Part shown: piece after piece, positions 1 through 64,000 of the stretch | Layout of the letters: each line of letters begins with the position of its first letter | Numbering within the stretch: position 1 is the first letter of the stretch | From: Cymodocea nodosa | Lineage: Eukaryota > Streptophyta > Magnoliopsida > Alismatales > Cymodoceaceae | Direction: 5' to 3' | Length of the DNA: 64,000 bases | Assembly (NCBI GenBank): GCA_036874045.1 | Contig: CM072337.1 | Location: forward strand, 21,364,001 to 21,428,000 | Translations under genes and position numbers: made by a program | Notes under the pieces: model-generated | The model's database searches: none | What the model saw: only the letters and a program-made list of their open reading frames with translations | Told to the model about the DNA's origin: nothing

Positions 1-146
1 CTTATTTCCGGAGGATGCGAACCTATTACATGTTCAATATCTTCATATTCTAATGCTTGAAATATTTTCCGATACCACATCTCATAATTTACCCCATTTA
101 ACTTATCCATCCTTGCCAACTCAGTTGTAAACATCTTCGAAGCCAT
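1..146 (-). mobile_element. Ty1/copia gag, N-terminal part (runs off left edge)
   Basis: Read on the minus strand from the ATG at 144-146, an open frame runs to the window edge without a stop. It begins MASKMFTTELARMDKLNG and continues with NYEMWYRKI, the type of N-terminal gag sequence (UBN2/Retrotran_gag family) found in plant Ty1/copia elements. A matching primer-binding site and a short LTR lie upstream at 834-1038, in the right order for an element reading leftward. Only about 48 residues are inside the window, so whether the element is intact cannot be judged. The frame is open with a plausible start, unlike the broken elements elsewhere in the window. Confidence 0.75.
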
Positions 147-422
147 ACTTATATCTACAATCGAAATTACTTTCTAATTTCAATAAATAATTACCTTATA
201 AACAAAAATTCAAATATTAAATTTAAAATTTCAAAAATTTTGAAAAACTATTTGAATTCAAAATTCAAAATTCAAAAATCAAATTTAAATTTCAAAATTT
301 CAATTTTCAAATTTTAAAAATATTTAAATTTCCAAATTCTAATTCAAATATCAAATTTTATCCAATATAATATAATATAATATAATATATTATAATATTT
401 TATCAAAAGGGGGAGATATCGT
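147..422 (-). other. AT-rich part of the retrotransposon leader
   Basis: Between the gag start and the GC-rich array lies a very AT-rich stretch. It has short repeats of the type ttcaaatttaaa and a run of tataa units near 364-395. No coding signal is visible. By position it belongs to the untranslated leader of the copia element. Confidence 0.5.
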
Positions 423-800
423 ATGTCTCTAACCCAATCGCCCGAGGGTGGAAGACCGACGATCCGGGTGCGCGCGAGCTGTGGAGGTGCGCACGCAGGC
501 TGTGGAGGTGCGCGCGGGCTGCGGAGGTGCACGCGCAGGCTACGGAGGTGCGTGCGAGCTGCGGAGGTGCACGTGCAGGCTGCGGAGGTGCGTGCGGGCT
601 GCGGAGGTCCGCGCGCAGGCTGCGAAGGTGCGCACGGGCGGCGGGAGGTGCACGCCCAGACGGCGGGAGGTGCACGCGCGAGCAGAGGCGCGGGCAAAGG
701 AGCGCACGTAGGCGGCGGGAGGTGCGCGCACAGACGGTGGGAGGTGCACGCGCCAGCAGAACTACGTGCAGGTGCCTGCGCGGGCGACGGAAGCCGGCAG
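423..800. repeat. GC-rich tandem array in the retrotransposon leader
   Basis: A block of variable units of about 21-24 bases, based on tgcggaggtgcgcgcgggc, is repeated a dozen or more times. The units drift towards cggcgggaggtgcacgc to the right. The block is sharply GC-rich and is flanked by strongly AT-rich DNA. It stays open in several frames on both strands because the units lack stop codons, so the long frames here are a by-product of base composition. It sits between the primer-binding site and gag. Confidence 0.75.
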
Positions 801-833
801 ACGCGCGGGTTGCGGGACTGGCGGACGCTGCTG

Positions 834-845
834 GCTCTGATACCA
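834..845 (-). other. Primer-binding site of the copia element
   Basis: On the minus strand this reads TGGTATCAGAGC, complementary to the 3' region of plant initiator tRNA-Met and the standard primer-binding site of plant LTR retrotransposons. It lies one base inside the LTR end. Confidence 0.85.
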
Positions 846-846
846 C

Positions 847-1038
847 TGTTGGTTTGCACGTTTTGGGAGCTTCGATGGTGGATTATTTCAGGTGATCAAT
901 ATTTTGTGTTATTCACCTCTATTTATAGCATTTGGAGGATTAACAACCTCCACCATCTCCGCCCCCAACTTCCTCTTTAAATTTCGATAAACATCGGAAT
1001 TTGAATTTGAAACTTGGTTTTTTTGACCAATTCCAACA
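847..1038 (-). mobile_element. Short (192-bp) LTR of the copia element
   Basis: The segment starts tgttgg and ends ccaaca on the plus strand, giving TG...CA ends inside a 6-bp inverted repeat. The primer-binding site follows one base away. On the minus strand a TATAAATAGAGG promoter-like box lies near 914-925. The partner LTR is outside the window. A decayed copy of the same type lies at 24207-24394. Confidence 0.75.
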
Positions 1039-3160
1039 ACCTTAACTGAAAAGGTCATACTGTTTTGATATGATGTTCGAATGGAATTAATTTGATATAA
1101 TCTACTCTTGCATGTTGTGTCGATATGAGCGTACATCGACATAAATATTTTACATACCTAACTACAACCACCTGCTTATTTTTTTTTAAAAAGAAGACTA
1201 CTTGCAGTGAGACGGTGGATGTATTTAGGGCTCTGCATTGTGGTGTTATATTTATTTAATCTTTCATGCCTTTTGTTTCATGGATGGACTTGTTCAACAT
1301 GGAGGTAGGTGGCAGGTCCCTGTTCTTTAGAGAGCCAAAAGTAGATCTGCCGAAAACAACTACTAATTCATGGTTGATGGGTAGCATTAATTAGTTCTTG
1401 AAGTCAATCTTAGCCTTTCAGCTAAGTAAGTTCATGTGACCTCTCTCCTACACGGCTGCACCCTCCATATATAACGAAATGTTCAGTAGTCAACGGCATC
1501 AAGGGAGGATTGGATCTTTGGACTAAACTGTGTCAAGCATCCAATGATTTTGCTCACACACGGGTACAGTGTGGCTGATTTTTTCACAATGACGGTGATT
1601 ATTTTTCGTTCAACTCTAATATTAAGTTAAAGTGTCGTTGTTCTGACTAATTAAACTAAACTATTGCAGCTAATTCGCCAACGTATTAATTCACTTATAA
1701 CTGTGGTTGCGTTTCACCGTCCATAAACAAACAAAACAAATCTTCAGCACAGAAACTCGATCGCTTAAAAAACTCATGGAAAATGAATCGTAGATCTAAT
1801 ATATTATTGGATTCCCCTCTCTCTGTCCTCCTCCTCGTCTTCTTCTTCTGATGATGATGAATAGCATCTATATACAAAAATTGTTATTCAACCATCCTAA
1901 CGTTCAAAATGAAGTCAACATCAGAGTGTGTGATGCGGTTCTGGCTTCCGTCTTTCATTAGTCTTCTCCTCTGCTTACCCAATTATCTTTGTCAATTTAT
2001 AACGCAGCTGGTTTGGACAAGCAAGCTAATTTTCCTAAAGCAAGCACCCACCGCCCGTGACGACGAGCTCTCTCCGTCTTGTTCATCGAATTCAGTCAAA
2101 AGCCTAACCGTCTGTCATGGAAAGACCCTTGCCATGCCCACTCACTCCGGTGGCTGCCGCTTCGACGCTCCTCAGATTTCTCCGGATAACACAAATAATG
2201 GTAGTAATTTTTATATTTACCGGACTGTAAATTTTATTTAAAATCATAAATGCTGTTAGCGCGTGATTCTTCAACGGACGTGTGAACTTTATATATATAT
2301 ATATATTGAAAACAACGTGAATGTGAAGGCACGTGGTTCAGCATCGGAGGCGACAACCCCACCGACCAAGGCCGAAACGCGCTAAACTGCGGTGCTCGCT
2401 CCTACATGTGCTCAGGGTATTAACGATTTCAAAATTCAAAATGAAAATCTCTGGTGCTTTAATTTTCTTCGTAATCTACCATTCTTCTTTCTAGATCGTA
2501 AGATTGTGGAACGTTCCAAAATTAATATTTCTCGTCATTGCCGTACACAGTTTCGAAGTTGAACCTTCAGAAATCGAAACCTAAACCCCATTCACATGAT
2601 CTCATCAAACACTTGGGTCGGAAATGGTACCCGTCGTCGCACGTCATCGTGACGTCGGTATGACGTGCAGACCAATTGTCAACGAATCCTCTTTAGTCAA
2701 CAAATACGTGCTTCGCTCTTTTCCCGAGCCCACAGAAGCAAAACAACAATTTGACTCGGTCCAGGCCTCTTGGTCAACCGAACGCCTACCCCCGACCATG
2801 CCACCCTCCTATCGGAGCCGATGGGTGGGGGGTTATTTATTGGGGAACAGGAGTCGAAATCATCGTTCATTCATCACCACCGTCGGCCAGGATGTAATCT
2901 TCTCCACCGGCCTCTCGGTCCACCCTCCGCTTCTTGCGCTGGCGAGTACATACCAAAAAAGACGGCCGCCTTCTTTGACCTTCAACTTATTCTACTTCCC
3001 ACCATGATGACTTCATTACTGCACCGTCTTTCCTGATCGTGTAATCCTATTCTTAATCCTCACCACTACTACTCATGAGGCTTCGATAATTAAAGCCGAA
3101 AACTAAAGTGGTTTCTGGGTAATCAAGTACGTGATTATAATAATATAGTAACCGCAAGAA
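1039..3160. other. Intergenic region with no recognised gene
   Basis: No exon with recognisable homology was found. An open frame at 1909-2241 (plus, 110 codons) begins with a hydrophobic stretch but has no family signature. 2624-3036 is GC-moderate and open in two frames without recognisable motifs. A short TA run lies near 2289-2306. The part at 2650-2780 is dense in stress-type motifs: two TGACG boxes 11 bases apart (2650 and 2661) and three GTCAAC cores near 2678, 2696 and 2774. This could be the promoter of an unrecognised transcript. Confidence 0.5.
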
Positions 3161-3417
3161 ATATAGATGCCAATCTTCTGATAGATCTCTTCCAACTAAA
3201 GATTGGAACAAGTGAAGTAGTATGTGATGGGAAGAAAGAAGAGCGAGCGAGATTTCGAGTAAATGATGATAATCATACTGAAACAAAAAGTACAAAAGCT
3301 TGTACACCACATGGCATGGAGAAGCCATGCACTGTACAAGAATACGCTACTCACAACCCTAAACCGTCCGATTCTAATCGGACAGTAGAGTGCACAGAAG
3401 GAGTTGGGTCGGCCACT

Positions 3418-4125
3418 TCACATTACACCCCAGGACTCTAGCGTCGGGAAGCACGGGAAGGAAGCAGCTGCAGCATCGAAATCGAAGTGCCCAACCCCGG
3501 CATCCACCACCGGAAACATCTGCTGGTTCTTCTGCTGCTGCTGCTGCTGCTGATGCTCCATTACCGTCGGGGGAGGGCCCTCACGGCCAAGAAGAAACGC
3601 CGACGTGTCCAACGTCGGCAAGCAACTTTGCGGAATTACCACCCTACTACCGTTACTACCACCACCACAACCAACAGCAGACCTCTGGGGCGCCGGTTTC
3701 GTGAAATCGGTATCCACAGCGACGGCCTCGTCCCCGAGGCTCACCCCGGTGACCTGCTGCACCATCTGCCGGAAATTGGCGGGGTCTGCGGTGATAAACG
3801 TGGTGGGAGGCCTCTTGCTCACTCTCGACTTCCTCTTGGAGATCTTGCCGCTGGGTCCCGGCACCACGGCCGCCATCTTCTTCCTCGACCCGGAGTCGGA
3901 GTCGGAGGTGGGCTGCTCGTGCGTCAGGAAAGGGAGCGGCGACGGAGTGGGGGTTGGGGGATGGGAGGAAGAGTATTCCGGGGAGGAGCAGGAGGAGGCG
4001 ATGGACATCTGGAGCGCGCGCGTCATCATGTCGGTGTCCCGTGGGAAGGCGTCCGACATCCAGAGGCCTTCGGTGAAGGGCGGCCCGCGAAACCACGGCT
4101 CTAGGCTCGAGAGGTTCTCCGCCAT
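3418..4125 (-). CDS. VQ motif-containing protein, calmodulin-binding protein 25-like
   Basis: A single-exon gene for a 235-residue nuclear regulator. VQ proteins bind WRKY transcription factors, and the CaMBP25 subgroup also binds calmodulin and acts in osmotic-stress responses. The VQ motif FRQMVQQVTG is at residues 118-127 and matches the family pattern FxxxVQxxTG. The start MAENLSSLEPWFRG and the following SDAFPRDTDMMTRALQMS resemble the conserved N-terminus of the CaMBP25 group. A basic stretch (residues 94-107) precedes the VQ motif, a glutamine run is at 192-198, and the C-terminus FPTLESWGVM is typical of the family. The frame stays open upstream to 4428, but that part encodes a proline run from a CT-rich repeat. 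I chose the ATG at 4125 because homology begins exactly there. The CaMBP25 assignment is from remembered family features; the VQ call is firm. Confidence 0.88.
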   Translation of the reverse strand: MAENLSSLEPWFRGPPFTEGLWMSDAFPRDTDMMTRALQMSIASSCSSPEYSSSHPPTPTPSPLPFLTHEQPTSDSDSGSRKKMAAVVPGPSGKISKRKSRVSKRPPTTFITADPANFRQMVQQVTGVSLGDEAVAVDTDFTKPAPQRSAVGCGGGSNGSRVVIPQSCLPTLDTSAFLLGREGPPPTVMEHQQQQQQQKNQQMFPVVDAGVGHFDFDAAAASFPCFPTLESWGVM

Positions 4126-4193
4126 TAGGATCTCGGCTGGCTTGCTTAAGGTTACTAGTTTGTTGTCGGCGTTCCTTGTTGTGTCATACAAGA

Positions 4194-4270
4194 GAGGAGG
4201 AGGAGGAGGAGGAGGAGGAGGAGGAGGAGGAGGAGGAGGAGGAGGATGAGGATGAGGAAGAGGAGGAGGA
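4194..4270. repeat. (AGG)n / (CCT)n microsatellite in the VQ gene leader
   Basis: About 17 perfect AGG units are followed by AGG/ATG-type degenerate units. On the VQ gene's strand this is a CCT pyrimidine tract 70-145 bases before its ATG, hence probably in the 5' untranslated region. A TTAAATA-type TATA candidate on the minus strand lies further upstream near 4314-4322. Confidence 0.9.
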
Positions 4271-6764
4271 GTGATCTTCGGAGCGTGGGAGATAGGGATG
4301 GTGGGGTTGTGATATTTAATAAGGCGGTGAGGGGAAACCGCGTCCCTCGCCCGATCGGTCCGTACGGGAATTGGCCCCCGCGGTTTGTTCTTCTGAGTGG
4401 GCGTGGACGCGAAATTAGAATAAAACATTTATTTCTTCTGTATGAGGTGGAAAATGGTCTACACATTCTTCTCGAGGGAAAAAATATTTTGAACGACAAT
4501 GTTAGCTGACGCACGTGGCTTGTCAACTTTGAATTTTGAATGGGCTCCTCCTACACGCACATGCCATGTATCATGTATGTCGCCAAGAATAAAATAAAAG
4601 GAATCAGCATTAATATTCTACGTAAAGTAAATGTGGCATTAACAAGTACAAGTACAAGTACTTCAACGAATAATTCTTGCCCTTTTACTTTTATAGTTTC
4701 GGCCTCTTTCCATAATCGACGCATCCTTCAATCAAACTTAAGGTGGAAAAGAATTCTCTAAATGTTATCCGACACAAAATTAATTTATTCGGTTACGCTT
4801 TTCGATCTCCTCCATCATGACCATCCAACAAAATTTGTAATGCGGCAACTGCGCACCCATTCGATCCGAACAAACCGGTCGCATGGTTCACCGGGAAGAG
4901 GCCGACCGAGTTACAAGTCTATCGAGCCATGTGATCACCCTAACAAGGGTAATATATATATATAGCAGCCAACCCAAAACTAAGGACAAGATCGATCAAA
5001 GTTCAGCATTTTTAAACAATAAACCCTAGCAATTAATGGTAAGGTAAACTGCTGCAACTTTACCCGCTAGGGAAATTCAAGATCGAGACCATCGACGCCA
5101 ATTACACGTTTATGTTCTCGTCCCGTCCACCGCCGGGAGATGGGGAACCGGAACCAGATTCTGTCTGTACTTTAATATAATCCATGGGGCCGGCACACAT
5201 GCTTCTCATGTTGTGTTTTAAATCTTCGTACTTTTAAAATTAACCAACCCAAATATCATGGGTGAAGGCGCGGCAGCTCGCGTTCTCATCTTCTCCCCGT
5301 GTTCTTGCGGCCCACGTCCGGATGTACTACCACATGTTTCTTCTGCTCAACCCGGGGGCCAATCTGCACTAATACATATCTTTTAATTTATGATGGTGAG
5401 ATCGAGATCCGCTGCTGATCTCCACTAAACCCGTCGACGCTCTTTTCCTTCCTTTCTTTCTTTCTTTCTTTCTTTCTTTTTCGGAAAAGCTGCTTTCATA
5501 AACTTATAACTAAGAAAAAGAAAGAAAAGACGACCTCCATGTAAATTTTCTTACGGTCGTAATTATGTAAAATCAAAGCCACAGTCGAACCGTTAACGTA
5601 GCCACGTCAGACGACGCAAACGTCGATCGACCAATACGCTTTCAGTAGGGGACGAAGACAGGGAAGGTGCTTGGTGCATGCGTGCGTGAGCGCTGACCTC
5701 ACATCTTTCCATGGCGTCGGCTTGACGTCGGAGTGACGCGCCGGAAGAGCACTTGCCCAGCGGCACTCACGACGCTTGGCTCGCCTCCCCGTAAACTTTG
5801 GGGTTTGTTTTTGTGATCTCCAAGTGGAGGAGTCCACGTGGCTAAGCTACCTATTTCTTATTCTTCCCTGGCTGCAGCCTCTCGTTCTTAAAAAAAAAGA
5901 AAGAAAGAAAGAAAGAAAGAAAGGAAAACATATGGAAAGCCTTTTTTGAATAATGTTCTTGGAGAATATCTAATATCTTCAAGTAATACTTGTGCGTGCA
6001 TTACCAAAATAATAAGTAATAATACACATATGGTGTCTGTCTTCGTTGTTTCCATTTGGAAGGAGGGAAAGTGACTTTGTCTCCGCCGCAAGCAAAAATG
6101 ATTCAGACCTTATTCAATGGTGAAAACAAAAATAGAAGTCGACATGAGCCCCAGCACATGTTTCTGTCCTTATGTCTTGCAACTCTGCTGCTGACTTATT
6201 ATACTTGTGTATATGGTGTGGCCGGGAATATAATCAGACAACAACTACCCAAGACGGATTTGGAAATTAATAGGAGGGAGAGTTCCACTCAGAGATTTGC
6301 AAAAATATCTGTTACATCAAGTCAATTTCATGTGATTTCAACGACCAAGAAAGAAATTGTGCATCTGAAATATTCTATTTCAAAATCAATCGATAATAAG
6401 TTAAGAGATTTATCGTATACATTCGTTTACGTTTTATTTCTATATTTTTTTGTGTAAGAATTTTTATCAGCTATAATAGTTAATTTCTTTCAAAATTAAT
6501 TAGTTTTGTGATATAATATTTTACAACACAGACGCATCTGGGGCAAGTATCGACCACGATCGTAAAATATCATGTTAAGACAAGTTTCACCTGAAATTTC
6601 CTTTGCATTTTTTTAAATACAAGTACTCATTTTATTTTAATGTTCGTTTAATTTTCCATCTAGTTCTTATATATATATTTTTTTAACAAGTTATCTATGG
6701 ATATATCACTTTCTTTTCGCCTTTTAAATTTTATCATCTTACTCTTGAGTTCTTACGTGCTTCA
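4271..6764. other. Intergenic region, upstream of the VQ gene
   Basis: This holds the probable VQ promoter, including a CACGTG G-box at 4513-4518. It also holds a (CTTT)n tract at 5445-5480, a (GAAA)n tract at 5890-5923, and a pair of TGACG boxes 11 bases apart at 5723 and 5734. Open frames at 5607-5837 (minus) and 6056-6457 (plus) show no recognisable domains and probably arise by chance. Confidence 0.5.
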
Positions 6765-7417
6765 GTGGGTGTTTGTGTACTTAGAAAATGGCAAAAAAAA
6801 AATGACAGAATATCATAGAAAATGATGAAAAGGAAAATGATAGAAATTAACGAAAAATCAATAAAAAATTAAAGTGTTTGTACACATAACAGAAAATGAT
6901 GGAATTTTAAATACATGTATTTGTGTATAGAATAGAAAATGATGAAAAATCATAAAATATAAAATATATTTATTTATTTATAAAATAAAAATATTAAAAT
7001 TAATAAATTAAATATTTTTTGTATTTATCTATAAGATAGAGAATAACAAAATTTATTATAGATAATATAAGATAAAGTCATTTATAATAATTGTTACAAT
7101 ATAAAATATATTTTACACATCTTTATTATTCCACATATCTCTCATAATAACAATTTTCATCTATTAAAGACAAATAATTTCTATATTAAAATTGCATATT
7201 GTTAATATATTCTGTGATAATTCATATTTTCTTTTACTTCATTTTTCATCAGTTTCAGAGATTAGAAGGTAGGAAAATGAAAGAAAATTTTTCTTATATA
7301 CAAAGGGAAAATGACTGAAAATCATCTAGTGCACAAACGCCTAAAAAATGGTAGAAAATTTTCTGCCATTTTCCTTTCCGATGTTTTCCATCATTTTCTG
7401 GGTACACAAACACCCCC
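6765..7417. mobile_element. MITE-like inverted-repeat element, 653 bp
   Basis: The left end GTGGGTGTTTGTGTAC and the reverse complement of the right end GGGGGTGTTTGTGTAC agree at 15 of 16 positions, and the match resumes in AGAAAATG. Both ends are flanked by TCA (6762-6764 and 7418-7420), a 3-bp target duplication of the length used by PIF/Harbinger elements, although their usual target is TWA. There is no coding capacity and the interior is AT-rich. Copies of the end sequence recur inside near 6874 and 6918. A near-perfect hairpin around aaaatggtagaaaattttc lies close to the right end. An hAT origin cannot be excluded. Confidence 0.7.
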
Positions 7418-7790
7418 TCAGTCTCTTTGTTCATAATCTTAATATTAATATCAAATACTAACAACCTATGTTGTGTAGTTAACTTTCCTTCTTAGATAAA
7501 TTTATGATCTTTACACATTCTTTCATCTATTTTTTAATAGATAAAAACTTATTTGATTTAGCACTTGAATGACTTCTAGATGTAATTAAATGTTCCTTTC
7601 TTTTCCTAAAATAAGAGTTACTACTAAAAATGTCACAGGTTATGCTAAATTCTAAAATTGAATCTCTCTCTTCGTTTCTACAATTTCTACTATATTATAA
7701 AAGAGTTAGTTATCTCGACAAATTATATTTAAGACTCAAAATTTACAAGGGATTAACAAGTTTTTATAATTAGCTTTTATCTAATGTTAA

Positions 7791-8749
7791 GGCTGCGTTT
7801 GATATTTAAAGGATAGATATTAAAAAAAAAAAAAAAAGGATGCGATTGATAACATCCGAGTTCTAATTTTCAATGCTTGGAAGTTGAGATTTAAGAGTTA
7901 AAAATTAAGTACGAATTGTGAAAAGAGTTAAGAGTTGTATTTGATATAAGATGTGGGTATATTCAATTTTCGAGAGAGATGAGAGTAAAATTTCAAAAAT
8001 ACCCCTTAGTATATATTTAAGTAGGATTTATTTGTTTTTTATTTTTAAATATAAATGATGATAATAACAAGTATAAATAATTATAATATGATTAAGTCAT
8101 TATAATAGGAAGGAATAATTATCAACATAATTATAATCAATGTAAATATAATAATAATAATTATAATTATAATTATAAACAAATAATAACATTTTATAAT
8201 TATAATAAATTAAAATAAATAATAGTGTTAACCCAGCTCGTAAAATGAATAATAACAAATAAACCAAACTATTTTAGTTTCTTTTAAAATAAAACCATCA
8301 TATTCAATTTGTCTGGTTCAGTTTATCCGAAGATTTTTGGATAAACCGAACGATACAGTATAAATAACAAATAATTAATAATATATAACATATATGATCA
8401 ACATAATTATAATAAAATTAAATATAATTCTTATAATTATCAACATATTATAATTATAAATAAATAATAACGTATGATAATTAACGTCATTCGTTTTGAA
8501 TAATTATCATTAAATAATAACATATGATAATTAATGTGTTTTTTCATCAATGGTATTCAAGTAAAATCACATAGAAAAGCTGGAAGAGCTGATTTTTTCA
8601 GTTCTCCAAATTGAGCCGTAAATTACAGTAAAAAAAATCACATGACACATTTTCCGAGAAAAATATTTCCATGCATTTGATAGTCTTAACCCAAACTCCC
8701 AACTCTTCTGTTAGAAAAAAATTAAGATCTGACTATTATAAACGCATCC
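7791..8749. mobile_element. Non-autonomous PIF/Harbinger (Tourist-like) element, 959 bp
   Basis: The left end GGCTGCGTTT and the inverted right end GGATGCGTTT match at 9 of 10 bases and are flanked by TAA on both sides (7788-7790, 8750-8752), the classical Tourist target duplication. The interior is extremely AT-rich with a poly-A run near 7823 and no coding frame. Sequence similarity of the arms fades quickly beyond the terminal bases, so the copy is old. Confidence 0.6.
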
Positions 8750-9051
8750 TAACTCTCTTTTATTCAATCTTGAGATAAAGTATAACGGATGAATCTCCAC
8801 AAGCTGAGTAAACCCACTAATATATTATTGGGGTTTTAAAAAGTTCCCATTTAAGTATACAAAAAAAGTAAAGAAAATAGTGTAGTAATCTTTTACAACT
8901 CGCACCCATAAATAATTTGGGTATAAAATTGCGAATGACAATGCATACATTACAAATATTGAGATCTCCAAGTAAAAGATCATTTAATAACTATAGAACT
9001 TAACAAGGTGTGAGGAAGCAAGTAGCTGTCCATCATCTAGGTTATTTCTCC

Positions 9052-12000
9052 TCAATTTGATTTCTCATCTTTTCTGGGTCTAGATTCAAGTCCTCCATCT
9101 CTTTTCTCAATAGTGTAAGGCATGTAAGTGCCGAGGATCTTGTCCCATGTAACAAAGAATGGTTGAGAGAAGTTGTATTTACTGCCATGGGACTGGTGAT
9201 GAATGTCATGGTATGCTGTATTGTTCTCAAAAATATAGTGAAAGGGATTGGCAGGTAGCCATAGTCCACAGTGGTCATCAACAGTCTTAATGGTAGAGAA
9301 GGAGAAGAAGATGATTGAAGCCCTTGTGGACATTCCAGAGAAAAGAAAAGACATGGCGCCACCAACAGTGTCAAGCATAAGCCCCTCAATTGGGTGGTTG
9401 TAGAGTGCCCCGAATGAGTAGGGAACCACTAGTCGATGATGCTGTGAGTGAATGTATCGATAAAGAAACTTATTGTGGTGCATGTATCTATGCATAAAAT
9501 ATTGCCACGTATCCATGACAAGCATTGCCACTAGAAATTGCCCGATGCATACCAAAATGGAGATTTTTGATAACTGTGAATCATCTGTACTCTGTCCAGC
9601 AAACTGCATAACAGATTGTGATAGCATTATCAAATATTAGCTTGCACAAATTTAGAGATTTAATAGCAGTTATGTCCGAGTTTTATAAAATTTATCGGTC
9701 AAAGATGATGACAAAGAGAAAAATTCTACCCAACTTGAGTGCATTAATTTTTTTTTAAAGGAACATAGATGGAAGGTAATATAAATTAATATGAAAAAAC
9801 ACAAATTTTTAAGGAAATAGTATGTATGAAGAAAATGGTTGTTTTTCTAAAAAAAATGCACGGAAGAGGAACTCTTCTCCCACGTGAACATCAGGTACCA
9901 AGGCAATAGGAAAGAAAAAGTAAGAAGCATAACAGAGTTGTAATAAAGCTTAGCATGAAGATGACAAGGTAAATACAATTCAAATTATGAAAAGCTAAAT
10001 TTAGAATATCAGCCTTGTAACAATACTAGAACACCCTCGTTAACTTTTATCTAGAACCGGTGAATTTAAGAACATTCAAAGAGCCACATATTGATTTGTG
10101 AAAATAATCTAGCAAATAAGGGTAAGAAAATCATCCAAAAAGATTTATGGATAAAGCAAAGGTGAATCTATGGCATTCAAAAGGATATCCATTTTTCTAT
10201 GTATGTCAAAATTTCCAAAACATCCATTTAAAACACGTACAGTGAGATCCAAAACAAAAGTTTTACACTTGGTAGGTAGGTATTTCCAACTTATCATGTT
10301 CTCGGCCTAGGTAGCTGATAAATAAGGTACAGGTGCACAATTGTCTGAACCTACAGCCATATAACGCATTTGTAAATATTATAATGTATTTTTCATGTTT
10401 TATCATTTAGATATTTAATTTCTTATATTATTGTTGCGTTTGTTAGTTTATTTCAACTGCCGTATATTTAGATTTCTGTTAAGCTTTTACTATTGTTAAG
10501 AAATTTTGACAACTTTTGATTATTACTATTGATTTACTTAAGCACTTGTTTTGTTATTATCTGTCAGTATTTTCCTGATCATTTATAAGATTTTATTAAT
10601 GAATTTAAATCAAAAAAGTATTAATTATGTGTATTTAAACTAAAAATTAAGACCATACTTCACTATCTAGGCATTGAGGAACGTCAGCCCATCAATTTCT
10701 CACCTTGTTGCCATGATAAGTATAGTTGTTTCTTTGTGAGATTATACTATGAGTGGCATAGAATTTTCGTAAATCCAAATCTCTCTTATAAGAATCTCTC
10801 TTGTCCCATTCTTCAAACTTGGTAGATTTGTGATAATCGGTTATGTGCTTCTCAAAGGCCACATTATTGTAAATTGGCATCTATCTAGATGGTACATAAT
10901 ACATCTCGAGAGAATGTGAAAGTTGTCCTTTTCACATCTCTTTGAAATTACAGTCATGGTAAAGTCTTATTTTATTCAAATTTCAAGGACTCCCATACAT
11001 GTATGTTAGTTATCACCAGAGATGGTTAATGAAGGTTTGTTAATAGTATATCATGTCCATTATGTCAGTATCAGACTGATAGAGGTGTCCTAGCCCAGGC
11101 ATGACCCTGATACACAAGTCCTGACCTAAGCTTAGTTGAAACTTAAGGCTAGCCAGTTGGCCCAATTCATTTGTCATCAACATGCACTGACTCTCCTTAA
11201 ATCAATCAGATCATGCTCGCTAACATAACTGATGCCAAAAGACAGTGCCAACGATTAGTTCCAACCATAGCTAGTAACCATGTGTTTCATCACTAGTTAG
11301 TCACCTCCCACCTATCATCACCTCTCACAATGTTGACTATTGATATCTCATCAACCCCCCTATTAGAGGATCCTGATTCCCAACTCCCACAACTTGTTTA
11401 CCAGGTAACAGTTGCTGATCTGATCAAAAACATAATCTCCACTCTTATTTCACTTGAATAACTTAAGCATTAGAGTGTGTTTAACCCATTCACACCGAGG
11501 ACTGGTCGAGGAAAACAACCAAAAAGGTCATATGATTCATAAAGCATTATCTTTTGTAATGATCACCGAACATTTCCCAGCCAATCCAAACTGTATGACA
11601 TCCCTTCTCTAATCGAAAACGGAAATTGCTGGCTACAAGCTATCACCCACCAAGTGTTCTCTAAGAGAACACTCGAGGTCACAGCTAAATTCAATGTATA
11701 AAGGGTTCATAGCAACAAAAAGTACGATCAATTCAAAAAAAAAGAATAATGGTTGGTCATAAGAAAAATATGGACAAGGCAAACAGCAAATAAGACAATG
11801 ATGGTAAATAGTATTTGAACAAAGGCCATAACCATCACTTTCCAACCCTGCTACTTTAAATCTCTTTCTTAAAAACCTACAATAATCTATATCTTCAATA
11901 GCATCTGAACGGTTGATTCTTTCATTCGACAAGGAAGGTCTTCCCTATCCTCTGGGAAGGAGTAGCCATCACCCTTATCTATTACATCCCTAGCACCGGG

Positions 12001-12615
12001 CATGTAAACAAACAAATATTCCACAGATTTCAATCATGGTGTGTAATCCGTTGTCTCGGTCTATACAAGACGAGCTTGAATTGCCTGGGATTTCTCCGTG
12101 CACTCGTTCCGATTCCCTGTACTCTATTCCACTTTTAGTTCGAAATTGAACTTCAATTCCCTCTTACGATCAATGACCAATTTTAAAATCCAATTATTCA
12201 ACTTCAAGCCAATAAAAAATGATATAGAGAAAGAGAAACGCATTACTATTCACTCATGCAATTACTAACATCCTGATACCACACAACGTAAAAAATAAAA
12301 AAAATTTAAAAAAAGTTCCAAATCTAATCCAAATCCCCCCCAACCCCCCCCTCCCCGCCAAAAAAAAACAGTAACCGAAGAACTCACCGCGAACAGCGCA
12401 ATCGACACAGCGGCCTGAATGGACTGCTGCAGGAGCACACCCTTGACAACGGTTGCTTTCGAGACCAAGTTCTTGCTCTCCTCCTCCTTCCTCGAGTGCA
12501 TCCTGTACCGGTCCAGCCCCTGCACGAGGCAGTAGATCCCAGAGTAGACCCAGTATACCCCGATCGGCACGAAGGTGCCCAGCATCTCGTCCGAAAGCCC
12601 GAGGATTCGGCCCAT
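9052..12615 (-). CDS. SBH: Sphingoid base C4-hydroxylase (sphinganine C4-monooxygenase), two exons
   Basis: The enzyme hydroxylates C4 of dihydrosphingosine in the endoplasmic reticulum, giving trihydroxy long-chain bases for plant ceramides. Exons are 12388-12615 (76 codons) and 9052-9603 (183 codons plus stop), joined in phase 0 with GT-AG borders, giving 259 residues, the usual family length. The fatty-acid-hydroxylase histidine clusters are present: HRYMHH (114-119), HSQHH (128-132) and HDIHH (208-212). Hydrophobic membrane spans cover residues 15-35, 60-76 and 91-106. DTWQYFMHRYMHHNKFLYR is highly characteristic of plant SBH1/SBH2. The start MGRILGLSDEMLG fits the family; an in-frame extension upstream of 12615 does not. 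The gene is divergent from the guanylate kinase gene, about 1.35 kb away. No damage is seen. Confidence 0.93.
9604..12387 (-). other. Single intron of the sphingoid base hydroxylase gene
   Basis: A 2.8-kb AT-rich intron with a GTGAGT donor (minus strand) and a TTATGCAG acceptor. I see no recognisable gene or element boundary in it. Short open frames at 10692-10880 and 11633-11932 lack family features. A pyrimidine/poly-C-rich patch lies next to the donor (12330-12370). Confidence 0.7.
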
Positions 12616-13902
12616 GGCGACGATGACGGGACGAGAAGGGGGATGGGCGGAGATGGTAGGCGGCGGTGGTGAAACGTATCCTTGGGTCGACCTTCGGCTC
12701 CCAGCCAACGCCGAGAATGGGGACTGCCTACAGCAGGTGATGTTCCGCGTTTGAGTCAGCAGGGGCGACTGGGTAAGGAACTGGTGGAGGAGAGTGCGGG
12801 AGAGGAGATACGTTGCTTCTGCCCGGTAAGACGGAAGGTCGTAGACACCACACCAGCGTCACGTGCTACAATTTTAGTTTGGTATTAATAAAAAATAAAA
12901 TAATGAAAAATAGATTCCATGCCTACATAAACGATCACAAATAAATTGTGGCTTAATATTTTGGTCGATCAGGTTACCAACCAATAACGTGCCTTTCCGA
13001 CTTCACCCTTCGGTCATTTTATGTAATTTAACCATTTCATTTCCGTTTTCTTATTTTCTTTTTGCTTTTACTAATTTTCTTTTGTTTGAAGATTTAGTGA
13101 CGTCGTCCTAGTAGAATGTGCAAAAGCCACACGGTAAAATGGTATTTTCACTAGCTACAAATGAAAGTAAATGAAATTGAAAATAAATAAGTGCATTGAA
13201 AGAAATGTACAAGCGAATTTAATTGAACGTGAAATTGATAAATGTGTTAATTTTCGTAAAACGTGACATTTAAGATGGTCTCTTGAATTGTTTATTTGAT
13301 TGCAGAAATTAATTACTAATCACAAAAATGTATTTCCAAACAGCATTAATAATTTTAAATGTTTCTCATTGTATACTTTTATTTTTTCTTTAACTTATCT
13401 GAACCACCGAGAGATCAATCGTCTTTCGAAATTACGATGCACATTGTGATGTTCAAATACACTAGTAAAGCTTTACAGCATCTTCGGAATAACAGTAAAC
13501 GTGAGCTCGATCAAATGCAGACTATCATGCTTTTGAATCATTAGGAAATTATATGCACGTATTTGAGTAAAATGGGAGGACGAACGACAACCACTTTTGT
13601 CTCTGTGATTGTCAGAATAAGAGTTGGGATTGATCCACGTTAAAAAAATGGTTCCGTCCGTTTAACCTTTTTTTTAAACCACGAATGGTATGTTTGATAA
13701 GTCTTTCTGGTTGAATAAAGTTTTTTGAAAAATTACCCTATGTTTAAAACCTTGCGTCAACGACCATTTTTTTTTTAATATAAAAAATATTTTAAAACAT
13801 TACTTGATGTTATCAAAAAAATTTGTCAAATAATTTATGTGAAACTGAACATTATTTATATAAGTCACCGAAAAATACAGCAGCAACCGGAAAGAGAGAG
13901 TG
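12616..13902. promoter_or_regulatory. Shared divergent promoter region
   Basis: The two starts, at 12615 (minus) and 13969 (plus), face away from each other, so both promoters should lie in this 1.3-kb spacer. The part nearest the hydroxylase gene (12616-12860) is GC-richer and presumably includes its leader. The centre is AT-rich with no gene. I could not pick a reliable TATA box. Confidence 0.45.
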
Positions 13903-13932
13903 GATGGGGATGAAATATGTGGAGCATGCCTA
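13903..13932 (+). other. Short upstream open frame before guanylate kinase
   Basis: A nine-codon frame (MGMKYVEHA then stop) ends 36 bases before the chosen guanylate kinase start. A second upstream ATG at 13917 opens a frame that overlaps the main start out of phase. If transcription starts upstream of 13903 these could reduce translation; the transcription start is not known. Confidence 0.3.
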
Positions 13933-13968
13933 ACGCGACATCATTAGTTCTTCACCTTGCCCTCCTCC

Positions 13969-16900
13969 ATGTTCCTCCGGAAAATCTTCTCCTCCCTGTC
14001 CAACTCCCACTTCCGCCTGCCCCCTTCCCTCTTATCCGGTTCCCACTCCTTCAACGCTGGCGATCGGAGGAGTCGGCGCGTCCGTCTTCGCAGGTCAGGA
14101 CTCCCTCGGATGGCATCCTCCTCCTGCAGGAACAGGGTCGGGGGAAGGGCCTCCTCCGTACCTCTCCCTCCCGCAACAGCAGACAAGGTAAGGGGCGCTA
14201 GGTTACTTTTCTGCTTGTTAATCGTGCATCTCTGTGTCGTGCTGGCTGCTCGTGGTTTCGGAATGTACATTTTCTACCCAATCATGGATTTTTGCTTTCA
14301 GAATGTACGAGTATGTTCATTCTGATTGATGCAACGTTCATTGCTTTCGCAATGAAACGCCCCTTTGTTCAAGTAGTTGTGCTTTTACTGATTTTGTGCT
14401 CCGGCGTTCGCTCGGCCAATGTAACACATATTTAACACCCGTTTGTTAAGAGAAAGCATGCCCTTATTGAGCTGGGAAACCGCAGTTTACTCGAACCTGT
14501 CAATTCGAAACTGTTTGAGGCCGACGCATATGTCTGTTGTGTCTGATGAATTAGAAAAAGTAAACGAATGATGGACGTTTGATAAGTGTCTTTAGTATGG
14601 GATGGGTGCTGCCAATATATATTTATGAATCTTATTCTTAATGGATATAAGAACAGGATTACAATGACTAATAGCTTTTTGTTTGTTTTTCTGGATTATT
14701 TTCTTAAATCATCTTCACATTGAAGTGGGTAATCAATAGAGGCATTGTAATGACTAATAAGGTAATAGTTGCACATATTAATGTTTGTACTTGTAAGGAT
14801 GCATTTGGAAAACATCAATTGCTATCTGAAACATTAATTTTTTTTTTTTTTCGTCTTATCTGAATCCTTTTCGAATTATTAATATTTATCATGAAGCTTA
14901 CATGGGTATGCTTTCTAGGCTGAGTTTGTCAGAGCACTTGAGACAACATTGGGTTCATCTTTCAGTTCTGAACCCCTTTCACCTCCTCCAAATCCTTTGA
15001 TTGTTGTAATTAGTGGTCCTAGTGGAGTTGGCAAGGATGCTGTTATCAAGGTACTAGTCAGGTGCATGTTTTTTGCAATCAGTGATACACGTTTATTTCA
15101 ATTTTTTCTTCAAACTGCAATTTTCACTATGGGATTTGCATTCTTGTGTTAAACTTACGGTCAGTTTGGTTTAGTTTATTTTTTAGAAGCATAAAAAATA
15201 ATCTGCATTTTTTCTTGGTGTTTTTTGTGCTAATGTAAATGCATTACATGAATTCACAGAAATTCATGTTTAGTTCAGCTTATTTAACACCCTTCACCCA
15301 ATCTCCTTCAACCTTACTTGAATTATACATTTTGTATAATGTTATTTAAATGTATAATATGCAATATATTACGTAAGATGCATGCAATATATGTATATAT
15401 ACATTATATTTTATATAGTTAACATGATTAAAATATTGTCTAGATTGTGAGAATAGGCAAGGAGGAGAAGACAAAAGAGTTTTCTCGATGGCATTTATTG
15501 TAATTTTATGTTGGTTCTATCAAAAATGCTCTGAAAAATTATGGGCATATTTGGAAATATTCCCATTGTTTCCAAATAAGCTAGGAAGGGATGGATTATT
15601 TCAACCTGTGTTTTCTCCATTTTATGGAGACCAAAAAATGCAGCATTTTTCCAAGTCTGTTTCAACTTATTAATAAATTCTACATTTTGGGAAAAAAATG
15701 TAGCTTGTAAGTCCAACTAAACACTACCTTAGTTCCAATGCTTAACAGAAGAATTTAGTTGTTTTCACTAATGACCAACAGGCAACTGTTAACAGCTATT
15801 GCCAGCTATAGCCTATACTGTTCTATTTGTACCCTATAGAAAAGGAGGCCTGCACAGGCTGAAAACAAGAGACAAAACCGAGAAAGTGGGTTTCAAGAGC
15901 GAAACCCAAAGAAATACAATGAAAGAGATAACCCAACTAGAACCTTCTCCACTCTCCCCATAATCTGTCACTTTGCCGAGAAATGGTTGTCATCATGAGC
16001 ATTGAAACAGAAGATCTTGTTATTCCTTTCCAAGCAGTATGACGAATTGTATATCATAGCTTTCTCCTTGATTTTTCTATCCCTCCTCTACCTGTACATG
16101 TCTTCCAAGAGGATCTCTTGTCAAGTTGAATCCCATTCAAGAATGCCACCATCTGCTTATAGAAGGGCTCAAGAAGAACAAATGCCACATAGATTCTTCT
16201 TCATCAGCACCACAGAATCTATTTATACTTGCCAACAAGAAACCCCTCTGCTTAGCTGGTCTTTTGTGGGAACTAGAAAATGCCATATCTGTCATACAAG
16301 GAATTGGAATTTAGTAAGAATAATTACCCATCAGATGGTAGCAATCCTTAATTGAAAAAAAAAAAAAAAAAAATTTCTTCTAGCCCCATTGTAGCAAACC
16401 ATCACCCACAGTGGGTGGAGACGCTGCTTCCAACTCTTGTAACAATTTCACTCCCAATGACAATTTGTCATCCTTGAGATTGTGTATGGGTGCCAAGTCC
16501 AATTTCTAATAGTCATCTACATAACTGTATTCATGCTTCTAATCTTCATATAAGGGGAGTCAGCTGGAGAAAAAAATGCTTGGAAATTTCCACCTTCCCT
16601 AGCCATTTATCTTCCAAAAATCTGATTAAATTGTCATTTCATCTTTTGAAGCAGAGATGAACCTTGGAAAAAGGCTGCACTGCTGTCACTCCTTTCCAGA
16701 AAAAGGAAAATTTTAAGATTCACTGATTCACATTAGGTATTCCATATCTGCTTTTTGGTATTGAAACCTATAAAGCTTTCTTCTTATAATGGCTTCTCCA
16801 CAACCATTTACATAAAAGCGCTCTATTAAACTCCTGCAACATCATGTTGCACAACCCCCCTCCTTATTTGTTTGCAGGCATCTCTCCTTCTGATAAGATG

Positions 16901-19900
16901 TATGCCACCATGTTCTCCATTTGATCCACTCCAAAGCCAATGGCATGAAGATTTTTTCATGGGATTAAAGACTGCTTTGCAAAGTTAGAAGACTGGAATG
17001 AAAGACTCAGAAAGTACACTTTTAAGGAGCACTATCCAGCCTTTTAAATGGAGATTCTATTTCTTCCACTCCTTCGATCTTCTTTGAAGCTTATCCAGAG
17101 ACCTCCAATCAGGATTATTATATTTTAAGTAATGAGATATTTCACATTGGCGATTAACTTTTTATTGATATTATGAGTTGGGTTTACCATTCTCATTAAG
17201 TATGAAACTACATCACTATAATATTCCATGTATAAACCTCCAGGTCTAATTTACACGGTGGAATAAAGCTTCATGAGAGTTTCTTTGTTTTTGTGGATTC
17301 TAAATGTTACTTATTTTAGACATAGGAATTCTGATGTGAATTAACTTTTCATTGATAATACGAGCTGACTTGACCATTATCTTTATACAAGAAAATGCAT
17401 CACTATGAAACCTTTTGTACAATGGAAAATATTTCATGTATAAGTCTTCACCAATTAACAAACATGAATAAAGCATTATGAGAACTTTTTGTTTTAGTGA
17501 ATTTTAAATATTACTGCTTTTAGAACAAGTATGAATTCAGATGTGGAAGACTGTGTTTCAAATAGTCAACGAAGAACACCTAGGTTTATTTTTCATATGT
17601 TTGTATACCTCAAATATGAGAAAAATATAAACATCCTTAGAAGCACTTGTACCTCTCCAAGCATATAGGCTAAGTGCATAAAGTACACAGCTTATTCGAT
17701 GAGCAGCTTCAGCTTGATAACATCTATTGAAAAGAAAGGACTGATTATACTGTTTCCTATTACAGAGGCTTCAGAAAGTAAGAGAGGGAATTCATTTTGT
17801 TGTTACTGCTACAAGTCGTGCTAAACGTCCAGGTGAAGTTGATGGAAAGGACTATCACTTTGTCACGAAAGAAAACTTTCTCTCAATGATTGAAAGGAAT
17901 GAACTGTTAGAGTATGCCTTTGTTTATGGAGAATACAAGGGAATACCAAAGCAACAGGTACACCATTATTGTGCTTTTATTATTTTTTATCATTAACATT
18001 TTTTGTGATTTATTATTTACTCTTTTATATTATTATTAGTTTGTTATATCTCAAAAATATTATTGTCATTTGTTGTTGTCGTACCATGCTTTGCCTGTGA
18101 CAATATCCACTGACTTTGTAGATTAACAATCTAAACCCTAATTTTATTACGTAGGGTTGACTCCATGTCTCTTTCTTCATGTATTTTTCTCTATGATCAA
18201 AACTTTAGTTAAATTACATAAATTTAAGTCTTTCTCATAATTTCCAACCAAGTTTAGGTTTTCCTTTGCTTTTTTTAAATTTATTCTACCCTAATTAATT
18301 ATTCTCTCTTAATTGATGCATCTCTTGGCCTTTTTAGGATATAAACAAACCACCTAAGTTGATTTTTTCTTATTTTCAATTGATACAATTCTTACTCTAT
18401 TCTTAATAAAATCATCTTTTAGTTTATCTCTTATATATTATCATTTATCTATACAAGCATTCGCATCTCTACAATATTAACTTTTTGCATATAATCATGT
18501 TTACAATCTAACATTTTAAATCATAAAATATAGTTAAGCAAATAACAGTTTTATAGAATTTTCTTTTTAATTTTAAGGGTATTCTCTTATCACTTAGCAT
18601 TCCAAAAGTATTTCTCTACTTCATCCACCCTACTTTAATCCTATAAATAACATGTTCTATAATTTCCACATTACAAAATAAATCAATTAAAGAAAATCAA
18701 ATAGAACTTGTTCAACCATATTGCTTGCAATGAACTAGTGATTCAACCACATAAAATCAAGCTTGAACCATATGAGCCCATGGTGCATCCAAGTGATTTA
18801 AACACAATATACACGTTCAGTGATGGTTACTTGGTTAGGGATGTAATGAATATACGAATCACATGAGCCCACGGTGCACCATGTGGTCTAAGCACAATAT
18901 ACAGAATTGATACCATCATATTTGAATTTCTTTTATCATCTTGTTTGCATTGATTGTTACTTGGTTAGGGATGTAAATGCAGAAAATATGAATCAAATCT
19001 TCTATGTTGAAATCCGAATTCAAAACTTTCAATTACATCTCTAAACAAAAGGGTTAAAAGTGTGTTATTACTCAAAAGGGAGATTACAAAGGGTATTTAT
19101 ATACCCAAGGTTACATGGATATCCATTTAACACTTAAATGGATCTAAGGACTACAGAGACAAATATAACTTTAACTCCAAATACAACTCTAACAACACCC
19201 AATCCATATTTGAATTTGATCAAATTTCAATTACATTCATTCAAACTCAAATTCGTTCAAAACATTTGAAATTAAATAGGTTAATTTTCTTCAAATGCAT
19301 TCAAATACAAATAAACTGATTTGGTATGTTATCCTAATCATGGAATTAAGCATAAACACGTTGGTGAAATTTCACCAACATGTGCAAGTTTTTTGAATTC
19401 TCAAAACAAAAATCCAAACTAACGTCAATATGATAATTTGTTAATAAAAATGATTTTCATTATCATATTTCTATTGTCATGACTTTGACATAATAAAATT
19501 TTGCCAATGCGCATCAATTTTTTAACTTGCCAAAGTTTGATACAAAATTGAACTTAAATTCCTCGATCCTAATCATCTAAATTCTACAAAATTTTTATTT
19601 CATCTAGATAATTTTCAAAATGGAAAAAATAGTGTCACACAAAAATTAATACCAACTTATAGCATTCAAAGTGACATGAAAAAACAAAACATCTAGTGGC
19701 AAATTATCTCAGTCACAACATTGGATATTTCTGCCTTTTTATACAACTTGCTGGTTGGTTAGATTGTTAGAAGACATCTTAATGAAATCATGTTATATTG
19801 AAAAGGAAAACGTAATATTTTGTCACAGGACTGCTTCTGCATATGAATTACTAAACCAGGTTTTCTTTTTCTTTGATCGTCAATAATGGTTCCTTTTCAT

Positions 19901-20993
19901 TTCAGAGGTTTTGTTTCATGTCATTTTTTGATATTTTTGAATTCTGATTTCAACATTGTATTCCATCATTGTGGATGATGTTTGTCATTTTACTGAGTTC
20001 GCCCTGATCTTCTTAATAAATAAGTTTTTAAAATTTTGATGAGCCTATTTCAGATCGTCCAGTTTATTGTATGATATGCAAAACTAAAACCATATATTGA
20101 TTTTTTTCTTGTAATATTGCATACAATATCAAATCATGCCATATATGGGTCTGCAGCTTCACTGTTATTATGTTGGATATGACTAAGCTAGGATCTTTGT
20201 AACGTAGGGGGCTGATATAAACCTATTGTTCAAGAAGTAACGAAAGAGAGTTGGAGTATTGAAGAGAATTGAAAAAATTCCACATTAGTGAGATTAAAAA
20301 ATGTTTTATTCTCTATTATAGATTTTTAGGAAAGTAGGATAAAAATAGGAAAATAGAAGAAAAGAGGAAGTCATGGAATCTTATTTCTGGAAACTAGTCA
20401 CTAAAAATATGCACAATCTATGATATTTTTCTAAAATCCTCCAAAGCATAGGATGTCTTTTGCAAGATTTGGGTGGGAGCAAAACCTCCACCCCTTGCCC
20501 TGACCTGACTCTCTACCTTTAACTTATCTGTGCACATTTCAATAAAAAATTCTTTTAAAGATATGGCAATTCAGCATGTTATGAAAGAAACAGACTAACA
20601 CATTTGATTGATATTCAATGTTAGCCTGATGCGATAGATTTTTCTTGATGCCAGATCAGAGACTTTATGTCGAAAGGTTATGACATTGTTCTGAGGGTTG
20701 ACATACAAGGGGCTGCAACACTGAGGTCAATACTAGGACACTCTGCTGTTTTTATATTTCTAGTTGCCGAGAATGAAGCTAAACTTGTGGAACGGCTCAT
20801 TCATCGTCAAACAGAGACAACAGACATGCTTCTGGTGAGGATTGCTACTGCTAGGGAAGAGGTGAGACATATGATGGACTTTGATTATGTAGTAGTCAAT
20901 GCTGAAGGAAAGCTTGATAATACAGTTCAACTAGTAGAATCCATCATTGATGCAGAGAAGGCTAAAGTTGGGAGACTCAATGTGAATATATAG
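13969..20993 (+). CDS. Guanylate kinase, organellar type, four exons
   Basis: Converts GMP to GDP with ATP. The form with an N-terminal extension acts in plastids and mitochondria (rice V2 / Arabidopsis GK2-GK3 type). Exons: 13969-14187, 14919-15050, 17766-17957 and 20655-20993, all in phase 0 with GT-AG borders, giving 293 residues. The N-terminal 90 residues are rich in Ser and Arg with few acidic residues, as in a transit peptide. The P-loop GPSGVGKD is at 106-113. The GMP-binding signature [17 protein letters not shown] is at 133-149, and RVDIQGA at 195-201. The first ATG in frame is at 13969; the internal Met of [10 protein letters not shown] (still in exon 1) could serve as an alternative start. 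Introns 2 and 3, about 2.7 kb each, carry transposon remnants but the exons look intact. Confidence 0.93.
15158..15728. mobile_element. Probable MITE in guanylate kinase intron 2
   Basis: The left end cGGTCAGTTTGGTTTAG and the inverted right end GGTAGTGTTTAGTTGG are similar but imperfect, and TTA flanks both sides (15155-15157 and 15729-15731). The size (571 bp), target and GGT...GTTT ends fit Tourist-like elements. No coding capacity. The imperfect arms make the ends approximate. Confidence 0.45.
15980..17110 (-). pseudogene. LINE (L1-type) remnant in guanylate kinase intron 2
   Basis: On the minus strand, translation around 17000-17090 gives stop-interrupted sequence with LLKSVLSES, matching the 3' part of plant LINE reverse transcriptases (LIKSVLSS region). 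It is followed by a stretch ending in a Gly-rich KEEGGLG-like position. Further along, about 16270-16100, [20 protein letters not shown] matches the zinc-finger RVT domain (C..C/CG..E...HLFF.C). Several stops and frame shifts show it is dead. Neither end could be placed. Confidence 0.65.
18766..18972 (+). repeat. Diverged direct duplication in guanylate kinase intron 3
   Basis: Two blocks share catatgagcccatggtgca / cacatgagcccacggtgca, then aacacaatataca / agcacaatataca, then gttacttggttagggatgta. The second copy (from 18858) carries an insertion that includes a primer-binding-site-like sequence. This looks like leader sequence of an old LTR element. Confidence 0.55.
18904..19380 (-). mobile_element. 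LTR remnant with primer-binding site in guanylate kinase intron 3
   Basis: On the minus strand a TG end at 19380 opens a near-perfect palindrome (arms of 14 bases, one mismatch, centred at 19369/19370, core ttggtgaaatttcaccaa). It is followed by a promoter-like TATATAAATACCC near 19090-19103. At 18904-18915 lies TGGTATCAATTC, resembling the plant primer-binding site TGGTATCAGAGC. Together these give an LTR of about 465 bp in minus orientation, with no internal coding part recognised. The inner LTR end is blurred. Confidence 0.5.
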
Positions 20994-21719
20994 CAGCAAT
21001 TCTAGGTGTATTGTCTCTATTTTTTGATGATTAAACTACTTATTATCGGTTAGGGTGCATGCAAGCATTTATGTGGACTAGCAAGCGTTTATCTGACATA
21101 GAAGAAATAGAATCCAAACCAACAGACCTTGTTCTGTAGATATTGGTATCACCTTGTCACATTTAAGTGACCGTTTTTTCGATGTGCTAGCAGTTTGAAG
21201 ATCAACAGGGACTCCAATGTAGTTGCATTAAAACGCATTGTGAGCATGACGTGGTTCTCACGTTATTTTCATATTTTGGTGTATCATCACAATGTGAGTG
21301 CGCGCGCGCGTGCATGTGCCATGTTCTATAACTTGTCGGTTGGGGTGACAATTGTAATTCGCTATTAGATGACTGAAATGTCTACTACTTGGCAAACGTA
21401 AAGGAAAAAGATATTTGTCTGAAGTTGAAGGATCTTATCTGCCTTAATCGAGTCTCTTCCAGCTAAGATTTTTCTGCCAGATAAAAATATTAATTAAAAG
21501 ACAAACCTCCAATCATAGAACCACATTTAGAAGGAAGATAACAAAGAGTTCAATAGCAAATACAACAAAAGAGCAAATAAAAAGACTAAATATCAAGGAG
21601 ATATTCTTAAAGGTGATTAAAAGTAGAATTATTTCTGTTAAACCATAAAATTGTAGAGAATGCAAAGATGGAGAGAATCAAATGTTGCAAGGAAAGGAAA
21701 AATTAAGCTCATTGGAGAG
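20994..21719 (+). other. 3' flank of guanylate kinase
   Basis: Presumed 3' untranslated region and terminator of guanylate kinase, followed by AT-rich spacer. A short alternating gcgcgcgcgc run lies near 21300. No gene seen. Confidence 0.5.
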
Positions 21720-22125
21720 AGAACAGATGAACTGTAGGATGGAAAGTCATCATTGAGCAAAATATTTTTGTCTTTGAATAGGAAATTTCAGATTGCATTA
21801 GGATGATTTCAGGCAATGAACAAATGCTTAGTATTTTCATTACACAAATTACAGTAAGAGTAAAGTTTTTATCATGCATGGTAGGTCAAACAAAGAATTT
21901 CAGAAACTTAGACTTTCCAAATTTACTTAGCAAAGTTAAACCTCACTTCTCTATCAGTTAGTGTGAGATGGGAGGAACGAATGGTATAGCAGCCATCCAC
22001 GTTTAAATCCCAAGAAATCAAATCAGGACTAGCCACAAGATGAATTGAGCTAATAATTTCCAAGCGATCGTCATATGATGGCAATTGATGGGAATTAATT
22101 TGCAGGAAGTCTACGAAAAGCATGA
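21720..22125 (-). pseudogene. LINE 3' fragment (zf-RVT domain)
   Basis: On the minus strand the frame from about 22123 reads LPSYDDRL...PDLISWDLNVDGCYTIRS, the linker between reverse transcriptase and zf-RVT in plant LINEs. After stops it continues with IWKV*VSEI and then CNLCNENTKHLFIA, the zinc-finger C..C....HLF pattern. Stops occur every 10-30 codons, so it is inactive. It is a separate fragment from the LINE in the guanylate kinase intron. Confidence 0.6.
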
Positions 22126-24206
22126 GTCCCTTCGAGTTAGGTTGTTTGAATGTATTTTACAATAATATGTAACAGTCCTCGTTCTCCTCAAATATGGGGG
22201 TATGAAAAGAGGTCCTTTCCTTTATCCAACAAGTGTATTTGGAAGACAAACATCATGCTGCCTGGATCGAACAACCAATGTTATCGTAGCACCGAGCATG
22301 AATATGGACTTGAGAAGGCCACACAAATAACTAATGCAGACCAAGTTACAATTTCGATCGATTCAACTAAAGTTGTTTGACATTTAAGATCTCCTCCAAC
22401 TTGGAATTTATAGAGTTAGAATCTAACGAATTTCCTTTACCAAACGATGTCACCTACTAATGTAATATAAATTCAAAGACGAGCATGGATGGATCTTACT
22501 TCAAAACTTAACTAGAGAAACACAAGCATGGATGTATATAATAAATAAATTCATAGAAACAGAGGTATGAAAACACGCTTAAAGCCCGACGAACATGCAG
22601 ATGAATCATCTTTCTCTTCTCCGTCAATGTTAACTCCGACTTCTTCGTTAACTTCCCAAAAAAAATTTCATGTGGATGGTGGGGGTAGATTTTGAGTTTT
22701 ATTACGATACTTTTGTGGTACGTGAACTGTTGTAACGTATATGTGATCAACCTAAGCTTGATACGGTGTTTGCCCCAGCATCACCGCTTAACCATCATTC
22801 CATCCATAAATAAGAGTGGACCAAAAGTGCGATAGCAATTCCAACTAAATTACTATCTTTTACGTTACTGAAAGCATTTAATTTGATTGAACTTCATAAA
22901 TAATACTGTTAATATCATTACCGTCGTTCAAATTATCTATCTAAAGAGAAGTAAGTTCGATAATGTCAATCAATATCGAGAATATATTCTAAAAATAAAA
23001 TTTGTATTAATCTAAAAAATTACGATAACCATTGCATGTCAAACAAAATTAAAAAAAAAAAAAGAAAAAAAAAAAAGAGGAATTGAGATTAGGGAGGACA
23101 AAGTCGGTCGTAGAATTTCACGTCTATCAGTTGCCAGCTGGGAGTTGCCCTTCGTGAATAATGAACGAAAAAACAAAACTTCCGTCCGGTGATGTAAAAA
23201 TCTTTTCTTTTCCTCGGCTGACGACAACCTTTGAATGATGTGCTTTAAATAATTTGCCCACCACATAAACGGAAACTTCCTTCCCTGGGCGATCGACGTA
23301 AAAAACTAACGCCCGTTTCGCCTTCAATCGCTGAGCATCACACATTTCTAATATTGCAAATAAAATATTTTTTTTTTAAATAAAAAAAAAAGAAAGCATC
23401 ACGCGGTTGTATTAAATTTCTCCAAAGCGGGTGACGTTACGGTGCACCAACCCAAAAATTGACTTCTCCTTATTTACTACCTTAATGTCGATAATAAAAC
23501 CATCCAATATGTCATATCACGACTGCGATTGCAGGATTTCAAATGTACGTTGCGGTAGGGTATACCATAGATTTTGAGCATTCGATCGTCCAATTTTGAT
23601 ATATCTGAGTGTGTTCATGCTGTATGCGTGTTTGGTTCTTTCTTTCCACAAGGAGAAATAAAAAATAAAAAATTTGATGCATTTTTTATATATGTCGTGA
23701 CAGTGGTAAGATGTGTTTGATTCAAATTAATTCTTTAAGTTTAAAATCCATTTTATGTTTTTTTTTTATTAAAAAAAGGACTCCTCTTTCAAGGATCATA
23801 ATTAAAAGGCGTTACACAAAATCGAATTGATTAACAGAGTCAAACATTTGTAACGTTTTTTTATAACAATAATTTTTTATATCTGTGAAAATTTATATTT
23901 TAATAAGAACCGCAAAACATTGCTATTTCTAAACAACGAAATTATTATAAATGATTAGTTACTAAACCTTTGTAACGTCCATATATATATATCTTTTGTT
24001 ATAAATTCATATTTCAATATTATATAATTCAAGTCAAATCATATTGCACCGACGATGATAATTTTTATGTTCATTAGAATTAAAATTTCAGTAAAAATCA
24101 AGAATAATGTCTTGATCAATTATGTCGGTATTCGAGAACGAAGAGTGATAAATTTAAATGTATTGCGAAAGATCAAACATGTACAATAGATTTGAGACTC
24201 TGATAG
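22126..24206. other. Intergenic, no gene recognised
   Basis: AT-rich spacer. Frames at 22150-22380 (plus), 22508-22750 (minus) and 23039-23345 (minus) have no recognisable domain. The last part contains A/T homopolymer runs. I see no supported element boundary. Confidence 0.5.
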
Positions 24207-24394
24207 TGAATTATTTTAAGTAATCAAAGATTTTTTTGTCTTTAATCATTTTAATTACTTCTATTTATAGTCATTTAAAAGATTAACTACATCTACCATC
24301 TCTATCTATACCTCTCTTCTTTAATTTCTGGTAATCATTAAAAATTAAAATTAAAATTAATTTAAAATTTAATAATTTTTAACCAATTCCAACA
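24207..24394 (-). mobile_element. Decayed LTR, same type as that at 847-1038
   Basis: It has the same order of blocks as the 847-1038 LTR: a degenerate primer-binding site (ctctgatagtg, 24198-24208), then gaattattttaagtaatcaa, ctatttatagtcattt (TATA box on the minus strand), gattaactacatctaccatctc, and the terminal ccaattccaaca. Length is 188 against 192 bp. The internal gag/pol is missing or unrecognisable here. Confidence 0.55.
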
Positions 24395-26260
24395 AATTAA
24401 ACCCCAAAGTCAAACAAACAAAACCGATCCATGTTTTGGCAGGATGCTAATTATATATATGTGTGTGTACCTGCCGACCTGCCTGAGTTTTTATTTTTCA
24501 AAAATTCTTTAGTTAATTATATACATCAATATAAAAAAAATAAAAAATTTAATTCACACATCTCCGTGTATAAAATGGTTTTACCCTTATTCTTTTCCTC
24601 CGGTATTTTCCCTCTCGCTTCTATTATTAATCTTACCTGAATGGTTATATATTGAATTAGGTAAGATCTTCTGCCTCAATCCTATTCCTGTCTTGCACTG
24701 CACCAAAAACATCAAGAACTCCGCTGGAATCATATTTGATCTGGTAAAAGTGTGAATCTTGGGGTTAACCACGATGTATCCATCATTCCATTAAGATGCG
24801 GAGACTTTGAATTAACAAGATTTAATGGCTCGGTTGATCAATAATAGTTACATGTATCGCATTTACTATAATTGGAATTTTGATGAACGTAAAAAATCTA
24901 TCATTATCAAAAAAGTAACACCACTATCGTAAGACATTATAATTCTTCTTCATAGTTCAGATGGGTGAGAAATTAAAAAAAAAAATTGTTCTAAGAAGAC
25001 CGGACCAAATCGAAGTCCTACAAAAATACAAACATAAAGCATAAAAAAGAGGTCAAACCTTGAGGCCGAGAACTTTGAACTAACAACTATACCAAATTAA
25101 TCAAAGATAATAGTACGTGCTTAAATGGCGAAGGTTTTGAATCGACTTAATTCTAACAAGATCGATCAGAAGATTATTTTTCTAATTTTTGCGTTCGCTA
25201 AGAATTAAACCTTCATAGAAGTTGCGATTGTACGTCATTGATTTTAATCAACTAAGGCATTAGAATTAGCCGTGAGTGCAATTCCTTTCGAAAGTTAGTT
25301 AGAATATCGAAGAATGAAAAGAAAAAAGCATTGGTAAAAACCTACGTTGTATTTTTTTCTTGGTTTTTGTTTTTGAGTGTTTTCTTTCTTCCTTTCCTTT
25401 GGTCTTGAATTTTGTTCGAATAATTATATTATCTCTAACTTTGCTGACTTTTCTAGTTGTATTTAACTTATTTAATTACCTGCTTTTCCGATAAAAAAAA
25501 GAAGAAGAAAAACTTCTGCTGAAAGAACGAAGACGTGAGGCACCCGACCCAAGTACGGGCACGTGCAAATAATTGATCAAAGTCGACCGCCGACGACGTG
25601 CGCCACCCATTTTAGGAAAAAAAAGGGAAAAGGGGGCAATCACCTCGATATAAGATAGCGTCCCATCAAAAGGCTAACGAGTCTCCATTTATGACATTGA
25701 TTAATTGACTAAGTATCGGTAATTAACGCCCATTAAAACATAGAACCGCGTTTTGCGTTTGATTCGGTCAAGGGCGTACTCCAAACCGGCTTGCTCCGGG
25801 TCCCCAGTTACCAAAGCCCGGGTTCGGGTTCGACTCCATTGTCGCCCGGCCCCGGTGATCAATGCTTCGTTTTTTTTTTTTTATATTCTTAACGAAGTTA
25901 GTTATATTTAATATTTCCACCCCGCTTTCCGAACAATAAAAAAAAGGGTGTCCCGTTTCACTTCTGTAGCCAACCTGTGCGTCGTATGCTGTCTCCTCCT
26001 GCCTAGCGCGTCTTGTGCACGTACAGCACCACCTCTTTTCTTTGGTTTCTCTAGTTGAATAATCACCTTTTGTTTTATCCTTCGAACAAGTATCCAAATG
26101 GCGACGGTGGATTTTTCTCCATCAACCCAAGCAGCCGTGTAGACCATTTCTAAACCACCACTGCTACACTTCATCCAAATCTTTATCTTTTTCCGTCGTC
26201 CAGAATCGGTGTTCTTCACTCACACCAACAATTTGTCCACGTTACCCTTTGATTTCCACC
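24395..26260. other. Intergenic, upstream of the NHL gene
   Basis: No gene was recognised. The last 700 bases are GC-richer and are presumably the NHL promoter; they include a TTGACT W-box-type core near 25706-25711 and a GACCGCCGAC stretch near 25585. The frames here on the minus strand overlap low-complexity promoter sequence and show no domains. Confidence 0.45.
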
Positions 26261-26267
26261 TATAAAA
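26261..26267 (+). promoter_or_regulatory. TATA box candidate of the NHL gene
   Basis: TATAAAA at 26261-26267, preceded by a C-rich ttccacc, lies 48 bases before the ATG at 26309. A start 25-32 bases downstream would give a very short leader of about 10-20 bases, so an upstream start is also possible. Confidence 0.5.
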
Positions 26268-26308
26268 AATCCAGCACACACCAGCCAAAGGCTGCCACCA
26301 CCTTCACG

Positions 26309-27115
26309 ATGTCGGAGAAGGTCGATTATGGCGCCCGAGAGCTCTGGGACAAGGAGACCGTCGCTTCTGCTTCTACGCCGCCACCAGAGGAGACGAAACC
26401 AATCCTCCCGCCCCCCAACTACGTCATCCAGATCCCCAAGGACCAGATCTACCGCATCCCACCGCCAGAGAACGCCCACAAGTATAAGCTCTACACTCGC
26501 CGCGCCGAGCGGCGCCGCCGCAGCCGACCCTGTTGCCGCTTCCTACTCTGGTTCATAGCCGCAATCCTCTTCCTCGCCGTCGCCGTGGGGATCACCGCGG
26601 GAGTGCTCTACCTCGTGTTCCGCCCCAAGCTCCCTTCCTACTCCATCGAATCCCTCGCCGTCTCGGGCCTTAACCTCTCCACTCTTGGCAACATCTTCTC
26701 CCCAGAAATCGACGTCGCGGTGAGAGCCGAGAACCCGAACCATAAGATCGGGATCTACTACAAGGACAAGAGCTCCATCCGCGCGTTCTACTCCGACCTG
26801 GAGCTCTGCAGCGGGAAGTGGCCGACGTTCTACCACGGGAGGAGGAACACGACCGTGGTGCACGTCGCGTTGCTGGGGTCCCGAATCGAGCTGTCGAAGG
26901 CCGTGCGGGAGGAACTGGCGGCAGAAGAGAAGCGCGGGGCGGTGCGGCTCAGGATCCTCCTGCATGTTCCCGTTCGTTTCAAGTTCGGGGCGGCAACAAC
27001 TTGGACTCTCACCGTGAAAACCCGGTGCGAAGTGACGGTCGACAAATTGGGGAAGAAGGCTAAGATCAAAGATGGTTCCAAGTGCAAGGTCTACGAGGTG
27101 AAACCGTTCTCCTGA
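26309..27115 (+). CDS. NDR1/HIN1-like protein (NHL6/NHL13-like, LEA14-type domain)
   Basis: An intronless GC-rich gene for 268 residues. NHL proteins sit in the plasma membrane and act in defence and abiotic-stress signalling. Residues 1-60 form a Pro-rich cytosolic tail; 62-77 are strongly basic with a CC pair. One membrane segment spans about 79-104 (type II topology), followed by FRPKLPSYSIESL, the usual start of the outer LEA2-type domain. The family motif NPNHKIGIYY is at 142-151, a possible N-glycosylation site is in RRNTTVV, and a conserved Cys-containing C-terminus ends in KCKVYEVKPFS. I chose the ATG at 26309 because the frame further upstream has no ATG and includes the TATA box. 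It is closest to the NHL6-like group by the FRPKLP and NPN motifs; the exact orthologue is uncertain. Confidence 0.9.
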   Translation: MSEKVDYGARELWDKETVASASTPPPEETKPILPPPNYVIQIPKDQIYRIPPPENAHKYKLYTRRAERRRRSRPCCRFLLWFIAAILFLAVAVGITAGVLYLVFRPKLPSYSIESLAVSGLNLSTLGNIFSPEIDVAVRAENPNHKIGIYYKDKSSIRAFYSDLELCSGKWPTFYHGRRNTTVVHVALLGSRIELSKAVREELAAEEKRGAVRLRILLHVPVRFKFGAATTWTLTVKTRCEVTVDKLGKKAKIKDGSKCKVYEVKPFS

Positions 27116-29375
27116 TCGGCACACCAGACAAACCACAATGCCTTGATTCTTCTTTATTTCCTTGCTTGCGATCAAATTAATCGCAAATACACTTTTTGTA
27201 ATTTTTTTTTCCCTTTCGGCTTCTCAGATTTAATGCCGTAAGATCATTGACTTATGTATAGATGACAGGGCGCCAGACATACATGTATACTACGTACTTC
27301 GTGATGACGACGGATTGGCTTATTCTTCTTTTATTTCCCATAGACCCTGCTATATATGGTTCTGCCGATCCATCCGTCGACTATTATATTAACACCTGCA
27401 AGGACCTTATCATTTGGAGACATTCTCAAACCAAGTATAAAACGATTCAGGTTTAACATATATAAGAAAGCGTCGATGCACACTGAATACAGCAAGGCGT
27501 ATATATACATATATATACTAATGATGGCGACTTCTTCTTCTTCTTCTTCCCTACGAAGGAATAGTCAATGTCTTCTCGGGGTTTCCTTCGTCTCATCATG
27601 ATATTGAAAGCAAATTATCGAAAATGTAGCATCCCATCCTACTACAAATCTTGGTTTCAACGAGAAAATGTAACCAATCAAAGCAACAACATTCATAATT
27701 AACAGAAAAATATTGGGTTTACGTTGTGATCAGCACTCAGCAGGCATATCTAATTTACAAGAGAAAACTGATGTGCCCTTCCTTTGGTTTTTGGCTTTCG
27801 TCTTAAACTTTCTTTGATCCTTCCTTGTTTCTGTCATAAAGTTTCATTTTGTTGTTAAACTTGTTACGTGCACAACTTTACCTTTGCTGTAACTTTACAT
27901 TTATGATTTTTAATTTCAAATTTACTTTTACAGTGATAAATCAAAGTCAACGCATGTGAAAGAAGCAGCAAACGTGGAAAACGTAATTCCTGTTGTCTTC
28001 TCCTTCTTCTTTCTACAGATTGTTTCAGCTTCCGATAATCATGACGCTTGAAATTGATTAGATTCGTTGGAGGATGCAGACACCTTAATACACTCATCGT
28101 CAATATTTCCTGATTCAGTTTCTTAACCGTCGGAAGAAATAAAATTACCGTTATTTGTTAAGTATTGACTTTTACGTACCTAAATATGTATATATTGGTT
28201 AAAATTATTTGGGAGGGCCTTCACCTCGGCCAATTCCACGGTAGACTCCCCTTATTTAATCATTTCAAAGCCTGCGCATGATGACTCTTATTTAAAACAA
28301 CCAACAAATGAGAGATTAAAGTATTAAACCCTGATACGACTGATATTTGCGATGATGTGCTGGACCTGACACGTTCTTAAGACACAAATTTCTTGTGGCA
28401 CAGAACCACGCGCTTTTTTTCACAATTGATAATACTTTGAAGAAGAGTGTACAGATGAATTGGTAATACTTTGAAGAAGAGTGTACGGATGCCACTCGTT
28501 ACTAATCGATTAGTTCATTGCAGTTGGATAGTCGATTTCAATGGCGTCAGAGTTTAATTGGTCACGAAAGTTTTTTTTTTTTTTGAAAAAAAAAAAAGAT
28601 GAACGAGAAAGACGAAATACTTACCTTGTGGTTGGAGTTCTCCAGTTAAGATCGTTACTTGTTTGGTATCTAATTTACCTCGCAAAAAAGAAAGACGAAA
28701 TACGTAGAGAGAGGAGAATTAATATATAATAACGGTAACAATTGAAATCATTTATATCAGTAAACATTCGGTCTTTTATTTAATAATAATAATAAAGAAG
28801 CTGCATACACCTTTAAAGGCTAGTAATTTCTTATATGACTGACTTCTCCAACCCAATAACATTACTTGCGCACCCATTGTTTAATCAGTTCCAATAATCT
28901 TGGGTGATTTTTCATCTAGCTATTAACCTTCTTGCATGTGCTATCGTTTTTCACCGATCAACCTCGTCCAAGTCCTAAATCCTAATAAGAGGAAACACTA
29001 GATTTCTTCCTCACGCCCCTCCACCATTAATCTTCTTAACAAATCAAGCCATGAAGTTATATCACAGATCTAGGTGGCTAGTTTGAACAATGTGAGCAGG
29101 TTCTCCTCTTCCTCTCAGCACTTATCTGAGATTATTCCTGTATCATTTGTGACCGTAATAAAACGTGTTCGTGTTAATTCGGTGATTAAAAAATCACACA
29201 ATAAAGGATTCTTAAAGTGAAGCAGAAAAAGAAACAAGCATTTCATACGAACAACTACAAAAATTTAATTAATCAAAGATGACGGTGCTTAAAATTTCTT
29301 TTAAAATTAAACCTTAAAAACGTAAAAATATTACTATTATTAAAAATAATTTTTTCATGGTATAGAATTTTACAA

Positions 29376-29406
<31 letters not shown>

Positions 29407-30039
29407 TTTAAGATCTTTACACCGAAATTTAAATCTTAATACAAATAATACCGTCATGAGTTGAATGTAAGAATGATTTAAACATGACGAAAAGTCAGTC
29501 CGTGGAACTTCGCTTGACGGCCTATCAATCACCCTTCGGAAAGCTTCGTCGCCCGATGTCCTGCAACCCTTCGGAAAGCTTCATTGCCCAACGCAGCACA
29601 AGATCCAACCGCCCGCGACACCCTTCGATCCAATCACCCTTGTCACCTTCCCTTGGTGATCTTTATCTTCTCTCAATTTTTGGCTTGTGTTCGACGACGT
29701 ATTTCACACCTTGCATTCATCCATGTTATATACACCACATTGAATAAAATACATGGAGATTTATGCACATTACTCTCATACTCTGATTATGCTCTGCAAT
29801 TTTAAGTTGTAGCCTGCACGGTGAGAAACGGTAGCTGTTCTGAAGCAAATAATTACCTTCCTCTATGGCTAAAAACATTAAGCAGAGCGGAGCTTAACGA
29901 AAATAGTGAACATGACACAGATATATGCAAAATGCTGGTGCCACACGATCAGGGACTACGATACTCCGGACGCTCACGGATAGGGTAGTCGTACTGCTCC
30001 TGTTTCTCTTCTTTCGACAGGATTCAACGTTACTTTGTT
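27116..30039. other. Intergenic, no gene recognised
   Basis: Begins with the NHL 3' untranslated region. It contains a short (CTT)n run near 27528-27549 and a duplicated 27-base phrase around aatactttgaagaagagtgta near 28430 and 28465. An (AAT)n microsatellite lies at 29375-29406. Two copies of cccttcggaaagcttc(a/g)t lie near 29530 and 29568. Short frames here show no domains. The left end of the copia element beginning near 30040 could not be placed. Confidence 0.5.
29375..29406. repeat. (AAT)n microsatellite
   Basis: About ten uninterrupted taa/aat units in AT-rich intergenic DNA. Confidence 0.9.
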
Positions 30040-33000
30040 TTTTCTCACTCCTATGCAAAAGTCGACATACTCAAAGTTTTGTCTATTCATGAGTTGATGC
30101 ACATTGTCGACGACCACATTCCGCCAACAAAGGAGGGTGAAGCACCTTCTCTCGATTGCTTTGGCTGGTCATGCACTGACCATTTGGTCCTAAGTTGGAT
30201 AAAGGCCACTATTCATCCATCCGTTCAAATGATCTCGTCTGCCACGACACAAGAGGCATGGTCGCTGCTAACTAAATGTCTGTCAGTCGTCTCTAAAACT
30301 TACATTCGCACATAGAGAGATCAACTTCATGCACTTAAGAAGATAGACTCTCAATCAATAGCGGACTACCTTCTCTCTACCAAACACATTGTCAAACCAA
30401 TGGAGTCTGCTGATACAGCAATCTTGGACTCAGATCTTATCAAGTTCATCACCGACGGACTCAAGTGAAGAGTATAAAGGCTTTCTTACGTCTCTTCACT
30501 TTAACTCGTCCATTGAGTTGGACGAGTTTTATGACCTCTTGCTCCAAGAGGAATATTTGATAAAGTGTATTGTTGTTCCAAGTGCTTTTGCTATCACTTC
30601 TCGGTCCGTTTCTAGGTCTCAATCATCGGACAACCAAGGCCAAGGAAGTCGTCATAGTGGTGGCCGTTCCAGACATCGTGATGGTCAATTTCCAAATCAG
30701 GATCGTGGACATTAGTGGACGCCAACGTATATTGTTTCAGCATCCATTGCTACGCATGTGTCATGCCAAATTTGTAATCGCATGAGACATACAGCACACA
30801 CATGTCATGAGCGGTGGAATTTTGCATACAATGCTATGTTGTCCATCAATTTGGTCACATGACCATGCATAATCCAGACTAATGCAACAGATCATATGAT
30901 GCCACAATTTCATCAAATGCAATCAGTTGAGCCGTACACAGGTAATAAAGTGGTAATAGCCAGGCTCTTCCTATCAAGCATGTTGGGTCGTCTTCTCTTT
31001 CAAACAATCTTCATCTTTGTAATATCCTTCATGTTCCAGATCTTGCACAAAACTTACTTTCAATTCATAAGTTTGCAAAAGATAATCAATGTTATTTTCA
31101 TCTTGATGACAATGGTTTCTCCATAAAGGACAAGGTGACCCATCACACACTTCTTAGTGGCCCAAGCAACAATAGCACCTATCGAGTTACCGCTCACAGT
31201 GCATTCTCTGCTTGTTCATGTTCATCATTATGGCATTGTCAGTTGGGGCATTCCTCCCTTCCATATCTCCACTCAACTCTTCGTCGCGTCAGCCTCCATC
31301 TTCGTTCATCGTCATCATCATGTCGTGTGTGCCCTCTTGGTAAGGCACACAAGTTGCCTTTTTCTCGTAGTCTAACCACCGCCGTCGAACCTCTTACACT
31401 ACTCTAACTTGATGTATGGGGTCCGACCCCAGTCGTGATGTCTAGTTTCCGTTATTATTTATCAATCATGGATTCATATTCATGTTACACCTGGTTGTAT
31501 CCTCTCATTAATAAATCGGATGCATTCGTTTGTTTCAAAAATTTTGCTACCATGGTTGAAAATCTCTTTTCAAAAATCGTTAAAATTATTCGAATTTTCA
31601 AAATCTTTCCTTTCGAGAGTTTACAAATTTTAAGGGTATTGTCCACAGATTTTCTTTCCCTTACACGTCATCCCAAAATGGTATCGTTGAATGAAAACAC
31701 CGCTACCTCACTAACGTTGGGCATTGCCTCTTGTTCACAACTGGCATCTCTCTTATTTATTGGTTCTATGCCTTCCAAACCACTTGTTTCCTTATAAATT
31801 GTATTTCTTCATTGGCAAGTCCCTCTCCTTATAAACTTCTTTTTGGTAATCCACCTGATCTTTCCTAATTAAAGGTATTTAGGGGTTCCACACCAACCAT
31901 CATCAAACAAATTAACCCCACAATCTCTTCCTTGTGCCATTTTAGGATATCCGTTACATCACAAATGATATTATTGCCTTGACCTCTCAAATCGCAAGAT
32001 TCTAATATCCAGGCATATTCTCTTTCATGAAAATAATTTTCCATTTAAAGAGAGTGATCTTACTTCAACGGAAAATTCCTTATTAAATTTATTCAATTCT
32101 CCATCTTACATGCCATTACAACCTCTTGTTGCTCCTCTTTCCATGGCGGATACACTATCATCACCCACCTCTCCTTTAAATCTTCATCCTTTTGTGGCTC
32201 AGTCTCCTAGTCAATCAACTCCTCCTTGCCTATGCCATTTATCATCACCATACCGTGATATCTCTCCAGTCTCGATTGCACTTACAGCTTCTACATTGAC
32301 ACCTGTTGAAATGATGCAGGAGGTGTCCGTTTCTTTTGCTCAAGTTTGCCGCTTACATCAATGGCAACAAGTCGTAGAAATGAAGTTTCATGCTATTCAA
32401 CAAAATGGGGCATGGGACCTTGTCCCTCCACCAACAAATTGTCCCATTGTCGGCACAAGGTGGGTATACAAGGTGAAGCGTCGTGCCAATGGTATCATCA
32501 AGCAACATAAGGCTCATCTTATGGCACAAGGATACGCACAACGCCACGACATTGACTTTTGTGAGACATTTAATTTAGTTGTAAAGCACAACATAATCTG
32601 GATCATCTTGTCACTTACTGCTATGTTCTAGTGGGAATTTCACCAACTGAATTTGAAGAATGTCTTTTTTAATGACTATCTTTAGGACGAGGTTTACGTT
32701 AAGCAACCATTGGGATTTGTTCATTCTAGATTTCCCAATCATGTGTGCCAGCTATGCAAGGCTCTCTATAGTCTTCAACAATGTCCACGTGCATGGTATG
32801 AGTGTCTACAGTCTTTTCTAACATCTATTGGTTTTTGCACTAGTCTTGTAGATTCGTCTTTGTACATTTGGTGCTTTGGACCACATGTCATTCTTGTCTT
32901 GGTCCATGTGGATGACATCGTTGTCACTGATTCTCATTGTCCCTCCATGAATACATTTATGGAGTCACTTGAGCGCACATTTGATTATCGTCAACTTGGA

Positions 33001-33582
33001 TGCTTGGAACATTTCATTGGCTTGCAATTTGCTTATACCGGTTCAACTATTCATTTAATACAAATCAAGTACATCGTTGATCTTCTACATCGCAGAAGGA
33101 TGTCCAATTAGTGGCAACACCATTGGAAGGAGGAGTACACTCGCAACCACAAGATGGTGATCCTCTTGACAATATCACAACTTATTGGTGTATGGTTGGT
33201 GGATTATAATACCTCACGCTGTCACAATTAGATTTGGCTTACGTCGTTCATCATCTTTCTCAGTTCCTACAAGCTCCAACGACGATGCATCTTCAGGTAG
33301 TGAAACGTATTTTGTATTATGTCAAAGGAGCATTGAATATGAGACTATTTTCCGAGCATCTTCTCCGACGCTCACAACCTATTCAAATGTCGATTGGACT
33401 GGTGATCTCAATGATCGTCAGTCTATCATAGGTACCTGCCTATTCATTGGAGCAAATCTTGTTTCGTGGACTTCGCGCAAACAACTAACTGTTTTGCACG
33501 CCAAGTATAGAGTCAAAGTACCGTGCACTTGCTTCCGCTTCCTTTGATATTCTTTGATTTTGTTATTTACTCTATGAACTTA
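30040..33582 (+). pseudogene. Ty1/copia retrotransposon, gag-pol remnant, left part
   Basis: Gag-like sequence lies at 30079-30480. The pre-integrase/integrase zinc region (LWHCQLGH, then CPLGKAHKLPF) is at about 31230-31360 and the integrase core (VWGPTPV, YYLSIMD) from about 31410. Reverse transcriptase is at about 32390-33100, with GTRWVYKVKRRANG and the catalytic VHVDD at 32902-32916, and RNase H at about 33380-33582. The domain order is that of Ty1/copia. Stops and frame shifts occur throughout, for example at 32629-32631 and within RNase H at about 33510, so it cannot encode a polyprotein. The Harbinger element at 33583 interrupts RNase H; the rest resumes at 37598. LTRs were not identified. 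Confidence 0.85.
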
Positions 33583-33779
33583 GGGGGGATTAGTGTCTAA
33601 TGAAATTCAACTGACGTAAAGGAAAATCGTTGAATTTCGTTATAATGTAGTTAGTGTGCACAATATTGAAGGAAAAGGAAAACGTAAATTTACCGACATA
33701 TAAATATGTAATTTTACCTTTACTCTTCCCTCATTTCCGACCTACCATGTTCTAGAAATTTTTCACCCTTACATCCTCC

Positions 33780-34135
33780 TCGTCGCTCGCATCTATCGTT
33801 CGCATCTGTCGTTGCCCGCATCCGTCGCTCTTCGCCCCTCCTCACGCTTGCAACGATCGCATCCGTCGCGACCGCTTGCAGCGGAAGCTCGTAGCCCCTA
33901 CATCCAAAGCTCGCAGCGCGTGCATCCGTCACAACCGCATCCGAAGCTCACAGCCTTCGCGTCTGTCACGACCGCTCTCAACCGTTGCAGTCATCGCTCA
34001 CGGTCGCTGTTGCCGCATCCATCGCTGCCACTGCATCCACCGCTGCCGCCGCATCCGAAGCATGCAGCCCCCGCATCCATCGCTACCGCTACCGCCGCAT
34101 TCGCTGCGACCACTGCCATTGCTGACGCTCAGTTT
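33780..34135. repeat. GC-rich degenerate repeat block inside the Harbinger element
   Basis: Irregular units built on ccgcatccgtcgc / ccgcatccatcgct recur many times in an element that is otherwise AT-rich. Long frames on both strands (33720-33932 minus, 33812-34214 plus) follow from the repeat and show no domain. Confidence 0.6.
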
Positions 34136-34374
34136 GTGCCTCTGTAAATTCTGTTTGAAATTCTGTTTTAAATTCTGTTTTCATCGTATGTATTTGTTTG
34201 TTAGTATAATGTAATGTATGTTTTCATCGTATGCATTTGTTTGTTAGTATAATGTTTGTTAGTATAATGTCGTTGATACTGAATGCTTTGTTCAATCTGC
34301 CGTTGATAGCTCTTTGTCTTGATACTGAATGTTTTGATCAATCTGCCGTTGATATTGAAATTATGTATTTGTTT

Positions 34375-34575
34375 TGATCAGTTGGTATGTTTTGATCCAC
34401 GAAAATGTGGTTATTGTAATTTAAGCAAATGTACTGAAATTATGTATTTGTTTGTTAGTATGTTTTGATCCACGAAAATGTGGTTATTGTAATTTAAGCA
34501 AATGTACTGAAATTATGTATTTGTTTGTTAGTATGTTTTGATCCACGAAAATGTGCTTATTGTAATTTAAGGATG
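34375..34575. repeat. 73-bp tandem repeat in the Harbinger left arm
   Basis: The phrase ttttgatccacgaaaatgtg recurs at 34390, 34463 and 34536, exactly 73 bases apart, with the intervening gttattgtaatttaagcaaa also repeated. This gives about 2.5 units. More diverged direct repeats (gttttcatcgtatg, caatctgccgttgata) precede it from 34150. Confidence 0.85.
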
Positions 34576-34763
34576 CTAAAAGTTGCATTGTTGTGTCATT
34601 TCGATATGGTTTGCTTTCATTTTCAAATATTGAGTAGATTGACAAAATATATTATGTTTTTGCAAATCTCATAATCTTCTGTCAGAGTAGTTAATTAATA
34701 TTTGATCTTATGTAGTAAATAAGTACTCTTGATAGAGGACGAGGTAATAGAGGATGAACTTAT

Positions 34764-35772
34764 ATGACTTGGAATGCTGATGCAGATGCATTCTTTTTAG
34801 ATATTTTGTCAGAAGTATTAAATGAGGGAAACAAAAAAACCCAAGATGGAAAGATAAAAGGGAGCACTTGGGATGAAGTAGTTGAAAAATACAATAATAG
34901 AAGGAATGCATGTATTACAAAGAAGAATGTGGAAAGTCGCTTAAAGACATGGAGACAAATTTATCATAACTACTCAAAAATTGCAAATCAGAGTGGATGA
35001 GGATGAAATTTCATACAAGGGTATACTGACATTGATGAAGAGATATGGAAAGAGTTTATTAAGGTAAGATTTTTATTTACATACTTTAATATTATCCCAA
35101 TTGTATTGAATTTTTCTTAATATATATTGTAATTTTATGTAGGTACATCTAGAGTGTGAAAGCTGCAAGGGAAAACCATGTTTGATTTATGAACAATTAC
35201 AACTCATTTTTAAAGGTACTATGGCTAGTAGAAATATGTCTAGACAGGCAGAAGAAGTAAATATTGTATCAAACACTCAAGTTCTAAATACATTTACTCC
35301 AGACATTACACAAGATGGAATAGACCTAAATTTTGACATACCTCCTAGTTCAGGAGGAAGTGCAAATGTTCCATTGGAGTAGAGGAGAAAGGGGAAGCGA
35401 GCACGCCCTCATGCAGAATCTGTTCAAATGATAGCAGAATGTTTGAAAGATACGTCACGAGCTTTTCTTACTTTGTGTGAACAAGATACTATTAATGGTG
35501 AGGTATGTAATGAACAAATGAGAGAGATGTTTAGCATACAAAAGTAGATGTTTGCATGGAAGAAGGAAATGTTTGCATAGCAAAAGAAGTCTGAGTCTTT
35601 TTTAGATGAAGTTATTACAGCAATATTTGAGATTGAAGATCTATCTATGACTGATCGATATAAAGCTACTCAATTATTCCAAAAGCAAGAAATCAGTAAA
35701 ATATTTCTATCAATTCCAAAAGAAATGCGACAAGGATGGTTGAAGTTTCACTTAAAAAAGATGGAAGACTAA
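34764..35772 (+). pseudogene. Harbinger ORF1, Myb/SANT-like DNA-binding protein
   Basis: Starts MTWNADADAFFLDILSEV and continues with STWDEVVEKYN and NVESRLKTWRQIY, the Myb/SANT-like domain (Myb_DNA-bind_3) of Harbinger ORF1 and of domesticated plant homologues. An intron is likely at 35066-35142 (gtaagattt to tatgtag). The downstream part has the usual acidic and Gln-rich linker and ends in PKEMRQGWLKFHLKKMED. In-frame stops lie near 34998, 35380, 35546 and 35578, so the reading is broken. In intact elements this protein binds the nuclease and helps it reach the element ends. Confidence 0.8.
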
Positions 35773-35976
35773 AGATGATTTACATGTTTTTTTTTTGTAT
35801 TAGATGTATGATGTAACTAATTTTTGTTTGGACAAGGAAATGTGAAATGATATTATTATTGATGTTTGTTTATCATATTTTGTTATGTTATATTAATTGT
35901 GGAATGATTTCATGTAGTATGTTTATTTGTATTACAACCTTGTAATATATTTGAACATGAAATTTTGTAGGTGACA

Positions 35977-37377
35977 ATGAATTTTGAAGAAGATTTTGAC
36001 GAACTAGTAAATAACACATTGATGTTATTTGAAGAAGAGGAAGAACATGCTAGAAGAAGGCGAAGACGTTTACTTGCTTTTTGAAATATTTTAGCAGGGA
36101 TTGCAAGTACGTCAACTTTATTTTCAAGTACAAGTCGTATTTATAGTAAAGAATGTGCAGATTATATAAAAAGATTACTAGATCCTTCTTTACCACATCA
36201 AGTTTACAATTGTTGAAAGATTTATAGAATGAGTCAAAGTGTTGTCAAGGGTTTTTGTGAATTAATGAGGAGGAAAGAAGTCCTGAAAGATACCAACAAT
36301 ATCAGTGTAGAAGAGAAGTTTGCCATGTTCCTTGTGACAATTGGGCAAAATCAAAGATATGGAGTAACTACTGAACGATTTAGTCGATCAAGTTGGACAG
36401 TTAGTAAATACTTTAATGAAGTCTTGAATGCTGTATTACAACTAAATCATGTTCTTCTAGCAAGACCTTCATCTGAAACACCAAGTCGAATTCGTCAAGA
36501 CTCAAATGTGTACCCATATTTTAAGGTACATTTCCACACCTTTGTAGTTTCCTTATCTTTAATGTTATTTTAGTCAATATCAAAATAAAAATGCATGTTT
36601 ATAGGATTGTATTGGAGCTATTGATGATGCACATATCAAAGCAACTATTTATGGACAAGAAACAGCAAGATTTAGGAATATTAAAGGTGAATTATCTCAA
36701 AATGTAATGGCAGCATGTAATTTTGATATGGAATTTACATATATTTTAGCTGGTTGGGAAGGATCAGCTGCTGATGCTGATATTCTCCAAGATGTAGTTA
36801 CTAGACCTAATGGTTTTCAAGTTCTACAAGGTAAATGTGTTTTTCACTTCTACAAGTTATGAAAACATCACCATACTAATATTTTTTTAATACAGGTAAG
36901 TTTTACTTAGTTGATGTTGGATATCCAAATCGACCAGAATATATTTGTCCATATCGAGGTGTAAGATATCATCTATCTGATTATGTTAATGACATAGTTC
37001 CTCGTAATGCTATAGAAAATTTCAACTACAGACATTCACAATTGAGAATAGTCATTGAACGTACATTTGGAGTTGTGAAACATTGATTCTCAATATTACG
37101 TGGTCAAATGCCATATCCATATGAAACACAAGTGAATATTGTCATCGCATGTTTTTTGCTTCATAATTTTATTCGTAAGACTAATAAGGAAGATTTACTT
37201 GAGGACCTGTTAGATGAGTTGGAAGAGTTAAATATTATTGATGATATACAACCAATAGGAGAGATACATATAAAAAGCAATGTTCAGGTTCGAATGACTC
37301 AAAAACAAAGAAAAGAAATGACAGATAAGATGCGAGAAGATATGATAATGGCAATGTGGGATGGAAGAACTAGATGA
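35977..37377 (+). pseudogene. Harbinger ORF2, DDE nuclease (transposase)
   Basis: A three-exon reading: 35977-36525, 36605-36830 and 36896-37377, with introns of 79 and 65 bases that have GT-AG borders. The DDE_Tnp_4 core is recognisable: first aspartate in CIGAIDDAHI, second in GSAADADIL, glutamate in VIERTFGVVK. All three catalytic acids are kept, although GAIDG and GSAHD are the more usual contexts. Three in-frame TGA codons (near 36082, 36215 and 37084) break it; apart from these the frame is open. It ends with TDKMREDMIMAMWDGRTR. The few lesions suggest fairly recent loss of activity. Confidence 0.85.
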
Positions 37378-37597
37378 TATTATTTAGTATTATAATATTT
37401 CAATTAAGATATATTTGTATTTTCCGAATATTAGTTGTAATAAACTTTTGTCAAAATTTCCATCAGAATTTTCCGTCCTGCACTAAACCCCTCTCAGAAT
37501 TTTTCTTTTCCTTTACGTTACAAATTTTCTATTTTCTTTCCGTCAGAATTTTAATTTTACTTTTCGTCAAAATTTTCCTTCATGCACTAACATACCC

Positions 37598-37825
37598 TTA
37601 GTATTCCTCTTAGCAAAACTCCAATCATATACTGTGACACATGTTATTATTGGGTCGTATTTCCTTTTGTTCTTTTGGTATGCGATGTAGTATACTTATT
37701 GTTGTAATTACTTTCGTACCTATTCTTGTATATTGTATTTTATATAATAATATAAAGATTGACGAGAAGGTCAATCATTTTTCATTGTCTTGTGAAAACT
37801 TACCGGAGAAGAGGAGACCTTGATG
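37598..37825 (+). pseudogene. Ty1/copia remnant, right part (end of RNase H)
   Basis: Immediately after the right copy of TTA, the sequence continues the interrupted RNase H domain of the copia element in the expected frame, including the conserved I-Y-C-D stretch of that domain. Similarity decays after about 37720, and a purine-rich run is seen near 37805-37817. No 3' LTR was recognised. Confidence 0.7.
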
Positions 37826-38751
37826 GTGTTTAGGACTACTGCATTTCATTTATGTGAAGTTGCTTGGTAACTTCAGAAGTGCTCGAGATGAACTTATGAT
37901 TAATGTTATATTATTAAATTTACTTGCCACCTTTTGCATTCCTAATGCTTATCTGTACAAAACTTTCTTATTACTCTTTTGTTCTTTAATGCCTTTATCT
38001 GCACGAATAGCTTCCTGTGTATCAATAACAATCGGCAAAATTTCAGACTAGTTTGTGTGAGGAGGATTCTAGATTTTTCTTCGTTAGTTTGTGTATAAGC
38101 TTCCAGCAATTATATAGGGTTGCATTTATATCAGGAAACACAATATGTTAATATAATACGTTAATTTGTTAACGAATCATTTCCTGCTGAATAAATCGAA
38201 AAATAATGGGTTAATTATTTTTTTTAGGAAGGGCTGCCTTTATTCTCATTTTAAATTTTGATTTATTTGTACTTGTATGTGATACCTACGACTTTATTGT
38301 AATATTTGTATGTATTATGTAATTTGACAAATTTTATGACTTTAGGTGAAATTTTTTTTTTTTTTTTAATCTTTCAACTTTCATGCACAAATAACTTATT
38401 GTTTAACTTTCCGTGACTTACACAAAGATTTTTTTTTAAAAAAAAAATTTGTTCACAAACTTTCTTGATTTTTTATTTTGATTTTAAAAGGTTCTTGGTG
38501 AAAGTCTCGGCTTTCTTTGTTTTACTTTGCGAATTAACACGTGGTCTCATAAATTTCATGAGTCTGTTAAGCGGGTAGTTTGCTTCAAACATTCCACCGG
38601 AGCTCCGCTTTCATTTACCTACCCTTCTCTCCCTTGACGGCTTGACCCGCCTCTTCCAACCCATCACGTCTCTCCCACCTAACACAAACAGCTTCCTTCG
38701 CCTTACCCACACCGGGCGACGAGGTCCTCTCCTTCCTTCCGAACGCTAGCC
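37826..38751 (+). other. Spacer and promoter of the steroid-binding protein gene
   Basis: AT-rich with T homopolymers near 38351 and 38428; it turns GC-rich from about 38590. The last 150 bases are a pyrimidine-rich stretch that probably contains the 5' untranslated region of the gene starting at 38752. No coding region seen. Confidence 0.5.
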
Positions 38752-40145
38752 ATGGCGCTGCTCTCCACCTTCACAGATGCAATCGGCGCCTACACTGGCC
38801 TATCCCCGGCCGCCGCCTTCACCATCCTCGCACTCATGATCGCTGTCTACCGTCTCGTCTCGGGGATGTTTGTCTCGCCCGAGGCCGAAGCGCTCAAGGC
38901 TTCCCGCGTGCCACCTCCCGAATCTTTCGCTCCCCCGCCGGAGCCCGTCCACATCGGGGACATGACGCTGGAGGAGCTGCGGGCCTACGACGGCTCCGAT
39001 CTCAAGAGGCCGCTCCTCGTGGCCATCAAGGGCCAGGTCTACGACGTCACCAAATCGAGGTACTTGATGCTTTTAATGTATGTAAAGTGCATATATTTCA
39101 CACATCTATCATCTTAATGATATGTATTGGCAGATATAATTTGTAATATCCGTATCCATACTAACTTGAGTAGATATTGATTGATAATGCGTCATCTAAA
39201 TGATTTCATTTATGCATACAGAACAGATCTACTCCTAACCTACTCAAGGAGCTTGAACTATTCCAAAACTAATTATTCTTTGCGACATGGGAAATGTAAT
39301 TATCAGAAAACGGTAATGAGGAGCTCTCAAGAGTTCCATTTTACTTGGTCTTCATTCTTAGGCTGCCATGCTTGTGGTAAAATAAACAGAATCTTGCATA
39401 TTATGTGCAATACACCAGTCATTCTCCTATAAATAGAATGACAATCTGCATTCAACCATCAATCATCTTTTTGATAAACTTTATATATTCTGAAACAGCA
39501 GCCACATATGCCATATACAAGTTTATAACTATTATATCTTATTGCATGTGGAAACAATAGCAGTAAATTATTTTCAAGCAATACTTTCCCATGAAAAACT
39601 GGTAGTTCCATATTGTGCTGTCAGTTATTTTATGCTATTTCCCTTTATCATACGACAGTTTTTCTGTTGCAAATATGTTCTCTGGGTTTGTGGATCCATG
39701 TAATACAAAGGGTGTTTTTGTTATTGCACGTGTTATTTCTTTTTACAATAAATCGGATAGAGTTTCAGTTCACATTTCTCTTTTCCCATCAATCCTAGAT
39801 GTTGCCTTTTTTGGTTGAAATGGTACGCCAACCTCGACATCCCTTAATTTTTGCAATCATTTTCTTTGAAGGATGTTTTATGGGCCTGGTGGGATTTATT
39901 CTCTGTTTGCTGGGAGGGATGCTACCAGAGCTTTAGCTCTCATGTCGTTTAATCCAAATGACCTGACTAGTAACATCGAAGGGCTTGGTAGCGATGCACT
40001 TGAAGTTTTACAGGATTGGGAATACAAATTTATGGAAAAGTATGTTAAAGTTGGGCAAATTGTCAGCGAAAAATCCCCAAAGAATGATGGTGAAATAGAT
40101 AGCAAACAAGAGCCACAGGGAGGTGTAGTTGCAAATGTGGACTAA
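38752..40145 (+). CDS. MSBP1: Membrane steroid-binding protein (MAPR/MSBP family), two exons
   Basis: A membrane-associated progesterone-receptor-type protein with a cytochrome-b5-like fold that binds steroids or haem. In plants, MSBP1 regulates cell elongation and, in the endoplasmic reticulum, scaffolds monolignol P450 enzymes. Exons 38752-39059 and 39872-40145 join within an Arg codon (AG/G) with a GT-AG intron of 812 bases, giving 193 residues. The membrane anchor is at about 21-42. The cytochrome-b5-like domain starts MTLEELRAYDG (71-81), runs through VAIKGQVYDVTKSR and GPGGIYSLFAGRDATRALA, and ends near WEYKFMEKYVKVGQI, followed by a short charged tail. The family lacks the two axial histidines of true cytochrome b5, as here. 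It is slightly shorter than the usual 210-250 residues because the tail is short. The gene is intact. Confidence 0.92.
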
Positions 40146-43063
40146 TTGGAGCATCCACAGAAAAATAAGGTTAGATAATTTTCTTTTTGGAAAACCTTCA
40201 TCTTCAAATGCTATTTGTTTAACTAAAGCAGTTCAGAGAATGTTGAAGTTAGTCTAGATCCAAGGTAGCTGTCTTATTCTTCCTCAAGGTCTTCATTCAG
40301 GTCTTGCCTAGCTTGTATCCATTTCTTCCTTATTCTGCGTGCATATCAACAGTAATGTTAACTAATACTAATGACAGTAGTCTGGGCAACCTGTTACCCG
40401 ATAGGCCTTGTAAATAAAAGGTCGTACCAACTCTTTTTGTGCTTTTGTAATGACATCTAGTTGGAACGTTCCATAGTTCTGCCTCAGGTACTATTTGTTG
40501 TTGAACTTTGTCAAAATCTTGCAGATTTGTGTACAGTCCGTAAGTTTTATGTTAGTCTTGCACTTTCAGCTCCTAAGCTTATCTGGTTGATACAAAGATC
40601 AGTCATTAGATATTTTCAGTTCATTTAATATTATGGGTGGTGAAACGAAGATATACAAAAGATAATAATAATAATAATAAGGTATGATATAAAACCTATC
40701 ATAAATATAGAAATGAAAAAACTTTATAGCAGTATAAGTTAGCAAAAAAGAATGTTAAGAAAATTGTTAGTGAAATTAAAAATTAGGCTTATAATAATTA
40801 TATGAGAGTTTGAATACAAAATAAGCAAATAGTAGAGTATATAAATTGACTAAGGTTAGCGAAAGGAATCTAAATATTTGGGTCAAGTACATCAAGACAA
40901 AGTTGCTAGAGTTTTGGTAAAAAAATGAAATAAAAGATAGATGATATAGAGATGAATCTATCATGGAAAATTCTTACATGCAAAATTTGTATAGCAATAT
41001 AAAAGGTATAAATTATACTATTAAATTTGATGGCATTTCTATTAAAGTGTCGAAGTGCATGAGTGGTTATCTAAACTTTTTAATATAATTTTTTCAAATC
41101 CAAGCCCTCGCCCTCCTCTTCCAAAGAAGTTTAAATTAAAATTTTTGTCCAAAAAGTTTAGAAATTGGAATAAATCATCTAAAACTTTGGAATTATATTT
41201 ATTTTCAGGATGTATTTTGAACTTCAACTTTTGATAAAAGCAATCTGGTTTTATCAGTGTGCACGATGCCAGTAGTTTACTTGTACCATGTTTTTTATTT
41301 GACAATGGCAATGGGTTTACATAAATTTGATCTCAAGACATTTTTTACCTGTAAATCTTGTCGAATAGGGAAGGACCAACAGCACATGCATGTTTACATA
41401 TAACCGTACGGTGTTAAAGTCATCGAGATCTATCACTGATTGATAAACACTAGTTACATTATCTCATAAGATTTAAATCTTAGTACCTACGTCCTCTCTT
41501 TTTGCATTTTTTTTTTTGGACAATAAAGAAGTAGGGTAATTATACTATTTGCAGTTAGTTTACATTGAATTCAAAATTGTGAATTTAGTGACATCCCCTC
41601 ATCTGGTAATCATGTGACTTCTGGGAACCATCGGAGTTGAAGACCCTGCGTAGAGTTACATCTTTATTTTGAAAGGTTCTTTGTACGATAATGCTAGTAG
41701 TAGTTTATTTTCGGGGAGAATATCTAAAATTCAAATTTAGATAAAAATATTATCATTGTTTAAAAATTTCTATATTGGTTGCATGCTCTGTTCTTTGTGA
41801 GAAAAAAAGTTAAGAAAGAACGTAATTTGATGCATTTTAAACATTATCCAGCAGTTGCTAACTACTAATGGCTTTTGAAAACCTTGATATGAAGGTAGGT
41901 TGGTGAGAGATCATATTTTCCATTGTAGTTAATCTTTCACTTCACTGTAAGAGAAGAAATTTTTGGTTTAAATCTAAGCTTTAAGATGAATACCGTGAGG
42001 AAAGAGTAAATAAATTATTCCAACGCTCAAGACTTCTACTTTACAGATAACACTAATCAAACCATGGGCTGCTGATTTCTATCGATTTTTTTTTACCCGA
42101 CGGTAATGTTTTTGTCCACAAAACAATAAAAAGTCCCTATATGCTTTCCAGCATTGGTCACTTTGACCAAATAAATGTAATAATAGGTCACGATCCTTCT
42201 CCGAAAATTGTAAACTTTCTTGCGAGGATCTTCTGTCCGATGGTTTAGTAGTGATTTTGAAACTCTAATCATTTTTTTTATATGAAATTCAACCAAATGT
42301 GACTTAAACTCACATAAATAATACGGTAAAAAAAATTTACCATCGCCAAGATACACCTTCGGATATGCTTTTAAAACTCTAATTATGAAGTGACCACTTT
42401 TAGAACAAAAATTACTACCATGAAAGAAGGGTCAACTTAACAATATAAAATTTCCAAACTTAACTTGGATTCAAATGTTGAGTTAATGGCATTCCGTCTA
42501 GGACCCAGAAAACAGAATACGTGAAGTTTGTCAGATTCTTTGCTAAAATCAACCTTTATTAAGTATATTAAAATTTTTCAAGCTGACGAAACAGAAAGGT
42601 TGCAAAGAAGATGAAGTTACAGAGAATAGGCATATAGACTTTTAAACATCTCTTGTTCATTTATGTACAAATAGAGGTACAATAATATGCAGCATTATAA
42701 CCACCACATTACATTACACAGTTTTTGATACGTTAACTACCATTAGTTTAATAAAGCAAATGAAGAAAGCAGTTCAAATAGCTTTCGACCTTCATTAATA
42801 AACTAAACCACTAAAAGAACGAAAGCTTTTTAGAAGCCTTGACGTGAATCATCAAAAGAGTGGAGATTGGAGTTTCTAGATCTACAGCCTACATATGAAA
42901 TCGCGTGTGTTTTATACTGTGACGATCACTGGAGATGACCCATTGATATATGAAATACGTATAAATATAAGATCTTCTATGCAAAAGCGATCAGAAAAGT
43001 AAATGGCAGAAGCAACAAAATGGACAGCCCATCATCGCCATAGAAAAATAGATGACTTTATCC
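40146..43063. other. Spacer between convergent genes
   Basis: The 3' untranslated region of the steroid-binding gene (to about 40450) is followed by AT-rich DNA with an (AAT)n run near 40665-40680. No coding region was recognised; minus-strand frames at 40776-40964, 41042-41311 and 42093-42356 have no domain. The last few hundred bases are probably the 3' untranslated region of the dnaJ72-like gene on the minus strand. Confidence 0.5.
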
Positions 43064-46000
43064 TCAGCTATCACCTTTCTGCATTTTGATCTTTTCTATG
43101 GACTCCATTGCTTCCTCAAAGGATTTCTGCAAATTAGGCACAGATCAAAAAGAAGCCAAGAAAAGCACTCCAGACCACACATCCAAAGAACCGAAGGTTT
43201 AGGAAACAATAATAATAGAAAACAAGATAGACCTGTGTATCGAATCATGTCAAATACTTATTTTGTTAGATAATCATGTTACCATATTTATCATTTTTTT
43301 ACCATATTTTTGTATAACTTAATGAATTTATGATTGATTATTGACAGCATTATAAACTCAAGTATGTGGGAAATATATGTGCATCTACTTTTATATTTAT
43401 ATATTTGATATTTCAGTTTAAATGCAAAACGTGTATTATTGGGTAATAATTGTGTCAAAATAAAAGTATGTTCTTTATATAAATATTTCGAAATAGTTCA
43501 AAAAATGTCTTGGATAATTGTTGTGTCATGTCATGTAATAAGCCTGCTATTGTGTCGTGACAAATGGTTGCCGGTATAAACTAAGCTTTGGCGCACTCAA
43601 AGTATGATTACTTTGCTTCAACGACATATATTCAAGCAATTATCAAAACAAATCAAGTCAAAATAAGGATCGAACCTAACAGATATACCATGTTATCACC
43701 TGTCTCGTGGTTCTAGGTAAAAAACTTCATATATCTAAGTAGATGGAGAGTATATAATTATATTTATTTTTCTATATTGTATATAGTACATATTGCCTAG
43801 TTATATAAAAAAGAAATATGCATGTAAAAATATATGTTTTCAAAAGTTAAAGTTGTATATAAAGTTCTATGTTTACATCTGATTCAAGTAATTTCAGACG
43901 TGAAATTGAAGTTCAGGACTTGTACCTTGATTATCAATGAAAAATTCAATACGGTGATGAAAAAAATTCAAGCCAAACTCGAACAGTCTCAGTTCATTAT
44001 TGGATCCTACAGATATTTTGGATGAGATATTCAATAAGTGTATACAAAACTTGGGTCAAATTCAGCAGTCTCCGATCATTATTTGGTTCTACAGCACATC
44101 ATTCACGTCTAAAGATACAATGCAAGCCAGCAATCTCAGTTCATTACTAGAACTCTGTTTTATTCAAGTTACGGAAGCTCACAGGGGTGGAGGAGCTCGC
44201 TTTTTTGTGCAGTTTCATTGTACCTTGTTTCTGGGTTTCCCCTTCAAAACCCAATGCTATCTTTTGTTGACTTTTTGTCCTTGTCTGTCTACGGCTCTTG
44301 TAGGCCTCTTTTGATTTTTCTTGTTTTTTAATGAAGCTATTGTTGCTGCTCAAGAAAACGAAAGCTCAAGTGGTTTTTGATATCTAAGACTGTAAATATT
44401 TGCCGGTTTTAGACTCGCAGCCACACAACATCAGCTCGTTAGATGCACGGCAGGATCAGCCCATAGCTTTCGTTCATAAACAAACCAAACAACAAAACAA
44501 ATATAAAATCATTTAAATGAACCAAAAACATTTTGTGTATCAACTCTCATAATTCTACCAAAAGTGAACCTCCGTCCCCCATTACCCCTGGGGTTCTCTA
44601 GAGAAAACCTAACTTCATCCTTCCCTCCCCAATGAATACCTTCATCTCCATTTTCTTCCTCACTTCCCTCACCCAGCCATGATATTCCCTCTCCCTACAA
44701 ATCCTCCCGCTCCTCTACATCCCTTCTCAGGCCTCAAATCAGAGCCGCCCCACTATGCCAAACTCAGAAAAGCCATTGGAGGGCAATCAAATCGACTTCT
44801 TACAGTCCCTTAAACCTTTCACCAACCCTTCTAAGGCCACTCTCAACACCCCCCCCCCCCCCCCCAGATCCTTCACCCTCTGTACTGCACCTCAAATTTT
44901 TGCAATGTTGGGTATGTGCTAAAACTTCCAATCATAAAACATTCAGGGAAAACCTAATCCATTCCTGGGAAACACATGGAAATACCTCTTTTATCACCCC
45001 ACTAATCCTTCCAACACTTTTCTGGTACAGTTCAAGCATGCAAAGGATTGTCAGAAAGTTTGGAAAGGGAACCCACGGCTTTACCAAAGTGACCTTTGTG
45101 TGTTGTATCCCTTGCTAACGATGTTTATGTTCCAAAAGTTCCACTATATGTTCAACTTCACGGTCTTAGATGGGAGCATTTGAACAAGGACTGTGATCTT
45201 CTACTGGCTAAACAGGTAGGTAAACCCTTAAACATCTTGGACAAAGAAATTTATAGCTAGGGAACTTTTCCCATTGTTCCAATTTTCCTTAACATCAACA
45301 ATCCATTGTTGCAATCCTTTCAAGTTTAAAACTATGATGGTTCTGTTATCATAGTTAATCTTAAGCTTGGGCGTATAGGCAGATTTTGTCTTTATTGTGG
45401 CTGTTTAGAGCATGAAGCAGATTGCAAGAGACATTGTTAAGTAAAATATTTCACGTATTGGCCTGAGTATGTAAGTCAAACAGAGTTTTGTTCCCACCTT
45501 CTCCATCTACTATAGTTTGATAAACTGTAAGTGTTCCAAAGTTCTCGCCCCTTTGCTCCAATAGTTGTCCCTTCACTCTATCTGAAAAACTTCAACAGTC
45601 GACCAACTCAAAAAGTCAGTTTGCAACTTGTAACTCCATCATACGTAATGCCTGGTCATTTCAAGGGACAGGCATCGATTCCTGAGGAGAGGAACCACAC
45701 AAGGCAAAACCTGTTAACCTTTGGCATGCATGCTTTCTGTACCTCACACGTGGCACACATGCACATCTCACCTTCCAGTCACATGATTCATTTTCTCCAC
45801 CTTCCCCCACTCTCCAAAACCCTAGCACCACCCACTTCCACTACATCTTTCTCCATTGCTTTTAACACCATTCTCTACTTCAGATACCCAAAACCCATAG
45901 AAGCATTACACCCTCAACAACCTAATCAAACCACTATACCAAATCCCTTCCTATTGCAAATCCCCATCATTATGGAACTCGAAAAAGGGCAACCAAAGCC

Positions 46001-49000
46001 CTTACGTGCTAGTCCAAATCCACCAATACTTCTAAAAGAGCTAAATAAGACAGCATCCCAGAAAATAACATCCAGTTCTTGAGAGGATGGTTCTCAACTG
46101 GAGAGATTGGTTTCCTCAAGCTCACGTAGTCATGTGGCACTCCTGCTGAAGACTAGTGGCCATAACCCAATCCTTGTCACATTAAACCTAAGAACTTACC
46201 AGGCAAGACACTTCAGACTTGAACAACATTGGCTTTGTTGTCGTGATTTTTTTGAAAACATTTTGAACTCTCTTACACCCCATGCTAATGTTGACACTTG
46301 CCGTGCTAAGGTGAGGGAAGCATCCTCTAGATGGCAGAATTCTCCTTGCACCGATTGGGAAGGCTGAGAGCGGGCTTGTGAAAGAAAGACTCCTGGAAGC
46401 TCAGGGAAGTATCACTAGCTCATTTAAATATTTGCAATTTTTCTTAAATAATTTGCTTGAAATTAAGGAACTTTACAGGAGACAACACTCAAGGATTTTA
46501 TGGCTTACATGTGGTAATAATGCTACGAGTTTCTTCCTTCATTACGTCAATGATAGGAAAACAAACAATCGGATCAATATTATTTATGACCCTTACACTG
46601 TTAGATTAAGGACCTCCGTTCAAGATATTGCATAGGTTTTTGTCACTCATTTTTCATCAATATTTCATTCCATAAATCCCCCCTTTTACCCCGTAATTGT
46701 CTTTTTCAAATTCCAATGAGGGTGCATTACTATGATTCACAAATAATCACAGCATTACCTGACCTAGAAGACATTAAGGATGCACTTTAATCAATCCATC
46801 CCCTCAAAGACTTGGGCGCAGATGGTTTGCCAAGAGTTTTTTATCAACGTTTTTGGGACCAGATTAATCTTCCCTTGCACAATTTTGGGGCAAAGGTATT
46901 CACAACACAGTCTTCCCCCTAAAATAGCCAACTCCACCATTGTCCTCGTCCCAAAAAAACAGAACCCCACTCAAGTTAACCAAACTAGACCTATTTTGCT
47001 CACCAATTTTACCCACAGAATAATAGCTAAAATCCTACAAAAAAGGCTAGTGCCAATCATCAATCCCTTAATTTTCAGTTACCAATCAGCCTTTCTACCA
47101 CACAGGGCTATATAGACTACAACATTATTCACCAGGGGATGCTAGATTTATATTTAAAGTTGACCTAAATAAAGATTTTGACTCAATTGAATAGTCCTTG
47201 CAATTCACGTTTTTGTTACTAGGATTGGACCAAAGTGATACAAACGTAGATGTGTGTAAAATTTGTCTCCTTTAAGCTGAAAATTAATCACATCCTAACA
47301 GAGGCCATGGACAGATCAAGGGAACTTAAACAAGGGTGTTGTCTCTCCCCTCTCTTGTTCGTAAATTGCATGGAGGGACTCACATCCTTCTTTAGGTGGG
47401 TTGTGCATCGAGGGCACTACCAGGTGTTCATACCAATAAGTGGGGGGCCTAGATTCACGCATCTTTGCTTTTCAAAATGCCTCTCCATTGATCTAGAATG
47501 ATATATGGCCTGTGCATTAGCCCCAACAAATTGTTCTTCAAATTTGGGAAAAGGGTCAATCCTACACTAAGAAACCTCTCATTGTCAATTATTTTAGTGC
47601 CTCTGAAGTCCATGAGGGGTTTGACTATCAATGAAGTACCTTTGGCACCAAGTACACTAGATCCTTTACTAATATTAAAGACAAGTTCCCATCCAGAGTG
47701 AATCTATGGCAGGCAACCACTGTCTTGCATGCTGGCGAACTGTTGTAATCAGAGATATTCTCAACAGCCTAGGGACATATTTCATGTCCACTAATCTTCT
47801 TACAATAAGTGATTATCAGATTTTAAACTCCATCTGCCATAGATTTCAGTGGAGTGGTGGCATAAATTCCAACATTTACCTGGTAAGATGGTCCAATTTC
47901 ATGTTACCAAAGAGCAAATGAGGCCTAGGCCCACATGATAATTATGCCACTAACGTTGATTATTTTGCTAATACTTGTTTGAAGTGGAACACTATCATCT
48001 TATTAGCTCTCTTTTGCTTGTTAAATACATTTTCTGGAGCACTGATGGTCAACTTAGACCCAAAATTTCAGTCAGGAAAACTCCATTCTGGAAAGGCTTG
48101 GTGATATGCAGAGAACATCTGGGCAATGTCCCACTCACATTCCTTCCAACCACTTGTAAGGGTCTCTACACAATATTTTGGTGAATTCCATTTCCAACCC
48201 GACAGATAACTAATGGACAGTTGATAAAGGCCATCTGGAACCCCAAAGTGTGTCAAGATGTTTAGTTGGAAATTACTTCTTGGAGCATTGCCCTTGCACG
48301 TCAAACTCAACAGCTTCGTCTTCTCTTTCCAATAAACTGCATACTTTGTGTTAATCAGGCTAGTGAAACATAACAACACTTTTTGGAGATTGTACTTACT
48401 GTTCAGATGTGTTTAACCAACTCCATGCGGTGAACCAAGGCAGATTTACACTCAATTGCAACTCTTTACAAATGCTCATCTACAGATTATTGTGTATTTT
48501 TGCATTTTAGCTCTTGTGGAAAGAATGATGGCAAGTTATATTTAAAGCAGCCCGGGTGAAAAGACCAGAAACTGCAACTTCTATGATATGGTCTGAATTT
48601 TCTTGGTACACATCAAGGTTAGACGTCTGTAATGTGTTCTATGTACTTCACCACAAAAATAGGGGATCCTGCCCTTACTTACATGTTCATGTTCAATTTT
48701 TCAAGTTAACGAATCATTAGATTCCATCAAAAAGATGGTCAGTGACTCCGCTCAACATGTCTCAGCTAGACAGATTAAGGCAGGTGCCCAGGCAAGACAG
48801 TTTTCATGGCTGGACTCATTTACACACCCAGCCATCTAATTTAATACATGAATCTTTTAGCAGATCCAAATTGCTTTATTGTCTCTTTTTCATTATTCAT
48901 ATGTTGATAGATTAATTTCAGTTTTTACGCCACTTTCTCTTGTTTAAGATTTTATTCAATCATTTTATTGTTTTCATTTCAATACTGTATTTTTGTTTTA

Positions 49001-51480
49001 TAGGCTTTTTTGTTGTTTTCATTTGTTGATTAGTTTAATTTCAGATTTTACATTTTTTAATTAAGACTTAAGAGCATAAGAGATATTCTCTCTTTTTTGT
49101 TGAGATTTATTAATATTAAATCTTTAAATTTAATGTGTGTTTATTTTGATGTTAAGGCATATATTTTGATGTTATTTAGCTGTTACTTGATCTAAAAAGA
49201 AATATATAAAGATATGACATAAGTAATAATAATATCAAAAAAAAAATTAATTGGCACCTAAGTGTGGCCTTGGTGTCCAGGCACCTTGGCAGTTTCAGCT
49301 CTATTAATGTCCTACAATTTCAATAACCCCTCCAACAAGACTAAGTAAAATTAAAGGCAAAAAACACTGAAAAAGCAGAAAAGTGCATGCTAGACATCGT
49401 GAAAACATCCATCATTTGGTGACAAGGAATAAAGAGTAAAATTTCTTTTCTGCTACAATTCCAGAAAAGTCCCAATTTCACGTGCAGCAATTAATCTTTC
49501 CATAACTTTCTTGAATACTTTAATTAAAAGCACTAAATTTCAAGATTAAAGAACATTTCATAAATATATATATATAAAAGAAAGTTATATAAAAAACAAA
49601 GAGTGAACCATATACCCCTGAATTGTTAATCTCCCAAAGTGCCTCTCCAGTCTTTTCAATAATGATGGTTCCACATAGCAAGGCGCTAAAAAACAGAAAT
49701 TAGGAAATGGTAAATCAAAATGAATAAACAATTAGATAAAACATACGTAAAAACTAATTTGTAATTATACTAGTTTAAAGAATTATCTTTCATTAAGTAG
49801 CAGTGTAGCACTAAACCACTAAAATTTGGTTTCCACGTGTACTTATTCCCCGTTGAATGGTCCATGTAAAGATTGGGCATGGCAGTCTTATTACAGAATC
49901 AGTTGAGGTAATAAAAATAGTGATCTCCAATGAGCACTAGTATACCACATGTCCACATCCATACACCACAAAATGCACACAATTAGATGATTGACATCCC
50001 AATTTTAACAGATCTAATGGATATAAAGCCTACTTCAAAGGAAGAAAATAACAAATATTAATAAGTTCCATTAGGAGAATGTTACTATGGCATGGACAAT
50101 GAGGAAATCACCTTGAAAGGTGAGCGAGCTAGGAGAGGATAATTTCACAAGAAAAGAAATGCTAAAATAAATAGCCACACTCCGTAGTTATGGTTCAAAT
50201 ATGAGAAAAATATCTTGTATTGACAATTGTATTCGTAACTGTTATTTATATGATTTTTCACTTGCATGTTGTCAAAATGTTGCCTACTTTCCCAGATGCC
50301 CCTGGTGGATACTTATTTACAGAGGGTGTGCAAGCAAACAACATATTATACCTACCCTGTATCAAGGATAAATCTACTATCATAACAAGTTGAGCATCAC
50401 TGATATTAAATTTACAAAGATGAATATATAAAAGAAGAAATTAGTTTACCATTCAAGACAAAATATACACAAGCTAGAGAGCTACAACACGGATGGCAGC
50501 AAGGTGCATGCAATTCAAAACTATTCAGATTGTGTATCTTTTAAGGCACCCAAAAATGAAACATGTAAAATCACAAAGACGAACTTGTTCATCTAACTAC
50601 GACTTATACCAAATTCAAGTATTTGACTTATATTGAAAGAAAATGTATCCAACAATACAATCTTTTTGAAGGTATATAACCCAAACTAAAACCAGATACG
50701 TTTCCAACGTGATCATTCTATCTTGTATATCCCGATAGATGCAAGTGGTGAACAACTGTGTTAAGGATTAGGCGTAGGATGTCTTACACAGAAAACATGT
50801 GGGGTCTTAAAGCCTACTTAGAAAACCTGCTTTGAATTTTTGTTCTCCTTCCTTTTTTCTGATCTATAGGAGAATTATCATTCAACATTTTCCCGCACCA
50901 CACAGGTACCTAAATCCTAATGCCCCAGCGAAAATAACCATTGTATGGATATAACCGTGTAATGATAAAGTTATCAGTAGAAAACATTGAATATCACGCT
51001 AAAGTTTCTTCGGACAGAAAATTTGCAAACTAAAGCCTCGTGTTATCAAAACAAAACGAATAGATGGCCTTACCTCACATAAAAAGCATTCAGCGCAAAT
51101 CTTCGACTCGTCAGGTACCGGAAGACCACGTCCCACTCGACCCCGAGTCGACCCCGACTCCCGTACCCTGGCGCTGCCGCACCTCCACCCCCATACCCAC
51201 CACCATACCCGGGGTTCCGCCCTCCTCCCCCATAACCCGACCTCGTCCGTCCACCGAACGGGGCACCACCACTATCGTAGGTAGCGCGCTTCCCGTCATC
51301 AATAAGGACCTCGTACGCCTCGGATGCCTGCTTGAACCGCGAGACGGCGCGGTCCCTGGCAGCGTCGGAGGACTGGGAGTGGCGATCAGGGTGGAACTCG
51401 AGGGCGCAGCGCCGGAAAGCCGCCTTGATCTCCTCCTTGGTGGCGCTGTGGGCCAGCCCTAGGGTCTTGTAGGGGTCCAT
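43064..51480 (-). CDS. Chaperone protein dnaJ 72-like, three exons
   Basis: A J-domain co-chaperone, which stimulates an Hsp70 partner. Exons 51074-51480, 49616-49685 and 43064-43126 join with GT-AG borders (phases 2 and 0) into 179 residues. The J domain is at 1-66 (start MDPYKTLGLAHSATKEEIK) with HPD at 30-32. A Gly/Tyr/Arg-rich stretch follows at about 75-112. A hydrophobic segment (about 126-146, FALNAFYVSALLCGTIII) is a likely membrane anchor. The C-terminus NNSGKSFEEAMESIEK is nearly identical to what I recall of Arabidopsis dnaJ72, which identifies the two small exons missed by frame finding. The first intron is 1.4 kb. The second, 6.5 kb, contains a LINE on the opposite strand. The gene appears intact. 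Expression would need removal of that intron. Confidence 0.9.
43127..44559 (-). other. dnaJ72-like intron 2, part 3' of the LINE
   Basis: AT-rich intron sequence ending (minus strand) in CCTAATTTGCAG. No gene recognised. A phrase around cagtctc(a/c)g(a/t)tcattattgga is partly repeated near 43983 and 44066. Confidence 0.5.
44560..48870 (+). pseudogene. LINE (L1-type) retrotransposon remnant
   Basis: Read on the plus strand. ORF1-like sequence with a CCHC knuckle (FCLYCGCLEHEADC) lies near 45385-45435. The very end of the endonuclease (HNPILVTL) is near 46150, then the linker with LYRRQHSRILWL near 46470. The reverse transcriptase has LPPKIANSTIVLVPKK, TRPILLTNF and SYQSAFLPHRAI at 46910-47110, then LKQGCCLSPLLF near 47325. 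The zf-RVT type end has WKLLLGALPLHVKLNSF near 48265. Stops and frame shifts are many, and most of the endonuclease domain appears deleted. A C17-18 run lies at 44849-44866. Exact ends and target duplication were not found. It lies inside dnaJ72-like intron 2 in the opposite orientation. Confidence 0.8.
48871..49615 (-). other. dnaJ72-like intron 2, part 5' of the LINE
   Basis: T-rich on the plus strand, with no coding signal. The intron donor (GTATAT on the minus strand) is at 49615. A TA run lies near 49565-49576. Confidence 0.55.
49686..51073 (-). other. dnaJ72-like intron 1
   Basis: AT-rich intron with a GTAAGG donor and TTTTTTAG acceptor on the minus strand. No element or gene recognised inside. 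Confidence 0.7.
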
Positions 51481-52369
51481 GATGCAGGGCTGAGGACGCC
51501 ACCATGGGAGGAGAGAGAGGGGACGCCCGTGGGTTCACGCGCGATGGGAATGGGGAGGTCATGGCCAAGGGTGGTGGTACGTAATCCGCCACGACGGCCA
51601 TGGTGCGTATTTCTTCAATCCTTGACGAAGAAAAATAGAAAATGGCATAATTGACCAAAATCCTGCTTCTCTCTGAATACATTTTCTTCTTTTTTTTACT
51701 TCTTCCGGAAAGCTCAAAACTGAAATAAATTAAAACACGGTTTATTAGATGATAAACAATTCAAAACAGTCCAAGAAAGATCAGACAAGAACCTGATTCC
51801 TACCATCAGCATCAATTTCATCACTTCATCTCTCAGACACTCCAAGATTTAAGACCATTCTTCCAGTAAAACTTTTGTCGACAGAGAGAATTGTTGCAAG
51901 TTAATCTCAAATAAGTATCACCTTCTTAGTTCTATCGGTATTCACTTCCAAAGAAAAATGTTTTAGTAAAAAAGATTGTGATACTATAAATTTTATCAAA
52001 TATCAAAGTGATATTTAAACCAAAGCCTTTAAAAATGATATTATTTTTATTTAGACAGGATAATCCAGAAAAAGGTTAAAACAAGAGAATTCTATGTAAG
52101 TCTAGATAATTTAAATAAATCCTCCGAAAACATAAAGCAAAATGAAATAAGATGTTCCTGAGGGAAAATTTACTTGATAATTTTTTAAATTTCATTTCTC
52201 ATAGTGAATGCATACAAAAAAGAAGAAGTGCTGTATAGATTTTAGTGTTTTTATAGACAAAGAAGAAGTTGTTCTTCACGTTGAAAAAAGATGTGCAGCA
52301 AAATCATGGACAACTTCACAAGTACAACAATGCTTTTTCCTCGCAAATACTTAGCAAGCATTATTGATA

Positions 52370-52418
<49 letters not shown>

Positions 52419-53031
52419 CACAGTACAAAAGTTGGTTTGTTTTGACTCAAAATCTACCAGGCTTCTCCCGAACTTCGGGTTATGCAAGAAACTACCATTT
52501 TAGATTCACGGGTGATTCGTGATCTACGTAAAGCTGAATAGCATGATGTTTTCACAATCAGAATCACGTTTTTATATTAGTAATGTTTTTATTTGAATTT
52601 AAATAAGACGTTTTTTCCGAGACCTTATAAAAAAAACCAACTACACCATGAAATGCACGGTCGTGGACTTGGGCTGAATCAGTCTCTCCTGTAAAATAAC
52701 CCCTTGATATCATTTCCACTAGAGAATCACAATTACAGATGCATATATACCTTAACAGCAATTGATCAACCAACAAAAATATAACGCCATCTTGATTCTT
52801 CAATTGCTACATCCACCTGCCTACCCTACCTCAACATTCCATCGACAACAAACAATAATGTGGCAATCATCCATCTGACCGCAGTATTATTATGGAGGCA
52901 GAGTGCTTTGTCCATTCACAAATTTGCAAAATGTACAGTGTCTGTGTCCCATCCAATGGCATCCACCCCTCCTAGATTCAGATTGTCACCTAGCTGAATA
53001 GGATGAACCAAAACCAAGTTCAGCATGTGAT
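51481..53031. other. Spacer between the dnaJ72-like and DUF632 genes
   Basis: 51481-51660 is GC-richer and probably contains the dnaJ72-like leader and promoter. The remainder is AT-rich and includes a (GA)n tract. The part near 52810-53031 is likely the 3' untranslated region of the DUF632 gene. No other gene recognised. Confidence 0.5.
52374..52416. repeat. (GA)n microsatellite
   Basis: About 21 uninterrupted GA units. Confidence 0.95.
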
Positions 53032-56000
53032 TTACACCCGATAAGCAGCAGTCTCATAATGGCTCCTAGCATTGATGATGCTATTTCCAATTTCTCCATA
53101 CATCATCACTGATTTCTCAGAGAATATTTTTAGTTGATCAAGGAAAACACCCATATTTTGCTGGAAGCCATCAAGACCCACACTCCAGTTAACAGGAGTT
53201 TCATTCCTCCACATGTTCTCCGTCGGCTCCCCACTTTGAATCCTTCGGGAGAGGGAGAATGACCAGTTTGCACGTCCATGGTTCTTCTCTTCACGTGGCA
53301 TGAGATGGGTGGCATCTGCCACCAGTTCCTTGATGGCATCCCCCACCTCCTTGGTTGGCAACTTATCTATTCCTTCCAACCAGTCCTTACAAATTATATA
53401 AATAGGAGGAGCAATGTCCCTTCGGGGAGAGAACTCTACATTTCGTCGTCTAGAAGACTTCTGCCTTACAGGGATCACACATTTCAGGAGCCAGTGGTTG
53501 ATGGATTGCAGGTAAGATCTGTGAGCAGATATCCATTTCATAAAGCTTGAATGAAGAGAATTCAATTCGTAGACAAGGACTCCAACAGCCTTCCGATTGT
53601 ATTCTGATTGTGTTGAGAGTTTCAATCCTCCATTGCTTGTTGAAACTAATATGATACCGATTTGGCGCCTGTGACACTCAAGCATTGTTTCCCACATTCG
53701 TAACAAGCTGTATGGAAAGGCCAAAAAATTAAGAATAAGAAGAACCAGACGAAAAATGCAACTTATTCTTTACAGGTTTGAAATATCTTGGTTTTTGCCA
53801 AGTGCATGAGCATGGAGAACAGGAGAATGAAATAAGTTCATGGAGCATAAGACCAAAATACACTCTGTATTCACAACTTACACTTATTAATCTATTTAGT
53901 AGCACCATTGTCTTAACTTTGAAATTGTAATATTATTACCAATTCTTGGTTCCTGACCTGTGTCATTGAGCTCATCGCTTGGGTGCTCACAGTCTTCCAC
54001 TACGTGAAATATTAAATTCTGAATATACAGAAATACTCATCAAGACGCTTGCCTTGTATTCTATCCTAAACCAAGATAAGAGGTTGATTTCAACCTTCCT
54101 ATCCATTTTCTTTTATGAGTAAGAATACCAAAAAAATTCAAGTAAAACAATAAATTAATGCCTTAGTCCTACTATTTGAGTTTGACAACATGAAATCTTT
54201 ATCTCTATCTATTTCTATCCATTAAAAAAATCCAAATATATTGTTTTACGTAAAAGTTGTAATAACAACTTCAAGTAAAACATATTTTTTGAATAATTCA
54301 GCAATGAAAATGTATTTCAAGAACGACACCAAATCAGGAAAAAATACAACTTCAAACAATTGGTATGAATATTTTCCCTGTTAATTCAGCTATCAATACC
54401 CATGCTTGCAGTTCAAAAGTGACAGTAACGCAAATTCCTTCCCATCATGCTCTAACCATGAATTATAAGAAATAGATTCATTGATCACGTGAGATTGTTT
54501 GAATCGTTTGATTATAAATTACAATATTTTATTTGCATACCAACATCATTGAATACTACAGTAAATTTCAAAGGTGGAAACCTTAAAAAGTACATATTTC
54601 TGCCTAAACAATTAGTTTTAATGTTGTTTTGCAAATGTTAAATTATTTAGCAAGGTTCCAGTTAAACTGGCTGTCATGAAGGGTGAAGAGAGAAATAGAC
54701 TTCAAAGGCACAAAAATTTGAGATAAAATAATGTCACATGTAAGGATATATACACTAATTTAAGCTGATGCAACAAATATGAAGAATGAGAAATGACAAT
54801 TTCTATGATAAAATGTGCTACCATGATGAATGCATCTAAATATCTTACCCTCCAATCAACTCCTCAAGCTGGGGTTGGAGCTCTTTGTCCCTCAAATCTT
54901 CAATCGTCTTTGATATTGTGTTGATTCTTTGAATTGCAACTCTGATCCTTGAATGCAAGTCTTTGACCATAGCCCGAGTTCTGGAGGTTTTATTAGAACA
55001 ATCTTCCTTTAAGTCTAGGACTTTAGCCTTTGAATCTAACTGTCTAAGCAGCTTACATTTCATGTCATACTCCTTCCTAACAATTCCACTTGCCTGACAA
55101 CAATAGAGAGCAATTTAACAATTAATAATAGAAACACATGCTACGTATACAAAAAGTAGAAGAAATTGAACCTCAATTTTAAGAAGCCTACAGATAGCAA
55201 CAAAGTTGTTTCTTCTGATGTCTTGGTAACGACACAATCCAAACAATGGTTATCATTATGCCAAGTTCTCTGTTCAGATGGATAGTATTTTATAGTTTAA
55301 TGTTCAATATTAAAGAGTCAAATTAAAATAAGTTGTTTTCAAAGATTTATAGGAACTTAACAATCACAGAACTTGTCTGTAAAATCTTCTCAACTAAATT
55401 TTCAGTAAAAGTAAATGTACTCAATTGCATACAGCAATTACATTTTCGCCATTTCTGAATTGATCCTCAATGAAAAGTCCTAATAAAAGGGAATTTGGTC
55501 ACAGATCATCAAAAAGCCAGCAAGTAAAAACATGATGATAATCGGATTCAACATATTTGAGAAAACTATCACACATCTACGTGCTTATTCAAAAAATATA
55601 TATGTAAGAATGAAAGACAAACTTCACAAAATAGAAAGTCAACCATAACGTAAAGTGAACAATAATAAGTGGAAGTACCTTGACTTCATCATATAGTTTT
55701 CTCTCCCAAGCATAGAGTCTATCTAATGTTGAGGCATGACTACCAGAATTCATGCATACACTGTTAAAAAGGTTACTGCTTGCATCCCTAACACCATCTC
55801 CTCCTGATGTCATACCAAGTGGGTTCCACGTTGTTGAGGAAAGAGATGATACTGACCGATGCCAAGTTAAGTACTTAATCTCATTAGAAGCAGGTTCTGC
55901 ATAATATACACAGCAATGAAAAAAACTGTGGTTAAGATCATTTTATTAAACATAATAAGGAATATTGAAGTACAAGATGCGTAAATCTTCACACACTAAA

Positions 56001-57779
56001 AAGATTGACTAGAGAGAGAGGGATCAATACATGGTCACTCAGAGACGAAGTGATCTCTTGTTGCCTAAACATATAAAATTTATTCATTGCACAACTTTCA
56101 GCTCATTCATATAGAATTTTTTTTTTGGAAGTTTCATAAACCAAGTTAGAATCTTTGAAGTTGTAAGTTACAAAATTGATGATTAGGGCCATATTTTAGT
56201 TCAAGACAACAAATATGAATACAATCACAGATCGAAATTCATTAGTCCAAACTGAGGAATAAAATACAAACCATCAACTTCATAAACTCCATCTCTTCCA
56301 CAAGCAAAGAAACCAGGGAAAAATGCAGACCACTTTGGTTTGAGCACTGCATCAAAATATGCTACATCAGAACTTTGTCCTCTGGATAGTCTGAGAAAGC
56401 TATACAGATAGTCTGAGAAAGCTATACAAAAATTATAACACTACATATGGGTTCCTGCATTCAAGTAAGACATCACTCTTTTTTCTTTACATCTTCTATC
56501 AAAGTAATGTTTGCTTGTCCACCATAATGAGATGATAAATTGGTCTCCACCCAGGCAAACTTTTACAATGAATAATGCATCCATATATTAATCCAAGAGA
56601 TTCTTGAATAATTTAAAGTCTAGAATCAGAAGTTTATAGAAAGTGGTGACCTTGGCCTTCAGGGAACAATGGACGGAAATTGACTTTATTTGCTTCTAGC
56701 ATTCTTGGAACTTCTTTGCCAGATTCAGAAGCCTTGAGGAATAGAATTTCAACTTCTTTCATGATTGATGGAAAATTCTTAGCTCCAATATTCTTTACTC
56801 CATCAGATTCCTTTTTGCATTCAGATTTTTCGTTGATGGGGAATGGGTTCACAGGAGTTGATTTTGGGCTCAAACTAGGAGTTTCATTAAATGCAGGTGC
56901 ACCATTCCTAATAATAGACTTCTCCATACTCTGTTTAGTTTCCTGATTTGTATGATTTGCATATGGGCTATGAGCAGAACCATTGGTTGAATGAATATCC
57001 AATAGCTCATTCCGATTTTTGAAGATTTGAACTAAAGGCTCATTGGAAGGCTGATCGAATTCATCTTCTGATTCAAGACAAGACTTCCCATTTATGGATA
57101 ATTTCTCCCCTTCCTCTTCCAGGTCTGGAATACCCTCTTCTTCTCTAATTTGTTCGATATCATCAGCACCATCTGAAGCATGGCTCACTGCCCTCACACC
57201 TTGCAAAGAAATATGGTTATCCATTGGATGGAAAAGACCAAAGTAGTCCCACGGTGGAGTATCCTGAGGAGGTGAAGTTGCATCAAATTCGGAACTTTTG
57301 TAAGTATGAGACGATGCTTTCGGAGAAAAGTTTGAAGATGGTTGTAACGAAGCTTTTACCAATATAGGTGATCTCTCCTCAACAGTTGTGGAATAATTCC
57401 CTCCTGACTTCATGTAATTTATCTGAAATTTTCCAGAGCCTAGAGGAGATGATTTGGGTGAAAAGGACTCTACCGTTTCCACATGTTGTGACACTGCGGG
57501 TGATGAGTTTGAGATTTGGGAGGAAGACTTGTCTGTCACTGTATGGGGTTCTGGTGTTCCTGGTGTGGACGTTGAAGTGTACAAGGAGGAGACAATAGGA
57601 GCTTCAGGTTCCACAAGCTTGCCAAGTGCCATCCCTGTATTTCGGAGGGCTTGAATGTAAGAGACATGAGCAGCAGCAAGAGAGCACCTTCCATCAAGGG
57701 CTTGTCGAACATAGTGCCTTCTTTCATGGCATAACAAGATAGCCTTATCATCATCTATACTAGAGCTTGCAGCTCCCAT
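53032..57779 (-). CDS. DUF630/DUF632 protein (NRG2 / ROLLED AND ERECT LEAF 2 type), five exons
   Basis: Family members include Arabidopsis NRG2 (nitrate signalling) and rice REL2 (leaf shape); they are plant-specific and annotated as bZIP-like or membrane-associated. Exons 56651-57779, 56272-56346, 55679-55896, 54849-55093 and 53032-53707 join with GT-AG borders (phases 1, 1, 0, 2) into 780 residues. DUF630 is at 1-60: MGAASSSIDDDKAILLC, then RRHYVRQALDGR and LRNTGMAL. Gly2 allows N-myristoylation. The middle is Ser/Pro-rich with PPWDYFGLFHP and an acidic stretch. DUF632 runs from about 340 (FPSIMKEVEILFLKASE), through YLTWHRSVSS, TLDRLYAWERKLYDEVK, a coiled-coil exon and LLRMWETMLECH, to the C-terminus. 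Exon 1 has an unusual GTCACC donor, supported by frame and homology. The function here is inferred from the family. Confidence 0.9.
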
Positions 57780-59290
57780 AGTGGAGTACTCACATATATG
57801 GCGTGCACCACAGATAGTTTAAAGACCCTGCCAAAAGGATGTGTTGCTGGATGTTAATAAGTACATTACCAGATCACAAAAGTGCACCTTTCTCTCTTAT
57901 CTAATTTGCATGGAGCCATGTATCGTAGATACAAGATTATGAATCTATTTCAGATGTAATAAACAAGTAAAAGCTTAAATAAGTGATTCTAGATAGAGGA
58001 CTCGATGTCTGTGACAATCAAAAGCAGAATCTTCATCATGGATGGAACTGTGCTTTTGATTTGGCTTTCACAGGCAAAAAAGCTGTGATAAATAATATTA
58101 AAGCCATATTCTCGCAGTTCAGCAACCATTGTATTAAAGCTGTTTCATGAAGTTTTTATATTGTACTTAGGAACGACTCTAACAAACATGGCAAACATTC
58201 TATTCTGAAATAATTGACTCATTCCATTGTACTTATCATGATGATAGTAGTCCAATTACAAATATAAAAAATTGACTCAGTCTACATAAGAAGCAAGATA
58301 AACACTAGTCCATGAATCATTAAGTGGCTGTAATGGAAAATGCAGATGTAAAATGGGGAATCTGTAACAAAAAGTTGAACGATAATGATAAAACTAACCA
58401 AGGATAGACAAGAGAGCACATTGATCTTGTATATAAAGGCATCAATTACACAATCATCCAGGGGAAACGGGAAGCGATTCACTTGATTGTATGTATGAAG
58501 GACGAGGAAGGAGAAAATGGAAAAATGTCATAACAAAAGGCAAGATCAGGATCAACGAAACGTATATTTTCATAAAAGATACGATTAAGCGAAGCCTTAT
58601 AAGAAGTTCAACAAAGAAATACCACTTGATTGATTATTGATAACTGAGACGAAACAGAAAGCAATATTATCTGAAAAACAAAAGAGGCCCTGCATGAACC
58701 TCCCGAGTAGCACAGTACATGTTAATTTCAATAAGAAACCTGAAGTTGCATCCACACATGGTAGAAACCTATCCAAATCGATGCAGTCCCGAGAACAAGT
58801 ACTACAAGAAAACCAAAAACTTGTAGGAAAACCCAAATCTAAGCATTCTCACGTCAATCCAACCAGTCAAAAACAGAATTTTTTCAAGACAGAACGTCCA
58901 AAATTAAGCAGAAAAAAGAGAAAAGAAATCAAATCGGATTTGGTACCTGGAACCGAGGAAGCAATGACCTTTACAGTCGGCGATGCAACCCAGAAACCGA
59001 AAGACACAAGAATTCCTCCCTTCCAACCCGAAGAGTGGCAAACCAATTCACAGAAGCCAGCAGCAGTCTACTGGGACAGGTGACCACTGGCGGAAGAAAA
59101 TGTGGGTGTGGGATAACACGAGGAAGTGGAGGAAAAACTGATGGCGCGGAATTCGAGACCCGTCACTGCCGGTGTTGGGCTAGATTTGGTGCATGTAAGC
59201 GCTAGAATTATACCAGAGAGTGAGAGAGAGGACAGTGGGGAAGTGAAAAGGATGGGGATCTACGGCATATTGGCGTGGTGTCCCGAAACT
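57780..59290 (-). promoter_or_regulatory. Leader and promoter region of the DUF632 gene
   Basis: The sequence upstream of the ATG at 57779 shows a pyrimidine-rich, acceptor-like stretch close to the start, and a CAGGTACC donor-like site (minus strand) near 58942-58949. An intron in the 5' untranslated region, common in this family, is possible but unproven. The plus-strand frame 58637-59083 shows no family signature and is probably chance. Confidence 0.35.
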
Positions 59291-62200
59291 ACCTGACATG
59301 AAATATTCCTTCTCGTTTAACAATAATATTATTAAAATTCAAATTTAAACTATTATTTTTATTTAAAAAATTAATAATAAATTTTGCATTTATATGTCGG
59401 ACAATATTAATTATTTATAATTTTGTAGATGAACTAAGATCCTTCGCACCGGAGAATAATATTACCAAGGCAAAAATGTCATTCTTACTTTACTTATTTT
59501 TGTTGATTTTCATGATTTATAATTATGGCGTACTTTTATTCGTTATTTATAAATACCTGAATAGTATAATTTTTATTTAACTCTTTTTAAATTATAAATA
59601 TTATGAATTAGTCATTCGCAAACTTGAATCACACAATCTACTCTTCTTCTCACTTATATATTCATCACTATTATAAATCGTAGAACTTATTCGTAAATTA
59701 TATTCTTGCCTTTCTTGTAAAACACATTGACTACTCTTGTGAGAATTAGGTCTTACAATGATTAACTTACAGGATACATTTGATAATAAATATTTAAATT
59801 TGATGTATGAAAATAAGTTATTAAAAATCGTTATATTTATATTCCGCATCACCGAATTCATTTAATTTAACAATATCTCGAGCCAGGGAAAAAACCTGCT
59901 GCTACTTTCAGGGCAAGTTCGAATCCCAATATCCCGTTAATTTTTGTTTATGCACTGGCGCAAGTTGATATTTGCTTTGCAGAAGGTAAAATATTGCCAT
60001 AAAAACATATTCTTATTAATTAAAAAGATAGAACGAAAGACTTGGCTTTGCGTTCTCGCATTTTGTATTCAGCCGAGCTGTTGTGTTGGAACTTGTGCAG
60101 TCTTGCATTGTAGTTTTGGACGAATTATTGTTATTATATTGAAGTCCGGCAAAAGACGTTAAGATTTGGAGTCCGATATGGCAATATTGACATATAACTT
60201 TGATTAGATGCTAAAATCAATAAAAGTGTTAATGGATGTCAACGACTCTAACCGTATTGATCTAATTTAATGTAATTAAATTATACCATTGATTTGCCTG
60301 ACACGGTGTTCTAAACTATGTCATGTCGTCAGGGAAAATAATTTAATATGGACGCATAGATCAGTATGATAAATTATTATTTTTTGAAATCGATGTATCA
60401 AATCATAGAATCGGTATGACGAATATGTACACCGTTATTATAAATAATATATTGATTTGATTAGGTTTTTTCAAGTTTAATATATAAATTTTATAATTTA
60501 GTATGTCAAAAAATTTAAAACTATATAGTTGATTAAATACAATACAAATAAATCATAATTTGAAGGTCATGTTTAAATTACCTACTTTTAGGCTTAGTAC
60601 GGCGTGGCACAAACAAACCTTGACAACTTTAAAAAGTATTTTACCAGAACTCGATATTGGGGGAGTGGAAAGAGAGCCCTTCCGTTCATGGGCACAGTTC
60701 ACCGCCCTGGATATTAAAGGCAGATCGGCCCATGAGCTAAAGAAGTCTAAGCATGAAGACCCTTTTCCATCTTCCACGGCTAAATAATAAAGGCTGAGGC
60801 TGAATCTGCACCACCTCCTTCAAGGTCATGGACCTCATGTTCTCCACTTTCGTAGGTCGGCCTGCTCTCCTTGCCTCCTTAGGCTAGAAGGAACTCGTGG
60901 GTGGAAAAGTTGCACTGGCATCACTAATTCTCTACTGCCTTTTGACTCACGCACTAGTGGAAACAATGAAACAAAGCCAAAAAACCCCGAGCTTTTTTTG
61001 TACACGAGTTGATGATGCCTCCATGAATGCTAAAGCAAAAAAGCTGGTCGCGTCTCACATTCCATCTTGGAGCTTTTACAAGATTCCCTTCTTCTTCTTT
61101 TTTAATAACGATACCTTTTGTATTCACTAATTACCAAATCTTGTTATTTTTAGCCAACTGAAACTATGTCAATTATTCACTGAATACTCAAAGATCTGAC
61201 TCACCAACACGTCAACTACATATCCTACATCCAAAAGAAGAGGATGAGATTTCATGGAAAAGTTGGTGGTGACCTGAGTTGTGAGTCATTTTGCTTTTCA
61301 ATATACAATAAGGTGATTTATAAGGTTTAAGACTAAAGAAAATAAATACAACAGAAGCACGATGATGGTGATTGAGATTTTGTTTTCGGATTCTCAAGAG
61401 TCCCTTTTAGTACATCTATATCATTTATTATAACACATATGAATAGATTTTATTTAACTGACTTTTTTTTTTTTTTTTCTAGATAAAATATATCACTTAA
61501 ATTCTTTACTTCAACTCCTATTTAAAAATTTAAATTGAAAATTTAGATCTCTCCAGCTCCATAGAACTGGAGAGAAATCGAGAATCCAATCCATAAATAT
61601 AATGGCATTGCCTTTCGGCCTAAGGATAAGGTAGTTTTTGTTTTCTTTTATAAAGGAAGAAGTGTTTTTCTTAGTTTAAATTTCCTTTTCTCAAAACAGA
61701 GAGTATGCTAACGTTGTGTACCATTGATTAATGCACCTTTGTTGTGAAAGTAACAGAATAAGTGGATTAGGTATAACCTGATCAGCCATTTGAACTCGAA
61801 TCATTAAAAACATACAAGGGTAAAAGTATTTTCTATAATAATCTATTGATTATGTGCTTTTTATCTATCCCATGGACAGCGGTGAGTATTTATCCAACAC
61901 AATTTTTAGCTAATGTATAAAGGACACTTTGCCAAACTAAGCTCGACAGAGAGCCTACCACCCCCTTTTCAATTTTGCGCCATGGTCAGCGATCAAATTT
62001 TTAGCAGCGGATACAATGTTGTGTCAAGGGACTAACAGGGGGACCTTTTTTTTCTGCAACGATGATGTGATTGATTTTGACGCCATTTTCGAATTTGCTT
62101 GTTATTTTTCTTACCAGCTCATGCCATGGAGATGGCGTGAAGGTAATGAGGCAATAGTGGCAAATATGTTGACAGCAGCACCAACACAAACCATTGTGTT

Positions 62201-63377
62201 CAAGGTGGTGGATCGTGGATGTGACAATGGCAATACAATGTTTGAGGCCACAAAGCCTATATTGCAACATGGGCTGAGTTACACATATATATTTACCATT
62301 TGGAACCCAAAGTGGCACTGCACGAGCAATAGACCAGATGGGGTTCAAGGCAGGAATAAAATTAACAGACTACAATACTTAGCTGACATTTTGGAGATCT
62401 ATCATTTGACAAAGCTTTCCCTTTTGTGCAGAGTAAAATGACAATGGAAAAGTAAATTTTCTTGCTATTTTTACTCTTTGGAGTGTAGATTTATTTTGTC
62501 ATCAAGCGATTAGCCATTAACCTTTGTTTATCAAAGATCTCAATCCATGTAAGTTTCTTCTTCCCTTATCTGTTAATTGAACATATGTTGTAACGTATAG
62601 CTTACTCAAACACTGGCCAATAACTCATGGCCAAATGAAATAAGTATTGATTACCAGAAAGGTTGTCATTGGGAGGCATTTATGCAGTATAACATAATAT
62701 GCAGAGGCTTAAATCTGTGTGATATTGACCCCAAGTTTCCATGGCTAGTGGAAATATGCATTTTTATAACATAACATGCAGAAGATTTCTATCAAGTCGA
62801 TTTTGCTCTAAATGTGTGGCAAAAATTAATAGAAAATGTTCTTGCCTCTTTTTAACAACCCCCCCCCCCCCGGGCCCTACTCTCCTTCTCTACCTCGGCC
62901 TTCCTTAACCTCCATTCCCTCATTCTCCCACCTCTAATTTTCACTTCACGTCTTCACCGACCTCCTCAGTGGACCATACAGTTTCCTCTTGATGCTTATA
63001 GAAAACTATTCTGAAGGTCATATTCAGCAGCTATTCAATATGTAAATGAAAATCGAGTAGAAATACAAGAAGACCTTGCAGCCATTTCCACCAAGAGGTT
63101 GAACGCCATAGTGACTCCAAGTGCAACTGATAGTAAGTGTGAGATCAAATAATGACAATTACAACGTACAGACCACAGCCAACCTAAATAGTTCCACAAG
63201 TTAGTGTGCTTATGTTCTCGTCCAATTTCTATTTATTTACATTCAAAATCTAAATAAGCATAATTTAATCGGGAACCACCCAAAAACTGTTGTTTCAGCT
63301 ATACAAAATCCGTACCTTGGCATTATGTTTCCAAGTATACTTCCTCGTAGTCATCAGTTTGATCAAGAGCAGCAGCT
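59291..63377. other. Intergenic, no gene recognised
   Basis: Mostly AT-rich. Two frames stand out in composition but have no recognisable domain: 60560-60787 (plus, 75 codons) and 62016-62441 (plus, 141 codons, no similarity recognised, with a competing minus-strand frame). A T-run lies near 61465-61480 and a C-run near 62861-62872 followed by gggccc. The final 300-400 bases are probably the 3' untranslated region of the NSE1-like gene. Confidence 0.45.
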
Positions 63378-63853
63378 TCAGCGAGGCTTCAATATGGATC
63401 TCTTGGATCTTCTCAATTCTTGAGTGGAAGCAATTGGAACTTCAGATGGTAAGGTACCATCCTCTTTTGCATTAACACCTTCTACTTTGAAACTTCTTAA
63501 TCTCTTCCTAATGTTGGATGGACCGCCACTACTAGGGGCTCTGTCATGAGTTTGAGCTGCTGCTTCTGCTTCAAGTTTACAGCTATTGACCTGTCCATCA
63601 GAAGGATTTAGATCATTTTCCTTTGCAGCAGCTTCTCCATTTCCACCTGGAATATCCCATCGAGTGCCACAGCCAGGACAAATCCTGGGGACCTACAGTT
63701 ACATCAAGTAGTTCCCTATGAAAAACAGGCTTTCTTACCAAGAAAAGTAAAAGGCCATGTGCATTGAATGCTGACCTTTCTATTTGAAAATTTTTGCTTG
63801 AGACAATACCAATGAATTCGAACAGTGCAGTCTTCTTTGCTGCACAAATCAGC
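63378..63853 (-). CDS. NSE1: NSE1-like SMC5/6 complex subunit, last two exons (partial)
   Basis: NSE1 is a RING-type subunit of the SMC5/6 complex used in DNA repair. Two minus-strand exons are in the window: 63776-63853 (26 codons) and 63378-63692 (104 codons plus stop), joined in phase 0 with GT-AG borders. They encode ADLCSKEDCTVRIHWYCL followed by CPGCGTRWDIP. The C-x4-C-x4-H-x2-C then C-x2-C-x3-W spacing fits the C-terminal half of the RING-like domain of NSE1 (zf-RING-like), whose plant members have similar RIHxYCL...CPGCGTxW. A tail of about 90 residues follows, rich in Ser, Glu and Ala with a basic end RRSKRSILKPR. The upstream exons lie beyond the right edge, so the NSE1 call rests on this short domain. 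Confidence 0.7.
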
Positions 63854-64000
63854 CTGTTGTGGTATAGAATAAGGACCTTTATCAACTAGTTAAGTAAAGC
63901 ATTGTCCATTTATGAAAACGGTAAACAAATGATTCAAAATAGCAAGTTGTGATGAATCAGCAACTACATTGATTCTACATGTATCATGCAATGATTTTTC
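63854..64000 (-). other. Intron of the NSE1-like gene running off the window
   Basis: The acceptor CCACAACAG (minus strand) borders exon 63776-63853. The remaining bases are AT-rich with no further exon visible. Confidence 0.6.

Follow-up and report, generated by a model that had tools for sequence, protein, structure and literature searches.

When a DNA transposon lies inside a retrotransposon, which of the two came first, and how exactly can the ends of the inner one be fixed? This question is raised by a locus of Cymodocea nodosa within a stretch of 64,000 nucleotides (assembly GCA_036874045.1, contig CM072337.1, positions 21,364,001 to 21,428,000), here termed the window. All coordinates refer to it. 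Nesting within retrotransposons is common in plants. At this locus, a PIF/Harbinger-type transposon (hereafter Harbinger) almost certainly moved into the RNase H part of an older copia element and duplicated the target TTA. The features of both elements are compiled in Table 1.

Table 1. Features of the nested Harbinger and copia elements in the window.
Feature	Position	Strand	Basis
Left part of host copia, ending within RNase H	29998..33582	+	75% identity to L005 over 3731 columns; RVT_2
Left target-site duplication TTA	33580..33582	+	sequence
DNA transposon of PIF/Harbinger type (4015 bp), a degenerate copy of an element with ORF1 and transposase	33583..37597	+	target-site duplication, ends, family copies, Pfam
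5' terminal inverted repeat region, starts GGGGGGATTAGTG	33583..33607	+	end comparison, family copies
Non-coding 5' stretch carrying tandem repeats (GC-rich units of 18 bp; 2.6 copies of a 73-bp unit)	33760..34590	+	
ORF1 first part, Myb/SANT-like DNA-binding domain	34761..34997	+	PF12776, Pfam
Remainder of ORF1, in-frame stops 35380, 35545, 35578	35143..35772	+	exon limits by eye
Transposase gene, exons ~35977-36525, 36605-36838, 36898-37377	35977..37377	+	DDE_Tnp_4; limits by eye
Subterminal repeat of terminal motif, ~107 bp inside 3' end	37471..37490	-	
3' terminal inverted repeat region	37573..37597	-	end comparison, family copies
Right target-site duplication TTA	37598..37600	+	sequence
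Copia RNase H continuation, shortened by ~225-bp deletion	37601..37638	+	alignment with relatives
Copia 3' LTR (right edge putative)	37633..37784	+	TG...CA; L004 similarity stops 37780

Ends of the transposon

Harbinger (4,015 bp) starts with GGGGGGATTAGTG and finishes with CACTAACATACCC, its first bases being GGGGGG and its last CCC. Since its own ends are alike at just 9 of the first 14 positions, the terminal inverted repeat (TIR) taken alone would be weak evidence for the ends. The 3' end, GGGTATGTT, agrees with the end motif G(N)5GTT as used in PMC2213677, and the 5' end, GGGGGGATT, has one mismatch to it (ATT for GTT). Between 29,000 and 41,000, 40,814 TTA/TTA pairs are spaced 500-9000 bp apart. 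The ends match at 9 or more of 14 positions in 231 of them, and among these 231 the pair 33580/37598 alone has GG at both ends.

Further copies were sought in the genome (374.6 Mb, 28 contigs). As 37 of 3,099 first-look candidates were scored, all counts are lower bounds: The family comprises at least 93 matching pieces and more than 30 matches longer than 2.5 kb. For comparison, 30 loci were returned, that of the window included. Among the 29 other copies, the 5' end was placed in 21 and left unplaced in eight (L019, L020, L023, L024, L028, L029, L031 and L034). Identical 3-bp duplications flank 18 of these 21 copies (10 TTA, 7 TAA, 1 CAA); some of the copy ends were extrapolated from the BLAST match by at most 5 bp. 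The alignments of L014 and L015 end at query position 3970, and the projected 3' end carries neither the motif nor a matching duplication. In L030, the flanking 3-bp bases differ. GTT occupies the motif positions in all 21 copies, and 16 of the 21 start with GGGGGGGTT, as judged by eye. The locus of L014 (G000:C17:8532523-8540082) contains two oppositely oriented Harbinger copies separated by about 110 bp, and beside this pair a 3'-end piece in reverse orientation.

The initial annotation had bounded the transposon at 33583-37597 by TTA duplications and GGG ends. These borders hold in two independent comparisons, with copia relatives that are contiguous at the site (see below) and with the family copies. 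For 33583 and 37597, the most compelling proof is that the family agrees at both termini; both ends are better fixed by the transposon's own copies than by the host copia.

The junction in the host copia

The flanks were joined without Harbinger and without one TTA copy and aligned to relatives from the same genome. With L002, 335 bp were aligned at 78.2% identity, with L003, 329 bp at 77.5%. Both alignments have three gap openings, none of them at the junction, and the closest gap is located 81 bp upstream of it. When the genome was searched with the portion of L002 that matches, eight matches were obtained, among them L002 itself, the locus of L003 and the window. Besides L002 and L003, the site is spanned by L038, L039, L041 and L043, whereas the eighth match, L042, adjoins L039 and stops short of it. 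In a multiple alignment, all six relatives run through the junction ungapped. Copies with contiguous flanks do exist in the family, as had been predicted, and neither the L002 and L003 alignments nor the multiple alignment shows an extra or missing base at the junction. In BLAST searches with the joined flanks, five of the six relatives cross the junction and reach 30 bp (L002, L003, L038 and L039) or 15 bp (L041) past it. L043 is not among them: It yields 12-bp and 22-bp matches only and is interrupted by a gap on each side of the junction (4 and 7 bp), so that its support is weak. In L041, two additional bases are present about 39 bp upstream of the junction. The relatives are paralogous copies, not an allelic empty site; the five aligned by BLAST differ by 18-31%. 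The 3' LTR of L002 includes a tandem duplication in direct orientation (its positions 1035-1242; period about 88 bp).

The initial annotation went further and proposed that the RNase H reading runs from the left into the right flank, the host thus giving independent proof of both ends. At the DNA level the flanks are indeed colinear, but the reading frame is broken. The frame reading YELSIPLSKTPIIYCDT across the junction meets a TGA stop at 33555-33557, a codon that reads W in L002 and L003 and lies eight codons upstream of the junction; 1-2 bp indels are found further upstream. The contiguous relatives do testify to the ends, but on the right the RNase H homology is only about 32-38 bp long and stops at ~37632-37638, where the 3' LTR starts. 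As the host frame is broken and the right-hand support is short, the proof lies in the colinearity of the DNA and not in an intact frame.

The short right flank also bears on a competing explanation, according to which the locus is a composite that arose by deletion or assembly error, the flanks stem from different copia copies and their contiguity is only apparent. It would fit that the right flank retains just ~34 bp of RNase H before the deletion joint at the LTR start. However, the bases of this flank align with six relatives, one of them weakly, and the junction is ungapped in these alignments. Chance alone would seldom give a TTA pair such ends (one of the 40,814 pairs has them), so that we consider a composite very improbable. 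The reverse order, in which Harbinger is the older element and the copia inserted around it or recombined with it, has practically no chance of being correct: Nothing was found in its favour beyond the circumstance that a target duplication of the copia cannot be checked without its 5' LTR, and Harbinger's own TTA duplications sit exactly where the six relatives run on, while its ends match those of 18 other copies with duplications. Since Harbinger is nested in the copia, the copia is the older of the two elements; the nesting bears out the proposed order of copia first and Harbinger later. The locus illustrates how insertions nested in one another reveal their order in time and fix the ends of elements.

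Condition of the host copia

The similarity of the window copia to L005 begins at 29998. RVT_2 was detected by Pfam in two pieces (E 7.2e-13 and 8.7e-25). The RNase H piece has no Pfam match and was therefore identified by the alignment with relatives together with typical motifs, on which its label, presumably RNase H, depends. Before the 3' LTR, the window copia lacks about 225 bp relative to L002 and 242 bp relative to L003. The missing stretch is complete in L002 and L003 and mostly present in L038 and L039. At the deletion joint (37633-37638), the sequence TGTGAC is shared. The deletion could be due to a template switch during reverse transcription or could have occurred later. The 3' LTR, which probably ends at 37784, has no match in 29,601-30,010 or in a self-comparison of 26,000-42,000, i.e. 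no 5' LTR was found there. An LTR-based age of the copia is not given because this partner was not found. The stop, the indels, the ~225-bp deletion and the 5' LTR that was not found make the window copia a relic and not an intact Ty1/copia member. About 1 kb downstream of the LTR, open frames start that extend over 38752-40145; we take them to resemble a membrane steroid-binding protein gene.

Coding capacity and age of Harbinger

The first part of ORF1 matches PF12776 (Myb_DNA-bind_3) with 41.2 bits versus a cut-off of 23.6 (E 3.3e-10). It ends at an in-frame stop at 34998, a position with a sense codon in 28 of the 29 other copies. Two of the downstream ORF1 stops, 35545 and 35578, are present in none of the 29. 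The transposase gene has premature stops at 36082, 36214 and 37084, positions at which sense codons occur in 26, 27 and 28 of the 29 others. Of four transposase pieces, one exceeds the Pfam cut-off for DDE_Tnp_4 (27.8 versus 24.8 bits, E 2.2e-6). The second piece reaches 20.0 bits (E 5.5e-4), below the curated cut-off, the third has no Pfam match, and the fourth has a sub-threshold Band_7 match only. The stops would render the proteins of both Harbinger and copia in the window non-functional. A weaker repeat of the terminal motif was seen by eye near 33651, inside the 5' end. The subterminal repeats of this motif might be binding sites of the ORF1 protein. Between 33760 and 34590, the identity of the matching pieces to other copies is mostly ~68-86%, compared with ~94-95% for the core that starts at 34607; the former region is fast-diverging.

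The window copy is 4.5-5.3% different from the others across the 3' 2,990 bp. Its terminal branch (0.036) is the longest of 30, the range across copies being 0.2% to 3.6%. In columns where at least 26 of the 29 others agree, it has 34 private changes, 21 of which are C>T or G>A. By these comparisons, the window insertion is among the oldest of the sampled copies, which were themselves picked by similarity to the window copy. An uninterrupted transposase frame, free of stops and of a net frame shift in its exons, is present in 7 of the 29 other copies. With its more than 30 long matches, its branches of 0.2%-3.6% and these seven frames, the family looks like a long-lived, perhaps recently active lineage.

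Target sequence and origin of the insertion site

At all 19 sites with matching duplications, the window included, the target is pyrimidine-TTA-purine when TAA sites are turned round to read TTA; one of them has CAA for TTA. In the window copia, the target is CTTAG. A literature search on the 9-bp target of maize PIF retrieved no paper. For PIF/Harbinger elements, PMC2836001 describes a target preference that reaches beyond three bases.

At the corresponding site, five of the six copia relatives have TTG and L041 has TCA; none has TTA. Because both duplications in the window read TTA and no relative does, a point change in this copia copy most simply predates the insertion and probably made the TTA. 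Harbinger, equipped with ORF1 and a DDE transposase, would then have inserted by cut-and-paste at CTTAG in the RNase H region and duplicated TTA on both sides. Both elements now carry stops. It is tempting, although we fall slightly short of favouring it, to attribute the new YTTAR target to the decay of a silenced retrotransposon by a change of the G-to-A type. If true, a dying retrotransposon may turn into a more favourable landing site the further its decay proceeds.

Comparison with known systems

The Ty1/copia character of the host is apparent from the order RVT_2, RNase H and 3' LTR, and a purine-rich stretch and a 3' LTR can be read in the relatives L004 and L005. In L005, TGGTATCAGA is presumably primer-site-like. 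In contrast to a typical Ty1/copia element, paired LTRs were not encountered, the 3' LTR is preceded by a deletion of about 225 bp, and the window copia carries stops and indels.

The transposon shares with the PIF/Harbinger elements of plants (maize PIF, rice Pong/Ping, Medicago MtMaster/MtPH) the 3-bp TTA/TAA duplication and the succession of a Myb/SANT-like ORF1 and a DDE_Tnp_4 transposase. Its short inverted ends start with GG, and the 3' end fits G(N)5GTT. According to PMC2836001, PIF/Harbinger elements require ORF1 and transposase and generate 3-bp duplications. Tandem-repeat regions are known in one Medicago family, too, as PMC2213677 describes. The window copy deviates from these elements by ATT instead of GTT at its 5' end, by a degenerate TIR and by premature stops. 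It belongs to PIF/Harbinger, the assignment being made at the superfamily level. Both elements are ordinary nested plant transposons, and nothing here represents a new kind of system.
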